Origin: a virus
Strand: one strand, 5' to 3'
Length of the DNA: 58,202 nucleotides
IMG/VR virus record: IMGVR_UViG_3300021961_000114
Span: 1-58,202 of that record
Position numbers and translations under genes: made by a program. The first letter of the stretch is position 1, and every line of letters starts with the position of its first letter. The notes beneath the pieces were generated by a model. That model was not told the DNA's origin. It ran no database searches and worked only from the letters and a program-made list of their open reading frames with translations. This document shows, one piece after another, positions 1 through 58,202 of this stretch.

Positions 1-66
1 ATGACCAGCTACAGTTGGGCTTATCCTTGGAGTGGTAAAACCAACATGTTCACCGAGTGGGCTTGA
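1..66 (+). CDS. C-terminal end of an upstream gene (partial)
   Basis: The first frame of the window reads 21 codons without interruption to a TGA at 64-66, with a plausible protein sequence (SYSWAYPWSGKTNMFTEWA). A strong terminator hairpin follows 10 bases later. The first codon happens to be ATG, but the short length and the terminator suggest this is the 3' end of a gene starting before the window. No function can be assigned. Confidence 0.4.
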   Translation: MTSYSWAYPWSGKTNMFTEWA

Positions 67-76
67 TATCCACACA

Positions 77-110
77 ACCTACCTGGCACAACAGCCGGTA
101 GGTCTTTTTA
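77..110 (+). terminator. Rho-independent terminator
   Basis: Perfect 7-bp stem ACCTACC (77-83) with GGTAGGT (97-103), followed by CTTTTTAT. It closes the gene that ends at 66. Confidence 0.7.
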
Positions 111-535
111 TGCGCACAGGAGAGGGGGTGCGCCAGGGTATGGTCATAAATAAACATTGACGGCATGGGGTGGCATATGCCCCTCCTTTTATATAGAACA
201 ACCGGGGGAGGGGGTGGCAGGTCCCCTGTCAAGTGGGTTCTGAATATGGGGCGGTGCGTGCGCACCCCTGCGTGGAGAGCTTCCTGACACACATGGTATA
301 TTTTAGGGCTACAAAACAACATATGTTTATTTGGGTTTTATTTGGTGTTTTTAATGGGTATTGTTTTGACTTTTTTATAAAATGTGTGTGTTTAGCAGGT
401 GGTCAAAAAATTCATATGGAAAATCACATATGCTTGTTATTGGTTGGTTCTTTAAATATATGATGTTGTTATTGTATTATTGATATTGAATGGTGCTTTA
501 CAAGTGTGGGGTGTGTGGTGTAGTATTGGTTGTAT
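111..535. other. Non-coding stretch: GC-rich palindromes, then G/T-rich DNA
   Basis: I see no convincing gene here. Bases 120-290 are GC rich in an otherwise AT-rich genome and contain hairpins: GGGG(167-170)/CCCC(180-183) followed by TCCTTTT, and GGTGCG-TG-CGCACC at 253-266. Bases 300-535 are T/G rich with few C. A reading frame at 323-463 would encode a 46-residue hydrophobic peptide but lacks other support. Confidence 0.5.
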
Positions 536-805
536 ATGAATGTGAATGAGATATATGGATTGGCGTTTACTGTTGTGTTTAATGTTGGGCCTTTGATACA
601 GTTGCGTAAGATAGTTGTTAACAAAAGCAGTGTGAACATTAGTTTGGTGATGTGGATATTACAGGCTATTGGTCAGGTGTGTGTATTGAGTTATTATTAT
701 AATTTGAATGTGCATGGAGTGTTTAATTATGTTAACAGTATTATTGGATTAATATTGAATATGTTGATGGTGGTGTGTATATATGTGTATCGAAACAATC
801 GTTGA
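536..805 (+). CDS. SemiSWEET/PQ-loop-like small membrane protein
   Basis: 89 residues if translation starts at ATG 536 (a TTG two codons earlier is possible). Three hydrophobic segments (about 7-25, 38-57, 64-84) fit the three-helix half-unit of SemiSWEET sugar transporters. The segment GPLIQLRKIVVNKSSVNIS after helix 1 has the PQ-loop pattern (P, a short basic stretch, K-S-S and S before the next helix). Family members form homodimers that move sugars across the inner membrane. The classical PQ pair is P-L-I-Q here, so the assignment rests on overall pattern and length. It leads a closely packed set of small genes (536-2014) and could change host sugar flux. The alternative is an unrelated three-helix membrane protein. 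Confidence 0.7.
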   Translation: MNVNEIYGLAFTVVFNVGPLIQLRKIVVNKSSVNISLVMWILQAIGQVCVLSYYYNLNVHGVFNYVNSIIGLILNMLMVVCIYVYRNNR

Positions 806-811
806 ATTTAT

Positions 812-1234
812 ATGAATATCATGATTATTGATCGTATTAAAAATTGGGTTATTGATTACAAATTGCGTCGTAGGTATGGTATTGATCGTGGTGGGTTGAT
901 GCGGTGCAATGTGATATTTAGTGAGTATATGTTACCTAGGTTACAGTATATGCGTATGAATTTGAATGAATTGGCGCGAATACCGTTGCGATTGAATGAA
1001 GTGGGTGAGGAGGTTGGAACTATGGATGTGAGTGAGTGGGGAATGATATTGGATGACATTATATATGCTTTGAGGTATGATTGTGGTATTGGTCGTGATA
1101 TGATTGGCAGCATACCTAGTCATGGTGAGCAGCAGTATATTAGTGAGTATATGAATAAGTTTAGGTCTGATGTGGATCGATACAAGCGTGGTTGTAGGTT
1201 ATTGGGTTTGTATTATGGTGATTTGTGGGGATGA
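812..1234 (+). CDS. Hypothetical protein, 140 aa
   Basis: Soluble-looking protein rich in Arg, Tyr and Met, with predicted helical segments such as EWGMILDDIIYALRYD near residues 75-90. The gene begins 6 bases after the preceding stop and its TGA overlaps the next ATG (ATGA at 1231-1234), so it sits in a translationally coupled row. I do not recognise the family; size and helical character resemble small accessory proteins of T4-like phages. No catalytic motif is visible. Confidence 0.7.
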   Translation: MNIMIIDRIKNWVIDYKLRRRYGIDRGGLMRCNVIFSEYMLPRLQYMRMNLNELARIPLRLNEVGEEVGTMDVSEWGMILDDIIYALRYDCGIGRDMIGSIPSHGEQQYISEYMNKFRSDVDRYKRGCRLLGLYYGDLWG

Positions 1235-1308
1235 ATGGGGTATTGATAGCAATTGGGTTATTGATATATTTTATTGCGTTGTGGTATTATTTTTTTTATA
1301 TTGAATGA
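1231..1308 (+). CDS. Tiny membrane peptide, 25 aa
   Basis: ATG at 1231 overlaps the upstream stop (ATGA), and its own TGA at 1306-1308 overlaps the downstream ATG at 1305. The peptide (MNGVLIAIGLLIYFIALWYYF...) is one hydrophobic helix. Coupling on both sides is the main argument that it is translated. Function unknown. Confidence 0.5.
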   Translation: MNGVLIAIGLLIYFIALWYYFFYIE

Positions 1309-1508
1309 GCATATTGACCAACAAGTTTTTTTTGATATTGGCACGAACTATTGATCATCGTGTTGGGCATACGGATGAGTGTAAGCCGGATGTTCCGGTG
1401 TTGCCTGTGAAGTATGCTTTGGCTAGTTTTTTCTTGAGGTTTATTATTGTGATGGTAAACTTCATTACGTGTGCGTTTATCATAGCGAACATTATACATC
1501 ACTGGTAA
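1305..1508 (+). CDS. Hypothetical single-span membrane protein, 67 aa
   Basis: The ATG overlaps the stop of the 25-residue peptide. A polar N-terminal half (residues 1-35) is followed by a long hydrophobic helix at about 36-62 (ALASFFLRFIIVMVNFITCA). Unknown family; it probably sits in the inner membrane. Confidence 0.6.
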   Translation: MSILTNKFFLILARTIDHRVGHTDECKPDVPVLPVKYALASFFLRFIIVMVNFITCAFIIANIIHHW

Positions 1509-1514
1509 AAATTT

Positions 1515-1706
1515 ATGAACAAACCAAAGTATTATTTAACTATTAATTTACCGCCGAATTTTGATGAAGCGGATGCTGACAACATCAAGAATGATTTGAT
1601 TGCGTATATTACCAGCAAAAATCAATATGGCGCTTTGTATGGACCCAAGTCTAGCAAAAAGGGAATTGTTGTTGAAAAGGTGATTTATCGAACCAACGAG
1701 GATTAA
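1515..1706 (+). CDS. Hypothetical protein, 63 aa
   Basis: Small soluble protein starting MNKPKYYLTINLPPNFDEAD, 6 bases after the previous gene and without a Shine-Dalgarno site. The pattern beta strand, acidic helix, beta strand suggests a small alpha/beta fold. I do not recognise it. Confidence 0.65.
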   Translation: MNKPKYYLTINLPPNFDEADADNIKNDLIAYITSKNQYGALYGPKSSKKGIVVEKVIYRTNED

Positions 1707-1711
1707 CAGCT

Positions 1712-2014
1712 TTGTTTAAAAAGTTGTTGACTTCAAACAAATTGTCGCATATGATTTATAACATAATTATGAACGTGATTGTAAATATTATCAACAGTGA
1801 TTGGTATCAAAAATTGTGTATATTTCTTGGATTGTTGATGTTGATTCCTGTGGAACTTCGACTTAATGAGGGAAAGTATCTGAATGCTTTGTTCAACGTG
1901 ATCATTGCATTTGTGGTAATATTTACCAATGCTGTTAGATTGTATAGCAAGAGAAAAATGTTGAACAATCTCAAGTATGTGAGTGTTGTTGACGGAAAAA
2001 TTGTTAAAAAGTAA
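1712..2014 (+). CDS. Hypothetical membrane protein, 87-100 aa
   Basis: The open frame begins with TTG at 1712 (100 aa); the first ATG is at 1751 (87 aa). Two hydrophobic helices at about residues 30-48 and 57-75 (TTG numbering), with a basic C-terminus ending in KIVKK. It lies 5 bases before the RNA ligase gene. Function unknown. Confidence 0.6.
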   Translation: MFKKLLTSNKLSHMIYNIIMNVIVNIINSDWYQKLCIFLGLLMLIPVELRLNEGKYLNALFNVIIAFVVIFTNAVRLYSKRKMLNNLKYVSVVDGKIVKK

Positions 2015-2019
2015 CCAAT

Positions 2020-3039
2020 ATGACTACTGAACGTAAGTTGGCTAGTGTTGTTAAAATTGTTGACATTCAACCTATTGTTGGTGCTGATGCCATTGTTGTG
2101 GCTAGTGTCAAGGGTTGGAAGGTTGTGGTAAAGAAGAATGAATTCAAGGTGGGTGATTTGGCTGTTTACTTTGAAATTGACAGCTTTTTGCCTATTCGGC
2201 CTCAATTTGAATTTTTGCGTAAGAGCAGTTACAAGCGTATGGGTTCTAGTGAGGGATTTCGTCTCAAGACCATTAGGTTGCGTGGACAATTGAGTCAGGG
2301 ACTGTTGACTCCAATTCCAAATGGTATTCTTGATCCAAAGGAAGGTGATGATTTGACCGAGGCGCTTGATGTTGTCAAGTATGAACCTCCAATTCCCGCT
2401 CAATTGGCTGGAAAGATCAAGGGTATATTTCCCAGTTTTATTCCAAAGACTGAGGAAATTCGTATTCAGAACTTTGAGAGTGAAGTTGGATTTAATCCTG
2501 CTGGTGAACGTGCTTATGTCACTGAAAAGTTGGATGGAACCAGTTTCACTTGTTACTTCAACAATGGCGTATTTGGAGTTTGTGGACGTAACTGGGAGTT
2601 GTCTGAGACCGACGACAATTCGCTGTGGCGTATGGCCAAGGTGCTTGAGTTGAAGGACAAGATGACCAAGCTTGGCAAGAACATTGCTTTGCAGGGAGAA
2701 CTGATTGGTGCTGGTATCAATGGTAATTTGTATGGATTGACTGACCACAAGTTGTTTTTCTTTACTGGTTATGACATTGATAAGGGTCGTCGTATGTTCT
2801 TTGATGAACTTGAGTGGGTGTTGTTTGGTTTGCAATTGCAAATGGTTCCCGTGCTTGAGAAGTATGGGTTTGTGATTCCGAATGAAACCAACATTGTTGA
2901 CTACATGTTGCGGTATGCTGAAGGCAAGAGTGTGTTGAACATGGAAGTTGATCGTGAGGGTGTTGTTGTTCGTGGTCTTGAGCGTGAGTTTAGTTTCAAG
3001 GCTATTAGCAACACGTATCTTCTTGGAAGCAAAGAATAA
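2020..3039 (+). CDS. RNA ligase (DRB0094/Rnl5-type family)
   Basis: 339 residues, the usual length for this family. An N-terminal OB-like region (about 1-100) is followed by the nucleotidyltransferase core. Motif I is EKLDGTSF with the adenylated lysine at 170; CGRNWELSE near 190 fits motif Ia/III; EGVVVRG near 314-320 is motif IV and SFKAISN near 325-331 is motif V. These ligases use ATP to seal RNA or RNA/DNA nicks through a lysyl-AMP intermediate. In T4-like phages such enzymes repair tRNAs cut by host defence nucleases, which would fit a phage carrying about 40 tRNAs; that link is inference. A terminator hairpin follows 29 bases downstream. Confidence 0.9.
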   Translation: MTTERKLASVVKIVDIQPIVGADAIVVASVKGWKVVVKKNEFKVGDLAVYFEIDSFLPIRPQFEFLRKSSYKRMGSSEGFRLKTIRLRGQLSQGLLTPIPNGILDPKEGDDLTEALDVVKYEPPIPAQLAGKIKGIFPSFIPKTEEIRIQNFESEVGFNPAGERAYVTEKLDGTSFTCYFNNGVFGVCGRNWELSETDDNSLWRMAKVLELKDKMTKLGKNIALQGELIGAGINGNLYGLTDHKLFFFTGYDIDKGRRMFFDELEWVLFGLQLQMVPVLEKYGFVIPNETNIVDYMLRYAEGKSVLNMEVDREGVVVRGLEREFSFKAISNTYLLGSKE

Positions 3040-3067
3040 CTAAACTAAAATAGTATTGTTAACAAAA

Positions 3068-3098
3068 GGGAGGTATTTTGAATATCTCCCTTATTTTT
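3068..3098 (+). terminator. Rho-independent terminator after the RNA ligase
   Basis: Stem GGGAG(3068-3072)/CTCCC(3086-3090) extended by a G-T and four A-T pairs, loop TTG, then TTATTTTT. Its position argues that the next gene starts at ATG 3099 and not at the in-frame ATG 3078 inside the hairpin. Confidence 0.75.
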
Positions 3099-3617
3099 AT
3101 GAAAACATTGAAATTAAAAAATCGAATTGGATTGATTCGTAGCATGTCGTATGATGTGTTGGTTAAGAATGGATATACAACCAGTGTGCTTTGGCCTGAG
3201 ATGTTGAGTGGTGGTCATGGTGAATTGGTTGAAGCAATTGTGTGGATGATTTTTACCAAGAATGATCGATATAAAAATCTCAAGCGTCGTGATAAAGCTG
3301 ATGCTTGGGATCTTGAGTTGAAGAACGACAAAACTGTTCGTGTTGATATTCGGCGTATAAGCAAGGATTTTACTATCAATTTGGGTCATACCAGTGGTAA
3401 TTTGTCTGATCATGATTGGCAAAAGAAAGCTGAGACGTTGAACAATGGTGGATATCTTGCAGTTCATTTGCAATCCAGTGGATTATCAATTTATTATTTG
3501 CCTGCTAAGTTGTTGTTGCAGTCCCGAATCAAGACTGGCAACAATATTTCGGTGTCAAGGTTAAAAACTCGTTTTGGGGGTTTTAATATTTCTGTTGACG
3601 AAGGTGTGACTACGTGA
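3099..3617 (+). CDS. Hypothetical protein, 172 aa
   Basis: Starts at ATG 3099, just past the terminator. The sequence suggests an alpha/beta domain: a helical start, then ADAWDLELKNDKTVRVDIRRISKD (about 65-90), which resembles the acidic strand-turn-strand E/D-x-K spacing of restriction-like nucleases (D...E-L-K...D-I-R), and a C-terminal beta part. That nuclease resemblance is weak. It lies between the RNA ligase and the DUF262 gene. Confidence 0.7.
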   Translation: MKTLKLKNRIGLIRSMSYDVLVKNGYTTSVLWPEMLSGGHGELVEAIVWMIFTKNDRYKNLKRRDKADAWDLELKNDKTVRVDIRRISKDFTINLGHTSGNLSDHDWQKKAETLNNGGYLAVHLQSSGLSIYYLPAKLLLQSRIKTGNNISVSRLKTRFGGFNISVDEGVTT

Positions 3618-3676
3618 TAGTATATTTTCATACCGAGTAATTGGTTTGACTAAAAATAAAAAACAAAAAATAAAAC

Positions 3677-4942
3677 ATGAAGAATACTGTTATTGTTGAT
3701 AACAACTACATTAGCAACACTGAGTCTCAGAATTATATGTGGTCATTGGAGACAGTTTCCAAGTTGATGAACACTGTTGAGATTGACCGACACTTTCAAA
3801 GTCCTGCTCGGTGGAAGACCAATCAGATGCGAGAGTATTTGAACAATTTGTTTCATGGTCTTGCTCCCAGTAAGTTTTTGTTTGCGGATGTTGACGCGTG
3901 TTTGACAAATACCAAGAGCAGCAAGTTTAAGCTTGACATTGAGTATTACTCTGGTTGGGCCAAGAAGAATGTCAAGTATTTGAATGTTGATGGTAACAAT
4001 CGTCTTACCACGATCAAGTCATTTTTCAGTAATCAACTTACTTTGTCTCCTGGTCGTTATTACATTCGTCGTGTGAATGGATCTACTCCGGGTGAGGCTG
4101 TCAACAATGATTACAATGAAGTTGTGATTGGTGCTGATAAGACTTGGGATGAATTGGATGAGGATGTCAAGCGATTTATTTTGAGTAGGGAGATTTGTGT
4201 TGAATTGTTTACCAAGTCAACTCGGGCACAGTTGAGTGATTTGTTCTTGGCTGTTAACAGTGGCACTCCGTTGAATCAGGCTGAAAAGCGTAATGCTATT
4301 ATTAGTGATATTTCCCGTGTGTGTCGTGAGATGGGTGTGAAGTATTACAACAATGAGGAAACTGCTTCTAATGTGCTTCTCAAGGCGTTCAAGAAGAGTG
4401 AGATCAAGTATAATCGTCGTGAGGTTGATGCTTGGTTTACGCATTGTGCTTTTATTCGACAGAATGGTATGACTCAGAGGTGGAATTCTGTTTTGTTTGA
4501 TGATGCTTATCAGTCTGGATCTACGATGGATCTTGATCATCAGAAGTTTGAGTTATCTGTGACCGAGTTTTTTGACAAGTGGGTTGAGCCTAATGCTTCG
4601 TTGTTTGGCAATCGTCCTTCTGTCAATGCTTTGTTGGACTTGTATATTTTGAAGGCGACTGATTATTCTCATATCAAGACTATCAAGGATGTGAATGAGT
4701 TTGTTGAGACATATTGCACGTTGGTTGATACACTGTGTAATGATCGTAAGACTCTTCACAAGATTGGCGAACGTTCGTTTACATACAAGTCGATGTTGAG
4801 GGGACATGATTATCTCAAGACCCGTAAGCGTTACAAGGTTCTTTTGAGTAAGTTGGAGAAGAAGATTGCTTCCAAGAGTGCCACGGTTATTGTGTCACAT
4901 GAATACAATGGAACTCCCGGCCGTAAGCTTGCCAAGGTGTAA
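3677..4942 (+). CDS. DUF262 (GmrSD-N/ParB-like) domain protein
   Basis: 421 residues. The N-terminal domain has the DUF262 signature DGNNRLTTI at 105-113 (family consensus D-G-Q-Q-R-L-T) and the second family block NSGTPLNQAEKRNA near 192-205. DUF262 is the nucleotide-binding half of GmrS/GmrD-type modification-dependent restriction enzymes and occurs alone in many phages. No HNH domain (DUF1524) is visible in the C-terminal half, which is helical and ends in a basic tail. Possible roles are a decoy or inhibitor of host Gmr-like systems, or a nucleotide sensor. A bidirectional terminator follows. The start at 3677 follows an A-rich leader without Shine-Dalgarno. Confidence 0.8.
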   Translation: MKNTVIVDNNYISNTESQNYMWSLETVSKLMNTVEIDRHFQSPARWKTNQMREYLNNLFHGLAPSKFLFADVDACLTNTKSSKFKLDIEYYSGWAKKNVKYLNVDGNNRLTTIKSFFSNQLTLSPGRYYIRRVNGSTPGEAVNNDYNEVVIGADKTWDELDEDVKRFILSREICVELFTKSTRAQLSDLFLAVNSGTPLNQAEKRNAIISDISRVCREMGVKYYNNEETASNVLLKAFKKSEIKYNRREVDAWFTHCAFIRQNGMTQRWNSVLFDDAYQSGSTMDLDHQKFELSVTEFFDKWVEPNASLFGNRPSVNALLDLYILKATDYSHIKTIKDVNEFVETYCTLVDTLCNDRKTLHKIGERSFTYKSMLRGHDYLKTRKRYKVLLSKLEKKIASKSATVIVSHEYNGTPGRKLAKV

Positions 4943-4964
4943 TCTAGGTATATAAACAAAAAAA

Positions 4965-4988
4965 CCCGGTGTAAAAGCCGGGTTTTTT
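4965..4988. terminator. Bidirectional rho-independent terminator
   Basis: CCCGGT(4965-4970)/GCCGGG(4977-4982) with a T-run downstream and an A-run upstream, so it can stop both the + gene ending at 4942 and the - gene ending at 4995. Confidence 0.8.
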
Positions 4989-4994
4989 GTGCAT

Positions 4995-5819
4995 TTAGAA
5001 CAGGTTTTTGTAGTCGTAGTTTATATACTGATTAAGGTGTTTAAGGTTTATGAATCTGGGTTCAATACCATAAACTGTATCGGTATCGTAGCTTGGATCT
5101 GGATAGTGATGTTTCATGAACTTGTCTACCTCGTTATTTAGTATCAAGAACTGATCACAAGCTTCGTCACAGTTTTTTGTGGATTGGTTGTATCTGTGTT
5201 TGTAACGTTCGACGGTTAGATCTTGATCATATAACTTTGCGTGGATCAACATTAGGTTTGGAATTTCACGTTGAGTTTCTGAATACCACACTTCGTTGTT
5301 TGCGGTGTGAGCACCAATATTGAAACGCATGTCATAGTTACCCATTACAACCTTGGAATATTCTTTTGAATACATCACATAATTTCTTTGATTCAGCAAT
5401 GGTCTACCAGCATCAAATGCTTCTGGTTCTTTATGTTTCCAGTGAACCATGTTGTAACCTTGACAGATGATACATGGTGTGTTGTTTTCAATTTGTTTGT
5501 CGAACTCTTGTTTTAGAGTGTCTCCATTTTTTGTGATGATGAATTCGTCTACGTCTGTATACATTGCATACTTGTAGTCTTTCAATAATTGGTTCCAGAT
5601 GTGACTGATGTTTGTCCACAACCAATATGGGTCGTAAGCATTTTCGTTGAACAGTTTGAATGTTTTGACTGGAAGATCGTTGGTGCTTCCGTCAATGGTT
5701 TGATTATCAAAAACATATATGTCACAGTCATCAAAGTGTTGTCGGTAGTATTCCAACCACTTTTTGAGAAAATAACGTTCGTTTTTTACTATTGTGAATA
5801 TTGCCTTGTTACGTTTCAT
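4995..5819 (-). CDS. Glycosyltransferase (GT-A fold, GT2/GT92-like)
   Basis: 274 residues, one of the few minus-strand genes. It opens with IFTIVKNERYFLKKWLEYYRQHF, the typical start of the Glyco_tranf_2_4/GT92 group, and carries TDVDEFI near residue 98, the metal-binding D-x-D of GT-A enzymes. Such proteins transfer a sugar from a nucleotide donor; in phages they decorate DNA, virion proteins or host surface glycans. It stands head to head with the + glycosyltransferase cassette at 5896, sharing the AT-rich intergenic region 5820-5895. Acceptor and donor cannot be read from the sequence. Confidence 0.8.
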   Translation of the reverse strand: MKRNKAIFTIVKNERYFLKKWLEYYRQHFDDCDIYVFDNQTIDGSTNDLPVKTFKLFNENAYDPYWLWTNISHIWNQLLKDYKYAMYTDVDEFIITKNGDTLKQEFDKQIENNTPCIICQGYNMVHWKHKEPEAFDAGRPLLNQRNYVMYSKEYSKVVMGNYDMRFNIGAHTANNEVWYSETQREIPNLMLIHAKLYDQDLTVERYKHRYNQSTKNCDEACDQFLILNNEVDKFMKHHYPDPSYDTDTVYGIEPRFINLKHLNQYINYDYKNLF

Positions 5820-5820
5820 A

Positions 5821-5830
5821 CTATTTATAA
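5821..5830 (-). promoter_or_regulatory. AT-rich late-type promoter element for the minus glycosyltransferase
   Basis: On the minus strand TTATAAATAG lies 1 base upstream of the ATG at 5819, contained in the palindrome ATTTATAAAT. It resembles both the TATTTAT motif found before other late genes here and the T4 late box TATAAATA. Confidence 0.4.
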
Positions 5831-5895
5831 ATTATATGTTTCTTTGATTCGTTTGTTCGCCATATATATTTAGAGATATACACTTCGTTATAGAT

Positions 5896-7119
5896 ATGAA
5901 TAAAAAAGATGCTACACAGTTGATGATCTCAGCAGACCCACTTGCAATTTACATTGCGGTGAAATGTTATAAAAATAGACTACGAAAATTTGTTGACAAC
6001 TTTTTTGTGGGAATTCATACAGCTCATTATTGGGCACCACATCCAGATAATCCTACGAATGATGAAATGGTTGAGTTGACTGATTTCTTTAATAACCTCA
6101 TCAAGGACGATCCAGATATCAAGTTTGTTTATCCTCATCACGATTATACCACGCAACATGGAACGATGTTGAATGCATTGGTCAAAGAAGTCTATGATGA
6201 CTGTAAGTCGAATTTGTTGATCACTGAGACCGATGATTTCTTTGTGAATGCTGACATGTTGGAGAATCACGTTGATAGAATGAACCGTGGTGATTATGAC
6301 TTTGTTGGCGAACCAAGAGGTTGCACAAACAATCAACAGTTGATAGAGTTTGAACGAAAGGTTGTGAAGGAAGATAAAGTTTTGGTAAATGATAGTGAAA
6401 CTCCAGGTATATTTGGAGAGTTTACTCATTACTGGCCTACACACTTTTTGATCAAGAAACAGTTTGTAAAAAAGGATGATCGATTTGAAGCGTTTGGTGC
6501 AAATGGTGATGAACTTGGCAAGACCATCAACAACACTGAGATAAACTATAGAGGCAGAAAGTTTTACGTCGAAAATACATGTGGAGATACTTTTGTCAAG
6601 TTCAGTATTGACATGATGAGTAGAGTTAATAAAGGTTATGAATTTCAACCGTTTCCATATGCAGCACAACATTTGCCAGATGCTGAGATATTATATTTCC
6701 TCAATCGTGGTTTGGTTAACACACCGTTGTTTAAAATTCCAGACAATATGGTTGAGATTGCTTTGAAACAGTTTTCTCTACACACTGGATCTGGGTCATC
6801 ACTACAGATGTTCCCAATAATCAAGGATACTATTAAGAAGCAAAGTCTCTTTAGACAGATTCAAGAGTTTGCTGAAAAGAACGACAACTATCAATTGTTT
6901 GAACTATACAGACGTTATAGTTTGTATCGTGCTGGATTTGAAACGGTTCAAGATGATCCAGAATTTGCTATATTCCGTGAACGCTGTTTAAATAACTTTG
7001 CTCAGTTGGAACAAGCGTTTGTTGAGGCTAAAGTTGAAGAACGTATGAAGGAAGCTGGTAACTGGTTGATTCCACGTAGTGTATATGTAGAAACATTCAA
7101 ACACATAGTTGGTAAATAA
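5896..7119 (+). CDS. Glycosyltransferase-like protein, paralogue of 8112-9296
   Basis: 407 residues. The N-terminal half has a Rossmann-type nucleotide-sugar fold pattern, with NLLITETDDFFVNADML near residue 110 carrying the acidic D-D motif. THYWPTHFLIKKQFVKKDD and DTFVKFSIDMMSRVNKG are shared almost word for word with the protein at 8112-9296. No signal peptide or membrane helix is seen, so it acts in the cytoplasm. It forms a unit with the epimerase (3 bases downstream) and the second copy. Likely donor sugar is made or modified by that epimerase (inference). Confidence 0.7.
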   Translation: MNKKDATQLMISADPLAIYIAVKCYKNRLRKFVDNFFVGIHTAHYWAPHPDNPTNDEMVELTDFFNNLIKDDPDIKFVYPHHDYTTQHGTMLNALVKEVYDDCKSNLLITETDDFFVNADMLENHVDRMNRGDYDFVGEPRGCTNNQQLIEFERKVVKEDKVLVNDSETPGIFGEFTHYWPTHFLIKKQFVKKDDRFEAFGANGDELGKTINNTEINYRGRKFYVENTCGDTFVKFSIDMMSRVNKGYEFQPFPYAAQHLPDAEILYFLNRGLVNTPLFKIPDNMVEIALKQFSLHTGSGSSLQMFPIIKDTIKKQSLFRQIQEFAEKNDNYQLFELYRRYSLYRAGFETVQDDPEFAIFRERCLNNFAQLEQAFVEAKVEERMKEAGNWLIPRSVYVETFKHIVGK

Positions 7120-7122
7120 TTT

Positions 7123-8115
7123 ATGACAATATTAATTACAGGCGTAGCTGGTTTGCTTGGCTCAAATATCGCAGATTATTTGATTTCTAAAGGTATCAGA
7201 GTTATTGGTATTGATGACTTTAGTGGTGGTTACATCGAAAACGTTAACGAAGATGTAGAACTACACAATCTCAATCTAGTTACTGATATCGAAGACGTAA
7301 ATGTTATATTTGAGTCACAAAAGATTGATTATGTTTATCATTTAGCAGCATATGCTGCTGAGGGATTGAGTCCTTTTATTAGAAACTACAATTATAACAA
7401 TAATCTAATCTCGACTACCAATATCGTTAACGCTTGTATAAATAACGATGTAAAGAGGTTAATTTTCACTTCTACGATGGCTGTGTATGGTCAGAACAAG
7501 ACTCCATTTGATGAGTCATTTGTTCCGAACCCTATAGATCCATATGGAGTTGCTAAGTATGCTTGTGAAATGGACATTATTGTAGCTGGACAACAACATG
7601 GTTTGGATTGGTGTATAATTCGGCCACACAATGTGTATGGTAAGAAACAGAATATTTGGGATAAATACCGCAATGTGTTGGGCATCTGGATGTATCAGCA
7701 TTTGAACAACCAACCTCTTACTATCTATGGAGATGGACAACAAACTAGAGCGTTTTCATATATCGATGATAGTCTTGAACCATTCTTGAATGCTGCTTTG
7801 TCTGCTAAGGCTTCAAAACAGATAATAAACTTGGGTGGTATTGTTGAAACTTCTATAAATGATGCTTGTGATACATTGATTGAGGTGATGGGTGGTGGTC
7901 AGAAGGTATATCTTCAACAAAGACACGAAGTAAAACATGCTTATTCTACACATCAAAAGTCTGTGGATCTTCTTGGGTTTCAACATAAGACCAATCTGAA
8001 AGATGGTTTGACTGATATGTGGGCTTGGGCAAAACAACAACCAATGAGAGATAGATTTGTTTGGCCAAAATACGAAGTTGAAAAAGGTATTTACGACTTT
8101 TGGAAGGTCAAATGA
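7123..8115 (+). CDS. NAD-dependent sugar epimerase/dehydratase (extended SDR)
   Basis: 330 residues, standard length for the GalE/UDP-glucuronate epimerase group. NAD-binding G-x-x-G-x-x-G is GVAGLLG at 7-13; DD at 31-32 ends strand 2 for the adenine ribose; TST at 116-118 and YGVAK with Tyr141 and Lys145 form the catalytic triad. RPHNVYG is the usual substrate-side motif. The enzyme interconverts or dehydrates an NDP-sugar. It sits between two paralogous glycosyltransferases, 3 bases after the first and overlapping the second by ATGA, so the three proteins are probably made together and act on one sugar. Confidence 0.9.
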   Translation: MTILITGVAGLLGSNIADYLISKGIRVIGIDDFSGGYIENVNEDVELHNLNLVTDIEDVNVIFESQKIDYVYHLAAYAAEGLSPFIRNYNYNNNLISTTNIVNACINNDVKRLIFTSTMAVYGQNKTPFDESFVPNPIDPYGVAKYACEMDIIVAGQQHGLDWCIIRPHNVYGKKQNIWDKYRNVLGIWMYQHLNNQPLTIYGDGQQTRAFSYIDDSLEPFLNAALSAKASKQIINLGGIVETSINDACDTLIEVMGGGQKVYLQQRHEVKHAYSTHQKSVDLLGFQHKTNLKDGLTDMWAWAKQQPMRDRFVWPKYEVEKGIYDFWKVK

Positions 8116-9296
8116 ACCACGTTAAAAATTCCACGCAGTTATTGGTATCAGCAGCTGATCCACTGTTGATGCATATTAGAATCAAAAATCACAAACGTAT
8201 ACTTAGTGATATTTTTAACAATTTGTTTATTGGAGTTGCCTTTGGTTCCAAACGTAGAGAGCCTGCTGAAGTAGCTGAAATTGTTAACTTCTTTCATGAA
8301 CTTCGTGGTGATGATAAGTCCATTGAATTTATATATCCGTTGATGGATACGCAAAATCATGGCATGATGATCGCACATTTGATTGAGAATTTTTATGACA
8401 GATGTGGAGATAATATATTGCTGATGGAAGATGATGATTTTATTATCAATTCCAGATTGCTTAAAAGTCACATTTGCGCCCTGAATGAAGGGATTTATGA
8501 TTTTGTTGGTGATCCTAGAGGTTGTGTTAGTAACTTTAAATTGGTAGAGCGTGAAGTTCAATACATGAGAGAAGATAGGGTATTGTATGATCATGATAGT
8601 TCATGCGCATATCAGTTTGGACATTACTGGCCTACGCATTTTTTAATCAAGAAGAAGTTTGTCAAGAAAGACGACATTTTTAGAGCACATTGTTTTGAAG
8701 CGGGCGAAACAATATTTTACCGTGGAAGATTCATAACATTAGAAGAAGAATGTCATTCTGATACCTTTGTTAAGTTTAGCATTGACATGATGACCAGAAT
8801 TAATAAAGGTTGCCAATTTGATTTGTATGATTGTAAATTGGACAATTCTGACAGTCAGGCCGCATACTTTTTTCATATGGGTATGATAGAACAAAAACCC
8901 CATGTTACTTTTAATGATGATGTTTATAAGAAGATAGAAGATTACTACATATATCACATTGGATCTGCTTCCTGTTTAAACAGGTTTCATGTTGTTGTTG
9001 AAGATGATTTGTTACAAGAAGAGATGTTTGTAGAAATAATAGAACGTATCAACACACGTGAAATATCCACTGTGGCGCAAATTTATAGAAGATATTTGGT
9101 ATACAAAGCAATATTTGAAGCGGTCAAGGATGATACGGAACTCAAAGTGTTTCGTGACAGATATCTTCACAATTTCAACATAGCAGACAAGTTCTTCAGA
9201 GATATCAATATTAACGGTTTGATGGAATCGATTCAAACACGTTTTGTTCCGGCTGAACTATACACCCACGCATTTAAACAAATTGTGGGTATTTAA
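8112..9296 (+). CDS. Glycosyltransferase-like protein, paralogue of 5896-7119
   Basis: 394 residues from ATG 8112, which overlaps the epimerase stop as ATGA; an in-frame ATG at 8100 would extend further into that gene and is less likely. NILLMEDDDFIINSRLL near residue 115 carries the acidic motif, and GHYWPTHFLIKKKFVKKDD and DTFVKFSIDMMTRINKG match the first paralogue. The pair probably arose by duplication and may transfer the same sugar to different acceptors or positions. Confidence 0.7.
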   Translation: MNHVKNSTQLLVSAADPLLMHIRIKNHKRILSDIFNNLFIGVAFGSKRREPAEVAEIVNFFHELRGDDKSIEFIYPLMDTQNHGMMIAHLIENFYDRCGDNILLMEDDDFIINSRLLKSHICALNEGIYDFVGDPRGCVSNFKLVEREVQYMREDRVLYDHDSSCAYQFGHYWPTHFLIKKKFVKKDDIFRAHCFEAGETIFYRGRFITLEEECHSDTFVKFSIDMMTRINKGCQFDLYDCKLDNSDSQAAYFFHMGMIEQKPHVTFNDDVYKKIEDYYIYHIGSASCLNRFHVVVEDDLLQEEMFVEIIERINTREISTVAQIYRRYLVYKAIFEAVKDDTELKVFRDRYLHNFNIADKFFRDININGLMESIQTRFVPAELYTHAFKQIVGI

Positions 9297-9308
9297 TGTA
9301 ACGCTATT

Positions 9309-9317
9309 ATATTTATA
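9309..9317 (+). promoter_or_regulatory. Late promoter motif ATATTTATA
   Basis: Five bases before the ATG at 9323; same motif and spacing as ten other gene starts in the window. Confidence 0.5.
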
Positions 9318-9322
9318 TCATT

Positions 9323-11329
9323 ATGGGCATAAACAAGCTTGAAAAACTCGTCATTCAAACACTCAAAGAAAGTGTGAATAATCCACCAGTCAAAGTTATG
9401 GTTTCCACTATTGATAGAGGAACCAAGATATTGATGTGGAAGATGGAAAACTTCGACAAAGAGGTGGGATCTGACGCATATGTTTCCACTACAACACCAT
9501 TTAAGCAATTGGTGACAATGTTGAATACAGATCCAAGTAATTTGATTACCACTGACCGTGACGCTGTAGAAGTGTTGAAGTTATTGACCCAAGACGAGAT
9601 TTCAGAATTGCTTAGTAAGAACCCAGTCACAACAACCAACATTCCACCATCTATTTTGGACAAATACAAAACATCACGTAACGATACTCAAAATTTGTCG
9701 GAGAACTCACATATGAACAAACAAGAAAAACTAGTCAGAATGATCAAACAAATGATAGCAGAAGAGTTTAAGGGTTCTCCGAACGACGCTGCTGAGGTTG
9801 AGAGTGACGAACTAACGGCTCATTTGAGTGAAGATTCTGTTGCGGATGACATCAAGGATTTGGAAGCACTGTTGGCAAATCCAGATCCTACCAGAGCAAA
9901 AGACTATGGCACCATTGACAACTATAAGAAGATGTTGCGTCAAAAGATTGCTCGTTTGAAGGGCGAAGAACCAGGTATGGGCCCAGAATATCGTGTTCGT
10001 AGTGATGAACCAGAACCATTTGGATATGGAATGGATGAGTCCAAGATTTCAGTCAGTGAGTTTACCAACATCATTTACGAATCGATCCGTGAAGTGATGG
10101 ATGAAAAAAAAATTGTAGAATCAATCAAAATTCAAAGTCTTGAAGATTTTTATCAAGACGAAATGGACGATGTAGTTGCTGAGTCTCTACTTGATGTCAG
10201 AGAAGAAGTTGATCTGGACAAGTATAGAGACATGTTGGGTTCTACATTTAGAGAATTGTCAGATGAAGAATTGATGGCATATCTCAGAAGACAATATCTC
10301 AAACGTCAAGCTACAACTGACAAAGTTTTGAAGAAACAGTTGGATAAAGATCCAGAGTTCCAAAGACAGATCAAGATAGACAAATACAAGTATCCATATA
10401 TTCACGCTAGCACAGCTGTGAAGATTGTGGATGCGTCAGGCAAAGAGTTCAACTTGGAACAATTGAAGAACACCATCAAGGAACGTCCAACCAAGATTCT
10501 TAAGCAGAACGAAAAGATTCAACATAGCGGTGGTGGTGTATCGATTTATTACAACATTGGTCTTCCAGCACTAAAAGGTTTGGCGGTCAATGAAAAGACA
10601 AACAAGTTGGTAGTAATTGATACATGTCCAGGTGCTGGTGCTTGTAAGGTTTATTGTTATGCCAAGAAGGGTGGATATATTCAATATGAAAACGCTCCAA
10701 TATCCGCAACCAGAATGTTGAATTTCTTGGTCAATGATCCATCTGGTTTCAAGTCTATGTTGGAAAGCGAAATTGCAGCTGCTGTAAAATCCGCTGGTAA
10801 GAAAAATGCCAAGGTAGTCGTAAGATGGCATGATGCTGGAGATATGTTCTCAGCTGATTATTTAAATCTTGCTTATGATGTTGCTAGAAAGTTTCCAAAT
10901 GTAGACTTTTATGCTTACACCAAGATGGCATCTGTAGCACAAGGAGAAAAGCCTTCTAACTTCCTCATTAATTTCAGTGCTGGTGCAACAAAACCACAAG
11001 AACGTGATGTTGATTTCAGCAAGACCAAGCATAGCACTGTTGTTCCAAAACAAATGTTTGATGATCTTATCACCAAGGATGCTAAGGGTGTGGCAGTCAG
11101 AGATGATCAAGACAGAGTTGTGTTCTCTCCAGAAAACTTGGCTCGTTTGAAACAAAAGTTGGCAGCTAAATACAATGTTCCTGCATCTAGTATATTGAGC
11201 TATGAGGAAATGTTGGCTACACCAGTATCCAATGAAGTTGGTAAATACAACGTCATTGTAAGACCAGGTGATGGTGATGAAAGCGCAAACAGAAAAGATG
11301 TGAAAGGCACATATTTGTTGATCCACTAA
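9323..11329 (+). CDS. GP88-like cysteine-motif protein with long modular N-terminus
   Basis: 668 residues. The C-terminal domain (about 390-668) has CPGAGACKVYCYA (Cys435, Cys441, Cys445), RWHDAGDMFSADYLNLAYDVA and FYAYTKM, the pattern of the phage family named gene product 88 (PF17338), whose function is unknown; the cysteine cluster suggests metal or Fe-S binding. The N-terminal 380 residues contain three similar short amphipathic helices: INKLEKLVIQTLKESV at the start, NKQEKLVRMIKQMIAEEF near 133 and SEFTNIIYESIREVMDEK near 247. Such helices also begin structural proteins here (45764), so the protein may be packaged or assembled with virions (inference). It follows the sugar cassette and has its own late motif. 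Confidence 0.65.
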   Translation: MGINKLEKLVIQTLKESVNNPPVKVMVSTIDRGTKILMWKMENFDKEVGSDAYVSTTTPFKQLVTMLNTDPSNLITTDRDAVEVLKLLTQDEISELLSKNPVTTTNIPPSILDKYKTSRNDTQNLSENSHMNKQEKLVRMIKQMIAEEFKGSPNDAAEVESDELTAHLSEDSVADDIKDLEALLANPDPTRAKDYGTIDNYKKMLRQKIARLKGEEPGMGPEYRVRSDEPEPFGYGMDESKISVSEFTNIIYESIREVMDEKKIVESIKIQSLEDFYQDEMDDVVAESLLDVREEVDLDKYRDMLGSTFRELSDEELMAYLRRQYLKRQATTDKVLKKQLDKDPEFQRQIKIDKYKYPYIHASTAVKIVDASGKEFNLEQLKNTIKERPTKILKQNEKIQHSGGGVSIYYNIGLPALKGLAVNEKTNKLVVIDTCPGAGACKVYCYAKKGGYIQYENAPISATRMLNFLVNDPSGFKSMLESEIAAAVKSAGKKNAKVVVRWHDAGDMFSADYLNLAYDVARKFPNVDFYAYTKMASVAQGEKPSNFLINFSAGATKPQERDVDFSKTKHSTVVPKQMFDDLITKDAKGVAVRDDQDRVVFSPENLARLKQKLAAKYNVPASSILSYEEMLATPVSNEVGKYNVIVRPGDGDESANRKDVKGTYLLIH

Positions 11330-11340
11330 AAAAATTTAGT

Positions 11341-11366
11341 GTTTTCGAAATTTCCTGATATATATT
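11341..11366 (+). promoter_or_regulatory. Promoter of the TTTTC-N12-TATATATT class
   Basis: TTTTC at 11342-11346, 12-base spacer, TATATATT at 11359-11366. The same arrangement stands at 26502-26526, and close variants at 38323 and 40127. Confidence 0.45.
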
Positions 11367-11372
11367 AGCAGA

Positions 11373-11456
11373 ATGAAAGTTAAGTATACACATATTAAAC
11401 GCTGGAATACCTTTACAAATTGTGAAGATAGAGGTATGGCGGCTGATATTGTGTAA
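11373..11456 (+). CDS. Possible 27-aa peptide or small RNA transcript
   Basis: ATG at 11373, 6 bases after the TATATATT box, opens a 27-codon frame (MKVKYTHIKRWNTFTNCEDR...) ending at TAA 11454-11456; a terminator follows 30 bases later. The transcript would be about 140 nt, so it may act as a small RNA instead. Coding evidence is limited to the open frame. Confidence 0.3.
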   Translation: MKVKYTHIKRWNTFTNCEDRGMAADIV

Positions 11457-11485
11457 ATGTAACCCTGAAAATAGAAACAATATCA

Positions 11486-11516
11486 ACCGTCACCCAGAAA
11501 TGAGTGACGGTTTTTT
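11486..11516 (+). terminator. Rho-independent terminator
   Basis: ACCGTCAC(11486-11493)/GTGACGGT(11504-11511), 8 bp, followed by TTTTTG. It separates the short transcript from the tRNA-cluster promoters. Confidence 0.8.
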
Positions 11517-11535
11517 GTTTTCTAAAAAAAGACGG

Positions 11536-11563
11536 TTGACAAACGAAGAAAGGATGATAGGAT
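11536..11563 (+). promoter_or_regulatory. sigma70-like promoter
   Basis: TTGACA (11536-11541), 16-base spacer, TAGGAT (11558-11563). First of two tandem promoters before tRNA cluster 1. Confidence 0.6.
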
Positions 11564-11619
11564 GTTGACCGTTGAACGAAACTAGAAAAACGAACGACAA
11601 AGAAAAAATAAAAAGACAG

Positions 11620-11647
11620 TTGACAACGATAAAAAGTGTGGTAGACT
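11620..11647 (+). promoter_or_regulatory. sigma70-like promoter of tRNA cluster 1
   Basis: TTGACA (11620-11625), 16-base spacer ending GTGG, TAGACT (11642-11647). Transcription would start near 11654, just ahead of the conserved leader RNA. Confidence 0.65.
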
Positions 11648-11653
11648 GTTAGG

Positions 11654-11841
11654 ACAATTTAAGAAACGAAGGTTTGAAACTCCATCTGTTGAACCTCCGC
11701 CAGTGAGTCAAGAAATTGACGATAAGGTAAAGTCTGGGAAAATCAATTGATTGGTCCGTGGGTGTTATGTATCGATCCAGAACCCATAGGGCGATGACGG
11801 AATTACTGAGGTGATTTTCGTGAATGTTGAAGTAAAGAAAA
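11654..11841 (+). ncRNA. Leader RNA of tRNA cluster 1, conserved with 26714-26835
   Basis: No open frame. Two blocks match the leader of tRNA cluster 2. Block 1 is a hairpin GGTT(11671-11674)/AACC(11692-11695) enclosing TGAAACTCCATCTGTTG; the other copy has GGGG/CCCC around nearly the same loop. Block 2 begins TTGATTGGTCCGTGGGTG near 11748 and continues through CAGAACC and GGCGATGA. Stem changes with retained loop suggest a functional RNA. Whether it is cut off as a small RNA or acts in cis is unknown. Confidence 0.55.
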
Positions 11842-11847
11842 TTTAAC

Positions 11848-11929
11848 GCCGTTGTGAGTTGAGTGGTTGAAAACACCAGTTTTGTAAACTGGAAAATCAT
11901 CGCAGGTTCGAATCCTGTCAACGGCTCCA
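11848..11929 (+). tRNA. tRNA-Thr(TGT)
   Basis: Acceptor GCCGTTG/CAACGGC, anticodon loop TTTGTAA, T-loop TTCGAAT, encoded CCA. D-loop has G18G19. Slightly long variable region. Confidence 0.85.
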
Positions 11930-11941
11930 GCTTATAGTAAT

Positions 11942-12017
11942 GGTGAATATCCTCTATGTAGTAAGAGCATTGCCTGTGAAGCAATCAAAGGGAGTGCAAA
12001 TCTCCTTATTCACCCCA
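11942..12017 (+). tRNA. tRNA-His(GTG)
   Basis: Acceptor GTGAATA/TATTCAC with the extra G-1:C73 pair diagnostic of tRNA-His, loop CTGTGAA, encoded CCA. T-loop is TGCAAAT (G55) and D-loop has AGT (A18G19). Confidence 0.9.
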
Positions 12018-12025
12018 ATTTTAAT

Positions 12026-12101
12026 TACCCTATCGTCTAGGTTTAGGACGGATGTGTTCTCTGAGACATCAACCTTGGTGAAAATCCAAGTGGGGTAACC
12101 A
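12026..12101 (+). tRNA. tRNA, isotype unclear (Glu-like body, 10-nt anticodon loop)
   Basis: Acceptor TACCCTA/TGGGGTA, Glu-type D-arm CGTCTAG...GGACG, T-stem CTTGG/CCAAG, encoded ACCA. The anticodon stem GATGT/ACATC closes a 10-base loop GTTCTCTGAG and the variable region is only 3 bases. T-loop TGAAAAT lacks C56. Could be a frameshifting tRNA or a decaying copy. Confidence 0.6.
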
Positions 12102-12107
12102 ATTTAT

Positions 12108-12185
12108 GCTTCGGTGGTGAAAATGGATTTATCACGCAACGCTACGAACGTTGAATTTGAGGTTCGACTCCTCACCGAAGCACCA
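12108..12185 (+). tRNA. tRNA-Arg(ACG)
   Basis: Acceptor GCTTCGG/CCGAAGC, anticodon arm CAACG-CTACGAA-CGTTG, T-loop TTCGACT, encoded CCA, G18G19. Confidence 0.9.
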
Positions 12186-12195
12186 ATTTTATAAT

Positions 12196-12272
12196 GGCCT
12201 CATCGTCTAATGGCTTAGGACGGTAGACTTTCAATCTATAAATCGTGGGTTCGATTCCCCGTGGGGCTACCA
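12196..12272 (+). tRNA. tRNA-Glu(TTC)
   Basis: Acceptor GGCCTCA/TGGGGCT (G-T first pair), loop CTTTCAA, D-arm CGTCTAATGG, T-loop TTCGATT, encoded ACCA. Confidence 0.88.
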
Positions 12273-12279
12273 ATTTAAT

Positions 12280-12356
12280 GGTCGCATCGTCTATGTGTGT
12301 TAGGACACCATCCTCTCAAGATGGAGAATAGGGTTCAAATCCCAATGCGACTGCCA
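12280..12356 (+). tRNA. tRNA-Glu(CTC)
   Basis: Acceptor GGTCGCA/TGCGACT, anticodon arm CCATC-CTCTCAA-GATGG, T-loop TTCAAAT, encoded GCCA. The D-loop lacks an obvious GG pair, an exception to the elbow rule described in the findings. Confidence 0.85.
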
Positions 12357-12364
12357 TTTAGTAT

Positions 12365-12442
12365 ATCCGCCCATGTTCCAAGGATTAGGCGACAGAGACT
12401 CCAAATCTCAGTGGGTAAGTTCGATTCTTACGGCGGATGCCA
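12365..12442 (+). tRNA. tRNA-Trp(CCA)
   Basis: Acceptor ATCCGCC/GGCGGAT, anticodon arm GAGA-CTCCAAA-TCTC, T-loop TTCGATT, discriminator G and encoded CCA. Confidence 0.9.
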
Positions 12443-12450
12443 ATTTTTCA

Positions 12451-12628
12451 AATACATTAGGTGAAGGCAACGAACGTAGCTTAAGTGGTAAAGCAACTGC
12501 GCTTTATGCAGGAGTCATTCAGTTCGAATCTGAATCAATAGTTGAAGTAGTAAGTAATGTATTGACACTGATAGACATTGAAGGTTATAATCTGACGAGG
12601 TTATAGTTAGTAGGTGGAACGTTCGTTG
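12451..12628 (+). ncRNA. tRNA-like RNA with two interleaved long helices
   Basis: A D-arm-like segment (GCTTAAGTGGTAAAGC) and T-arm (TTCAG-TTCGAAT-CTGAA at about 12518-12534) lie inside two perfect helices that cross each other: AATACATTA(12451-12459) with TAATGTATT(12555-12563), and CAACGAACGT(12468-12477) with ACGTTCGTTG(12619-12628). They could form a pseudoknot or be alternatives. No encoded CCA and no clear anticodon loop (CTGC-GCTTTAT-GCAG has C at position 33). Confidence 0.45.
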
Positions 12629-12655
12629 AAATCCAGTAAACATTTTATTTTTAAT

Positions 12656-12729
12656 TCCCGAGTAGTGTCAAAGTAGCACGGAACGCTGTTAACGTTCTTG
12701 TGGAGGTGCGAGTCCTTCCTTGGGAGCCA
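12656..12729 (+). tRNA. tRNA-Asn(GTT), copy 1
   Basis: Acceptor TCCCGAG/CTTGGGA, anticodon arm GAACG-CTGTTAA-CGTTC, T-loop TGCGAGT (G55), D-loop AAAGTA (A18G19), encoded GCCA. Confidence 0.88.
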
Positions 12730-12737
12730 TTTTCAAT

Positions 12738-12812
12738 TCCAGAGTAGCTCAATGGTAGAGCATGCGGCTGTTAACCGCAGGGTTGGGGGTTCGAAACCCT
12801 CCTCTGGAGCCA
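12738..12812 (+). tRNA. tRNA-Asn(GTT), copy 2
   Basis: Acceptor TCCAGAG/CTCTGGA, anticodon arm TGCGG-CTGTTAA-CCGCA, canonical D-loop AATGGTA and T-loop TTCGAAA, encoded GCCA. Much more canonical than copy 1, so the two probably have different origins. Confidence 0.93.
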
Positions 12813-12818
12813 TTTTCA

Positions 12819-12932
12819 AGTGGGACTAGTAATTGATAAAAAACAAATCAGAGAGATAAGCAAGTTCGAAATTGCTTGACCAATGTGAAATCCTGATGTA
12901 AGTTTAGATGAAAGTCCCTACTAATTTTTTTG
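12819..12932 (+). ncRNA. Structured tRNA-like remnant or small RNA
   Basis: GGGACT(12822-12827) pairs with AGTCCC(12913-12918), flanked by AGT/ACT. Inside is a hairpin AAGCAA-GTTCGAAA-TTGCTT that looks like a T-arm, and the closing strand is followed by TACTAATTTTTTT, which resembles a terminator. No encoded CCA at this end and no anticodon arm I can name. Confidence 0.35.
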
Positions 12933-13021
12933 GTGAGTGTTCCCTATGGCTGTCTGTAAAACAGTTGCCGTTATTTAATAGGGTGGCTCGGCAAGTGGTT
13001 CAACTCCTCCACTCACCACCA
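12932..13021 (+). tRNA. tRNA-Tyr(GTA), copy 1
   Basis: Acceptor GGTGAGT/ACTCACC, anticodon CTGT-CTGTAAA-ACAG, long variable region as in bacterial Tyr tRNAs, encoded ACCA. The D-arm is short and the T-stem poorly paired, so it may be weak or decaying. Confidence 0.65.
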
Positions 13022-13026
13022 TTTTT

Positions 13027-13114
13027 GGGTTATTATACTACTAAAGACGTAGCTCTGACTGTAAATCAGAAGGCCATAGTGCCTGGGTAGGAGCATTACC
13101 TACATAACCCACCA
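13027..13114 (+). tRNA. tRNA-Tyr(GTA), copy 2
   Basis: Acceptor GGGTTAT/ATAACCC, D-stem CTAC/GTAG, anticodon arm TCTGA-CTGTAAA-TCAGA, long variable arm, T-arm GTAGG-AGCATTA-CCTAC, encoded ACCA. The T-loop has A54 G55 C56 instead of TTC. Confidence 0.85.
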
Positions 13115-13177
13115 TTTTTGACCTAGATATTTACTATTTATGTTACGCAACGTATAGTTGCTAATATAAGGAACAAT

Positions 13178-13444
13178 ATGGGTAAAAACGCAAAAACACG
13201 TAGATCAGATAGAAAAGAAGCTAGACAAACCAAAAAGTCAGATATTCAAAACGGAGAGTCTAGGGAAGATGCGAGAGATGCAAAACATGCATTAAAATCT
13301 TCTGATAGAGCACAATGGAAAGCTGAAGGCAAAAGTATCGGGCAATCTATTTCATCTGATTCTGACGCAGTAGGACAAGCGATATCTGATGCCACTACAG
13401 ATGTAGCAAAAGATATTGCAGATAATCCCGAAGATTTAGTGTGA
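13178..13444 (+). CDS. Hypothetical charged protein, 88 aa
   Basis: Starts MGKNAKTRRSDRKEARQTKK with a strongly basic, probably disordered first third, followed by an acidic, Ser/Asp-rich helical half ending DIADNPEDLV. Alternating charge suggests a nucleic-acid-associated or scaffolding role, but no family is recognised. It has its own leader between tRNA genes, with TATTTATG at 13134-13141 and AAGGAA 5 bases before the ATG. Confidence 0.7.
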   Translation: MGKNAKTRRSDRKEARQTKKSDIQNGESREDARDAKHALKSSDRAQWKAEGKSIGQSISSDSDAVGQAISDATTDVAKDIADNPEDLV

Positions 13445-13462
13445 GTGATTAATAGTTTTAAT

Positions 13463-13566
13463 CTGTGTGTAGTTCAGTAGTAGATCAAAGCACTGCTATG
13501 ATGGTAAATGACATCGCAAAAAGGCAGAAGGAGCTTAGGCCGTTGGTGCAAATCCAACCACACAGA
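13463..13566 (+). tRNA. tRNA-like gene with expanded anticodon region, copy A
   Basis: Acceptor CTGTGTG/CACACAG, D-arm GTTC-AGTAGTA-GATC, T-arm GTTGG-TGCAAAT-CCAAC adjacent to the acceptor; no encoded CCA. The anticodon arm is replaced by a 50-base region: AAGC/GCTT outside, CTGC/GCAG inside, and a loop containing TATGATGGTAAATGACATCG. Copy B at 14037 has the same loop core. Elbow type A18G19/G55C56. Confidence 0.55.
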
Positions 13567-13585
13567 TTTTATTTTCAAGTCTGTC

Positions 13586-13594
13586 ATATTTATT
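13586..13594 (+). promoter_or_regulatory. Late promoter motif ATATTTATT
   Basis: Three bases before ATG 13598, which supports that start over the in-frame ATG 13508 inside the tRNA-like gene. Confidence 0.5.
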
Positions 13595-13597
13595 AAT

Positions 13598-14029
13598 ATG
13601 ATTAGATCCATAAGTCTTGTAGATATTTTGTTGGAAGTTAAAAGTCCAACTGTGTCAACTTTAATATCAAAAATCAAAAGTTGTCTTGAACCAGAGTTGT
13701 TGGAACCAAAGTATCGTAAGGAAAACGAGTCTAATCCAATGTTTGGTCACTGTTATGTTGCCACTGAAGCTTTGTATCACTTATTAAAGTCTACAAAATT
13801 GAAGGGAACATTCAAACCACATCAAGGAGAAGATGACCGAGGAATTTCTCACTGGTGGTTACAAAATGAAGACGGTAAGATTTTGGACGTAACTTCTGCT
13901 CAATATACGTCAAAAGGAAAAACACCTCCGTATAAAAAAGGAAGCGGAAGAGCATTTATGACACAAAAGGCTTCAAAGAGAGCCAGAAAAGTTATACGTT
14001 GTGTCAGACTGAAAATGTCTGGTGAATAG
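13598..14029 (+). CDS. Putative papain/transglutaminase-like fold protein, 143 aa
   Basis: From ATG 13598. Residues GHCYVATEALYHLL (Cys52 at the head of a helix), HWWLQN (His85) and GKILDVTSAQY (Asp97) occur in the order and spacing of a Cys-His-Asp triad of the papain-like/NlpC-P60 superfamily. The C-terminus is basic (KASKRARKVIRCVRLK). Related small proteins occur in many large phages without known substrate. It could be an amidohydrolase, peptidase or transglutaminase, or a non-catalytic member. It lies between two related tRNA-like genes. Confidence 0.65.
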   Translation: MIRSISLVDILLEVKSPTVSTLISKIKSCLEPELLEPKYRKENESNPMFGHCYVATEALYHLLKSTKLKGTFKPHQGEDDRGISHWWLQNEDGKILDVTSAQYTSKGKTPPYKKGSGRAFMTQKASKRARKVIRCVRLKMSGE

Positions 14030-14036
14030 TTTTAGA

Positions 14037-14138
14037 TTGTGTGTAGTTCAGAGGTAGATCAGTGCTCACTATGATGGTAAATGACACCGTAAAAGTGTGA
14101 ATAAGCACGGGCCGTTGGTTCAAATCCAACCACACAAT
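14037..14138 (+). tRNA. tRNA-like gene with expanded anticodon region, copy B
   Basis: Acceptor TTGTGTG/CACACAA, D-arm GTTC-AGAGGTA-GATC, T-arm GTTGG-TTCAAAT-CCAAC; no encoded CCA. The anticodon region has GTGCT/AGCAC outside, CAC/GTG inside and the loop core TATGATGGTAAATGACACCG shared with copy A. Elbow type G18G19/U55C56, the opposite of copy A. Confidence 0.55.
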
Positions 14139-14164
14139 TTAGTTTTTTTTAATATATATGATAT

Positions 14165-14830
14165 ATGAATAAAGATTTTAATAAACGGGCATTTACATTG
14201 ATAGAATTGTTAGTGGTGATTGCTATTATTGCGATATTGGCTGGTATGTTATTACCGGCTTTGAGTGGCGCAAAAAGCAAAGCGCAACAGATAAAGTGTG
14301 TAAATAATGCAAGGCAATTGGGCATTGTATTAGAACAATACAAGATTGACTATAGTGATAATATACCGCCAAGAAGTTTGACCAATCAATGGCCAATGGC
14401 GTTGAAACCATATTTTGAAAGTCAGAATGTGTTAATGTGTCCTGTAGATAAGTTTACAAATAATTTGGTTGAAACGAATATAAATAAAGCTAATAGAAGT
14501 TTTATAATCAATGGATTTAACGATTACTATTTTGATACATTTGATGGTGATTGGGATGTTTTGGAGGAACCGATTAAAGCTAGTTCAATACCATTTGTGA
14601 GTGAGACTGTTGTATTTGGAGAAAAGACGGGTAAATCAAAACATTTTTATATGGATATATTTGAAGGTAATGGAAATGATGTAACTGAATTAGATTTTAA
14701 AAAGCATAATGGTGGATCTACATATATTTTTGTTGATAGTCACGCATCATATTTAAAGTTCCCAAAAGCTTTTCAACCAGAAAATCAATGGGCAATAATT
14801 TCAACATATAGAACCAATTACAATTTTTGA
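14165..14830 (+). CDS. Type IV pilin/pseudopilin-like protein
   Basis: 221 residues. After the short basic leader MNKDFNKRA comes [20 protein letters not shown], the class III prepilin signal: prepilin peptidase would cut after Ala9 and N-methylate Phe, with Glu at +5. The rest ([22 protein letters not shown]..., and [21 protein letters not shown] near the end) matches the pseudopilin-like proteins abundant in Verrucomicrobiota, Lentisphaerota and Planctomycetota. A phage copy could enter the host type II/IV machinery and alter pili or secretion, or block a pilus receptor. It was probably captured from the host. Its TGA overlaps the start of the following tRNA-like element. Confidence 0.88.
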
Positions 14831-14906
14831 CAGGTGCTAGTGCGCAGGGCGTGGTAAAGGAGCGGGCGACTCTGTTCCGAAAAGGTTCGATTCCTTTGAC
14901 TTGTCA
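14829..14906 (+). tRNA. Degenerate tRNA-like element
   Basis: Acceptor GACAGGT/ACTTGTC and T-arm AAAGG-TTCGATT-CCTTT, but one unpaired base between them, an irregular D-arm, a possible 10-base anticodon loop (GGAGC/GTTCC) and no encoded CCA. It overlaps the stop codon of the pilin gene by two bases. Confidence 0.4.
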
Positions 14907-14919
14907 ATTTATTTATAAT

Positions 14920-14995
14920 CCCAGTTAAGCTAACCTAGTGAAAGCGATTCGCTGAAGACGAATAGAGGTTGGGGCGGAACCAACAACTGGGACCA
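14920..14995 (+). tRNA. tRNA-Phe(GAA)
   Basis: Acceptor CCCAGTT/AACTGGG, anticodon arm ATTCG-CTGAAGA-CGAAT, T-arm GTTGG-GGCGGAA-CCAAC (G54 G55), D-loop AGT, encoded ACCA. Confidence 0.87.
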
Positions 14996-15011
14996 TTTTT
15001 TAAGAAAGTTG

Positions 15012-15039
15012 TTGACGAAGTGATAAAGTGTGGTAAGAT
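15012..15039 (+). promoter_or_regulatory. sigma70-like promoter inside tRNA cluster 1
   Basis: TTGACG (15012-15017), 16 bases, TAAGAT (15034-15039), preceded by GTGG. Restarts transcription before tRNA-Lys(CTT). Confidence 0.6.
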
Positions 15040-15077
15040 GATTATAGTTCGTTGACAATAGTAGATACAATTTTAAT

Positions 15078-15155
15078 GGATCGGTAACTCAACTGGATTA
15101 GAGTATTCGGCTCTTACCCGAAAGGTTGTGGGTTCAAATCCCACCCGATCCACCA
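15078..15155 (+). tRNA. tRNA-Lys(CTT)
   Basis: Acceptor GGATCGG/CCGATCC, anticodon arm TTCGG-CTCTTAC-CCGAA, T-loop TTCAAAT, G18G19, encoded ACCA. Confidence 0.9.
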
Positions 15156-15249
15156 TTTTGTAAGTCTAGCGGTAACTCGTAACCGATATTTGCCGGGGTT
15201 GAAATCCTAGGGATTAAAGAGTGACAGAGGGAAAGACCCACCAATTTAT
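15156..15249 (+). other. tRNA-like remnant with CCA-like end
   Basis: AGCGGTAACTCG resembles a D-arm and the segment ends AAAGACCCACCA like an encoded CCA, but I cannot pair a 7-bp acceptor. It is probably a decayed tRNA gene or spacer. Confidence 0.3.
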
Positions 15250-15328
15250 GGAGTCAAAGCCACAATAGACGGGCAGCCGGCTTTTAACCGGACGATTCGT
15301 GTGGGAGCATTACCCACTGGCTCCACCA
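15250..15328 (+). tRNA. tRNA-Lys(TTT)
   Basis: Acceptor GGAGTCA/TGGCTCC, anticodon arm CCGG-CTTTTAA-CCGG, T-arm GTGGG-AGCATTA-CCCAC (A54 G55), encoded ACCA. Confidence 0.87.
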
Positions 15329-15413
15329 TTTTAATGGGTAACTGGCCCCATAAGTGACTGCCGACCGGTAAAATCGGTAAAACACAGAGACGGCGTGGAG
15401 AGCACCGCACCAA
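15329..15413 (+). other. tRNA-like remnant ending CACCA
   Basis: Contains CCGA-CCGGTAAAA-TCGG, an anticodon-arm-like hairpin with a 9-base loop, and ends GCACCGCACCA. No matching 5' acceptor strand was found, so it is not called as a tRNA. Confidence 0.3.
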
Positions 15414-15417
15414 TTTA

Positions 15418-15503
15418 ATTCTTAAAACTATATCCTCGGCCATATTTGAGTCGTTATTGGGAAGTTAGTCAATATATAAAAAAAGAAACGTTTTAAGAAT
15501 CCA
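15418..15503 (+). ncRNA. CCA-ended RNA with an 11-bp terminal stem
   Basis: ATTCTTAAAAC (15418-15428) pairs perfectly with GTTTTAAGAAT (15490-15500), which is followed at once by CCA. The 61-base interior does not fold as a tRNA. It lies in step with the tRNA genes around it and may be processed like them. Confidence 0.4.
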
Positions 15504-15508
15504 ATTTT

Positions 15509-15582
15509 GGCCATATAAAGTAATAGTAACCTAACCCTCTGTCTAAGGGAAGTCCGGGGAGCGTAACCCCGTATGGCCGCCA
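15509..15582 (+). tRNA. tRNA-Asp(GTC)
   Basis: Acceptor GGCCATA/TATGGCC, anticodon CCCT-CTGTCTA-AGGG, T-arm CGGGG-AGCGTAA-CCCCG (A54 G55), D-loop AATAGTA, encoded GCCA. Confidence 0.87.
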
Positions 15583-15589
15583 TTTTAAT

Positions 15590-15663
15590 TGACCGTTAAT
15601 TCAATAGCAGAATAGACGACTGATAATCGTCCTACGCCGGAGCGTAACCGGCACGGTCAACCA
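15590..15663 (+). tRNA. tRNA-Ile(GAT)
   Basis: Acceptor TGACCGT/ACGGTCA, anticodon GACGA-CTGATAA-TCGTC, T-arm GCCGG-AGCGTAA-CCGGC, D-loop AATAGCA, encoded ACCA. Confidence 0.87.
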
Positions 15664-15670
15664 ATTTTAT

Positions 15671-15828
15671 GGCCGGTGCTAGAGGTAGCGACTGTTGACT
15701 CATTGGATCGTGGCTCACTGTATAGTGCGAATCCAATGGTATATAGATCACTAACCATGATACTAATATCATATATTGAGAAATGCCTGTTGCACAGTTA
15801 GTTGGTTCAATTCCAATACCGACCACCA
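15671..15828 (+). tRNA. tRNA-like gene with about 98-nt insert in the anticodon loop
   Basis: Acceptor GGCCGGT/ACCGACC (one mismatch), T-arm GTTGG-TTCAATT-CCAAT and encoded ACCA are intact; the anticodon stem ACTGT(15691-15695)/ACAGT(15794-15798) encloses 98 bases. The insert is structured: CATTGGAT/ATCCAATG around CACT-GTAT-AGTG, then ATGATA-CTAA-TATCAT. Amino acid identity cannot be read. It is too small for a normal group I intron. Confidence 0.5.
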
Positions 15829-15834
15829 TTTTAT

Positions 15835-15888
15835 GCCAGTGACAAATCCTTCGAAGGTTGTGGTTTCATGAGCCACACTCTGGCACCA
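15835..15888 (+). tRNA. 54-nt mini tRNA-like element lacking a D-arm
   Basis: Acceptor GCCAGTG/CTCTGGC (one T-T), discriminator A and CCA, T-stem TGTGG/CCACA with a 9-base loop. Only 16 bases remain for the D and anticodon arms, forming CCTTCGAAGG. Either a truncated tRNA or a tRNA mimic. Confidence 0.4.
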
Positions 15889-15893
15889 ATTTT

Positions 15894-15999
15894 CACCAAC
15901 TCTATGAAGCAGGTCGTGTAGTAAAAGAGATAGCGGGATTTGTGTTGACGACGAACACAAACCGAATAAGCCTATTAGCGAACTATCGTGTTGGTGCCA
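15894..15999 (+). ncRNA. CCA-ended structured RNA sharing a core with 17532-17715
   Basis: CACCAAC (15894-15900) pairs with GTTGGTG (15990-15996) followed by CCA. The interior holds TTGTGTT-GACGACG-AACACAA and the motif GACGAC-N6-AAACCG-N8-TATTAGC, which recurs with the same spacing (N6) in the insert of the tRNA-like gene at 17532. Confidence 0.4.
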
Positions 16000-16020
16000 C
16001 CACTGTTCGAACGGTGGTGG
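15997..16020. repeat. 24-base near-perfect palindrome
   Basis: CCACCACTGTTC/GAACGGTGGTGG, eleven Watson-Crick pairs and one T-G. It starts on the CCA of the preceding RNA and ends 13 bases before tRNA-Val; it may be a processing signal or part of the preceding RNA. Confidence 0.6.
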
Positions 16021-16032
16021 GTAATTTTCAAT

Positions 16033-16109
16033 GGGGTGGTAGCTCAATTCGGGAGAGCGTCTGTTTTACACACAGAAGGTCAAGAGTTCGAATCTCCTCT
16101 ACCCTACCA
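16033..16109 (+). tRNA. tRNA-Val(TAC), copy 1
   Basis: Acceptor GGGGTGG/CTACCCT, anticodon TCTGT-TTTACAC-ACAGA, T-loop TTCGAAT, encoded ACCA. Confidence 0.9.
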
Positions 16110-16116
16110 ATTTAAT

Positions 16117-16190
16117 TGCCCGTTAGTATAAAAGTAGAATATCTCACTGACACTGAGAAGAAGTTGGAGCGTTACCAACACGGGCAACCA
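16117..16190 (+). tRNA. tRNA-Val(GAC)
   Basis: Acceptor TGCCCGT/ACGGGCA, anticodon TCTCA-CTGACAC-TGAGA, T-arm GTTGG-AGCGTTA-CCAAC, D-loop AAAGTA, encoded ACCA. Confidence 0.87.
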
Positions 16191-16202
16191 TACTTATTTC
16201 AT

Positions 16203-16823
16203 ATGGGACTAATTGAACTTTGTAGAACAAATATGACAAAGTATTGCAGTCATAGCGCTGGAATACAACATAATTTTTTTAAGATATATGACGAACTATT
16301 TGCAGTTCAACGACGTTATGATCCTCTTGTAATATTGGAGTTGGGAACACATGTTGGAACTTCTACAAGAGTGTATCATGATTACTTTGTCAATTCAAAG
16401 ATACTTACGATTGAACGTAATCAAAATTTAATTGATCAAATTCCAGACAAACACAACTATCCAAGAGTTGAATTTTTAAATTATGAATTGTCTGATAACG
16501 AAAGTTGGCCACATGTTCCAAAGTTTGATTTTTTAACACTTCCATACAACAAATTTGATATAGTAATAGATGATTGTGTTGCTGAACCAAAAGATATTAA
16601 TAATCCAGTCGAAGGAGTTCATATTCAGACACAAACATTCAATCGATTTTATGATAAACTGAATCCAGGTGGAATGATTATTATCGATTGTATTCAACAT
16701 GATAGTTATGTTGATATCATCAAGAATTCTTTTGTGGGTGATAAATCAAAGATCAAATTTTACGATTTAAGACACATGATAAATCATTATGATAATACCA
16801 TGCTGGTTTATACAAATGATTGA
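16203..16823 (+). CDS. Class I SAM-dependent methyltransferase-like protein
   Basis: 206 residues from ATG 16203; the frame extends upstream but only through the tRNA-Val gene. Motif I is VILELGTHVGTSTRVYHDYF (44-63), typical of the Methyltransf_24/CmcI group; ILTIER follows as the acidic end of strand 2 and FDIVIDDC as the strand-4 motif, then LNPGGMIIIDC. These enzymes methylate small molecules or sugars; in this phage the sugar-modification genes are natural partners (inference). TTATTTC lies just before the start in place of the usual late motif. Confidence 0.78.
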   Translation: MGLIELCRTNMTKYCSHSAGIQHNFFKIYDELFAVQRRYDPLVILELGTHVGTSTRVYHDYFVNSKILTIERNQNLIDQIPDKHNYPRVEFLNYELSDNESWPHVPKFDFLTLPYNKFDIVIDDCVAEPKDINNPVEGVHIQTQTFNRFYDKLNPGGMIIIDCIQHDSYVDIIKNSFVGDKSKIKFYDLRHMINHYDNTMLVYTND

Positions 16824-16868
16824 ATTATTTTATAATAAGGTAATATTTATGTTAGAGGATAACATACT

Positions 16869-17444
16869 ATGAACCATTTTTACCAATCAATCGCCACAAC
16901 AAAGAATTTCAACTATCAAGATGTATTAAGCAACGCAGTGTCACTTGTTCAAAGTGGTGACACGTTTGTTGTTGTAGGAGATTATTTTGGAACTTTAACT
17001 GCATATTTGACTGTTGAAATAAACAACAGTGGTAAATCTATAACACCTTATATCGTAGATTATTTACAAAATTATCCAGAATCTATGGATCCGGCAGCTA
17101 TTGATTTGTTTAACACAAATTTGAATAGTGTGGTTGGTAAATTTAATTTGGTAACAACATCTGGGGCAGCAGCTCTTTCATCATTCTCACCAAATTCTTT
17201 ACAATATGTGTTTATAGATAATGGAAGTATCATTGATAACTCCCGTGAAAAACAAGTATTTAAGGACGACTTGATTAGATGGATTGAAAGACTAAAGCCA
17301 GGTGCAAAGGTGTCTGGAACTGACGCAAACAATCCAAGCATTTCAGCCGCATTTGCTGAAATCAATGAATTGACAAATGGAGAATTTTCAACAAACTTAG
17401 TAGTTGACGCACGCAACGTTTGGACGTATACTAAGTCTGTATAA
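16869..17444 (+). CDS. Methyltransferase-like (degenerate SAM-fold) protein, 191 aa
   Basis: Resembles a class I SAM fold: SGDTFVVVGDYFGTLTAYL (28-47) at motif I, LQYVFIDNGS near 112 as the strand-4 motif and a C-terminal RWIERLKPGAKVSG like the post-strand-5 turn of methyltransferases. The acidic residue ending strand 2 is not obvious, so activity is uncertain. ATATTTATG at 16843-16851 is a possible promoter. Probably a diverged companion of the protein at 16203. Confidence 0.65.
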   Translation: MNHFYQSIATTKNFNYQDVLSNAVSLVQSGDTFVVVGDYFGTLTAYLTVEINNSGKSITPYIVDYLQNYPESMDPAAIDLFNTNLNSVVGKFNLVTTSGAAALSSFSPNSLQYVFIDNGSIIDNSREKQVFKDDLIRWIERLKPGAKVSGTDANNPSISAAFAEINELTNGEFSTNLVVDARNVWTYTKSV

Positions 17445-17449
17445 TAAAT

Positions 17450-17527
17450 GCACTCGTAGCTAAACTGGACTAAAGCAACTCGGTTCTAACGAGAAGATTG
17501 CAGGTTCGAATCCTGCCGGGTGTGCCA
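17450..17527 (+). tRNA. tRNA-Arg(TCT)
   Basis: Acceptor GCACTCG/CGGGTGT, anticodon CTCG-GTTCTAA-CGAG, T-loop TTCGAAT, encoded GCCA. Confidence 0.88.
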
Positions 17528-17531
17528 TTTT

Positions 17532-17715
17532 GACGGAGTAGTGTAATGAAAAGCACACTGCAGAAGTTAGCTGTGGCTGGGATGATCCAATTAATTTTGG
17601 GTAAATGTAAACGACGACCAAGGCAAACCGTATTAGCCCCATGATTGTCATGTCGATAAGCTCCAGTAAGTTAATAAAACTTGAGGTTTGGGTTTGATTC
17701 CCAACTCTGTCACCA
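17532..17715 (+). tRNA. tRNA-like gene with about 100-nt insert (type II body)
   Basis: Acceptor GACGGAG/CTCTGTC, D-arm GTGT/GCAC, variable arm AAGTT-AATAA-AACTT, T-arm TTGGG-TTTGATT-CCCAA and encoded ACCA are all present. ACTG (17557-17560) and CAGT (17664-17667) enclose 103 bases holding GACGAC-N6-AAACCG-TATTAGC and the hairpin CATGA-TTG-TCATG. D-loop GA with T-loop TTT implies A19-U56 in place of G19-C56. The long variable arm suggests Leu, Ser or Tyr. Confidence 0.5.
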
Positions 17716-17716
17716 T

Positions 17717-17794
17717 GCTCACATAGCTAAATTGGAATAAAGCACTTCGGTCCTAACGAAACGATTGAAGGTTCAAATCCTTCTGTGAGCACCA
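17717..17794 (+). tRNA. tRNA-Arg(CCT)
   Basis: Acceptor GCTCACA/TGTGAGC, anticodon TTCG-GTCCTAA-CGAA, T-loop TTCAAAT, encoded ACCA. Body closely related to tRNA-Arg(TCT) at 17450. Confidence 0.88.
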
Positions 17795-17800
17795 ATTTTT

Positions 17801-17874
17801 GCCTCCATAGTATAAAAGCATTACACATCATTGGTAATGATGAAACGTAGGAGCGTTACCTACTGGAGGCTCCA
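17801..17874 (+). tRNA. tRNA-Thr(GGT)
   Basis: Acceptor GCCTCCA/TGGAGGC, anticodon CATCA-TTGGTAA-TGATG, T-arm GTAGG-AGCGTTA-CCTAC (A54 G55), D-loop AAAGCA, encoded TCCA. Confidence 0.87.
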
Positions 17875-17880
17875 ATTTAT

Positions 17881-17955
17881 GCCTGTTTAGTGGTAGTGGC
17901 AGCACATCTCATTCGTAACGAGAAGGCACAGGCTCGATTCCTGTAACAGGCTCCA
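17881..17955 (+). tRNA. tRNA-Thr(CGT)
   Basis: Acceptor GCCTGTT/AACAGGC, anticodon loop TTCGTAA with stem TCTC/GAGA, T-loop CTCGATT, D-loop GTGGTA, encoded TCCA. Confidence 0.83.
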
Positions 17956-17957
17956 AT

Positions 17958-18032
17958 TGTCACGTAGCGTAATAGAATCGCAGCTGGTTCTGACCCAGAA
18001 GATTGTAGGTGCAAGTCCTACCGTGACAACCA
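17958..18032 (+). tRNA. tRNA-Gln(CTG)
   Basis: Acceptor TGTCACG/CGTGACA, anticodon CTGG-TTCTGAC-CCAG, T-arm GTAGG-TGCAAGT-CCTAC (G55), D-loop AATAGA, encoded ACCA. Confidence 0.87.
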
Positions 18033-18039
18033 ATTTTAT

Positions 18040-18114
18040 GTCTCGTTGGTCGAGTAGTTAGGCGACGATCTGCAAAATCGTATTAGGTTGGTGCAAATCC
18101 AACACGGGACTCCA
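18040..18114 (+). tRNA. tRNA-Cys(GCA)
   Basis: Acceptor GTCTCGT/ACGGGAC, anticodon ACGAT-CTGCAAA-ATCGT, T-loop TGCAAAT (G55), D-loop AGTAGT, encoded TCCA. Last gene of cluster 1. Confidence 0.88.
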
Positions 18115-18124
18115 ATTTATAAAA

Positions 18125-18151
18125 CCCCAGACTAAAAACTGGGGTTTTTTT
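18125..18151 (+). terminator. Rho-independent terminator of tRNA cluster 1
   Basis: CCCCAG(18125-18130)/CTGGGG(18139-18144) followed by seven T. Confidence 0.88.
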
Positions 18152-18155
18152 ATTT

Positions 18156-19352
18156 ATGTCTTATGATACTTATTCATATACCATGAGAATTGTAGGACGA
18201 AATAAAAAGGGGCAAAAAATACTGATAACAGTTCCAGATTTAGATGATCCATCGGTTATCATGGAGGCAGCAAGGGCAGCACAATCAGCAGCAAGAATGT
18301 CAGCTGTATTAGCTACGGTAAACCAGGCATCTGCAGATGGATCTGGAGATGGTGAAGGAAGTAGCCCGGGGTCAACACCTACTCCAACTCCGACAGCCAC
18401 TTCAACTCCGTCGCCAACGCCTACAGCTACACCTTTGGCTCCAACAGATACGCCAACCCCAACACCTACAGCTACTTCAACACCAAGTCCCACACCTACT
18501 GCGACATCTTCTCCTACGCCGACACCTACAGTTACTCCTACACCAACGCCTACAATTACACCTACACCAACCAACACGCCAACTCCTACACCTACTCCGA
18601 CGGTCATACCAATTGATCCAAACGATCCAAACCTACAAATTTGGTATAATGCAACCAATACTACCAATTACAATCCTACTAATCCAACCAATGAAACGTT
18701 TATTACGTCTTGGGTTGATCAAGGAACAAGTAATCCGCATGATGCTAATACCTCGGGTAATACTGGTGTTAAACCAAGATATCGCACAAATATTCAAAAC
18801 GGTCTACCAGCACTATACTTCGATGGTGTCAACGACTTGTTTACTGTCAATCCGTTGACTACATTCCATGGTATTCAACAATATACTTACTTCATTGTTC
18901 TTAAGACCGATGCTCCTGCTACAAATCAAGTGATGACCGTCATGAAGACAAGCAGCACTGAAGTTAAGGAATTGTATTTGGCTGACATTAGTTCTAATTG
19001 GAACGTTGGTGCTGCCGGTGGTGCAGCTACTGCACCGGCTACCGTCGATACAAACTTCCACGTATTTACACTATACTTCGATGGAACTCAAACGAATGCA
19101 AACGTGAATACACAAAATGCACTTCGTATGAATTTCAGAATCGATGGTAGTGCTCAAACTTTAACGTTTACAGCTAACGTAGGATCTACAACCAATGCAA
19201 ACACAACATATCTATACATCGGCACAGATACTTCTGGTAACAATGACTTTGACGGATATATTGGTGAAATTGTCATCTATAACAAGTTATTGACTTTATC
19301 TGAAATTGCAAACGTTGAAGGATATCTAAAAGGTAAGTGGGGAACTCCATAA
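18156..19352 (+). CDS. Pro-Thr-linker protein with LamG-like C-terminal domain
   Basis: 398 residues. N-terminal region (1-70) of unknown fold, a long Pro-Thr-Ala-Ser linker of PTPTPTAT-type repeats (about 72-150), then a domain (about 155-398) with [14 protein letters not shown]..., [44 protein letters not shown], the pattern of LamG/concanavalin-like lectin domains. Such proteins are usually extracellular binders; here a virion-attached adhesin or decoration protein is likely (inference). TTATTTATG overlaps the start codon. The Pro-Thr linker also occurs in the protein at the right end of the window. Confidence 0.75.
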
Positions 19353-19386
19353 TTTTTAACACAATGAATAACAATTTAAAAAACAT

Positions 19387-19412
19387 CAGTCTAACAAACT
19401 GGGGTTTTTTGT
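19387..19412 (+). terminator. Weak rho-independent terminator
   Basis: CAGT/ACTG with a 7-base loop followed by GGGTTTTTTG. Its sequence resembles a decayed copy of the terminator at 18125-18151 (ACTGGGGTTTTTT is shared). Confidence 0.55.
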
Positions 19413-19446
19413 TTATGCGATACCATACTTATAGATTGTAATTATC

Positions 19447-19635
19447 ATGAGTAAAAAACCATTATACAAAATGTTTATTGATATGAAGCTAGAAATAGAC
19501 CGTCATAAATGGATTGAAAGTGAAAAACACCATCAAGATATTGGTTTTGAAAAAGCATTGGTAGATTGGATTGACAAACACAGACTTGGTTGGGTCAATA
19601 ATTATAACACGATACATGATGAAAAACAAAGATAG
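19447..19635 (+). CDS. Hypothetical protein, 62 aa
   Basis: Short basic and aromatic protein (MSKKPLYKMFIDMKLEIDRH...), helical, without membrane segment. It overlaps the first 20 bases of the downstream glycosyltransferase-like gene, suggesting coupled translation. Unknown family. Confidence 0.6.
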   Translation: MSKKPLYKMFIDMKLEIDRHKWIESEKHHQDIGFEKALVDWIDKHRLGWVNNYNTIHDEKQR

Positions 19636-20830
19636 AGTAGTAATTGTATCAAGTTATGGCAATCCATTAGCTATTAATGTTTGGCTCAAGTATTATGAGA
19701 AGTATTGGATGGACGTTGTTGATAAGGTATACATTGTTGCTGGAGGAGAATTACTAGATCTTCAAGATAAATTGATCGAAGCAAACACCAAACTGTGTGA
19801 CCATTATAACAAAAAAACCAACAGCAACAAGCTACATTTTATCTACGCAAACGACTCGAGCGACCGACATACTTTGTCAACACACGCACATTTGTTGTTT
19901 AACGGAACCAAATATGCTTGTATGCATCACAAAGATGCCACGTTGTTTTATGTAGACGATGATCTTTTTATTTTGGACAAAAATTACATTGACGATTGTT
20001 TCAAGAAGATAGAGTCTGGAGAATATTTGTATGGTGGTCAAGTTACACCCAGACCATCATTTGGAGAAAAATCTCATACACTTGGTTGGTTTTCTTTTTG
20101 TGATTTGAATGTCACACGTTATTTAATTGAACAATATGAATCATCAATGAATGAATACTTTTCAAATATTGATATATCATATCTACAAGCAAGTTTAATT
20201 TCTGGAGAATATGACTCAGATCCAAAACTAAAAAATAATATGGATTGGGTATATCTTAACATTAATATGTTCAAGGCATATATCCATCAATATGGAAACA
20301 TATTTGGCAGCATACAATATGTTCCAGGCATAAATTTTAACTTCATAAACTATGTAACTGATTATCTTGCTACAGATGAAGTCTATTGGTTATTTTCAAA
20401 AATGACCCGTGAATATTGTGGTAGAGACAAAGAGTTTGTGTTGTCAACAAAACCCGAAATGATGTCGCAACTTTACATACATCAACATATGAATCTTGAT
20501 GAACAAGTTGATGCGTTGATAAAAACTAATCCAATATGCTATCACATTTCTGGAAACTATCGTCAGTTCAATTTTTGTTACAAAATACCTTTTGAGCAAA
20601 TATGTGAGGAATTGGATAGACTAGACATGCTTATAAAAAATTATAAGCTGTTGGTTTTGATCAAGTTGGGATTGGATTGTTGGGATCATGACCACATTGA
20701 TACAGGTGAAATACGTTCGACCATGCAACGATACTATGACCACGTTTATACGTTGCCAAATTTGTCTGACTTTTTGTCCAAGGAAAACATAGCAAAGATT
20801 CAAAATGTGGTGATGCGAAACATTCAGTAA
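19616..20830 (+). CDS. Glycosyltransferase-like protein, third relative of the 5.9-9.3 kb pair
   Basis: 404 residues from ATG 19616 (a second ATG follows at once); the frame starts earlier at 19571 but inside the upstream gene. RVVIVSSYGNPLAINVWLKYYEKYW resembles the N-terminus of family 2-type transferases and ATLFYVDDDLFILDKNYIDD near residue 118 carries the D-D-D metal motif. Relationship to the paralogues at 5896 and 8112 is visible in the acidic motif region and overall length but much weaker elsewhere. Probably transfers sugars in the cytoplasm. Followed by the promoter region of the giant RNA. Confidence 0.65.
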   Translation: MMKNKDRVVIVSSYGNPLAINVWLKYYEKYWMDVVDKVYIVAGGELLDLQDKLIEANTKLCDHYNKKTNSNKLHFIYANDSSDRHTLSTHAHLLFNGTKYACMHHKDATLFYVDDDLFILDKNYIDDCFKKIESGEYLYGGQVTPRPSFGEKSHTLGWFSFCDLNVTRYLIEQYESSMNEYFSNIDISYLQASLISGEYDSDPKLKNNMDWVYLNINMFKAYIHQYGNIFGSIQYVPGINFNFINYVTDYLATDEVYWLFSKMTREYCGRDKEFVLSTKPEMMSQLYIHQHMNLDEQVDALIKTNPICYHISGNYRQFNFCYKIPFEQICEELDRLDMLIKNYKLLVLIKLGLDCWDHDHIDTGEIRSTMQRYYDHVYTLPNLSDFLSKENIAKIQNVVMRNIQ

Positions 20831-20849
20831 AAAAGTTTTGTTTTGGGGA

Positions 20850-20877
20850 TTGACGAATCGGATTTGTAGTGTATAGT
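20850..20877 (+). promoter_or_regulatory. sigma70-like promoter (upstream of two)
   Basis: TTGACG (20850-20855), 16 bases, TATAGT (20872-20877). A hairpin AGTTCGT/ACGAACT lies in the transcribed leader near 20891-20913. Confidence 0.55.
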
Positions 20878-20945
20878 GAATACATACTTAAGTTCGTCAT
20901 TCAACAACGAACTGAAACAATCGAAAAGAAAGTTTCGAAAAGTTG

Positions 20946-20973
20946 TTGACAAACCGAAAAACGGTGATAAGAT
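20946..20973 (+). promoter_or_regulatory. sigma70-like promoter of the giant RNA
   Basis: TTGACA (20946-20951), 16 bases, TAAGAT (20968-20973). Transcription would start near 20980. Confidence 0.65.
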
Positions 20974-20979
20974 GATTGG

Positions 20980-21885
20980 ACAGTAAGTTCTTTGAAGTAA
21001 AAAGATTTTGGGGGGTTTGACCTCCATATAAGATAGTGAGTAGTAATACTCATGAAAGAGGTAGTCCCCTAACGGACCCTCGCCTGGGCAACTAGGACAC
21101 TCAAACAAATGGCAAAGTCTGTGACTTTCATCCAAAAGGTGGAAGTATATCCGACGATGGTGAGAAAAAGAACATGTGTGGGTAACACTGGCATATGTTC
21201 GGTAACGGCGCCGCCGACCACTGCTCACAGCAAAACATCCAAGAGTAAGATTTAAGCCAAAGATACGGGTGTGAGACCGCAATCAAATGCTCGTATGTAG
21301 ATTGATAGAAAGAGGACCAAAGGCCAACCAAGGGACTTGATCTTGAAAATCGGTGAAGTATCCGCAAGAGAAACACAAATGGCGTGTCGCATATTGTATC
21401 CCAAAAGGATATGAAACGACAAACAACGCACGTCATTGTTAGGTGCATGATAACTCAATGGTAGAGTAATAGCTATGTAAAGCTATGTGTTGCTGGTTCA
21501 AATCCAGTTCATATATACAAAAACGCAAAGTCGTTGTTTGTCTAGGATGAAAGTGACTTAACTCTGTGATCGAAAGATAACACAGACAACGAAATGTCCG
21601 CAAGACACTAGTTGTTAATCGGAGTCTGAACGGTGTCCGCAAGACTTAACTGCTGTCGAAGGCAGACGGATGGATGAAGGTTGAATAGTTCTAGGTTAAG
21701 GTTGATAAGCCACAACCCTAAAAAGGCAGTCATGTTGGATACGATTATAGGCGCAAGTCGTAATCGTGGATAAGTTAGGAAGCCTGTCCGCAAGATGGGT
21801 ATAATCTAACCGAAGGTCAACAGTGAAGGCGGTAATCTCACGCCAAACACTTAATAAGATATTTGTTGATAGACTTTATACGGAA
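20980..21885 (+). ncRNA. Giant structured RNA, GOLLD-like (possibly ROOL-like)
   Basis: About 900 bases without a credible reading frame, full of nested hairpins: TGAGTA-GTAA-TACTCA (21037-21052), CTTTCATCC/GGTGGAAG, GAACAT/ATGTTC around TGTG/CACT, GTATCC/GGATAT, CTGTG...GAAA...CACAG, GGTTG/CAACC, ACGATTA/TAATCGT and AGTG-GGCG/CGCC-CACT near the 3' end. The segment CCGCAAGA recurs four times as a hairpin loop. An 11-bp helix, 21418-21428 with 21532-21542, encloses a tRNA-like domain. Length, phage location beside tRNAs and an internal tRNA are what is known of GOLLD RNAs; ROOL is shorter. Assignment is by general architecture, not by alignment. Confidence 0.65.
21444..21515 (+). tRNA. tRNA-like domain embedded in the giant RNA
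   Basis: Acceptor TGCATGA/TCATATA (one mismatch), D-stem ACTC/GAGT with GG, anticodon stem ATAGC/GCTAT with an 8-base loop TATGTAAA (GTA, Tyr-like), T-arm GCTGG-TTCAAAT-CCAGT. No encoded CCA. Enclosed by an 11-bp helix of the host RNA. Confidence 0.55.
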
Positions 21886-21948
21886 CATTAATGTGAAATC
21901 CAACAATACTCTTATAAAAAATTGATTGATATAATCACAATCTCATTT

Positions 21949-21957
21949 ATATTTATA
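21949..21957 (+). promoter_or_regulatory. Late promoter motif ATATTTATA
   Basis: Seven bases before ATG 21965. Confidence 0.5.
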
Positions 21958-21964
21958 TGAGATT

Positions 21965-24900
21965 ATGGCCAAATTCAAAAACATTGCACGAGAACAATTT
22001 TATCATAAACTCATCACCGAGTTTGTAAATTCCCACCACAAATCACAATTTACCGTCTTGAATGAAGGATTGGATACAAAGTCCAATCTTTATTATGCAA
22101 TTCAATTGGGTGAACAAACTGCTAAACAGATTGAAGCAGACATTTTGAGTGAATATCTCAATGAACACCCAGTTCTAAAGGAAGATATTTTTCAACGTGG
22201 TTTGGCCAAGACAAAAGCATGGTTGACTACACCACTTGGTAAAGGATTTACACAAGGTAAAGACACACAAGTAATTCAGAACTTGTTTGCAGCTCTCAAG
22301 AAGAACACAGACAAAATCATCAATGCGGGGCCAAGTCCATTTGCTCCATCCGCTGAAGATGTCAAAAACAGTCCTACACAGATTGGCCAAATCGGTGCAT
22401 TGATTGGTAAAAGATTTGCTGCTCTTCAAAACAATCCAAAGTTAAATGTTCCAGCTACACCAGCAGAACAACAAGCTGGTATGGGTCGTATTCAACAATT
22501 GATTGATAAATTGCGTTCGACTGGTTTGGTCAAGGGTGCAGATAATGTATTGGATGAAATTGGTATTTTTGCTCGTCAACATCCTACATTGACCAACATG
22601 ATTGTCGGAGGTTTGGTCGCCGTATTGACACTTTCTACAGGCGGAGGTTTGTTTGGTATTCCACTTCTAGGTAAGTTTTTGGTCGGCACAGCATTAAGAA
22701 CTTTGCTTGGTATGTTGAAGGGTGAAAAAGCAACCCAAGCAGCAACAAAAGCAGCCGCAGTATCTGGTGCTGGTATCGCAATTGGTAAGTTGTTGGGATT
22801 GTTTTATGATAAGTTGGCAGGTTGGTTGAGTGGTCCAGACGATGGATCTGCTCTTCCAGTTCCAACAAAACCGGTTCCTACTCCTCAAGCAATGGATGTT
22901 GATACTAGCGCATTGGGTAAAGAAGAATATCTATCTAGTTACAGAGGAATGCTGTTTAATAAGGCTGAGAATGCAGCTAGTGCTGAAGAGTTTCAAACAT
23001 ATCTTCAACAAATTCAAAACAGCGATGCTCAATATGGGTTTAATGGAGAACTTCCTCAATGGAATCCAGCAAATGCGAGTGGCCAGTTACCTATTGGAAC
23101 TCCAAACGTAACTCCTCCACCAGTTCCAACACCAACCACAGTTCCGCCTGGAATACCACAACCAGGCTTTGATCAACAACCTCCTGTAACTGGTGTTGAT
23201 ATTCAACCAACACTTACTACTCTACGTCCTAAGTTGGATGCATTGGCTAGATTGGCAAGCACAACGGATGTGAGAGGTGCTACTGCTCCAGCTGCAAGAC
23301 AAGCACTTCAAAACTGGGTAGCTGGTATTAGTCAACCAGAAGCTCAAACAATGTTGGCAGATCCTAATGTGACCAATCAACTGATGCGTAAGGGTGCTTT
23401 GGGATTATTGAAGAAGAAATTTGGTCTACAAGAAAGTGAAATTGATTTGTTGAAAGCTGAGTTATTGGGAAGTGCAATTGCATTGACCGAAGCAAATCCA
23501 CTTACAGCTGCTAAGAACTTTATGTTTGGTGGTCCAGAAGTCGGTGGTAAAAATTCTCGTTTGGATTACAAACAAGTCGAAAGCGACTATTTGAAGTTCT
23601 TGAATAACATGGAAAGTTCTTTGGGTCTCAAGAGTGAAAAAGATATTCTTGATACATTGAAGAAGTATGATAAGACATTCCCAGGCGTTTATGATTATGT
23701 GAAGAAGGTCCGTGATTGGTTGTATGGTGCTACACCAGAGTCTAATGCTGCAACTCCTGATCCAGTAGTTGTTCCACCAGGCGAAGTTCCAACACCAACA
23801 AATCCAAATCCCGGCCCAGCAAATCCTACTGATCCTAAAACTATTCCAAAAGATCCACCAAAACAAGGTGATACTCCAACCCCAACTGTTGGTGGAGTAT
23901 ATTCAAATAAAAACTTGTCAAAGTATTTGGCTGCTTTGAAAGCAAGTCCGTTGTTTACTGGAAATCTACAACAACGTGTGGTCAATATGTTGAAGGCTAC
24001 TGACAATCCAAATAGTCCAGAAGCAAAAGCAGCCATGGCTACACTCAAGACATTCTTGATCAATTTCAGCAAAGCAATTAGTGATGCTTCTGCTCAATAT
24101 CGCCAAAAGGTTGGAGATCCAAACGCAGTTCGTGCTGAAATAACAAAAGATCCTCAATTTACATCATTGGCTGAAGCAGCTGCTGATCTATTGGCACGAA
24201 ACAAAGATAGACAAACATTTTTGGGTGAGTTCAATGCTTCTATACCAAACTTGGTTGGAGCTGCTTTTGAACTTCGTCAAGCATTTAATAGAAAGAACCC
24301 AAACAATGTATACGGTATGCAAAGAGCAGCTGCCGGTGCAGTTCCTCCAGTAATTGGATCTACAGTATCAGAAGATTTGGAAACCCGTGGTAAGGCTGTT
24401 GTTCCAAACTCTAGTGCTACCGGTAACTTGACTGGACCAGACATTGCAAATGCTAGAGCAATGTTTGCTAAGTTGATTGACTTGGGACCAATTCTTCAAA
24501 GAATTAACCCAGACAGTCTTGATAAGGCATCTTTGAAACAATTGATTATCTCGTTCTTGGATATTGGCGATGTGTTAGTATACAAGAAGGGTAGTAAGAA
24601 GACCAATAAAGCTGTTGATGCAGCACTTCAAGGTTTGGATCTTCTTGGACCAGGTGGTGCAGCTGTTCCACAACCACAACAAGGTGGATTCAAACCTAAA
24701 GAAAAGACTTTGGTTATAGCTGGACCAGAAGAAAAACCATTGACACCAAAAGCTGTTTATCAATATTTTGGTGATAAATGGAATCTTGTGACAAAGAGTG
24801 GATTACAACCACTTGATGTTAAAGGTGCGGCTAATAAGATTGCTAAGTTGAATGCAATTGCTAAGGATGGTAGAAATGACTATGATAAAGCAATTCAATT

Positions 24901-25009
24901 GATCAAGACTAACAAAAATGATAAGAGCAAAGGTATTAGTTATGATCTAGGTAATCAAATTAAGGAAGGACTATATGATCTAAACGATTATAGGAAGTTC
25001 TTTATCTAA
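21965..25009 (+). CDS. Large multidomain structural or ejected protein, 1014 aa
   Basis: N-terminal helical region (MAKFKNIAREQFYHKLITEF...), a Gly-rich hydrophobic stretch at about 210-280 (NMIVGGLVAVLTLSTGGGLF, then GAGIAIGKLLGLF) that could insert in membranes, and three Pro-rich linkers (about 298-312, 380-405, 595-645) separating helical domains. This build resembles internal virion proteins that pass into the cell or multidomain tail proteins. Codons favour A/C like the other virion genes, and it has a late motif and its own terminator. Not recognised as a family; a tape-measure role is possible but coiled coil is limited. Confidence 0.6.
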   Translation: MAKFKNIAREQFYHKLITEFVNSHHKSQFTVLNEGLDTKSNLYYAIQLGEQTAKQIEADILSEYLNEHPVLKEDIFQRGLAKTKAWLTTPLGKGFTQGKDTQVIQNLFAALKKNTDKIINAGPSPFAPSAEDVKNSPTQIGQIGALIGKRFAALQNNPKLNVPATPAEQQAGMGRIQQLIDKLRSTGLVKGADNVLDEIGIFARQHPTLTNMIVGGLVAVLTLSTGGGLFGIPLLGKFLVGTALRTLLGMLKGEKATQAATKAAAVSGAGIAIGKLLGLFYDKLAGWLSGPDDGSALPVPTKPVPTPQAMDVDTSALGKEEYLSSYRGMLFNKAENAASAEEFQTYLQQIQNSDAQYGFNGELPQWNPANASGQLPIGTPNVTPPPVPTPTTVPPGIPQPGFDQQPPVTGVDIQPTLTTLRPKLDALARLASTTDVRGATAPAARQALQNWVAGISQPEAQTMLADPNVTNQLMRKGALGLLKKKFGLQESEIDLLKAELLGSAIALTEANPLTAAKNFMFGGPEVGGKNSRLDYKQVESDYLKFLNNMESSLGLKSEKDILDTLKKYDKTFPGVYDYVKKVRDWLYGATPESNAATPDPVVVPPGEVPTPTNPNPGPANPTDPKTIPKDPPKQGDTPTPTVGGVYSNKNLSKYLAALKASPLFTGNLQQRVVNMLKATDNPNSPEAKAAMATLKTFLINFSKAISDASAQYRQKVGDPNAVRAEITKDPQFTSLAEAAADLLARNKDRQTFLGEFNASIPNLVGAAFELRQAFNRKNPNNVYGMQRAAAGAVPPVIGSTVSEDLETRGKAVVPNSSATGNLTGPDIANARAMFAKLIDLGPILQRINPDSLDKASLKQLIISFLDIGDVLVYKKGSKKTNKAVDAALQGLDLLGPGGAAVPQPQQGGFKPKEKTLVIAGPEEKPLTPKAVYQYFGDKWNLVTKSGLQPLDVKGAANKIAKLNAIAKDGRNDYDKAIQLIKTNKNDKSKGISYDLGNQIKEGLYDLNDYRKFFI

Positions 25010-25033
25010 CAAATTAACAATATAATTAACGAA

Positions 25034-25066
25034 AATACATCTGCTTTCGGGCGGATGTATTTTTTG
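25034..25066 (+). terminator. Rho-independent terminator
   Basis: AATACATC/GATGTATT stem around GC-TTTCG-GGC, then TTTTTG. Confidence 0.85.
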
Positions 25067-25070
25067 TTTC

Positions 25071-25098
25071 TTGACATTGTTAGCAAAAGTGGTAAACT
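25071..25098 (+). promoter_or_regulatory. sigma70-like promoter
   Basis: TTGACA (25071-25076), 16 bases ending GTGG, TAAACT (25093-25098). The ATG at 25110 lies about 5 bases past the expected start site, so the message would be nearly leaderless. Confidence 0.65.
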
Positions 25099-25109
25099 AA
25101 AGGAGTATT

Positions 25110-25433
25110 ATGAATAACAGTAATATAAATAAACAAGAATTAGCAACGTTGGTCTTTAACGAGGAGTTGAAGTCTAATGTTGAAAATACATTGAAGAACC
25201 ATTATGGAGTCAAAACGGTAAACTATCGTTTGATGACCTATGGTATGGGAATCGAAATATCTGGAAGTGATAGTTTTGATTTCATCCGTGGCGCAATGGT
25301 CAAGGTCAGTGGATTGCCAACCGAAACTTTTAGTATAATTTCAGAAGACAAAAAGTCACAGTCTGCATTTTATGTGTATATGCCTGAAAAAGATAAGGCA
25401 CTAAACCGTAGAATTCGTAGAGACAAAAATTAA
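25110..25433 (+). CDS. Hypothetical protein, 107 aa
   Basis: Soluble alpha/beta protein (MNNSNINKQELATLVFNEEL...) with a basic C-terminus RRIRRDKN. AAGGAG stands 5-10 bases before the ATG, but the promoter spacing suggests it may lie at or before the transcription start. Unknown family. Confidence 0.68.
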   Translation: MNNSNINKQELATLVFNEELKSNVENTLKNHYGVKTVNYRLMTYGMGIEISGSDSFDFIRGAMVKVSGLPTETFSIISEDKKSQSAFYVYMPEKDKALNRRIRRDKN

Positions 25434-25456
25434 TCGGTTTTTAGACATATTCTAAG

Positions 25457-25465
25457 ATATTTATT
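25457..25465 (+). promoter_or_regulatory. ATATTTATT motif
   Basis: Same sequence as the late motif but 29 bases before the next start (25495), which has a Shine-Dalgarno-like AAAGGA. Confidence 0.35.
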
Positions 25466-25494
25466 GTAACCAAGATAATGTGAAAGGATTTTAT

Positions 25495-25638
25495 ATGATT
25501 GGAATTATTCGTAGAATTTTTAGTAAAATTTTTGGAACAAACAGTGGGTGCTGTAAGCTTCCAAATAAAGGCGAACTGACTAATGAGTTACAAAAGTCAT
25601 ATGTTACTTCTCAGAAGTCATATGCCAGTTCGAAGTAA
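25495..25638 (+). CDS. Small protein, 47 aa
   Basis: ATG 25495 with AAAGGA 6-11 bases upstream. MIGIIRRIFSKIFGTNSGCC is an amphipathic basic helix followed by a Cys pair; the tail repeats KSYVTSQ/KSYASSK. It precedes the outer-membrane protein gene by 32 bases. It could be membrane-active; function unknown. Confidence 0.55.
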   Translation: MIGIIRRIFSKIFGTNSGCCKLPNKGELTNELQKSYVTSQKSYASSK

Positions 25639-25670
25639 ACAAAACACAAATAAAAGGAAAATAGATAAAT

Positions 25671-26375
25671 ATGAAGAAACTAGTATTGATGGTATTGTCA
25701 GTGTTTGCTGCTTTGTCAGTCGCTCGTGCCGCTGATATCGCAAACTTTAATGTTGACGCTGGTTACAACAACTATTATGTTGTTAACGGCGTTGCTTACG
25801 CAAAGGACACTCCATACGCAGGTATTGGTGCTGTTAAGTCCCTCAAGTATGCTGATGTATACGTTGGCGGTCTTTTCACTGCTGATAGTAACAATGAGCA
25901 GTCTCACTGGTTTGTTGGTGCAGGTAAGAGCTTGAGTCTTAATAAGGATTTTGCTCTCCGTTTGGACGGCACTGCACTTCGTCACCAAACTTCAACTGTT
26001 GGAATTGACAATTCTACGGAACTTGGAGCCAAGCTCGCTCTACAAAATCCATGGGTGACTCCATATGTTCGTGGTTCATTCAACTTTGAGTTGCATCAGA
26101 ATGCATACTTTGTTGGTGCTGAACGTGCTCAGAAGCTCCCTCTTGGTTTCGTCTTGACTCCATCCGTTGAGTGGGGTAAGTCAACCTCTTATGAGGCAGT
26201 TAATGCCAAGGCTTCGTTGACTCGTCCAGTCACTTTTGCTTGGGGAACTGTTTCTCCTTATGCTGAAGTTGGTTGGTATCACAACAATGTTTTTGACACT
26301 ACTGCTAGGGCATTTGCTTTGGGACGTTTTGACAACGACGTTGTTTATACTGCTGGTGTCAAGTTGAGCTTCTAA
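25671..26375 (+). CDS. Outer-membrane beta-barrel protein
   Basis: 234 residues. Signal peptide MKKLVLMVLSVFAALSVARA with an A-R-A cleavage site, then alternating strands with aromatic residues (e.g. TPYVRGSFNFELHQNAYFVGAERAQ, VSPYAEVGWYHNN) and a last strand VVYTAGVKLSF ending in Phe, the BAM recognition feature. About 8-10 strands fit the length. It would be exported through Sec and inserted into the host outer membrane. A phage might use this to mask or replace a receptor (superinfection exclusion) or change permeability. AAAGGAAAA upstream gives a real Shine-Dalgarno, and codons are more C rich than neighbours, both hinting at host origin. Confidence 0.8.
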   Translation: MKKLVLMVLSVFAALSVARAADIANFNVDAGYNNYYVVNGVAYAKDTPYAGIGAVKSLKYADVYVGGLFTADSNNEQSHWFVGAGKSLSLNKDFALRLDGTALRHQTSTVGIDNSTELGAKLALQNPWVTPYVRGSFNFELHQNAYFVGAERAQKLPLGFVLTPSVEWGKSTSYEAVNAKASLTRPVTFAWGTVSPYAEVGWYHNNVFDTTARAFALGRFDNDVVYTAGVKLSF

Positions 26376-26405
26376 TCCAAATAAGCCAAACTAATAAATC
26401 AAAAG

Positions 26406-26431
26406 CCAATGGCAACCCCATTGGTTTTTTT
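26406..26431 (+). terminator. Rho-independent terminator after the outer-membrane protein
   Basis: CCAATGG(26406-26412)/CCATTGG(26418-26424), then seven T. Confidence 0.88.
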
Positions 26432-26501
26432 ATGCGTTGATATGCAATTTCACTTTAATTGAAAAAAATTAAATTTTCACTTTTTCGAAAATGTGATCAC
26501 T

Positions 26502-26526
26502 TTTTCAAATTTCGATGATATATATT
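26502..26526 (+). promoter_or_regulatory. Promoter of the TTTTC-N12-TATATATT class with repeats upstream
   Basis: TTTTC ending at 26506, 12 bases, TATATATT (26519-26526). The preceding 60 bases carry three copies of a CACTTT element (two as CACTTTTTC), a possible operator. Confidence 0.45.
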
Positions 26527-26531
26527 GTTGT

Positions 26532-26654
26532 ATGCGTAACAGTCTACAACCATCATTGTCCGTAGCGGGTCAACCTAGTTTGACCTGAGACCGATGGTTG
26601 CTATTTGCGAAAACTCAAGTAACCGTTGGTCTGAAAAGATCAACGGTTTTTTGT
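26532..26654 (+). ncRNA. Small structured RNA with terminator (possible 18-aa leader peptide)
   Basis: Begins just after the TATATATT box. CAACCATC(26547-26554) pairs with GATGGTTG(26593-26600), enclosing GGTCAA(26568-26573)/TTGACC(26580-26585). It ends in a strong terminator. An ATG at 26532 opens 18 codons overlapping the hairpins, but the paired structure argues for an RNA product. Confidence 0.55.
26620..26654 (+). terminator. Rho-independent terminator of the small RNA
   Basis: AACCGTTGGTC/GATCAACGGTT with loop TGAAAA and a run of six T. Confidence 0.88.
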
Positions 26655-26679
26655 TTTAAAAGATTTCGCAAAAAGCCCA

Positions 26680-26707
26680 TTGACAATTTCAAGGATGGTG
26701 GTAAAGT
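26680..26707 (+). promoter_or_regulatory. sigma70-like promoter of tRNA cluster 2
   Basis: TTGACA (26680-26685), 16 bases ending GTGG, TAAAGT (26702-26707). Confidence 0.65.
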
Positions 26708-26713
26708 AGTTAC

Positions 26714-26835
26714 ATGTTCGGGGTTGAAACTCTATCTGGTGTCCCCAACGAAAGTTAAAACACTTGATCGGTCTGAGGGTGATATGCTTAGTGCAGAACC
26801 TGACTGGCGATAATTGGATAAAAGAAAACAATTTA
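26714..26835 (+). ncRNA. Leader RNA of tRNA cluster 2, conserved with 11654-11841
   Basis: Hairpin GGGG(26720-26723)/CCCC(26743-26746) around TTGAAACTCTATCTGGTGT, then TTGATCGGTCTGAGGGTG, CAGAACC and GGCGATAA, each matching the leader of cluster 1 in order. The stem has changed on both sides relative to cluster 1 while the loop is kept. Confidence 0.55.
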
Positions 26836-26836
26836 T

Positions 26837-26911
26837 GGACGATTAGCTCAGTGGAAGAGCACCTCCTTTACACGGAGAATGTCGGGGGTTCAAATCCCTC
26901 ATCGTCCACCA
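26837..26911 (+). tRNA. tRNA-Val(TAC), copy 2
   Basis: Acceptor GGACGAT/ATCGTCC, anticodon CTCC-TTTACAC-GGAG, T-loop TTCAAAT, encoded ACCA. Confidence 0.92.
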
Positions 26912-26918
26912 CTTTTAT

Positions 26919-26996
26919 CGGAATGTAGCTCAACTTGGCTAGAGCGCTTGCTTTGGGAGCAAGAAGTTGCAGGTTCAAATCCTGTCATTCCGACCA
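26919..26996 (+). tRNA. tRNA-Pro(TGG), copy 1
   Basis: Acceptor CGGAATG/CATTCCG, anticodon CTTGC-TTTGGGA-GCAAG, T-loop TTCAAAT, encoded ACCA. Confidence 0.92.
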
Positions 26997-27002
26997 TTTT
27001 AC

Positions 27003-27080
27003 GGTGATATAGACCAACTGGAAGGAGTCGTTACTTTGAGATAGTAAATAGTGCAGGTTCGAATCCTGTTATCACCACCA
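27003..27080 (+). tRNA. tRNA-Leu(GAG) with short variable loop
   Basis: Acceptor GGTGATA/TATCACC, anticodon TTACT-TTGAGAT-AGTAA, T-loop TTCGAAT, encoded ACCA. Leu tRNAs normally have a long variable arm; here only about 5 bases are left. D-arm GACCAACTGGAAGGAGTC is shared with tRNA-Leu(CAA). Confidence 0.8.
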
Positions 27081-27083
27081 ATT

Positions 27084-27167
27084 CGGCATGTGATGTAACA
27101 GAAGCCATGCGAGTCTTAGAAGCTCGTCCCGAAAGGGGTGTAGGTGCAAGTCCTATCATGCCGACCA
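27084..27167 (+). tRNA. tRNA-Leu(TAG)
   Basis: Acceptor CGGCATG/CATGCCG, anticodon loop CTTAGAA, variable arm CCC-GAAA-GGG, T-loop TGCAAGT (G55), D-loop AACAGA, encoded ACCA. Confidence 0.87.
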
Positions 27168-27177
27168 AATTTATAAT

Positions 27178-27255
27178 GGCTACGTAGACCAACTGGAAGG
27201 AGTCGTCTATCTCAAAAATAGAATAGTGCTGGTTCGAATCCAGTCGTAGCTACCA
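27178..27255 (+). tRNA. tRNA-Leu(CAA) with short variable loop
   Basis: Acceptor GGCTACG/CGTAGCT, anticodon TCTAT-CTCAAAA-ATAGA, T-loop TTCGAAT, encoded ACCA; D-arm nearly identical to tRNA-Leu(GAG) at 27003, no long variable arm. Confidence 0.82.
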
Positions 27256-27264
27256 ATCTAAAAC

Positions 27265-27350
27265 GGGTGTGTGGACTAAAGCGAAATTGGAAGAAGCGCC
27301 TTGTTTAAAGCGAGGAGTCCTTGGGGGTTCGAATCCCTTCACACCTACCA
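27265..27350 (+). tRNA. tRNA-Leu(TAA)
   Basis: Acceptor GGGTGTG/CACACCT, anticodon CCTTG-TTTAAAG-CGAGG, long D-arm, T-loop TTCGAAT, encoded ACCA. Confidence 0.85.
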
Positions 27351-27357
27351 ATTTTAT

Positions 27358-27435
27358 GGGCTGGCATGTTCTAAGGCTAAGCGAGACTGCTTTGCAAGCA
27401 ATCTGATGTGAGTTCGATTCTCACCTGGTCCACCA
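27358..27435 (+). tRNA. tRNA-Ala(TGC), copy 1
   Basis: Acceptor GGGCTGG/CTGGTCC with several wobble pairs, anticodon loop TTTGCAA with one C-A mismatch in the stem, T-loop TTCGATT, encoded ACCA. Less regular than copy 2 at 27730. Confidence 0.8.
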
Positions 27436-27444
27436 ATTTCAAAA

Positions 27445-27509
27445 GTGACTTTAAAATCATATTTGGTCGTATGATCTATGAGTGTAATTGACCTTTCGGG
27501 TGCAGTCAC
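27445..27509 (+). other. tRNA-like remnant without CCA
   Basis: GTGACT(27445-27450)/AGTCAC(27504-27509) enclose ATCATA-TTTGGTCG-TATGAT and ACC-TTTCG-GGT. Arms are in tRNA order but shortened, and no CCA follows. Probably a decayed tRNA. Confidence 0.35.
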
Positions 27510-27534
27510 ACATACCCAGTTTTTTAATTTATAC

Positions 27535-27622
27535 GGAAGTAGTCCGGCAGGTCGAGGAAAGCGTCTTGAAAACGCCTGGGGCCTAAAAACCCTCGTAGGT
27601 TCGATTCCTACTGCTTCCGCCA
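27535..27622 (+). tRNA. tRNA-Ser(TGA)
   Basis: Acceptor GGAAGTA/TGCTTCC, anticodon GCGT-CTTGAAA-ACGC, long variable arm GGG/CCC, T-loop TTCGATT, encoded GCCA. Confidence 0.9.
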
Positions 27623-27629
27623 TTTTTAT

Positions 27630-27723
27630 GGAAGGTAGACGAATAGTTAGTTAGTCGTAGCAGTTTGCTAAACTGCCGTGGCCTAAAAAACCACTGAGGG
27701 GGCAGCACCCTCACCTTCCGCCA
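27630..27723 (+). tRNA. tRNA-Ser(GCT)
   Basis: Acceptor GGAAGGT/ACCTTCC, anticodon GCAGT-TTGCTAA-ACTGC, variable arm GTGG/CCAC, T-arm GAGGG-GGCAGCA-CCCTC (G54 G55), D-loop TAGT, encoded GCCA. Confidence 0.87.
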
Positions 27724-27729
27724 CTTTAC

Positions 27730-27805
<76 letters not shown>

Positions 27806-27813
27806 ATTTTAAC

Positions 27814-27887
27814 GCGGGTGTGATGTAACGGTAGCCTACATCCTTGCCAAGGACGATGAGAGGGTTCGATTCCCTCCACCCGCTCCA
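27814..27887 (+). tRNA. tRNA-Gly(GCC)
   Basis: Acceptor GCGGGTG/CACCCGC, anticodon loop TTGCCAA, T-loop TTCGATT, encoded TCCA. Confidence 0.9.
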
Positions 27888-27897
27888 ATTTCAGAAC

Positions 27898-27971
27898 TGG
27901 GGATTTGCATAATGGTAGTGCGGAAGACTTTGAATCTTCTTGTAGGGGTTCGATTCCCTTATCCCCTGCCA
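27898..27971 (+). tRNA. tRNA-Gln(TTG)
   Basis: Acceptor TGGGGAT/ATCCCCT with a weak T-T first pair, as is usual for Gln tRNAs to have a weak 1:72 pair, anticodon GAAGA-CTTTGAA-TCTTC, T-loop TTCGATT, encoded GCCA. Confidence 0.88.
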
Positions 27972-27982
27972 TTTTATATATA

Positions 27983-28078
27983 TCGGTTAAGGGTGTAATT
28001 TTAGAGAAATTGTAATAAGTGATCATCAGTTACAAGAGTAAGAACTAGTGATCGAAAGATCCATTCATCAAACACCGA
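27983..28078 (+). other. Structured RNA segment between tRNA genes
   Basis: TCGGT/ACCGA ends enclose TTAC-AAGA-GTAA and GATC-GAAA-GATC hairpins. GTGATCGAAAGAT also occurs in the giant RNA (about 21566-21578). No CCA and no tRNA arms; possibly a small RNA or remnant. Confidence 0.35.
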
Positions 28079-28090
28079 CAACAATTTATT

Positions 28091-28167
28091 CGGGGTGTAT
28101 TGTCAATTAGGAGACGGCCTGATCTGGAGTCAGGAAGCTGCAGGTGCAAGTCCTGTCACCCCGACCA
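28091..28167 (+). tRNA. tRNA-Pro(TGG), copy 2, with C33
   Basis: Acceptor CGGGGTG/CACCCCG, anticodon CCTGA-TCTGGAG-TCAGG, T-loop TGCAAGT (G55), encoded ACCA. The anticodon loop has C instead of the near-universal U33. Confidence 0.8.
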
Positions 28168-28175
28168 TTTTATAT

Positions 28176-28260
28176 GCTAGCTGCAATCTGGTGAGAACGT
28201 TGGCTTAGGATTGAACCTAAGTTATCAGCGGTGATGGGTTCGATTCCCATAGTTTGCACC
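28176..28260 (+). tRNA. tRNA-Ser(TGA)-like, 8-nt anticodon loop, no CCA
   Basis: Acceptor GCTAGCT/AGTTTGC (one T-T), anticodon stem CTTAG/CTAAG with 8-base loop GATTGAAC, variable arm ATCA-GCGG-TGAT, T-arm ATGGG-TTCGATT-CCCAT. The 3' end reads ACCG, not ACCA. Possibly decaying, or a frameshifting tRNA. Confidence 0.6.
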
Positions 28261-28383
28261 GTTTTTTAGATTTAACAATGTGCGTGTTGGGGATTGACTC
28301 CAACATCGTGAGGGACACGATACACCCCTGTATGTCTGACCCGGACGAATCCGGCCCGGATAGGGTAGGGTTGAATTTAAATT
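28261..28383 (+). other. Non-coding segment with hairpins
   Basis: No gene. Contains GTTGG/CCAAC, ATCGTG-AGGGA-CACGAT and CCGGA-CGAA-TCCGG hairpins followed by AGGGTAGGG. Looks transcribed and structured; identity unknown. Confidence 0.35.
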
Positions 28384-28536
28384 TGATCGTTAGTGTATAG
28401 AATTATAGCACGATACCTATTTGCTGGTAGAGGAGATGGAAGTTGATGGGATAGATTAGTGAACAGTGAACCGGTCCTGTTCAATACTAGGAACGATTCG
28501 TGAAATCCCCATACATTCGCAAGTCACGGTCATCCA
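28384..28536 (+). tRNA. tRNA-like gene with about 80-nt structured insert
   Basis: Acceptor TGATCGT/ACGGTCA, D-arm GTGT/GCAC, a short arm TACC-TATTTGCT-GGTA and an encoded TCCA. Between them lie extra helices: ATGGG/CCCAT enclosing GAACAG/CTGTTC with AGT/ACT. A normal T-arm cannot be drawn. Confidence 0.4.
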
Positions 28537-28546
28537 ATTTTAACAG

Positions 28547-28574
28547 TTGACACAACAACAATCTGTGGTAGACT
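28547..28574 (+). promoter_or_regulatory. sigma70-like promoter giving a leaderless message
   Basis: TTGACA (28547-28552), 16 bases ending GTGG, TAGACT (28569-28574). The ATG at 28581 coincides with the expected transcription start. Confidence 0.65.
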
Positions 28575-28580
28575 TTAGAT

Positions 28581-28808
28581 ATGAAGAAACTATTGATATC
28601 GTTGATTTTGATTGGCAACATTTTGGTTGCAAGTGAAATTATCAAGGAAGAAAAGATCTTGCCAATTACGGTATATGTTGTCCGTAATGGTGACAGTGAA
28701 CGATCAATTCATAAGGTTTTTTTGACCGAGAAGTCAGCAAAAAAGTATTGTGATATGTTTAAGGAAAATCACAATTACGAATATGAAGTTCTTGTGTTGA
28801 CCGAATAA
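28581..28808 (+). CDS. Small secreted/periplasmic protein, 75 aa
   Basis: Starts MKKLLISLILIGNILVA, a signal peptide; the mature part (about 58 residues, SEIIKEEKILPITVYVVRNGDSERS...) is small, polar and alpha/beta in pattern, with one Cys. Expected in the periplasm of a Gram-negative host. Expression from a host-type promoter inside the tRNA cluster suggests early use, e.g. a surface or exclusion function (inference). Confidence 0.68.
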   Translation: MKKLLISLILIGNILVASEIIKEEKILPITVYVVRNGDSERSIHKVFLTEKSAKKYCDMFKENHNYEYEVLVLTE

Positions 28809-28816
28809 TATTTATT
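28808..28816 (+). promoter_or_regulatory. Late motif ATATTTATT before tRNA-Gly and a 32-aa gene
   Basis: Matches the motif used by late operons; overlaps the stop codon of the preceding gene. Confidence 0.35.
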
Positions 28817-28821
28817 AGAAT

Positions 28822-28895
28822 GCGGGTATGATGTAATGGTAGCCTGAAGCTCTTCCAAAGCCTATGCGTGAGTTCGATTCTCACTACCCGCTCCA
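28822..28895 (+). tRNA. tRNA-Gly(TCC)
   Basis: Acceptor GCGGGTA/TACCCGC, anticodon loop CTTCCAA, T-loop TTCGATT, D-loop AATGGTA, encoded TCCA. Confidence 0.9.
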
Positions 28896-28908
28896 CTTTT
28901 TAAATATT

Positions 28909-29007
28909 ATGGCAACTAAAGGCATGAGACGACAACACTTACGTAAAACCAAGAAGGGTTACTGCAATGTTAAAAGTTGTAGTGTAAAAAAACGTAAGAA
29001 GAAGTAA
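28909..29007 (+). CDS. Very basic small protein, 32 aa
   Basis: ATG 28909 to TAA 29005-29007: MATKGMRRQHLRKTKKGYCN followed by VKSCSVKKRKKK. Two Cys and 15 Lys/Arg make it a likely RNA- or DNA-binding peptide, similar in feel to small ribosomal proteins. It lies between two tRNA genes with TAAATATT just upstream. Confidence 0.5.
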   Translation: MATKGMRRQHLRKTKKGYCNVKSCSVKKRKKK

Positions 29008-29014
29008 TTTTAAC

Positions 29015-29086
29015 GGCTGGGGTTTCAGCAAACGACGAATCCTCATAAGGTTTGTTAAGTGGGGGCAGCACCCATACCAGCTACCA
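29015..29086 (+). tRNA. tRNA-Met(CAT)
   Basis: Acceptor GGCTGG/CCAGCT, anticodon GAATC-CTCATAA-GGTTT, T-arm GTGGG-GGCAGCA-CCCAT (G54 G55), encoded ACCA. Could be elongator Met or a lysidine-modified Ile tRNA. Confidence 0.82.
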
Positions 29087-29108
29087 TTTTTGTTCTTTAA
29101 AATTTAAT

Positions 29109-29493
29109 GGGCGCGTTCAGGTTTCGATTTAAGGATGCGTTCATGCTAGGCACGTAGAGGATGATAGTTGGCCTCTTTAAACGTCTATCAAAACATAACT
29201 GCTGAAGAAAACGTGGTTAGCTATGACTTCTCTTATGGAGAAGTTGCAGCACTCGCAGCCTAATTAAAGGTTGCACACTTGACTAATGACTGTTCGATAG
29301 TTGGTTGGGTGTTATCATCGAACTATAATTGGAATGATTGATTTGCTCATCCAATCTACCATTCTGTAAATCTTAAGAAACGGATTTTTGATGATTTAGA
29401 TTCTGTTTCCTATCAAATTCAAATCATACAAGCGTGTAGTCTGGTATGGATCACTTCTTAAAGACGCGAGTTCGATTCTCGCCGCGTCCACCA
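29109..29493 (+). ncRNA. ssrA: tmRNA (transfer-messenger RNA)
   Basis: 5' GGGCGCG (29109-29115) pairs with CGCGTCC (29483-29489) to form the tRNA-like acceptor; T-arm GCGAG-TTCGATT-CTCGC; encoded ACCA. The tag frame runs from GCT 29201 to TAA 29261-29263 and encodes AEENVVSYDFSYGEVAALAA, ending in the protease signal ALAA. 385 nt is a normal one-piece length. It rescues stalled ribosomes and marks the product for degradation. Confidence 0.93.
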
Positions 29494-29505
29494 TTTTAAC
29501 TTATA

Positions 29506-29532
29506 ACCCCGGGCTATGCTCGGGGTTTTTTT
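29506..29532. terminator. Bidirectional rho-independent terminator
   Basis: ACCCCG(29506-29511)/CGGGGT(29521-29526) with a T-run after it; stops the tmRNA/tRNA transcript and probably, in the other direction, the minus gene ending at 29531. Confidence 0.75.
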
Positions 29533-29749
29533 ATGGTTCGAAGTCAATGTAACTATCAAATATTAGACAGTTTTTGTTGGTAGGATCTATATAACCTTCA
29601 TCTGTTAGATACTTCACCATGTGTTCTCTACAATGTTCATCTTCATACAAATCACATTTTTCTGGGTGTCTTAATACAACAAAACGGTCATCCCATATGG
29701 TTATTTTGTGATTGTTGATTTCGATGTCATGAAAATTAACAGAGTCCAT
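29531..29749 (-). CDS. Hypothetical protein, 72 aa
   Basis: Starts at the ATG at 29749 (MDSVNFHDIEINNHKITIWD...); an upstream in-frame ATG at 29773 would overlap the divergent gene. Acidic, with CDLYEDEHCREH (two Cys, His) near the middle, possibly a metal site. Divergent from 29773 across a shared AT-rich promoter region. Confidence 0.6.
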   Translation of the reverse strand: MDSVNFHDIEINNHKITIWDDRFVVLRHPEKCDLYEDEHCREHMVKYLTDEGYIDPTNKNCLIFDSYIDFEP

Positions 29750-29759
29750 AACTATAAGT

Positions 29760-29768
29760 ATATTTATA
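29760..29768 (+). promoter_or_regulatory. Late promoter motif ATATTTATA
   Basis: Four bases before ATG 29773; on the other strand it reads TATAAATAT, 10 bases before the minus ATG at 29749, so it may serve both genes. Confidence 0.45.
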
Positions 29769-29772
29769 TTCA

Positions 29773-30186
29773 ATGAAATCCTACAGTTTGCTATACGAAG
29801 CTAGCATATATGATTATTTGATTTGGGAGCCTCAAGGCAAACTCAAGCATATTGCTGACACACTTGATACATACAATAACTTTTCGTCAGACGATTTGTT
29901 CAGAGGCATGTCCAAGAAGGAGTTGGATCTATTACAAAAGCATGGCAGAGTAACTTCGAAGGGTAAAGGTAACACACGTAACATATATGGTAGTTATCTA
30001 GCTAGTGATTTCAAATTGAGTGCTAGATTTGCTTTGGTAAACTATCGTGATAAGAAAGAGGGAGTCATAATCGTCGTAGATAAAAATAAGTTACCCGATT
30101 TAAAAAGTGTTGATCCAGGCAACTTTGTTACTAGTTATATACCGTTAGAAGCAGTAAAACAAATTATAGATTTATCAAAGTTATGA
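29773..30186 (+). CDS. Putative ADP-ribosyltransferase-fold protein, 137 aa
   Basis: LFRGMSKKELDLLQKHGRV (about 42-60), GSYLASDFKLSARFALVNYRD (73-93) and EGVIIVVDKNKLPDL (96-110) follow the order of small phage ART-like domains: strand with R-G, then S-x-x-S-x-x-A-x-x-F-A helix, then a G-V-I-x-V-D strand. A catalytic Glu near the C-terminus is not obvious. If active it would modify a host protein early; otherwise it is a binding fold. The stop overlaps the next ATG (ATGA). Confidence 0.55.
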   Translation: MKSYSLLYEASIYDYLIWEPQGKLKHIADTLDTYNNFSSDDLFRGMSKKELDLLQKHGRVTSKGKGNTRNIYGSYLASDFKLSARFALVNYRDKKEGVIIVVDKNKLPDLKSVDPGNFVTSYIPLEAVKQIIDLSKL

Positions 30187-30362
30187 GCCAACTCAAATTA
30201 AACAAAGCAGATGCACAAAAGAAAGTATACGAACTAACCGAGAAGCTTCTCTTCGTAAAGAAGGACTTTAAGGATGTAGCAGCCGGATACAAGGAAAAGA
30301 TCAAGGAAATTGAAAACGAAATCAAGGCTGTTGTAGAAGAATCTACGGCTACAACTCCGTAA
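30183..30362 (+). CDS. Small coiled-coil protein, 59 aa
   Basis: ATG 30183 overlaps the previous stop. MSQLKLNKADAQKKVYELTE then LLFVKKDFKDVAAGYKEKIK and a Glu-rich end: one long charged helix with heptads. Unknown role, translated together with the upstream ART-like protein. Confidence 0.6.
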   Translation: MSQLKLNKADAQKKVYELTEKLLFVKKDFKDVAAGYKEKIKEIENEIKAVVEESTATTP

Positions 30363-30364
30363 TA

Positions 30365-30472
30365 TCATTTTTGTTTTTTAACACGTTTCTTTTTGGGTTT
30401 ACGATCCTTATCAGTTGTCAATCGGATGCTATTTATAAACTCTTCCGTCTTGACATTTAATTTTTTCTTCAT
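30365..30472 (-). CDS. Possible basic 35-aa protein
   Basis: Minus-strand frame from ATG 30472 (MKKKLNVKTEEFINSIRLTT, then a KPKKKRVKKQK tail) exactly fills the gap between the stop at 30362 and the divergent gene at 30486. AT-rich TTAATTAT stands before it. No family; support is position and composition only. Confidence 0.4.
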   Translation of the reverse strand: MKKKLNVKTEEFINSIRLTTDKDRKPKKKRVKKQK

Positions 30473-30485
30473 ATAATTAAGTATC

Positions 30486-30878
30486 ATGTCAAGGATCAAA
30501 GAAAAAGTTAAACGTAAGAAACGTATAAAGAAAGATATTGTTGTTGACCGTGAGATATCTAAGTTGACAAAAGGTTTGGAAGTTGTTAACAAGACATATA
30601 GTGCTAACGGCAATCCATTCAAAATCTACAAGAATATTCCAACCGAATTGGCGATAGATCATATGACTGAAAAGGGACGTAAGATATTGTCGTCCATATA
30701 TCCAGACAGTCATGAAATTTATTTGGTTCAGTATCATCGCCCGGGTGAACCAACATATCCGCATGGCGGAGTAAAGATTTACAATAAAACATTGGGTGAA
30801 CAAAGGTGTGTTTATCCAGATGCTGTGGTTAAACACAAAGACGTTGAGTATTACAATAAATCAATGGAAATCGATTGA
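30486..30878 (+). CDS. Hypothetical protein, 130 aa
   Basis: A basic N-terminus (MSRIKEKVKRKKRIKKDIVV) is followed by an alpha/beta domain with HEIYLVQYHRPGEPTYPHGGVKIYN near 76-100. Unknown function; basic start suggests nucleic-acid contact. Divergent from the small minus gene. Confidence 0.68.
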   Translation: MSRIKEKVKRKKRIKKDIVVDREISKLTKGLEVVNKTYSANGNPFKIYKNIPTELAIDHMTEKGRKILSSIYPDSHEIYLVQYHRPGEPTYPHGGVKIYNKTLGEQRCVYPDAVVKHKDVEYYNKSMEID

Positions 30879-30982
30879 CATACATTCATCTAAGTGATAT
30901 TGTAACGACCCTGTAGGGACTGATAATCCCCACAGTAACTAATTATATCAATGCTATAACATAATAACACATATAAGAATAC

Positions 30983-31189
30983 ATGCAAACTAAGATTAAG
31001 AAAAACGAAAATATTAATGAGTCAGTTGATCGTTTTGTTGTGTTGCGAAATGGCGCTCGTGTTTCTGATGAGGAATATACGAACCGTAGTGAGGCACAAC
31101 CAGAATTTGATCACTGGAACAAAGTTATTACTCGTTGGCCAGATGGTAGTAAGTTGGAAATCGTTAACCTCTCAAAGAAAGGTAGGTAA
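30983..31189 (+). CDS. Hypothetical protein, 68 aa
   Basis: MQTKIKKNENINESVDRFVV..., a small beta-rich protein (RFVVLRNGARVSDEEYTNRSEA, then HWNKVITRWPDGSKLEIVNL) like KTSC/WGR-type small domains; family not certain. Two bases before the next gene. Confidence 0.65.
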   Translation: MQTKIKKNENINESVDRFVVLRNGARVSDEEYTNRSEAQPEFDHWNKVITRWPDGSKLEIVNLSKKGR

Positions 31190-31191
31190 TT

Positions 31192-31422
31192 ATGGGACTA
31201 CGTGAACAAATTAAAACCGCAAATTCTGAATCAGAAATTTCGACCTTGTTGTCAAAGGGTAGAAATTTTGAGTTTGCATCTGAGCGAACCAAACAGTCTT
31301 GGAGATCCACAGCAAAGTTTAGACTTGCTCAATTGACTAACGGAGATACAGCACAAACACCAGAGAAGTCTAGTGAGACGAAGAAGGTCAAAGGCAAGAC
31401 GGGTAAGAAGAAAGCTGTCTAA
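31192..31422 (+). CDS. Hypothetical protein, 76 aa
   Basis: MGLREQIKTANSESEISTLL..., helical N-terminal part and a Lys-rich disordered tail (KKVKGKTGKKKAV). Cotranscribed with the 68-aa gene and followed by a terminator. Unknown function. Confidence 0.65.
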   Translation: MGLREQIKTANSESEISTLLSKGRNFEFASERTKQSWRSTAKFRLAQLTNGDTAQTPEKSSETKKVKGKTGKKKAV

Positions 31423-31454
31423 TAAATAGTAGATACAACTTGGTTAAATGATGA

Positions 31455-31487
31455 GGGCGCCAAAATTATGGCGCCCTTATTATTTTT
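31455..31487 (+). terminator. Rho-independent terminator
   Basis: GGGCGCC(31455-31461)/GGCGCCC(31470-31476), then TTATTATTTTT. Confidence 0.85.
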
Positions 31488-31494
31488 GCGATAG

Positions 31495-31503
31495 ATATTT
31501 ATT
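31495..31503 (+). promoter_or_regulatory. Late promoter motif ATATTTATT
   Basis: Three bases before ATG 31507. Confidence 0.5.
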
Positions 31504-31506
31504 AAC

Positions 31507-31881
31507 ATGGCAAAGAGGTTTCAACCAAAAATGATACCATCGGAGTTTAAGTCGATGGAGGAGTTTGTTATAAAGCATAAATCGGAGTTGACAGAACAAG
31601 TTGTCACCGCCATAGAATTTGCATTAAAAAACAATTTATCAAATGTTGAGGTTTTCAATTTCAGTAAAACTGATTTTATAGTGGTTTTGAATATATCTAC
31701 GTTCAAAGAGAACTTGGACAACATTTACAACTACTATATTAACACGGAACAATATGAATTCTGTGAACGTGTTTTGAACCTTCAAAAGATAATTAACCAA
31801 GAAAAACCTAATGAGCAAGAAAAAAGACACAAGTCCAAAAGTTCCCCAAAATCCAAAAATAAGGGACTCAATCCAAATTAA
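31507..31881 (+). CDS. Hypothetical protein, 124 aa
   Basis: Helical and strand-rich start (EFVIKHKSELTEQVVTAIEF; VEVFNFSKTDFIVVLNIST), and a basic tail (KRHKSKSSPKSKNKGLNPN) that overlaps the phoH start by 71 bases. Small proteins of similar build precede phoH in other T4-like phages, but I cannot name the family. Confidence 0.65.
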   Translation: MAKRFQPKMIPSEFKSMEEFVIKHKSELTEQVVTAIEFALKNNLSNVEVFNFSKTDFIVVLNISTFKENLDNIYNYYINTEQYEFCERVLNLQKIINQEKPNEQEKRHKSKSSPKSKNKGLNPN

Positions 31882-32521
31882 AAGTGTAGACTTAACTGAA
31901 AAACAAAAACAGCTCATAGAAGTATTACGAGACAAAAACACAAAACTAGTATTTGTAGCCGGTCCAGCCGGAACATCAAAAACATACACTGCAATTCTTG
32001 CCGGTTTACATCTTATTAATGATAAACGTGTAAGCGAACTGATTTATATCAGAACAGCTGTCGAAAGCAGTGACAGCAAGTTGGGATTTTTGCCTGGTGA
32101 AATGGACGACAAGATGAGTCCATATATACAACCACTCGTTGATAAGCTTGAAGAAATGTTGCCTAAACATGATATCGAAAAGCTTAAAAAGGAAGAACGT
32201 ATTCATGGAGCACCAGTTAACTTTCTTCGTGGTCTAAACTGGAATGCTAAATGTATTGTTGCCGACGAAGCACAAAACATGACCAAGAAGGAACTAATCA
32301 CTTTGGTCACAAGAGTAGGTGAGTTCAGTAAGTTGTATGTTTGTGGTGACCCAGATCAAAGTGATATCAATGGCAAGAGTGGTTTGACTGCCATTATGAA
32401 TGTGTTCGACGACGCAGAAAGTCGTGAGAATGGAATTCATATATTCAGATTTACTGAAGACGATGTAGTGAGAAGTGGTCTGGTCAAATTTATATTAAAA
32501 AAACTCAAAAAGTTTACCTGA
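31811..32521 (+). CDS. phoH: PhoH-like ATPase
   Basis: 236 residues. Walker A GPAGTSKT at 51-58, Walker B CIVADEAQN near 148-156, and the PhoH blocks LGFLPGEMDDKMSPYIQPL and YVCGDPDQSDI. PhoH proteins are P-loop ATPases related to the helicase domain of superfamily 1 and are common in marine and freshwater phages; proposed roles are RNA metabolism or phosphate-stress response. The start overlaps the previous gene; a later ATG is not better supported. Confidence 0.93.
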   Translation: MSKKKDTSPKVPQNPKIRDSIQIKSVDLTEKQKQLIEVLRDKNTKLVFVAGPAGTSKTYTAILAGLHLINDKRVSELIYIRTAVESSDSKLGFLPGEMDDKMSPYIQPLVDKLEEMLPKHDIEKLKKEERIHGAPVNFLRGLNWNAKCIVADEAQNMTKKELITLVTRVGEFSKLYVCGDPDQSDINGKSGLTAIMNVFDDAESRENGIHIFRFTEDDVVRSGLVKFILKKLKKFT

Positions 32522-32530
32522 TTGATAATT

Positions 32531-32539
32531 ATATTTATA
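32531..32539 (+). promoter_or_regulatory. Late promoter motif ATATTTATA
   Basis: Four bases before ATG 32544. Confidence 0.5.
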
Positions 32540-32543
32540 ACAT

Positions 32544-35081
32544 ATGGCAGTATTAACAAATAAAGCGAGACCAGTCCCAGCCCTACCAGAAACAACAGGT
32601 AGTAGGGCTGGTGATTTTCTGATAATTCAGGACGTAACTAGTAATGTAACCAAAAAGATAACGTTCAGTAATTTGGTCAACTCTATATTTTCGGCACCAC
32701 CAAGCACAGTTGAATTTACTGGGTCTTTTTACGTTCCGACTGCATATACTTTAACTTCAAAGGGTCTTACAAAATTGGGTGTCGGTCCAAGCGGTTTACC
32801 TTCAATAAATACATACTATGATGGAGTGCTTGGCAATCAAGTCTATATAAGAACCAACATATTTGATGTAGTCAGCAATGAAGGTAATATTACTGTAACC
32901 AATACACTTTTCTTGGAAGGTAGTTCGGTGTTGATTAATGGTAATACTGAGTTCAACAGTCCTATCACGGCATCTTATGGAAGAATTACCAACCTAATAG
33001 CTACAGTTACAGGCAACTTTTTTGGTGGGTTGTATGGAGATGTATACTCTGCAACTGGTAATAAAGTATTGGAGAATGGTGCTGGTCCAGCAAAAGATGC
33101 GCAATTTACTGGAACTTCTAGTTATGCATCAAGGGCAAAATCTGCATCATATGCACATGTTGCTACAAATGCATTTACGTGTTCTACAAATGTTGTTTTT
33201 GCTGATACCGCTACGTCCGCTTCATATGCTCTTAGTGCTAGTCAAACACAAGTGGCGAAAACCGCATCATATTTAGAATACAGTATAAATAATGGTTCGG
33301 CATCGTATGCGGTTTTTGCTGGAAGTGCATTGAACGTGATCAACACTCCTACAACAGCTGTGAGTGCAAGTTATGCTTTAAAATCAGCTGCTACAGATGA
33401 AGTTGACGGAGTTGGTCTTGGAAATGGTAGTGGCAATTTCAATATCGCATTTTTCTCACAGTCTGTGGTTGCGTCAAATGTAGGAATGAAACGAGTTACA
33501 AATGGCACAGGCATTGGTAATTATCAATTGTTGGAGATATCTTCATCAAGATATTTGAACGGGTTGAGAGTAGCATCCAGAGGATATAATGGACAAAATC
33601 AATCATTGATCTCGTTCTATAATTTAAATAATGCAAAGAATCTAATCAACTATCCAAACATTTCTGGATATACGATTGGATCGATCAATAGTGGAAGTTT
33701 AACATTTATTGCTCCACTCGGTAGTGCAGAATTTTCTTCTTCAACCAGAACAGCTGTAGGTAGTGCTACCGAAACTTACGGGCTTGTAAGCAGAAGATCT
33801 GGATATTATTTCTGGCCATATCTAGCATCAAATACTCCATCAAGAGAAGGATCTATTGGTATTGGTTTCCAACCACCTACATCAGCTGATACCGATCCTA
33901 CATTGCTTGGTAAGTTTAGTATCAGATGTTTTAGCTCAAGCAAAGCACACGTTGGTAAAGTCACGGGACAAGCTTTGACTGGAACTGTGAAGTTGCCTGA
34001 GTATGCAATTTATGTAGACTATGGTTCTAGTAGTTATAATCCAATTTTCAGTGTGGGTGCTTCTGGTTCAAATGCTGGTGACGTTTATGTTGGTGGTGAC
34101 ATGACCGTGGCAGGAACATTAAATGCTACACTTGGTTATGGAACTCAAACTGCAAATGCATTTGCAGTAAGATATCCGCTTGGTGCGATAACTTACGGAG
34201 ATTACATCTTCTATTGTCAATCCAATTTCACAAACAAAGGATACTTTTTTAGACTAAATCAAGTTACAAATGAAGTAACTAAAATTTTTGACGGAAATAA
34301 TACTTTTTCTCCAGCAAGACAGTTTTATGTTGGTCACATGGCACTTCATAACTTTGACAACAATGGTGTCACTGGAGATTATATAGTGGTCACCGATAGT
34401 TCATACATATATGCATTCGGAGCTTTGACTTCTGGAACTCCAACAATCACAGAATTTTCAACTGGCGGAGGTAATTTTTATCAATTTAAATGCGCGTATG
34501 TAGATGCGTCTTCTGGTTTACCTGGAACAGGTGCAGGAACGCCAACACACCCTACTTTCTACTTGTTACCCGACTCGTTTCAAGCTGGAGGTAATACGGC
34601 CAATGGTCTAACAATGTATAAGATTTACTGGAATGGATCTGCATATACCTATGCTACAGTAGGAACAGCATTGGATATATTGAATAATTCTCTTGTATTG
34701 GGTAATTCAAATTTGGTGAGTATAAATGGCACCATTAACTACAATACAATAACTAACATATATAATCCAGTTAAACGTAGATGGTATTGTATTAATAACA
34801 ACAGTGGTATGTGTGATATATTCAATATCAATGCGTATAGTTCTAATGATATTGGAGCATGGTGGGCCCAGGCAGCAGCAATTAGAGATCCACAATTGCA
34901 ATATGTAAAGACTATTGTAATTCCACAACAGGGTTCTAATTACTGGACTGATTCTAACTGGGAATCATATGGTTTGGAGTATGACACAACCACGGGTCAA
35001 GAAAAGTTCTGGACATGGAATCGTGTCAACAACAGTTCATTGACGGGTATTGTGGGTAAATCACCATACTACGGTAGCTAA
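32544..35081 (+). CDS. Tail fibre/adhesin, 845 aa
   Basis: The first about 55 residues (AGDFLIIQDVTSNVTKKITFSNLVNSIF) match the N-terminus of the next protein and probably attach the fibre to the tail. Residues about 190-290 repeat an ASYA motif (SASYALSASQ, GSASYAVFAG, SASYALKSA), typical of trimeric fibre shafts. The last 300 residues are beta rich (GDYIFYCQSN, GYFFRLNQVTNEV, GDYIVVTDSSYIYAFG), resembling a propeller or receptor-binding head. Receptor binding at the host surface is the likely role. Starts a late operon. Confidence 0.7.
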   Translation: MAVLTNKARPVPALPETTGSRAGDFLIIQDVTSNVTKKITFSNLVNSIFSAPPSTVEFTGSFYVPTAYTLTSKGLTKLGVGPSGLPSINTYYDGVLGNQVYIRTNIFDVVSNEGNITVTNTLFLEGSSVLINGNTEFNSPITASYGRITNLIATVTGNFFGGLYGDVYSATGNKVLENGAGPAKDAQFTGTSSYASRAKSASYAHVATNAFTCSTNVVFADTATSASYALSASQTQVAKTASYLEYSINNGSASYAVFAGSALNVINTPTTAVSASYALKSAATDEVDGVGLGNGSGNFNIAFFSQSVVASNVGMKRVTNGTGIGNYQLLEISSSRYLNGLRVASRGYNGQNQSLISFYNLNNAKNLINYPNISGYTIGSINSGSLTFIAPLGSAEFSSSTRTAVGSATETYGLVSRRSGYYFWPYLASNTPSREGSIGIGFQPPTSADTDPTLLGKFSIRCFSSSKAHVGKVTGQALTGTVKLPEYAIYVDYGSSSYNPIFSVGASGSNAGDVYVGGDMTVAGTLNATLGYGTQTANAFAVRYPLGAITYGDYIFYCQSNFTNKGYFFRLNQVTNEVTKIFDGNNTFSPARQFYVGHMALHNFDNNGVTGDYIVVTDSSYIYAFGALTSGTPTITEFSTGGGNFYQFKCAYVDASSGLPGTGAGTPTHPTFYLLPDSFQAGGNTANGLTMYKIYWNGSAYTYATVGTALDILNNSLVLGNSNLVSINGTINYNTITNIYNPVKRRWYCINNNSGMCDIFNINAYSSNDIGAWWAQAAAIRDPQLQYVKTIVIPQQGSNYWTDSNWESYGLEYDTTTGQEKFWTWNRVNNSSLTGIVGKSPYYGS

Positions 35082-35107
35082 ATTTAAAGTATAAAAGAAA
35101 CAATACG

Positions 35108-35116
35108 ATATTTATT
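35108..35116 (+). promoter_or_regulatory. Late promoter motif ATATTTATT
   Basis: Five bases before ATG 35122. Confidence 0.5.
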
Positions 35117-35121
35117 AACAT

Positions 35122-36414
35122 ATGTCAAGTCCATGTAACAGCTTAAACGTCCAGACAATCAAGATAAGCTCTTTAAGAGATCCATCCAGAGCAATTCAAT
35201 CGAATGATTATCTATTGTTGATTCAGAATGATTCACCAAACTACTATTCTCGAAAAACAACAATTAGTGATTTGGTGTCATATATAAGTGACCTTGACGG
35301 TAGTTACACTGGTAGTTTTACTGGTAGTTTTATAGGAATACACACTGGTAGTTTTACTGGTAGTTTTGTAGGCGACCACACTGGAGATCTTGTTGGAACA
35401 TCAAGTTGGGCTACAAATGCCGTAACTACTGAGACTGCTTCATATGTTGAGGGTTACGTATCTGGTTCAGGCACTACAGATTACTACGCATATTGGAAAA
35501 ATTCAGCCGAAGTAGCCGGTTCTGATTGGTTACGTCGTAATACCACTGGAACCGTCGCCGGGTTTGGATTGGCAGGAGCATATCCAGCCGCAACTGGCAG
35601 AGTTACATTGTATAGACCATTGGCAGTAAATAACTACATTGGTCAACAGTTTATTCAGTTCTCAGCATCTGCTGCTGGAATTAATTACATGTATGATATT
35701 GGATTGCAACCTGGTTCCAGCTACATAAGAACCGGTGCAAATTTTGCAATATATTATTCTGGTTCGTATGATGGAAATACCAGTTTTGTTTCTGCAAGTG
35801 AAAAAGACGGATACTGGAATCCAAATACCGCTGCTAAGAAAGGTATATATGGATGGACATCATTTGGTGTTCGTGGTCGTCTTATAGGTGTTGGACACTT
35901 CCCACAAACCAACAATGTTCAGGCTCAATTACACGTTCATTTGAGTAGTTCATTTGGTTGGCCTCAATACTATGCTGATAATGTGAGTCAAACTAACACT
36001 TACATTCCACATCGTAACGTATTCTTGGTCACATCTGGTAGCTCTTACACAAAGTTGATGAGAGTTAGTGGTAGTGGTCAACTCGACGTTCGTGGTGATA
36101 TCGTGGCATATTCAACATTTGCTTCATCAGACGCACGTTTGAAGGATGATATTGAACCAATCGAAGACGCAATTGGAAAATTGTCATCTTTGAATCCAGT
36201 TTCATTTGTTTGGAACAACACTGAACAATCAGATTTTGGTTTGATTGCTCAAGAAGTTGAAGATGTGTTCCCAGAGTTTGTCAAAGAAGACATGAACGGA
36301 TTTAAAGCAGTTAAATACAATTCGTTTGTATCATTGTTGATCAAAACTGTTCAAGAACAACAAGCATTGATAGAAGATCTACAAGATCGTGTATCTGCCT
36401 TGGAAGACAAATAA
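35122..36414 (+). CDS. Tail fibre with C-terminal S74 intramolecular chaperone
   Basis: 430 residues. N-terminal attachment part like the previous fibre (NDYLLLIQNDSPNYYSRKTT), then repeats of GSFTGSF around 60-90 (a beta-helical shaft pattern). The C-terminal 100 residues are a peptidase S74/endosialidase-type chaperone: SSDARLKDDIEPIEDAIGKL with the S-D-x-R-L-K signature, FGLIAQEVEDVFPEFV, and a coiled coil at the end. This domain trimerises the fibre and then cuts itself off at the Ser before D-A-R-L-K. Directly upstream of the Hint-domain protein (3 bases). Confidence 0.88.
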   Translation: MSSPCNSLNVQTIKISSLRDPSRAIQSNDYLLLIQNDSPNYYSRKTTISDLVSYISDLDGSYTGSFTGSFIGIHTGSFTGSFVGDHTGDLVGTSSWATNAVTTETASYVEGYVSGSGTTDYYAYWKNSAEVAGSDWLRRNTTGTVAGFGLAGAYPAATGRVTLYRPLAVNNYIGQQFIQFSASAAGINYMYDIGLQPGSSYIRTGANFAIYYSGSYDGNTSFVSASEKDGYWNPNTAAKKGIYGWTSFGVRGRLIGVGHFPQTNNVQAQLHVHLSSSFGWPQYYADNVSQTNTYIPHRNVFLVTSGSSYTKLMRVSGSGQLDVRGDIVAYSTFASSDARLKDDIEPIEDAIGKLSSLNPVSFVWNNTEQSDFGLIAQEVEDVFPEFVKEDMNGFKAVKYNSFVSLLIKTVQEQQALIEDLQDRVSALEDK

Positions 36415-36417
36415 TTT

Positions 36418-38322
36418 ATGTCTGCTATAACAAGACTAAATAGATCAGGTCCAATTGCATTTTCCCAACTCACAACGGGAACACCATATGGTTCTATTAA
36501 CAATTTGATAGACAATGTTGTTGGAACACCTCCGACTCAAAATATTTCTTTGTCTTCGTCGTTGGGGTTGTTGATGAGAAACACGGGTGATCCAGTAACA
36601 GACACTCAAAATGCTTTGGGAATTGGTATAGGATTGGTGACCCTCAATGATTTGGCTGATGCCAGAATGAGTGAGTTTTATGGAGGCAATTTTTTAAGTG
36701 CATCTATACAAGAATATGGAGTTAATCAAGGAGTTAGGTATACAAATTTTTATCCAGATAGTGTGGTGCCAAACGCGAATTTCTTAACTAGAGAAACGTC
36801 TAGTAGAGTATACAGATATGCTGTTTATTCAAAACCAGCAGCTTCTCCAGGGTCAGATTTTAGACTACAATATTCATATGTAAGACCAAATGATTCGGAT
36901 GAATATATTTCAAATCTCACCAGTAACAACATCTATAAAATTGTATTGAAAGATGTAGTTTCTAACGCATTTACATCTAGTATATTCACTGGAACTTGTT
37001 CATCAACATCTACAACAAGTCCAACAACATTGTTTCAATCCAACAATACAACAAACTTTCAAACAGCAATTGATTCGACCAAAGCATCAATCAATGCTAG
37101 TAGTGCTATATCAAGTCTTCAACGTCAAGATTTGAATTTTGTATGTAATTTTTTATCAACATTGATCAACACTCCTGAGACATATACACTCAGTGGATTT
37201 TCAAGAATAATATCTACATCGTGGCCATCTGGTGGCACCAGAACTTTTACAGTAGAAGGATTTATAGCAAATGTTGTAAATGGAGGAAGATATTTTGCCG
37301 GATATGTTTCTGCTTCTGGAGGAACGGGAACACTACCATATTCATATGCTATTTCTGATGCTACGACAACCACTGGAAATGCTAGTCTTGCGGTTTCTAC
37401 TATTTCAGATCCAAGTGCGTCTTCTTGTGGATCAGCCCCATCAATTACTATTTCAAATACATCGGTTACTCAAAGATGTGGCACAGCAGCACAAGTAACA
37501 AACAATCCTACTACCCCATTGCAAGTGAGGTTCAGTGGTAGTGCGATTTTCATAAATCCTTCTACAAATGCTTATAGTGCTACATACACACTAAATGCTG
37601 ATTGGATAAATTTGGCAAACAATCAATCTTTGTATGCCGCACCAGCTGGTATTGCACAATTGTTGCCAACATTCAGTCCATCTACGTTTACTTTAGCACC
37701 TGGTGCGACACAAATTGTTCAATATGGGTTCGGTTTACCATATTATAATCAATCATATCAAAGTTCAAGTTTTTCAGCACGTGCTACATTTGCGGCATCT
37801 TTTGCAACATCTCCAAGCCCAACCGTGTTGCAAGGTCAGGTATCTGCAACTTTAGACAAATCAGTATGTTATGTAGCTGCTCCACCTCCAAGTGGTGGCG
37901 GTGGTGGATGTCCAGCTGCTTGGCAATTGATGGAAACTCTTGAACGTGGATTTATACCTGCTAGAGAAATCCAAATTGGCATGCATTTACGTGACATACA
38001 AGATGGTTTGTGGAACAAAGTCACAGTTGCTTACATCGCTAAGGCACCAATCTACAGAACCACAATCAATGGTAATGATTTTGATGTAGACGACAGTCAT
38101 CAATGGTATGTTGGTAACGATGTATGGAAGGTTGTTACCGAAGTTAAGAAGGGTGACAAGCTTGAAGGCACCGAAGGTGAAGTATTGACTGTAGATGACA
38201 ATATCTTGTTGTTTGAAGAAGAAGAATACATGCACTTGAATTGTGAAAACCAGAGATTTGTTATGGGAACTAATGTCATAGGTCACAATTTCCCACTCAA
38301 GGTTCCTATCGTAAAAAATTGA
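36418..38322 (+). CDS. Virion adhesin with C-terminal Hint (intein-like) domain
   Basis: 634 residues. The first 490 residues are Ser/Thr/Asn-rich beta structure, as in tail adhesins. After the linker PPPSGGGGG a Hint fold begins at Cys498 (CPAAWQLMETLERGFIPARE, IQIGMHLRD), continues with the block B-like DDSHQW (His561) and ends in VIGHN (His623-Asn624) followed by Phe. Hint domains perform an N-S acyl shift at the first Cys and can cleave the chain there. Because the residue after Asn is Phe, splicing is unlikely and self-cleavage at Cys498 more likely. Similar Hint tails occur in virion proteins of aquatic phages. Confidence 0.72.
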   Translation: MSAITRLNRSGPIAFSQLTTGTPYGSINNLIDNVVGTPPTQNISLSSSLGLLMRNTGDPVTDTQNALGIGIGLVTLNDLADARMSEFYGGNFLSASIQEYGVNQGVRYTNFYPDSVVPNANFLTRETSSRVYRYAVYSKPAASPGSDFRLQYSYVRPNDSDEYISNLTSNNIYKIVLKDVVSNAFTSSIFTGTCSSTSTTSPTTLFQSNNTTNFQTAIDSTKASINASSAISSLQRQDLNFVCNFLSTLINTPETYTLSGFSRIISTSWPSGGTRTFTVEGFIANVVNGGRYFAGYVSASGGTGTLPYSYAISDATTTTGNASLAVSTISDPSASSCGSAPSITISNTSVTQRCGTAAQVTNNPTTPLQVRFSGSAIFINPSTNAYSATYTLNADWINLANNQSLYAAPAGIAQLLPTFSPSTFTLAPGATQIVQYGFGLPYYNQSYQSSSFSARATFAASFATSPSPTVLQGQVSATLDKSVCYVAAPPPSGGGGGCPAAWQLMETLERGFIPAREIQIGMHLRDIQDGLWNKVTVAYIAKAPIYRTTINGNDFDVDDSHQWYVGNDVWKVVTEVKKGDKLEGTEGEVLTVDDNILLFEEEEYMHLNCENQRFVMGTNVIGHNFPLKVPIVKN

Positions 38323-38349
38323 TTTTTCGTATCTTGACAAATATATATT
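38323..38349 (+). promoter_or_regulatory. Overlapping promoters upstream of hsp20
   Basis: TTTTTC (38323-38328), 13 bases, TATATATT (38342-38349); a TTGACA at 38334-38339 with TAAATT at 38358-38363 (18 bases) gives a second, sigma70-like promoter. Confidence 0.45.
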
Positions 38350-38372
38350 CTTGATGGTAAATTACCGTCACG

Positions 38373-38426
38373 GCAACGCTCGAGTGAGGTTGCTATGATA
38401 ATAAGTTCAATAGAATTATTATAAAA
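38373..38426 (+). promoter_or_regulatory. Structured 5' leader of hsp20
   Basis: GCAAC(38373-38377)/GTTGC(38389-38393) with CTC/GAG inside, followed by an AT-only hairpin ATAATAA/TTATTAT just before the Shine-Dalgarno AAAGGA. Weak AT hairpins next to the ribosome site are typical of heat-responsive leaders, but here the site itself is not paired. Confidence 0.4.
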
Positions 38427-38440
38427 AAGAAAGGAAATAT

Positions 38441-38923
38441 ATGAGTATTGTTAGATATAAAGTGCCTGCATTGCGTCCTACTTCTAAGGACGATTTCGTA
38501 ACCCCATTCGACAAGTTGTTCGATGAGGTTTTTGCAAATACCTTCCCAGAACTTACAAAGGATTTTGGTGTGGGTTTCTTCGAAAAGCAAAGTTATCCCC
38601 GTGTAGACGTAATTGATTATTCAGACCGAATTGAGGTTGTAGCTGAGATTCCTGGTCTTGATCGTGACGAGGTTGGTGTTGAAATTGAGGAGAATCTATT
38701 GATTATCAGTGGTCAGAAGACCAAGACTGTTAATGATAGTGACACCAAACGCACCTACATTCGTAAAGAATTGAAGCACAGTAGTTTCAAACGTGCTTTT
38801 GTGTTGAGTGATGTGTTTGATAAGGACACACCGTCTGCTAAGTTTGAAAATGGATTGTTAACGGTTACTGTGAAGAAGGTTAAACCTACACCTCCTACCA
38901 GTAAAAAGGTTAAAATCACATAA
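38441..38923 (+). CDS. Small heat-shock protein, Hsp20 family
   Basis: 160 residues. Alpha-crystallin domain from about 50 to 145: PRVDVIDYSDRIEVVAEIPGLDRDEVGVEIEENLLIISGQK and, near the end, SAKFENGLLTVTVKK, containing the G-x-L (GLL) motif; a short basic tail follows. ATP-independent holdase that keeps unfolded proteins soluble; many T4-like phages carry one, possibly for virion assembly. Good Shine-Dalgarno (AAAGGAAA) and a long structured leader, unlike the late genes. Confidence 0.93.
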   Translation: MSIVRYKVPALRPTSKDDFVTPFDKLFDEVFANTFPELTKDFGVGFFEKQSYPRVDVIDYSDRIEVVAEIPGLDRDEVGVEIEENLLIISGQKTKTVNDSDTKRTYIRKELKHSSFKRAFVLSDVFDKDTPSAKFENGLLTVTVKKVKPTPPTSKKVKIT

Positions 38924-38949
38924 TTACACAGTAAATTGGTTATATTCTA

Positions 38950-38977
38950 CCCTCCATTTAAAGTGGAGGGTTTTTTA
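38950..38977 (+). terminator. Rho-independent terminator of hsp20
   Basis: CCCTCCA(38950-38956)/TGGAGGG(38964-38970), then six T. Confidence 0.88.
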
Positions 38978-38986
38978 TTTGTATTG

Positions 38987-38995
38987 ATATTTATA
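38987..38995 (+). promoter_or_regulatory. Late promoter motif ATATTTATA
   Basis: Three bases before ATG 38999, which supports that start over the in-frame ATG at 38936 within the terminator region. Confidence 0.5.
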
Positions 38996-38998
38996 TAT

Positions 38999-40114
38999 AT
39001 GATAAAATTTAGGCATCTAGTAATGTTCACATCTATGTTGATCGCAGGTTGCGCTGCTTTCTTTAGTGTGTATGGTATCGGACTACTATTTTCTGGCGCA
39101 GTAGTTGCTGCTATGATTATGGCTAGTTCATTGGAGTTGGGTAAGCTTGTAACTACATCATGGTTGTTTAGATATTGGCACATTGCCAACAAGTTAATGA
39201 AGGTTTATATGGTTATTGCCGTTGTGGTATTGATGTGTATTACTTCGTTGGGTATCTTTGGATATTTGACCGCTGCTTATCAAAAGTCTTCGTTGGAGAC
39301 CGAATTGGCAAACACAAAAATTACAACTTTGGAAGCTCAAAAATTAGAAGAGACCAAAAAGTTAGACAACGTAAGATCAACCATTGACAAATTGTTGGCA
39401 TTAAGAAGTAGTCAAGAGTCAAGATTGGGTGAAAGTATGACCAATGCTCTTATTGCTAGAAATCCAGTTCAACTACAAATGCTTCAAAACCAAATCAACG
39501 AACAAATTGAGGGGTTAAATAAGCAGATTGAAAATGAAAATGAAAAGTTGAAGACCGCATCTACAAAATCTACTAAGATTGATGATGAAATTTTTAAGTT
39601 GAAGATTGACAATAGTCAGAAGAAGGATATTACTACATTCAAGTTTGTTGCGAAGGAGTTTAACTCTGATATTAACACCGTTGTGAAGTGGTTTATCATA
39701 GTATTGATTACTGTATTCGATCCTCTTGCTGTGGTTTTATTGTTGGCATACAACATGTCTGAGAACTATCGTGAAGTTGAGTCTGACAAGGAATACGAAC
39801 TTTACAAGAAGAAAGATAAGGAAGAAAAGAAAAAATCAGTGTATGACCAACCAGAACCAGTTCAAGAAGTCAAGCCAACAGTGATTGAGAAAATTGTTGA
39901 GGTTGAAAAGCCTGTTGAAACAATTGTTGAGAAAATTGTTGAGGTTGAAAAACCAGTGGAAGTTATTAAAGAGGTTGAAAAACAAGTTGAGGTGGAAAAA
40001 ATTGTTGAAAAACCAACAGAAGTAATTAGAGAAGTTGAAAAGCCAGTCGAAAAAGTAGTGGAGAAAGTCAAGAGAATAAATGTTGGCGGATTGAGAAGAA
40101 TGTTCAGCTTCTAA
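38999..40114 (+). CDS. Membrane protein with coiled coil and VEKPVE repeats, 371 aa
   Basis: Three hydrophobic helices at the N-terminus (about 5-22, 25-45, 66-90), a coiled coil (about 95-215), a further membrane helix near 230-252 (WFIIVLITVFDPLAVVLLLA) and a C-terminal tail made of repeated VEKPVE/EKIVEVEKP units (about 290-360) ending INVGGLRRMFSF. The D-P-L-A-V in the last helix is a recurrent feature of phage membrane proteins of this build. Function unknown; inner-membrane anchor or lysis-related roles are possible. Confidence 0.7.
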   Translation: MIKFRHLVMFTSMLIAGCAAFFSVYGIGLLFSGAVVAAMIMASSLELGKLVTTSWLFRYWHIANKLMKVYMVIAVVVLMCITSLGIFGYLTAAYQKSSLETELANTKITTLEAQKLEETKKLDNVRSTIDKLLALRSSQESRLGESMTNALIARNPVQLQMLQNQINEQIEGLNKQIENENEKLKTASTKSTKIDDEIFKLKIDNSQKKDITTFKFVAKEFNSDINTVVKWFIIVLITVFDPLAVVLLLAYNMSENYREVESDKEYELYKKKDKEEKKKSVYDQPEPVQEVKPTVIEKIVEVEKPVETIVEKIVEVEKPVEVIKEVEKQVEVEKIVEKPTEVIREVEKPVEKVVEKVKRINVGGLRRMFSF

Positions 40115-40126
40115 AATAAAAATTCG

Positions 40127-40151
40127 TTTTTCATACGTCTAACTATATATT
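40127..40151 (+). promoter_or_regulatory. Promoter of the TTTTC-TATATATT class
   Basis: TTTTTC (40127-40132), 11 bases, TATATATT (40144-40151), upstream of the 45-aa gene and the sigma-factor operon. Confidence 0.45.
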
Positions 40152-40161
40152 ACTGTTAACT

Positions 40162-40299
40162 ATGAATAACGAAGAGCTTTTAGAACTGCGTCGAATTCTT
40201 CTTGATGCAAACGAAAATAATGATTGGTCTACTGTAGAAGAAGCAATTGACTTTATTAATGAGTTTGTAGATTTCGATGATGATACCGACGAACTATGA
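40162..40299 (+). CDS. Small acidic protein, 45 aa
   Basis: ATG 40162: MNNEELLELRRILLDANENN, then an acidic tail (DFDDDTDEL). Its TGA overlaps the next ATG (ATGA at 40296-40299). Unknown; position before the late sigma factor suggests a regulatory partner (inference). Confidence 0.6.
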   Translation: MNNEELLELRRILLDANENNDWSTVEEAIDFINEFVDFDDDTDEL

Positions 40300-40640
40300 T
40301 CACAACTATATTAGTTACACTCCTTACATTGTCCATCGGCGTTGCCGTCTTTTTTTACGTTTCTCTTAAAAAGGCATTGGAACGAATTGATGTATTAGAA
40401 TCTGAGTTGGATACCATTGAAAAGCTGAATACAGAACTTGGCCAATGGGTCGTTGATTTTAGAAAACTTGTATCTAATGTATACAAAAAGTTGAAAAGTG
40501 TTGATGAGCGTGGTATCTTTGAAAAAGACGACGATGTTGGCTTTCTTTTCCAAGAAATGGTAACTATTGTCGAAGAATGTAATAAAAGGATAACAGATAA
40601 TGACGACAATCTCAGTAATGAAGAACAAAACAAAAAGTAA
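40296..40640 (+). CDS. Membrane-anchored coiled-coil protein, 114 aa
   Basis: N-terminal membrane helix (residues 4-25, ILVTLLTLSIGVAVFFYVSL), then a coiled coil (26-60) and an acidic tail. Overlaps both neighbours. Unknown function. Confidence 0.68.
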   Translation: MITTILVTLLTLSIGVAVFFYVSLKKALERIDVLESELDTIEKLNTELGQWVVDFRKLVSNVYKKLKSVDERGIFEKDDDVGFLFQEMVTIVEECNKRITDNDDNLSNEEQNKK

Positions 40641-41601
40641 AACCTTATCTTCTAAGAAGAAAAGCAATTCTGTTCTTTCCAAAAAAACGAAGAAACAGAA
40701 ACTCAAGGTTATTTATGATGTAAAAATCAAGAAGCCAAAGTCTGTTGCCAAGAAAAAGACCAAAATCAAATCGGATGATAAACCCATAGAGTCCCGTATA
40801 GAGATTGAAGTAAAACGAGACAGTGATGTTGATATTATCCCAAAGGCCGAGACCGATATTGATGTAGACGATGATACTGTCACACTTGATGATGAACCAA
40901 AGAGGGTCAGACGCCGTGGTAGAAACAAGAAAGAGAAGATCTATTTTAGCAAGGCTACAGAAGAAGCCATTATTGAGTATAACGCAGAGGAAAACTTTGA
41001 TATTAGAAATACCATCTATAATGAACGTATCAAGTTTAGTTTTGAAAAGTTGGTAGAAAACATTTATAATACATTCAAGTTTACTTATTTTGACAATGGC
41101 CCACTTGAGGTTCAAAAAGAAACGGTCACACATCTTGTAGCTAACATACATAAGTTCCAAGCTGGTAAAGGAAAAGCATTTAGTTATTTCAGTATTGTTG
41201 CTAAGAACTATTTGATTTTCCACAACAATAACAACTACAAACGTTTCAACCAACACGTTGATATCAGTGAAACTCCATCAGAAGATACTGTGTGTCTACA
41301 GACTGAGGATGCTCATCATAAAGATGTTCAGACTCAAGAGTTGATGCACTTGTTGATTGATTACTGGGAGAAGAACATTACCAAGATCTTTAGTAAATCT
41401 AAGGATCTAAACATTGCTTATGCGGTGATTGAATTGTTCCGTAACTGTGATCGAATTGAGAGTTTCAACAAGAAGACATTGTATTTGTATATTCGTGAAA
41501 TTAGCAATTGTAAGACTCAACAAATTACCAAGGTATTGAATAAGATGAAGAGTTATCAAACTGCGGTCATGAAGAATTATATGAATCGTGGAACAGTCTG
41601 A
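40600..41601 (+). CDS. Late transcription sigma factor, T4 gp55-like
   Basis: 333 residues. A long Lys-rich disordered N-terminus (1-115) precedes the conserved part: FSFEKLVENIYNTFKFTYFD, HLVANIHKFQAGKGKAFSYFSIVAKNYLIFHNNNNYKR (about 180-220), the signature of phage late sigma factors related to T4 gp55 (sigma region 2-like), and a helical C-terminus that may contact the clamp loader/sliding clamp. It would direct host RNA polymerase to short AT-rich late promoters, here probably ATATTTAT. An alternative ATG is at 40618. A terminator follows. Confidence 0.82.
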   Translation: MTTISVMKNKTKSKTLSSKKKSNSVLSKKTKKQKLKVIYDVKIKKPKSVAKKKTKIKSDDKPIESRIEIEVKRDSDVDIIPKAETDIDVDDDTVTLDDEPKRVRRRGRNKKEKIYFSKATEEAIIEYNAEENFDIRNTIYNERIKFSFEKLVENIYNTFKFTYFDNGPLEVQKETVTHLVANIHKFQAGKGKAFSYFSIVAKNYLIFHNNNNYKRFNQHVDISETPSEDTVCLQTEDAHHKDVQTQELMHLLIDYWEKNITKIFSKSKDLNIAYAVIELFRNCDRIESFNKKTLYLYIREISNCKTQQITKVLNKMKSYQTAVMKNYMNRGTV

Positions 41602-41629
41602 TTCGATAGAATAAATAGTATAAAAACAA

Positions 41630-41657
41630 AACCAATCGACAAAACGATTGGTTTTTT
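41630..41657 (+). terminator. Rho-independent terminator after the sigma factor
   Basis: AACCAATCG/CGATTGGTT stem with loop ACAAAA, then T-run; the next late motif starts at once. Confidence 0.88.
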
Positions 41658-41666
41658 CTATTTATT
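41658..41666 (+). promoter_or_regulatory. Late promoter motif CTATTTATT of the baseplate operon
   Basis: Four bases before ATG 41671. Confidence 0.5.
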
Positions 41667-41670
41667 GAGT

Positions 41671-42021
41671 ATGGATACTAACTTTGAGATATACAAGGGA
41701 AAGAACTTCTCTGGTCTATGTAAGGACATAGTGAAAAACTCAGAAAGTAAGAAGGATCAAATTGACATTCTTATTTCTGAACTACGTTCTTTGATTAAGA
41801 CTGTAAATGATGCGGTTATTATTGTTCCGTTAATCAAAGACTATTATGACGTTGGAGTCAAGAACGATGAACAATTGGTTAAATTGGCTTCTATTGTTCA
41901 GAAATTGGTTGCCAAAGGTGAAGCTAGTGGTGAAGGAAATTCAATGATACTATCCGACGATGAAAGAAGACAGTTGATGGAGGATGTGGTATCAATTGCC
42001 AAGGTCACAAAACAAGATTAA
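41671..42021 (+). CDS. Hypothetical virion-operon protein, 116 aa
   Basis: Starts at ATG 41671 (a TTG six bases earlier is possible). Mostly helical: MDTNFEIYKGKNFSGLCKDI, QIDILISELRSLIKTVNDAV. First gene of the tail/baseplate operon; phages of this type often carry a small helical protein here, but I cannot assign it. Confidence 0.68.
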   Translation: MDTNFEIYKGKNFSGLCKDIVKNSESKKDQIDILISELRSLIKTVNDAVIIVPLIKDYYDVGVKNDEQLVKLASIVQKLVAKGEASGEGNSMILSDDERRQLMEDVVSIAKVTKQD

Positions 42022-42023
42022 TT

Positions 42024-43739
42024 ATGGCAGACTCATCAACAGATATTTCCAGATACGTGACCAATCAGAATCCGTCTGGTAGAAACATAGACCCTTCAAA
42101 TAGAATTGGAGACAATCCAAATTTTCAATTGGCTGTGGTAGTTGATGTTATTCTCAATGACCAACATCCATTCTTTAGTAAAAGTCCAGATGATCCAAGT
42201 TCAAGACCAACGATCACTATAAATCCACAACAAATACCAGTCAACTATAAGAACGATGTTCCAAATAGTAATGATGTGGACTATAGTTTTATTGGTCGTG
42301 CTAAGGTAAGAATACTAGAGTTGGAAAAGAAAACACCAATTGAAAAATTACCATGGGCTATACCATTGGATAATACCATAACACAATTTCCGTTATTGAA
42401 CGAACAAGTTATGGTCATAAAAGTTGGTGGTAATTTCTACTACACAAAGCCTTTTAATCGTTTCAATTTTGTAGGAACAAATGTAGACTTTGTTACTGAG
42501 TCTGGTTTGAGTAATGATAATACCAGTGCTACTCCAGCAAATGCTGATACTCTCAGAAAGAGTTATATTTCACACCCATTCTTCAAAGCAATAACAAAAG
42601 TGGGATATTTGGGTGACTATTTTATATTGAACCCATTTATTCGTAGTGTAAGAAAGTTTGAGGGTGATACTGTTGTTGAAAGTAGATTCGGACAATCAAT
42701 AAGATTCACAGCCTATGACGACATTAGAAGCAATGATAAATCAAAATATCTATCGTATGCAATTAATTCTAATCTATTCAGAGAATCTGTTGCCGGTGGT
42801 TACGGTAATCCTCGCATAATTCTAAGAAACCGACAGAGAAATATTGCGTTGGATAAACCACAACAACTACATCCAAAGTTGCCTCCAATTCCACCCATAA
42901 CAGAACGTGAGAAAAATTATGGTGGACAAATTGAAGAGGATATCAACAACGATGGAACTACAATTGAGATAAACAGTGGATCGCCAATAAGTGATTGGAA
43001 AACTACTGTTTATAAAAGCATGTTTGGTGTTACCAGAAACGATAGAAAACCAACTGAAGAACAAGTTAAGTTTAATCCGCCAGGCTCTTCAAACTTTGAG
43101 TTTCCAACATTAAATGGCGATCAACTAATATTGAACACTGACAGAATTGTTCTTAGTAGTCGATTTGCTGAAACACTACATTTTAGTAAAAAGCGTTATG
43201 GCATTGCTACAGATTCGGATTATACCGTTGATGCAAATGATCAAATTGTTTTGACCACAAACAGAGTAGCTTGTGTAAACGCGCCACAGATTTTTTTAGG
43301 ACAATATGGAGAAACAAACGAACCTGCACTACTCGGACAAACTACTGTTGATTGGCTTTATGATCTTTGTAATTGGTTACTTGATCACGTTCATTGGTAT
43401 CATCACGTTCATCCTCATCCTCACGGTCATGATGACGCTGGTCAGATTACTCAAGAAAATACCAACGATGCTAATCCCGACCAAACACAAATCCCCGTTC
43501 AACAGATAACACTAAAATTGTTGCGTGATAATCTACACAAAACTTTGAGCCGTCGTGTTTATTTGACCGGTGGTGGATACGCACCTGGATCAAATGGTGT
43601 GAAACCAGTGGGAAGCGGTGCAGAATGTGCGCCTCCAGTAGTAATCAATACTGTGACTGGTGAGGGTGCTATAGGAGACTTCAAGGGTAGAAATCGTAGA
43701 GAAGGTCCAGTTCAGATTGAGTTTGAATTCACAAATTAA
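42024..43739 (+). CDS. Putative baseplate spike/hub protein with His-rich tip motif
   Basis: 571 residues. A beta-rich domain about 75-160 (VRILELEKK..., QFPLLNEQVMVIKVGG, reminiscent of the OB-fold of T4 gp5-type spikes), FGQSIRFTAYDD near 227, and a repetitive strand region (QLILNTDRIVLSSR, DQIVLTTNRV) as in spike beta-helices. HWYHHVHPHPHGHDD near 472-486 is an H-x-H-rich segment; such motifs bind iron at spike tips. Position just before the baseplate wedge genes fits a central spike or hub role. Not certain. Confidence 0.6.
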   Translation: MADSSTDISRYVTNQNPSGRNIDPSNRIGDNPNFQLAVVVDVILNDQHPFFSKSPDDPSSRPTITINPQQIPVNYKNDVPNSNDVDYSFIGRAKVRILELEKKTPIEKLPWAIPLDNTITQFPLLNEQVMVIKVGGNFYYTKPFNRFNFVGTNVDFVTESGLSNDNTSATPANADTLRKSYISHPFFKAITKVGYLGDYFILNPFIRSVRKFEGDTVVESRFGQSIRFTAYDDIRSNDKSKYLSYAINSNLFRESVAGGYGNPRIILRNRQRNIALDKPQQLHPKLPPIPPITEREKNYGGQIEEDINNDGTTIEINSGSPISDWKTTVYKSMFGVTRNDRKPTEEQVKFNPPGSSNFEFPTLNGDQLILNTDRIVLSSRFAETLHFSKKRYGIATDSDYTVDANDQIVLTTNRVACVNAPQIFLGQYGETNEPALLGQTTVDWLYDLCNWLLDHVHWYHHVHPHPHGHDDAGQITQENTNDANPDQTQIPVQQITLKLLRDNLHKTLSRRVYLTGGGYAPGSNGVKPVGSGAECAPPVVINTVTGEGAIGDFKGRNRREGPVQIEFEFTN

Positions 43740-43745
43740 GATATT

Positions 43746-45707
43746 ATGGAAGAGAAACTAGTAGACATTTTAGGATTCTTACAACCCGACTCTGGTAACA
43801 ACTGGAGTAAAGGTCTGTATCTCAATGGTAATGCGAAAATAATTTATGCATTTGAAGACATTGTGCCTTTTGTAGGTGGAGGGTTTGGATTTTTTGACGG
43901 AGATGATGAGTTTGGTAATTCGGATAAAGGTTACACGTATCCAGAGTTATACAAGTATTTGAATGATCGAAAGTTGTTACCTGATGTTCCAGACAAAAAC
44001 AATCTACCTCCAGTAATAGTTGGTTATGCTGGTCCCAAAACACCACATCAAAACATTATTGTCAATATAAATCAACGCCCGATTTTTAGAGAAATTTATT
44101 ATTCAAAATGGCCATGTTTGAAAGATCTGGAAACATCAAGACTTGATACATTTTTATTAACAGTTCATGATTACATACAACGTTATGAAACTTCTTTGTT
44201 ACGAGGAGATGTTTCATATGTAGAAAAAACCAAAACCCAACAAAAAGCACATCTTGCGTCTGTGATTGAAGATGCCATAGATAATGTTAAATCTGGTAAG
44301 TGGGATAAAAATAAAATACCAGCATGTTTCCTTCCAGACCCAGATCCAGCCTTGGTTGGTCCTCCATCTCAAACCATCTATGGAACAATAAATAAAGCAC
44401 CTAGTGTTGATAATCCCAACTTAAAGTTGCCATCATCCACACCAAAACAATTGGACCCATCAAAAGCTTTGACCGAGGTGGATAAAAAAGAGGATGACAT
44501 AGACAAAATGTTGGACAAGAACAGTGCCGACCTTGACAAAATGATGTCGGATTCTGCCAATGAAACTCCAACATCTTCAATATCAGATCCTAATGCTGTA
44601 ACTACCCGCACTGTTACTTCTACCAACACAGTCACATCCAAGGAAACTGTGACTGGTGGTGGTGTGACTGTAAGAACAAGTTTCGCATCAGACGATCCTA
44701 GATCAAGGATGACATCGGCTGAGTTGGATGCTCTTCCAAATGGTGCCGGTCAAAGTGAGTTTAAGATACCAGGCAAAGATTCTGTAACTACCACCACAGA
44801 TTCAATATCATCTACAGTTAGTCAAGTCAAGACTCCAACTGGAACTGATGTCGTATCTAAGTTGAACGTTGATAGTAAGATAAAAGTAGAGACTCCAAAA
44901 GTTCCAACTGTAGAAAAACCAAAGTTTGTCAAAGATGGTCTCGGAGAGAATTGGAGTCCAGATAAATACAGACCTGAAACTATCGCTGGTAACACTAAGT
45001 TTGTTGATCCAGCTACGGGTAATATTGGTTCAACTGAGAAGATTGCTGCTGTAGATAAACTAAAGAGTGCAATACCAGATGTTCCTAAACCAAACCTACC
45101 AGATTTACCAGCTAATCCCGTTCCTACAAACATAACCAATGCTGATGCGGCATTGACCAACTTATCAAATGGTAATGTTGGATCTTTGAGTCCAAACAAC
45201 GCCATAACTCCTCCAAACACACTGGTTAAAGCGGCAACCGGAGGGTTGGTTGGTGGCGGTCTTGGTGCTGGAGTTGGCGCATTGGCTGGTGGAGGTCAAG
45301 GTGCGTTGATTGGAGGACTATCTGGGGCTGCTTTAGGTGGTGGCATAGCTTTGGGTGGTGTGGGTGGTGGAACACTCGCAGGAGCTGGTTTAGGAGGCGG
45401 AATAGGTGCTTTGGCTGGAGGTGGTAAGGGTGCTTTGATTGGAGCTGCTGCAGGTGGAGCACTTGGTGCTGCGGCTGCTAAACTAGCTTTAGTCAAAAAA
45501 GGTATGCCTAAACCAAAAATACCAAAACCACCGTCTGCACCACGTATCAAAAAGGTCAAAATAAAGGCTCCTTCCAATACAAAGGGAGCAGAAGATCTGT
45601 TAAATTTACAAAAATCCAAATTGGAAGCGGCTAAAAACCAAGCTAATTCTCAAATAACATCTAATGTCAATATGAATCAGTTGAACTCATTGGGAGGGTT
45701 GGCATAA
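43746..45707 (+). CDS. Structural protein with Gly-zipper region, 653 aa
   Basis: N-terminal alpha/beta domain (about 1-190; DILGFLQPDSGNNWSKGLYL...), a long disordered Ser/Thr/Pro linker (about 190-490), then Gly/Ala repeats (GALAGGGQGALIGGLSGAAL and GGGIGALAGGGKGALIGAAA, about 500-585), a glycine-zipper pattern able to insert in membranes, and a helical end. Between spike-like and wedge genes, so probably a tail-tip or ejected protein that contacts the host membrane (inference). Confidence 0.6.
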   Translation: MEEKLVDILGFLQPDSGNNWSKGLYLNGNAKIIYAFEDIVPFVGGGFGFFDGDDEFGNSDKGYTYPELYKYLNDRKLLPDVPDKNNLPPVIVGYAGPKTPHQNIIVNINQRPIFREIYYSKWPCLKDLETSRLDTFLLTVHDYIQRYETSLLRGDVSYVEKTKTQQKAHLASVIEDAIDNVKSGKWDKNKIPACFLPDPDPALVGPPSQTIYGTINKAPSVDNPNLKLPSSTPKQLDPSKALTEVDKKEDDIDKMLDKNSADLDKMMSDSANETPTSSISDPNAVTTRTVTSTNTVTSKETVTGGGVTVRTSFASDDPRSRMTSAELDALPNGAGQSEFKIPGKDSVTTTTDSISSTVSQVKTPTGTDVVSKLNVDSKIKVETPKVPTVEKPKFVKDGLGENWSPDKYRPETIAGNTKFVDPATGNIGSTEKIAAVDKLKSAIPDVPKPNLPDLPANPVPTNITNADAALTNLSNGNVGSLSPNNAITPPNTLVKAATGGLVGGGLGAGVGALAGGGQGALIGGLSGAALGGGIALGGVGGGTLAGAGLGGGIGALAGGGKGALIGAAAGGALGAAAAKLALVKKGMPKPKIPKPPSAPRIKKVKIKAPSNTKGAEDLLNLQKSKLEAAKNQANSQITSNVNMNQLNSLGGLA

Positions 45708-45763
45708 TATTACCATAAAAGATAAATTTTGTAAAATACCAAACAAGTTAATAATTATATAAT

Positions 45764-46201
45764 ATGAAACTAGATACTCTTAAAGAATACATTCGTCAAG
45801 AAGTAAGAAATGCTGTCAGAGAAGAAGTAAAAAACTGCTTGTTGGAAGCATTTTCTAAAGAATCAATTTCAAGATCAGATTCGTCACCATCATTTTCATC
45901 TTTGGTGAGTGAATCGGTTACAGAACAACATGTGGAGCAATCACAAAACAAAAAGAAGTTTGTCAAATACACTAGCAATCCAGTATTGAATCAAATATTG
46001 AATGAAACAACTGGTGGTGTGCCTCAAGAAGGTGGTTTGGCAAGTATCATGGGTGGTGGCGAACCAAGTGTTGTTGACAAGTTGACTGAATCTGTGACTG
46101 AACATGCTGCAGAACCAGTAAAAGCCGTTGCTCAAGCAGTTACCAGAGATTATAGATCACTACTGAAAGCTGTTGATAAAAAGCGTGGCGAAAAGAAATA
46201 A
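45764..46201 (+). CDS. Structural protein, 145 aa
   Basis: Starts with an amphipathic helix KLDTLKEYIRQEVRNAVREE, then a Ser-rich linker and KYTSNPVLNQILNETTGGVP, a phrase common to a small family of virion-operon proteins in marine T4-like phages. Lies just before gp25. Could be a baseplate connector or assembly factor. Confidence 0.65.
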   Translation: MKLDTLKEYIRQEVRNAVREEVKNCLLEAFSKESISRSDSSPSFSSLVSESVTEQHVEQSQNKKKFVKYTSNPVLNQILNETTGGVPQEGGLASIMGGGEPSVVDKLTESVTEHAAEPVKAVAQAVTRDYRSLLKAVDKKRGEKK

Positions 46202-46207
46202 CAATAT

Positions 46208-46609
46208 ATGGCTAAACAGATACTTGGACTTAAGTTACCGTTGAGATTGGGTCAAGATGGATATTTTGAAACCAATACTGCTACTATTGATCAAGTATCT
46301 TCAAACATAAGAAACTTGTTGTTGACCAAACCAGGCGAAAGACGATTCAACAATGAGTTTGGATCTGGATTGTATTACCTATTATTTCAACAAAATGAAG
46401 TGGAGGTCAATCCAGGTATTATTGTTGATGTTGTTCAACGTGATATCAACAAATTTTTGAATGGTGTGATCGTTAACGATGTGAAGGTAAAAATAGCATC
46501 CACTCAAAACGAAAATACTGATGCAAATACGATATTTATAAGTGTGGTGTTCACTTATAACAAGATCACTTCTACTACTGAGGTGGAACTTACTAATAAC
46601 AGAATCTAA
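46208..46609 (+). CDS. Baseplate wedge subunit, gp25-like
   Basis: 133 residues, the usual size. LLTKPGERRFNNEFGSGLYYLLF (about 38-60) is the conserved gp25/GpW core containing the E-P/G-R region that inserts at the sheath-initiating site of contractile tails. The stop shares one base with the next start (TAATG). Part of a gp25-gp6 pair, the standard arrangement. Confidence 0.92.
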   Translation: MAKQILGLKLPLRLGQDGYFETNTATIDQVSSNIRNLLLTKPGERRFNNEFGSGLYYLLFQQNEVEVNPGIIVDVVQRDINKFLNGVIVNDVKVKIASTQNENTDANTIFISVVFTYNKITSTTEVELTNNRI

Positions 46610-48606
46610 TGGCACAAATAATTAACAAGACTTTTAGAGCAAATACTAAAGACGTAAATTACGTTAATAGAGATTTTGCATCTTTGAAGCAACAATTGAT
46701 CGATTTCACTAAGCAATACTACCCACAAAGTTATAGAGATTTTAGTGAGAGTTCGCCTGGTCAAATTTTCATTGAACAAGCCGCATATGTTGGTGACATA
46801 TTATCATATTATACCGATCAACAGTTCAAGGAAAGTTTTATTCAGTTTGCCACGGATAGAAGAAATTTGATCAACCAAGCTAGATATTTGGGATACAAAC
46901 CAAAGGTCACATCGGCAGCTGCAACTGATCTTGAACTGTTTCAACTAGTTCCAGCCAAAAGAGTGGGCGAGATAGACGGTGAATATGTTCCAGATGACAC
47001 CTATTGTTTGATATTGAAACCATTCACACAATTGTCCAGTGTTTCTGGAGTTCCATTCTTGATTGAAGAAAGTGTAGACTTTAGTCAAGACACGGTATTT
47101 TCACCAAGAGAAGTGTCTGTGTATAACCGTGATGAAACTGGAGCACCACTATTTTACTTGATCAAAAAGACTGCAAAAGCATATGCAGGTAAACTTGTAG
47201 TCAAACAAGTAAGTGTAGGAACCGCAACACCATTTTTAGAAATTAAATTGGACGCTACTGATGTATTGAAAGTAGCAAGTATAGTTGATAGTAACAATAA
47301 CAATTACTATGAAGTTCAATATCTAGCACAAGAAACAATACCAATTTCTGTTGACAACGTTCCATTAACAAATCAAACCTTGTCGAAGTATAGAGGTGAA
47401 ACGCCTAAGTTGTTAAAGTATCTTAGAACCGAGAATCGTTTCATTACTACAATTGATGAAAACAATTCAACACACATTCAGTTTGGTGCAAACACTGAAA
47501 ACTTCGATAACACTGTGATCATACCAAATCCTTCAAACGTGGGTGTGGGTTTGTCTAATTTAGATAATCTTAACATCAGTTTGGACGGAACAAACGTGTT
47601 GAAGAGCAATTCGTATGGTGTATCTCCATCGAACACAATATTGACCATCACTTATATTGTTGGTGGCGGTGTAAATTCTAACGTCAACTCTGGAGAAATC
47701 AATACAATTAGTGCGGTCGGATTGATGAATGATATTACTGGATTAACAGATAGTCAAGTTACATTGTTCAATAATATCAAGAACTCTTTGAGAGTAAACA
47801 ACCCACTTGCAGCAACTGGTGGAGATGGTCCAGAAACCGACGAAGAAATACGTCAAAATGCGATTGCAAATTTTTCATCTCAAAATCGTATCGTGACTGA
47901 GGAGGACATACTTCTTCGTGTATACGCAATGAGTCCACAATTTGGTAGTATAGCTAAAGCGTTCGTTCAATCAAATGCTACTAGACAAATTGCATATACT
48001 GGATTGATCAGTGGTGTTATCACAGGTTCAGCTGCTCAAAATGAGTTGTTGAATTTGAACCCATTGAATCCGCTTGATCGTAGAAAGTTTTTGGAGTCAA
48101 ACAATCCATTCACAAACAACTTGTATATTCTAGGATACAACAGTGATAAGAAACTCACTCCATGTAACGAAGCAACACTTTTGAATTTGAAGAACTACTT
48201 GAGTCAATACAAGATTTTGACTGATAGATTCAATGTGATTGACGGATACATTATCAATATCGGCGTTGAATTCAAGATCACAGTCTTTGCTGGTTTCAAC
48301 AAACGTGATGTGTTGAATGAATGTATTGCATCTGTTCAAGCATTTTTCAATATTGACAACTGGGGATTCAATCAACCAATCAATCTAAGTCAATTAACCT
48401 TTGAAATAATGAAAAACGAAGGTGTTCAATCTGTGACCGAAGTTACAATCAAAAATTTGACTTATGATACTGATGGAGTTCAATATTCGCCTATAGCTTA
48501 TAATATTGATATTGCTACACAGAACAATATCGTATATCCATCAAAAGACCCTTCAATATTTGAAGTCAAGTTTCCAGATACCGACATTAAAGGATTAGTG
48601 GTATAA
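46609..48606 (+). CDS. Baseplate wedge subunit, gp6-like (baseplate J)
   Basis: 665 residues. NYVNRDFASLKQQLIDFTKQ and PGQIFIEQAAYVGDILSYYTDQQFKESF at the N-terminus are typical of T4 gp6, and a baseplate-J-like domain follows in the centre (GDGPETDEEIRQNAIANFSSQNRIVTEEDI near 404-433). gp6 dimers form the inner ring that joins wedges around the hub. Directly follows gp25. Confidence 0.92.
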   Translation: MAQIINKTFRANTKDVNYVNRDFASLKQQLIDFTKQYYPQSYRDFSESSPGQIFIEQAAYVGDILSYYTDQQFKESFIQFATDRRNLINQARYLGYKPKVTSAAATDLELFQLVPAKRVGEIDGEYVPDDTYCLILKPFTQLSSVSGVPFLIEESVDFSQDTVFSPREVSVYNRDETGAPLFYLIKKTAKAYAGKLVVKQVSVGTATPFLEIKLDATDVLKVASIVDSNNNNYYEVQYLAQETIPISVDNVPLTNQTLSKYRGETPKLLKYLRTENRFITTIDENNSTHIQFGANTENFDNTVIIPNPSNVGVGLSNLDNLNISLDGTNVLKSNSYGVSPSNTILTITYIVGGGVNSNVNSGEINTISAVGLMNDITGLTDSQVTLFNNIKNSLRVNNPLAATGGDGPETDEEIRQNAIANFSSQNRIVTEEDILLRVYAMSPQFGSIAKAFVQSNATRQIAYTGLISGVITGSAAQNELLNLNPLNPLDRRKFLESNNPFTNNLYILGYNSDKKLTPCNEATLLNLKNYLSQYKILTDRFNVIDGYIINIGVEFKITVFAGFNKRDVLNECIASVQAFFNIDNWGFNQPINLSQLTFEIMKNEGVQSVTEVTIKNLTYDTDGVQYSPIAYNIDIATQNNIVYPSKDPSIFEVKFPDTDIKGLVV

Positions 48607-48607
48607 T

Positions 48608-50473
48608 ATGCACACATTTATTTATCCGTCTCAAGACACCTACATCAATAACGCCAAAGTTTACAAAAACAAAAACTTTGGTATAGACGAAATTTTGGAG
48701 GTGTATGCTAGCAACGATGGTAACAAGTTGGTATACACAGATCCAATTTGGAGAACTCCTCCACAAAACAGTTCGTCATATGGTAACGAAGGTTGGTTGG
48801 CATACACAACATCTAGTTTCTATGTTTACTCTGGAAGTCTTTGGAGAGAATACCCACTCGCAACATCTGTGGTCGAATCTGCGATTGCAATTGCTTCGTT
48901 CAACGGTGTATTCTCAAATATAAACGTTAGTCCATTTGTTTCACTATATGTGTCTGGTTCATCGGATTTTGCTTCTGGTTCGTTTAGTGGTAGCTATAAC
49001 TTCTTGAGCAATGTAACCGTGAATGGTCAAATTTCAACGGGAAGTTTCAGTGGAACTGTTTACAGTGGATCGTCATTTACAAACCTAGATGTCAATGGTG
49101 TAACCTACACAACTTCACCACTAACACAGTCATTAATTGGTAGTGGTAGTATTGGTGGATTCTCAGGAAAACTATTTGGAACATCTTGCACTGGACCTGG
49201 ACCACTTTGCATTCAAAATGGAACATTCGATGGTAGTGTAACTGGTTCTCAATTTGTTGGAATTATATCTACTGAAACGTCTAGCACCAGTTACTATTTG
49301 GATGTTGAAAATTTCCAAGGATATTTCCGTGGTTATTACAGTGGTTCTATAACTCCTCCAACATCTGTATACTATTTGTTGAGACCTGAGTTTTCAAGAA
49401 CTGTGGTTCAGTTTGACATTACCAACATCAGTGCTTCTATAGCAAACAATGAGTTGTCTAGTTCAAACATAAAGTTCACTTTGAATTTGACTGCTTGTGG
49501 ACAAAGAAATCTACCACTCAACTACACAATTTATGCTTACCCAGTAAGTCAAAGTTGGGACAATGGTAATGGTAGATGGGCGGATGGTGGAACCACAATG
49601 GGTGCAAGTTGGAATTTTAGAGATTACTCTGGAAGCAATGCTTGGTATGTGCCGTTTACTGGTTCTTACCAACAAATCGATTACTTGTTGACATCTTCTT
49701 ATAAGACCGCCAGCTTTGAAAATGGTGGAGGAACTTGGTATTATGATGTTCCGTCTACATATAGTGATGTAAACTTCTGGTTCTGTTCATCGTCTGCATT
49801 CCCATCATTGAGTGGTTCAAGTTTGATTTGCAGTCAATCATATACTCTCGGTCAACAAGGCGACATAACCATGGATGTCACCAACATAGTTCGTTCTTGG
49901 ATTTGTGGATGTATTCCAAACAACGGAATCATACTGTTGTCTTCGTTGGAGTTGACTGTTCCACCGGTTGGTAAGACCAATGGATTGTTACAGTTCTTCA
50001 GTAAAGAAACCAATACAATCTATAGTCCATACATCGATGTTGCTTGGGATGATACTACATTCAATACGGGTAGTTTAGCACCTGTGACTGGTTCTATTGA
50101 GAACTTAATTACTCTACAACAGTTAAAAGACACGTATAAGGCTGGTAGTTTACCAAAAGTATTTGTGTTCGCAAGAGATCAATACCCTCTCAAGAACTTC
50201 CAAAAAGCATATCAACAACCTGTGATGGTAACACCTAAATACCTACCTACTTCATCATATTATCAAATAACTGATGCTGAGTCTGGTCAGGTTTTTGTAG
50301 ACTTTGACGAATATTCTAAACTCAGCTGTGACCCTAACCAAGGAAATTATTTTAAGTTTGATACCACTGGATTGCCACAAGAAAGATATTTCAAGATATT
50401 TATAAAGGCGGAGTATCCAGATGGAACGGTGGACATTGTGGACACCGACAAGGTATTCCAAATTGTAAGATAA
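48608..50473 (+). CDS. Baseplate-associated protein with DNRLRE-like domain, 621 aa
   Basis: Begins HTFIYPSQDTYINNAKVYKNKNFGIDEILEV, the characteristic start of DNRLRE-like beta sandwich domains (sequence D-x-Y-I...N-x-G). Ser/Gly-rich strands follow (SGSFSGSYNFLSN), then FSRTVVQFDITNI and ITMDVTNIVRSWI, second halves of the same sandwich type, found in wall- or glycan-binding proteins. Sits between gp6 and the 1503-aa protein, so likely a peripheral baseplate protein or side adhesin. Confidence 0.62.
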   Translation: MHTFIYPSQDTYINNAKVYKNKNFGIDEILEVYASNDGNKLVYTDPIWRTPPQNSSSYGNEGWLAYTTSSFYVYSGSLWREYPLATSVVESAIAIASFNGVFSNINVSPFVSLYVSGSSDFASGSFSGSYNFLSNVTVNGQISTGSFSGTVYSGSSFTNLDVNGVTYTTSPLTQSLIGSGSIGGFSGKLFGTSCTGPGPLCIQNGTFDGSVTGSQFVGIISTETSSTSYYLDVENFQGYFRGYYSGSITPPTSVYYLLRPEFSRTVVQFDITNISASIANNELSSSNIKFTLNLTACGQRNLPLNYTIYAYPVSQSWDNGNGRWADGGTTMGASWNFRDYSGSNAWYVPFTGSYQQIDYLLTSSYKTASFENGGGTWYYDVPSTYSDVNFWFCSSSAFPSLSGSSLICSQSYTLGQQGDITMDVTNIVRSWICGCIPNNGIILLSSLELTVPPVGKTNGLLQFFSKETNTIYSPYIDVAWDDTTFNTGSLAPVTGSIENLITLQQLKDTYKAGSLPKVFVFARDQYPLKNFQKAYQQPVMVTPKYLPTSSYYQITDAESGQVFVDFDEYSKLSCDPNQGNYFKFDTTGLPQERYFKIFIKAEYPDGTVDIVDTDKVFQIVR

Positions 50474-50474
50474 T

Positions 50475-50951
50475 ATGGCTGATATAGTAGTAGAATATAC
50501 AGTAGGTCTTAAACAGTTACAGACTTTTAAGGATCTTGGTCAGTTTCCGAACAACATTGATTCATTCGGAAACTTTCAACTCATTTATAATGATAATAAG
50601 ACCGACGAAGGTAAGTTTTACTATACAGATATCACATTAAAAACACTAGAATACAATCCAGACAAAGTTTTGGATACCAATTCGATTGGGTTTAATGAAT
50701 TGCAAACTACTCAACAAGAGCAAGCACAAGATATCAATACTATTTTACAACAATATAATGAAGCCATTGCCGAAAACAGAATTCTCAATGAGACTGTGAA
50801 CTCTTTGGTTGAAAAGTATGAACTCAACGATGATAAACAAGTCATAGCAGCAATGAAGACCGAAATTATCGATCTAAGAATCAAGTTGGGTCAAGGAAAT
50901 GTTCCATCTGACTTCAGTGACGACTTTCCATTTTTACCATTAACATCATAA
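50475..50951 (+). CDS. Hypothetical tail-operon protein, 158 aa
   Basis: N-terminal beta part (IVVEYTVGLKQLQTFKDLGQ...), then a coiled coil (about 70-140: EQAQDINTILQQYNEAIAEN). Ends FSDDFPFLPLTS. One base from the upstream gene and one from the downstream gene. Unknown; probably a small baseplate subunit. Confidence 0.65.
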   Translation: MADIVVEYTVGLKQLQTFKDLGQFPNNIDSFGNFQLIYNDNKTDEGKFYYTDITLKTLEYNPDKVLDTNSIGFNELQTTQQEQAQDINTILQQYNEAIAENRILNETVNSLVEKYELNDDKQVIAAMKTEIIDLRIKLGQGNVPSDFSDDFPFLPLTS

Positions 50952-50952
50952 T

Positions 50953-53900
50953 ATGCCATATAGTTATCTAAATTTTGATGAGACGACGTTAAACACTGGA
51001 ATAGCTAGTGGTTCATATTTTACCCCAGATCTACAAGAACTGTATGAACAAAAGTATCTGGACCGTGAACGTTTCTTTGGAACGTCAGACAGTGACATCA
51101 TTGAATTCAGTCTTTACAACAGTTCTCAAGAAAGTATTGCTTTCAATAGAGTTGTTCCAACCGTGTCTTATTCGGTGGTCCAAGGTTCGTATCGTGATAT
51201 CAACAACAAGTTGACATATTACAACTTTGCGCAACCTTTTACAAACTACGCAAAGTTCAATAATGACATCTTGATTGATACCCAAGACGTTCTTAGACAG
51301 ACACAAGTTGCGCCTGGTTTGTATTATGTTCTCTACAACTTTGTTAGAAACGTTGCTGGTAACAACCAAAACAGACTTGTAATCAAGGAAATTTCTCCAA
51401 GTAGAACTGAATTGCGTTTATCGTTTGCATTCAATACCACATTGACCCCACAGAATGCACTGGATGCTATAAAGGTGTCAGCATTTGCTGATAAGAAGTA
51501 TTTGTTCCTACAGATATCTTCGTTCATCAACCAAATTGTTGACAACAATCCAATCTCAGAGACGTTTGTTCGCAATTCTGTCAACTACAATTACAATGCA
51601 ATTGCTCAAAGTTTGGGTCTTCAAAATGCGGCTGAACTTCAAGAGTTTATTATTCAGACCTATGTTGGTTTTGATAAAGTAATTACACTTTCGGCTAACG
51701 ATGAGTCGATTCAACAAGCTTCAAAGTTCATTGGTATTGATGACCAAATCAAGAACTTTACATACACATACAATTCAACCGAGTTTAGTGCTGACGAAAT
51801 CTTGTTGGCATTCAAGACGATTGTAACCAAAGTTTCTCAAGATAGAATTCTACAAAAGACATCGATCAACCAAATACAATTGCAGGGTATATTGGACTTG
51901 TTTGTCAAGATTATCTACACCGACTGGTTGGAAACTCAAACAACTTTGCTTTTGACCGAGTATGCTAACAAGTATTTTGGTCTATACAAAAATGCATTGA
52001 ATTTTGACAATGGTAATTTGGTTCAAATTTTGACTCACACAAATTACTTCAACCCAATTGATGGTCGTGTAAATGTTCAAGTCAAGTTGTCTGATCCGTT
52101 GCCTTTGGAATATGATATCAGAACCACATGTTGGATTTCTAATATTTCAATTGCTCCTATTTACTTCAAGGTAAATCTATTTGCGGAGGCTGTAAAACGC
52201 AACGTATCTCTAAACGGTGTTAATTTTACGGTTAACGTAGATACTGCTGACCCTATCAATCAAAAGTATTCTGACCACGATGTAAATACACTATTTGAAG
52301 CACAGTCAAGACTAAAACAAAGAATCAATGATTTGTTGATTGATTATGATAACTTTGCAAACTTCATAGTTTACTCATCAGCTGAACTCAGAACCAAGAT
52401 TGCCAAGAACAAGATTTCTGATTACAACAAGTTAGAAACTCAGAAGGTTCAAGTTCATACAGCAGCTAGTTCTTCAGCATTGACTATACGTGCTACATAT
52501 GAAACAGATATAGATCGTATTACTCAATCTCAAATTGACATACTAAACTCTCTTGATGAGTATGAGTCATATTTGTTCTTCAATACTTCTAGCATCGATG
52601 ATAAGATTGAAGATGGTATTTCATATGACCAAAACAATGTAGACAGTTTACTAAATCAACTACCAGAATATATTCGTGAAGACAGTCAGTCTGTTGATTA
52701 TTTGAAGTTCACTTCGATGGTGGGTCATTTCTTTGATAACATTTTGGTCTACATCAAAAAGTTTCCAAAGACATATCCTCTCGGAATATCTGAACTCAGT
52801 GATTATCCAAAGAACTTCTTGGATGAGTTATTGAATTCGTTCAGCTGGAATACAAACAACTTCAAGTTTCAAAACAGTGGTATTTCTCAATACTTGTTCG
52901 ATAACACTGAGATATCTAGTTCACTATCAAGTTCTTATTTTGACTACGGTAAGAAGATCTTAAATAGATTTGCTAACAACCTTCCTTATATCTACAAGAC
53001 AAAAGGAACTTCAACATCATTGGATTTGATCAGATCATTGTTTGGTATACCTTCTGAGTTGATTCAACTTCGTGAATATGGAAGCACAGATGTAAATGTA
53101 AATCGTCAAAATTATTATGACTTTGAAGATATCATTTATTTGACCAGAATCAAAGATGGTAGATACATAAAGTTTGATTATACAGACCCAGAATATGTTT
53201 CTGTGGTAGGTGATCCTTTATATTACAGTGGATCTCAGGCAAACACATATACATCTTCAAGATCACAAACAGAAGAGTTTCGTGGATATGATACTTTTGA
53301 AGCTTCGTTTAGATTCAAATCAAAAGACTACAATTTCAACGATAAGATTCCTATTGTAAGAAAGATCAGAAACAACAAAATTGACTGGGAAGTTTATATA
53401 AGAAAGACACAACAAGCTGAGTCCGGTGTGTTGATTTATGATCTACATCCAACTGAATCGAATACCACATCAAGTATCAAGTTGGATGAACTGCCATATT
53501 TGAATGGCAACATATTCACACTCATGATATCCCGTGATATTAAAGCTGATTATGAATATGATAGTATCACACCAGAACAAAACACGGACACAAACACTTA
53601 TGGTAGTATTACCGTGTTTACATCATCACTCACATCATCAGCAGCTGAAAAGTATGTTCCCAACACATATACATTCGCAGTCAATCAGTATGATGGTTCG
53701 TTGAAGAATTTCAGTAGTATAAAGACCAAGGTAATTAACTACAATCAAAACAATTATTTCTCAAGTGGTAGCTATTATGTTGGTAATTACAATACCACAT
53801 ACAACAACAATATTGAGTTTGATGGAAACATCGATAAGATAAAGGTTTTCCGTGATCCATTGAGTTTGTCTGACTTTGATGAACATAGTTACAATCTCGA

Positions 53901-55464
53901 TTCTATATCAATTCCAGACAAGGCAGCATTGTATTACAATTTGATTTACTTGTGGAGTTTTGATACTCCAATGCAATTATGGGCAGCAAGTTCGTCAATA
54001 AACACACCAGTCAGTTCATCTGTGAGTGCCTCTTTGGTTATTTCTTCAACACAAGTTGGTATACCAAATAGAAACACTTACTATGACACTTGGTTTACCG
54101 CTTCAAACTTTACGGGAGAATCTGTAACTCAACCATATCCATCATGTGCTCCAGCGTATGTGTCGGAGTTTCCATATCAATTTGACAAGGTTGTTGTAAA
54201 TCAAGCAATCAATTCAAATCGTTTTGGTCCAAACTATAAGAACAATGTGAAGATAAACAAGATTGATGAATTTGCTACATCAAATCTTGTTCCTTATGAC
54301 TATTCTACAAAGACCAATGACATCGTAGGTAGTGACAGTAACGTTGTAGGATTCTATATCAGTCCATACACATACTTGGAATCCAATATGGAAAACTTTT
54401 TGGGTAAAGAAGGTATCACTGATATTATTGGTGATCCAAAATACCTAACCAGTCAAAATTATCCAGAGTTGGACTTGAGATTGAGGGAATTTGCTTCACT
54501 TCCATCGTCAAGTATTAAGTATATTTACCCTCAAGAGTTCTACACAACCTACAAGTTGTATATTGACTTTTCAATTTTTGATTATGTCAAGAATGTGGTT
54601 CCAAACCGTGCTTCAATAAAAACAGGTTTGTTGATTGAACCATCTATTCTTGAAAGAAAGAAGTTCAATTACAAGGACATCTCATACAATGTAAGTGGAT
54701 TGTATACGTCTAGTATTTATTTTAACAATGCTGCTGAATTGACTCCTATATTCACAACCGGCAGTCCTATGAATATTACGGTCGAGTCAATTACAACGTA
54801 TGATACAGATAGAAATCAATATAACTATCAACGTTTAGAAATCCCTCCGTCAATTGATAGTCGAGATTTCATCTACGCAAAGTATGGAAAGTATATCAAT
54901 GTCGATTCTAATGGTTATCACGTTAGAAACACATATAATGTTCCAGGCAATGAGTATTATCAAATGGTAAATGATAATGGTAACATAGTGACATTCACTT
55001 CTAGTTTCAATACAGTAGAAGTAATTGGATCGGGATCTGTAACTGGGTCGTCTGTATTTACCAATGTTTATAGAGGTGAAGGAAACACTGGATATTCTCC
55101 AAGACACTTGAGTAAGGTTATGATGCCTGGTTCTCGCCAAAAGTATATTGCGGTGAGTGGATCTAATTTTAGTCTAAACAATGGTGTTAAGGTGTTTGCT
55201 CCAGCACAGTTGACATATTATACTTACATTAAGGGTAAGAATGATTCTACCACAACTGTGAACCGTAAAGGACTTCCAAATGGATCTAGTCCAGTCACTA
55301 CAATACCTGGCTATTTGAGTCTCAATATCAGTAGTAGTGATTTCCCAGTATATGGCACCACAACGGGGTCTGCTGGAGATCCAAACAATCTATTTGTTCA
55401 GTTACCATTGACAGCTTCTATGGAAACTAGTGCAAGTTTGGACAAATACATCATGAATTTATAA
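50953..55464 (+). CDS. Giant baseplate/tail structural protein, 1503 aa
   Basis: Longest gene in the window. The first 500 residues mix helices and strands; ELLNSFSWNTNNFKFQ... KGTSTSLDLIRSLFGIPSELIQLREYG (about 625-705) resembles phage tail-protein I-type segments; about 770-990 has strand pairs of a LamG-like sandwich (FEASFRFKSKDYN, IDKIKVFRDPLSLSDFDE); the C-terminal 300 residues are beta rich. Position after gp25-gp6 suggests the counterpart of T4 gp7, the large outer wedge protein, with added carbohydrate-binding modules. Assignment by position and size. Confidence 0.6.
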   Translation: MPYSYLNFDETTLNTGIASGSYFTPDLQELYEQKYLDRERFFGTSDSDIIEFSLYNSSQESIAFNRVVPTVSYSVVQGSYRDINNKLTYYNFAQPFTNYAKFNNDILIDTQDVLRQTQVAPGLYYVLYNFVRNVAGNNQNRLVIKEISPSRTELRLSFAFNTTLTPQNALDAIKVSAFADKKYLFLQISSFINQIVDNNPISETFVRNSVNYNYNAIAQSLGLQNAAELQEFIIQTYVGFDKVITLSANDESIQQASKFIGIDDQIKNFTYTYNSTEFSADEILLAFKTIVTKVSQDRILQKTSINQIQLQGILDLFVKIIYTDWLETQTTLLLTEYANKYFGLYKNALNFDNGNLVQILTHTNYFNPIDGRVNVQVKLSDPLPLEYDIRTTCWISNISIAPIYFKVNLFAEAVKRNVSLNGVNFTVNVDTADPINQKYSDHDVNTLFEAQSRLKQRINDLLIDYDNFANFIVYSSAELRTKIAKNKISDYNKLETQKVQVHTAASSSALTIRATYETDIDRITQSQIDILNSLDEYESYLFFNTSSIDDKIEDGISYDQNNVDSLLNQLPEYIREDSQSVDYLKFTSMVGHFFDNILVYIKKFPKTYPLGISELSDYPKNFLDELLNSFSWNTNNFKFQNSGISQYLFDNTEISSSLSSSYFDYGKKILNRFANNLPYIYKTKGTSTSLDLIRSLFGIPSELIQLREYGSTDVNVNRQNYYDFEDIIYLTRIKDGRYIKFDYTDPEYVSVVGDPLYYSGSQANTYTSSRSQTEEFRGYDTFEASFRFKSKDYNFNDKIPIVRKIRNNKIDWEVYIRKTQQAESGVLIYDLHPTESNTTSSIKLDELPYLNGNIFTLMISRDIKADYEYDSITPEQNTDTNTYGSITVFTSSLTSSAAEKYVPNTYTFAVNQYDGSLKNFSSIKTKVINYNQNNYFSSGSYYVGNYNTTYNNNIEFDGNIDKIKVFRDPLSLSDFDEHSYNLDSISIPDKAALYYNLIYLWSFDTPMQLWAASSSINTPVSSSVSASLVISSTQVGIPNRNTYYDTWFTASNFTGESVTQPYPSCAPAYVSEFPYQFDKVVVNQAINSNRFGPNYKNNVKINKIDEFATSNLVPYDYSTKTNDIVGSDSNVVGFYISPYTYLESNMENFLGKEGITDIIGDPKYLTSQNYPELDLRLREFASLPSSSIKYIYPQEFYTTYKLYIDFSIFDYVKNVVPNRASIKTGLLIEPSILERKKFNYKDISYNVSGLYTSSIYFNNAAELTPIFTTGSPMNITVESITTYDTDRNQYNYQRLEIPPSIDSRDFIYAKYGKYINVDSNGYHVRNTYNVPGNEYYQMVNDNGNIVTFTSSFNTVEVIGSGSVTGSSVFTNVYRGEGNTGYSPRHLSKVMMPGSRQKYIAVSGSNFSLNNGVKVFAPAQLTYYTYIKGKNDSTTTVNRKGLPNGSSPVTTIPGYLSLNISSSDFPVYGTTTGSAGDPNNLFVQLPLTASMETSASLDKYIMNL

Positions 55465-55500
55465 TATCAATTTTGATGTAAAACATAAAATCCTTGATAA

Positions 55501-55509
55501 TTATTTATA
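55501..55509 (+). promoter_or_regulatory. Late promoter motif TTATTTATA
   Basis: One base before ATG 55511. Confidence 0.45.
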
Positions 55510-55510
55510 T

Positions 55511-56152
55511 ATGGCATACTTAGACAACAATGTGATCACGATTAACGCGGTCTTGACCAAGAAAGGTCGTGAAATCCTAGCGAAAACTGGTGGATTAAAC
55601 ATTACAGCATTTGCTCTCGCAGATGACGAAATCGACTACACACAGTTTAACCCAGATCATCCGATGGGAAGTGCTTATTACGATATCGCAATTCGTAATA
55701 CTCCAGTAATGGAACCCATCACCGATGAATCACAGTTGATGAAGTATAAGTTGGTGACACTCAATCAAGGTGTTACTGCCGTTCCTACGATCAGCGTGGC
55801 ACAATCGGTAATTACGGTAGATAGAGACTATACTGGTGATATCAGTATCAGCCCAAGCACAAACCCAACTTACAACGTCACTCTTGGATATACCGCAATT
55901 TTGGCAAACAAGAATGTCGGAACATTGATCGTAACAGAAACCAACAGTCTAAACTCAACCACTGCAACAGTTCCTTCTTTCTCCGGCGATTTGGCATCTC
56001 AGACATCTCAAGTGGTAGTAGGAAACAAGTTTAGATTTGTTCCAAATGCTTCTTTGTCCAAGACAACCACCACAAATATCACTATCATAGGTAATGAGAG
56101 TGGCGGAAATACGTCGATTACTGTTACTGTTAAAGTCCCAACAACAACATAA
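55511..56152 (+). CDS. Virion structural protein with Ig-like part, 213 aa
   Basis: MAYLDNNVITINAVLTKKGREILAKTGGLNITAFALADDEIDYT is the shared N-terminus of a class of structural proteins in T4-like aquatic phages. The second half (about 95-213) is Thr/Ser rich with regular strands (TVDRDYTGDISISPST..., NITIIGNESGGNTSITVTVK), an Ig-like or decoration domain. New late motif, so it begins its own transcription unit. Confidence 0.65.
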   Translation: MAYLDNNVITINAVLTKKGREILAKTGGLNITAFALADDEIDYTQFNPDHPMGSAYYDIAIRNTPVMEPITDESQLMKYKLVTLNQGVTAVPTISVAQSVITVDRDYTGDISISPSTNPTYNVTLGYTAILANKNVGTLIVTETNSLNSTTATVPSFSGDLASQTSQVVVGNKFRFVPNASLSKTTTTNITIIGNESGGNTSITVTVKVPTTT

Positions 56153-56160
56153 ACTGAATT

Positions 56161-57264
56161 ATGATATTTAGTCAATTTACAAGTGATGACATCGTAGCGG
56201 GTAGAATAAACCAAGTATCTTCTGGATTATTCGGAACAGGTAGTTTGTATGTAACTCAATCCAGATTTACTACATCTTCTACACAAGCAAATAATCTTAC
56301 TGGATCATCACCATTTGATGTTAAGAACGGACAATATTACTTGAATGTTTTATTGGATGGCGAAACTTATTTTGCTATTGCTTACGGTGACTATGAAACC
56401 AGTGGTAGTTCCGTGTTTAACGGATCATCTTCGATAAACGTGTTGACTCACGAAACCAAGGTAATTTATTCTCAATACAAGAACACATTGTTGCAACCAG
56501 GTGACCAATTGTTCTCGTTTGCTTCTGGTAGTGTAACAACACCAGTTGACAGTGAAAATATCTTTGTCATGAATTTTTCTTCAGACAAGATCAAGGATCA
56601 ATTGGACCCAGGTCAAATCCAAATCAACTTGTCGGGATCTAGTGGATCTTTCTCATATATTGACGATTCACAAGTTATCAATAAACAACAAAATGTATAC
56701 AATTTGATTTCTGGTTCTGTTATTCAGGGTGTGGCTACTCCATATCTTAAGAATGGAAGTCCAGTATATGCTGGTATCGGTTTGTTTTATCCGTCGAATG
56801 GCATCGTGGTTTTTAATACTACCAAGACAAATGCTCAAGTTGGATTTACACACGGAACTTATATCAATCAACGATTGTCAAATTTGAGTAGTTATATTGG
56901 TGCAAATTCTGTTCAAGCAATAGCTCGTTTGTGGCAACGTGACTTTTTTAATGCTATCAAACGTAGTGATAAAACCATGGCAGCACGTAAGAGTGAGTTT
57001 GTTCCATCAACAAATTACTTCGTTCGTGTAAAGAATAAAGAGTTCAACTACAGTAACAATCCTACTTTTGTGTCGGATGGAACTGACGGTCTCACAAAGG
57101 GAACAATTATTTATCAAGATTTGATCAATAACCCTAGAACCTACATTACTAGTGTGGGTTTATACAACTCTAACAACGAATTGTTAGCTATTGGTAAGAT
57201 CAGCAGACCAGTTCAGAAGAGTTTTGATAGCGAACTACTCATAAAAGTCCGTATCGATTTCTAA
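56161..57264 (+). CDS. Baseplate wedge-type structural protein, 367 aa
   Basis: Begins IFSQFTSDDIVAGRINQVSSGLF and ends TYITSVGLYNSNNELLAIGKISRPVQKSFDSELLIKVRIDF; the ending is a widespread signature of baseplate wedge proteins (gp8/gp53-type) in T4-like phages of water samples. Eight bases after the previous stop. Likely outer wedge component. Confidence 0.7.
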   Translation: MIFSQFTSDDIVAGRINQVSSGLFGTGSLYVTQSRFTTSSTQANNLTGSSPFDVKNGQYYLNVLLDGETYFAIAYGDYETSGSSVFNGSSSINVLTHETKVIYSQYKNTLLQPGDQLFSFASGSVTTPVDSENIFVMNFSSDKIKDQLDPGQIQINLSGSSGSFSYIDDSQVINKQQNVYNLISGSVIQGVATPYLKNGSPVYAGIGLFYPSNGIVVFNTTKTNAQVGFTHGTYINQRLSNLSSYIGANSVQAIARLWQRDFFNAIKRSDKTMAARKSEFVPSTNYFVRVKNKEFNYSNNPTFVSDGTDGLTKGTIIYQDLINNPRTYITSVGLYNSNNELLAIGKISRPVQKSFDSELLIKVRIDF

Positions 57265-57271
57265 TACAATC

Positions 57272-57280
57272 CTATTTATA
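57272..57280 (+). promoter_or_regulatory. Late promoter motif CTATTTATA
   Basis: Five bases before ATG 57286; flanked by CCTA/TTAGG, which could form a small hairpin. Confidence 0.45.
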
Positions 57281-57285
57281 TTAGG

Positions 57286-58202
57286 ATGATCAAGTTTTTT
57301 AGAAATCAAGACATCATACTAACTCCGTTCACTCTTGCCAAACCACAAGAGTTGAACAGTGTGTTTAATGACATAATCATAGCAAACGAGGGTGACGAAA
57401 CATTTCCATTGATCATTCCGATAGTAGCATGCGATGATAATCTGTCGGGAAGTTGCACACAAAAAAGTGTTGATGGTTTCTTGGGAACAACTCAATTTGA
57501 AGATCCTATAAACCTTCAAATTGGTATATACGTTCCTTCCAGTTCGGTATTTTATCCAAGTGGTAGTGCTGATTATAATCCTGCTACAAATCCACAAAAC
57601 TTGGACGGAACATATCAACGTCAAGTGTATAATACCATCAAAAAGATGTATTATAACAACTACAACAATGCTTACAACATTTTTGGCATCGATGGTTATG
57701 ACAATTCATTGATGACCAGTAGTTTGACCAACGATATTTCTGTTTTCAATCTAACCATCAATCAAACGGGTGACAAAATTAGACCAACTACCTTGGTGAT
57801 AAACAATCAAAGTGGTGATATCGTTGCGGATGTTATAGATGATGGAAATTACAATTTGATATTGTCTGGTAGTTACTTTATCAACAAGTATCCATTACAA
57901 AGTGATTCAACAGATTTGACTGTTCCATTGAACATCTGTGGTTTGGGTGCATATTTGTCCGATCCATACAATACGGGTGAATGTTGTATTGCTCCAACAC
58001 CAACTCCAACTCCGGCACCTACTGCGACCCCAACTCCAACGCCGACCGCAACAGCAACTCCAACGGCTACTCCAACCGTAACCCCTACACCTACGCCTGG
58101 TCCTACAGCAACACCAACGCCTACACCAACAGCAACTTCGACTCCAACGCCTACACCCACCGCCACAAACACACCAACACCAACACCAACACCTACTCCA
58201 CT
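57286..58202 (+). CDS. Virion adhesin with Pro-Thr linker (3' end outside window)
   Basis: Open from ATG 57286 ([20 protein letters not shown]) to the window edge, 305 codons. A globular N-terminal domain of about 235 residues with several Cys (SGSCTQ, NICGLG, GECCIAP) is followed by at least 65 residues of TPTPT/TPTAT repeats, as in the LamG protein at 18156. The missing C-terminus may hold a binding domain. The N-terminal part resembles proteins that follow wedge genes in related phages. Confidence 0.75.

Follow-up and report, generated by a model that had tools for sequence, protein, structure and literature searches.

The question raised by this locus is whether residues 18 and 55 of the tRNA elbow can be exchanged together for another pair; to our knowledge, G18–Ψ55 is regarded as near-universal in tRNA. 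The stretch analysed (the window, 58,202 nucleotides) is a 58-kb IMG/VR virus record in which a large tRNA array is accompanied by a tmRNA and a GOLLD RNA, and a sequence-only reading had singled out two of its tRNA-like genes (TLs) as a natural compensatory pair. TL1 (13463–13565, plus strand, A18/G55 class) and TL2 (14037–14137, plus strand, canonical G18/U55 class) lie where that reading had placed them, except that, measured from acceptor strand to acceptor strand, the 7-bp acceptor stems end at 13565 and 14137 instead of 13566 and 14138. Both genes alike reach the Rfam tRNA gathering score (RF00005; 44.2 bits over 13463–13566 for TL1 and 43.5 bits over 14037–14138 for TL2) and score 105.4 and 119.1 bits, respectively, with the family model R1. 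No Rfam family other than RF00005 matched TL1 or TL2, and ARAGORN called neither.

The shared parts were confirmed from the sequence. The acceptor stems differ in one pair (CTGTGTG/CACACAG in TL1, TTGTGTG/CACACAA in TL2), and the D-stem GTTC/GATC and T-stem GTTGG/CCAAC have the same letters in both. The loops also read as claimed: the D-loop is AGTAGTA in TL1 (13476–13482, plus strand; A18 at 13479, G19 at 13480) and AGAGGTA in TL2 (14050–14056, plus strand; G18 at 14053), while the T-loop is TGCAAAT in TL1 (13547–13553, plus strand; G55 at 13548, C56 at 13549), fitting the UGNRA consensus taken from PMC2258182, and TTCAAAT in TL2 (14119–14125, plus strand; U55 at 14120). Since both D-loops have 7 nt, the numbering of 18 and 19 is unambiguous, and the paralogues fall into opposite classes: the G19–C56 pair is present in both, and the canonical G18–U55 pair in TL2 but not in TL1. 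The loop differences do lie at 18 and 55, but not only there, as the D-loop base before 18 is also T in one and A in the other. To treat the two genes as an internal experiment was to overstate the case, for TL1 and TL2 are diverged paralogues with widely different anticodon arms and form no minimal pair.

Further tRNAs of the window belong to the same two classes. A18 accompanies G55 in all window tRNAs with G55 and C56, namely His, Asn copy 1, Phe, Asp, Ile, Val-GAC, Thr-GGT, Gln-CTG, Cys and Leu-TAG. The two tRNA-Asn copies likewise belong to different classes and make up the second such pair of this genome, copy 1 (12656–12729, plus strand; D-loop CAAAGTA, T-loop TGCGAGT) being A18/G55 and copy 2 (12738–12812, plus strand; D-loop AATGGTA, T-loop TTCGAAA) G18/U55. 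tRNA-Cys (18040–18114, plus strand, A18/G55) has a 17-nt T-arm identical to that of TL1, GTTGGTGCAAATCCAAC, and the D-loops are alike (AGTAGTA in TL1, AGTAGTTA in tRNA-Cys), as would be expected had an A18/G55 tRNA such as this one donated the elbow to TL1 through gene conversion. We consider such a transfer improbable. TL2-type TLs usually have GTTGG/CCAAC as their T-stem, so no T-arm import is needed, and conversion would have had to act on two separate tracts about 65 nt apart while sparing the anticodon arm. Even if conversion did occur, the joint retention of both tracts would itself be evidence for coupling.

Several neighbouring elements are unusual in other respects. ARAGORN misses the window tRNAs Phe, Asp, Ile and Val(GAC) at 14920, 15509, 15590 and 16117, which have the noncanonical T-loops GGCGGAA, AGCGTAA and AGCGTTA. 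In the tRNA at 12026–12101 the anticodon loop is enlarged (ARAGORN ctct), the T-loop is TGAAAAT and the D-loop is AGGTTTA; this tRNA combines G55 with A56 and possibly contains U19–A56 and U18. At 12470–12640 lies a tRNA-like element of ~160 nt with acceptor CAACGAACG/CGTTCGTTG, a D-arm and a 6-bp T-arm (ATTCAG-TTCGAAT-CTGAAT), in which ~85 nt separate the T-arm from the acceptor 3′ strand. An open reading frame between tRNA genes (14165–14830) encodes a type IV pilin-like N-terminal methylation motif (PF07963), a style that presumably points to an uncommon host, perhaps Verrucomicrobiota-like.

Searching IMG/VR with the conserved TL core, and also with the D-arm plus core, yielded ~45 contigs and 30 distinct TLs, most of which have a tRNA close by, frequently at 1–16 nt. 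BLAST of the TLs against INPHARED returned zero matches, the core gave six matches in GTDB genomes, none as a convincing cloverleaf, and a relaxed core scan produced chance matches only. TLs are laid out as an acceptor that often exceeds 7 bp, a D-stem with a U11–U24 mismatch, an anticodon stem, a 3′ bulge and a 4-bp inner helix, capped by the apical motif TATGATGGTAnnnnACACCGnAAAA, which is near-invariant in the 30 TLs and includes a 3-bp GGU/ACC hairpin; a conserved hairpin of ~26 nt thereby replaces the anticodon loop. In TL1 and TL2, whose anticodon loops each carry an insert of ~35 nt, the apical motif reads TATGATGGTAAATGACATCGCAAAA (13497–13521) and TATGATGGTAAATGACACCGTAAAA (14070–14094), respectively, between inner-helix strands CTGC (13493–13496) and GCAG (13524–13527) in TL1 and TCAC (14066–14069) and GTGA (14097–14100) in TL2, all on the plus strand. 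The inner helix is supported by covariation: its pairs 1–4 form in 28, 30, 30 and 28 of the 30 TLs, with two to four standard pair types each. Over the whole structure, a 16-sequence alignment contained 25 pairs, and 97% of the cells were paired; double changes occurred in 14 pairs, and the covariation score was 0.554, compared with 0.144 after shuffling and at most 0.145 after sliding. A covariance model gave complete TLs 56–119 bits, against 55.5 bits for the best ordinary tRNA, and 44 bits for the L182 TL, which is cut by a contig end. TLs appear to be a phage structured RNA family undescribed so far.

TLs have the cloverleaf with a 7-bp acceptor of a decoding tRNA, but a loop of ~37–39 nt takes the place of the 7-nt anticodon loop with U33. 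There is neither a conserved U33 nor a constant anticodon, and 28 of the 30 distinct TLs, among them TL1 and TL2, lack an encoded CCA; the other tRNAs of the window phage encode it. For these reasons TLs are probably non-decoding RNAs. The two remaining members, in L170 and L177, end in a genomic CCA, so some TLs may be chargeable. Their position within tRNA arrays suggests that TLs are processed by tRNA enzymes. Our best guess for their role is that the tRNA body presents the hairpin to a partner, either a protein or an RNA. In the engineered tRNA scaffold, an RNA of interest is placed in the anticodon arm; TLs have the same layout, with a hairpin for the anticodon loop on an otherwise intact tRNA body, but are natural, conserved across phages and located in tRNA arrays. 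Another structured RNA associated with phages, GOLLD RNA (RF02032), also contains a tRNA-like part, whereas in Rfam the TLs match RF00005 only; the window copy lies at 21377–21844, its tRNA-like part at 21444–21516. On inspection we dismissed a k-turn, a hammerhead core, a C/D box, an 11-nt tetraloop receptor and an embedded open reading frame as identities of the hairpin. A tmRNA was also rejected, as a short AUG frame within the motif shows non-synonymous variation that goes along with the stems; the real tmRNA of the window is at 29109–29493 (ARAGORN).

The anticodon arm could instead be read as that of a decoding tRNA from which the insert, here ~30 nt, is spliced out as an archaeal-like bulge-helix-bulge intron, so that a normal anticodon loop is left. 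The anticodon stem, 3′ bulge, 4-bp helix and 5′ UAU bulge resemble this arrangement, and anticodon inserts do occur in other tRNAs of related phages. However, such an intron has two 3-nt bulges across its 4-bp helix, whereas TL bulges are of differing length, and removing the insert yields neither a valid 7-nt loop nor a constant anticodon: what follows the stem is CAC, CCC, CTGC, CGTC, GGGA and so on. The apical part that splicing would discard is the most conserved part of TLs, and the scarcity of encoded CCA also speaks against decoding. An intron is therefore very unlikely here, and we retain the view of TLs as non-decoding RNAs on a tRNA body.

The inserts of ordinary phage tRNAs are a separate matter. 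In relatives of the window phage, the tRNA-Asn that is uninterrupted in the window carries a 51-nt insert exactly within the anticodon (GU^U; L015:700-821, L003:3461-3582, L006:8225-8346(-), L012:2574-2695(-), also L345, L432 and L433), for which 12738–12812 of the window is the empty site; this insert is a tRNA-like hairpin in miniature that has a T-arm of its own, GAGAG-TGCAAAT-CTCAC. Other phage tRNAs with tRNA-like anticodon-loop inserts were found at L030:14-147, L030:5316-5510, L087:6922-7066 and L179 6036-6156 (minus-strand coordinates). Three such inserts end, at the 3′ edge, exactly in CCA (..CACCA^TTAA, ..GTCCA^GTAA and ..CACCA^GGA); they look like nested tRNAs that processing could excise as introns, an RNA ligase rejoining the halves.

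Within the TL family, G18 occurs in 28 of the 30 members (27 with U55, one with C55) and A18/G55 in two, and none of the 30 is A18/U55 or G18/G55. The second A18/G55 member is an orthologue of TL1 on a separate contig (L064:4188-4291(-)), 89% identical to it outside the loops; that an independent orthologue has the same state indicates that the state of TL1 is not due to chance. TL1 and L064 are each other's nearest relatives and lie close, with weak branch support, to L149, L168, L170 and L178, which share their longer anticodon-arm type and are all G18/U55. L149, the G18/U55 cousin of L064, gives a cleaner contrast than TL1 and TL2 do: its D- and T-loops (AGTGGTA/TTCAAAT) differ from those of L064 (AGTAGTA/TGCAAAT) at 18 and 55 only. 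The paired switch of TL1 and L064 is probably one shared event. These comparisons bear on the idea that TL1 is a degenerating copy whose two elbow changes are unrelated random mutations. TLs are without known function, and TL1 does have a few mismatches (A31 opposite A39; ATC in place of the ACC or GCC of other TLs). Its stems are nevertheless still paired and its apical motif intact, L064 has retained A18/G55 despite the divergence outside the loops, and the same linked change recurs over many tRNA isotypes, which leaves decay with very little likelihood.

We collected phage tRNAs with a cloverleaf finder that required no D- or T-loop letter, was filtered for U33 and CCA and covered 7-nt D-loops only. 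Of 352 distinct tRNAs, 232 were G18–U55, 103 A18–G55 and 17 other combinations (U18–U55 in 7, G18–C55 in 5, A18–U55 in 3, A18–C55 and U18–G55 in 1 each); G18–G55 was found in none of the 352 (Fisher p = 2e-84 for the association, uncorrected for relatedness). The link held when either side was used for selection: cloverleafs of fetched contigs chosen by a G55 T-arm alone had A18 in 36/36 cases, and tRNAs chosen by an A18 D-arm alone had G55 in 46/47, the TAGTTCAG type in 13/14. On a tree built without the D- and T-loop columns, position 55 changes state at least 56 times, and among 17 independent well-supported contrasts at 55 about 16 are matched at 18 and none is opposed; an earlier subset of tRNAs had given 22 independent contrasts. 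That all A18/G55 tRNAs form one clade and merely inherited the association is scarcely credible, for although short tRNAs give weak trees and many loci come from related phages, at least 56 changes fall on loop-free trees, the 17 pairs go in the same direction or are equal at 18, and the G55 class covers more than 30 anticodons. Contigs with both classes exist, for example L006 with 8 U55 and 10 G55 tRNAs.

Independent variation of 18 and 55 was thus sought in several ways, and only rare exceptions emerged. A few of the 17 look like register errors; true ones are A18–U55 in L251 and L006, U18–U55 in tRNA-Phe of L001, L064 and L356, and several G18–C55. The coupling is strong, not absolute; both among phage tRNAs and within the TL family, positions 18 and 55 act as a single linked unit. 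The compensatory rule put forward in the sequence-only reading is therefore upheld by the 352 tRNAs, the two-way selection and the contrasts.

Other elbow positions also covary. The 19–56 pair is G–C in 337 of the 352 phage tRNAs, A–U in 7 and U–A in 3; this switch, with T-loops TTT.. and TTA.., occurs in many loci as a second natural elbow covariation and was also seen in Lys-CTT and Ile-GAT of the T5-like phage CitS1 (L190). Position 57 is a purine without exception in both classes (110/110 G55 tRNAs), which is what a U-turn requires. In the G55 class, 54, 58 and 60 change jointly (UAU, AUA, GGA or CAA), which suggests that these sets are alternatives to the U54–A58 reverse-Hoogsteen pair; that closing pair is absent in about half of G55 tRNAs, where another lonepair (A–U, G–G or C–A) is needed. 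Taken together, covariation of 18–55, 19–56 and 54–58–60, selection in both directions and the phylogenetic contrasts make a structural cause behind the 18–55 rule very likely.

In canonical tRNA, residue 18 enters between 57 and 58 and touches residue 55 of the U-turn (PMC4810234). Compared with the canonical elbow (G18–Ψ55, G19–C56, U54–A58), the G55 class keeps the cloverleaf, the loop lengths, G19–C56 and purine 57, and in about half of its members U54–A58, but has A–G rather than G–U at 18–55. UGNRA loops closed by a U–A trans Watson-Crick/Hoogsteen pair commonly accept an outside A against G, forming a composite GNRA (PMC2258182). By sequence TL1 has both elements, a UGCAA T-loop with A18 in place, and it and about half of the G55 tRNAs read UGCRA, with U54–A58 as the closing pair and residue 18 as the outside A. 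By analogy, A18–G55 most likely makes the T-loop a UGNRA triloop completed by an outside A: U54–G55–C56–R57–A58 would form the lonepair triloop, A18 of the D-loop would slot between 57 and 58 in the usual place of G18, and a sheared A18–G55 pair (trans Hoogsteen/sugar-edge) would complete the composite GNRA fold. The canonical UNR with G18 and the alternative GNR with A18 may then be two solutions of one U-turn, which would explain why the letters change jointly and why G18–G55 is missing.

The UGNRA motif with an outside A was described in riboswitches and lonepair triloops generally (PMC2258182), and its geometry is carried over to tRNA here by analogy; our literature search found no set of tRNAs for which it had been reported as the usual elbow. 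The UGNRA/composite GNRA chemistry is already known from other RNAs, and the TL family is apparently new. In the TLs, the tRNA body could serve as a stable scaffold showing the UAUGAUGGUA...ACACCGnAAAA hairpin to a partner without decoding. We think it quite likely that TL1 and TL2 are paralogues of a tRNA-scaffolded phage RNA family whose L-shape is held by two interchangeable elbow pairs.

We also looked for the A18/G55 class outside these phages. A G55 T-arm plus CCA pattern gave 34 matches in 200 Pseudomonadota genomes, not above the reversed control, and 15 fetched matches contained no cloverleaf tRNA; the matching U55 pattern occurred dozens of times per genome in one Pseudomonadota family. 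Three alike matches look like the acceptor piece of a two-piece tmRNA; this G55 T-loop, GGTGCGATTCC, occurs in three Pseudomonadota genomes (L191, L193), with an ARAGORN tmRNA call at L191 only, and is an instance of G55 in a cellular RNA. A combined A18/G55 D-arm/T-arm pattern, which in a positive control recovered 6 tRNAs in 3 of 8 phage contigs, found a single match, not tRNA-like, among 99 Bacteroidota genomes; 100 Pseudomonadota genomes gave no match. Within the part of tRNA space spanned by these patterns, the sampled bacterial genomes, mainly Pseudomonadota and Bacteroidota, yielded no A18–G55 tRNAs. None turned up in L190, L206 and L207, the few annotated phages examined: the isolates CitS1 and Moab, with their large tRNA sets, and an uncultured 595-kb phage had U55 tRNAs and no G55 that we could find. 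The class is thus so far without a link to any cultured host. The literature searched contained no report of a phage A18–G55 elbow. Zagryadskaya, Kotlova and Steinberg (2004) reportedly randomised the D- and T-loops of suppressor tRNAs and selected functional tertiary combinations in vivo; those libraries are artificial, and the phage tRNAs would be their natural counterpart.

Because Gm18 is made on G18 and Ψ55 on U55 (PMC7912444, which also cites that 2004 study), the A18/G55 phage tRNAs are predicted to carry neither modification, and they offer a direct test for annotation tools and for enzymes that read the elbow. More speculatively, and in our judgement rather doubtful, many uncultured phages may use a modification-free A18–G55 elbow, with 54, 58 and 60 matched, to evade host enzymes or nucleases that read G18/U55, and may add TL hairpin RNAs, as a new class of natural tRNA-scaffolded RNA, that affect translation or RNA processing in the host. 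There appears to be a second natural design for the tRNA elbow, used by phages. A large natural set with another coupled 18–55 pair shows what the elbow truly requires, and these phage tRNAs supply numerous natural replicates for a question that has until now been addressed through artificial libraries.
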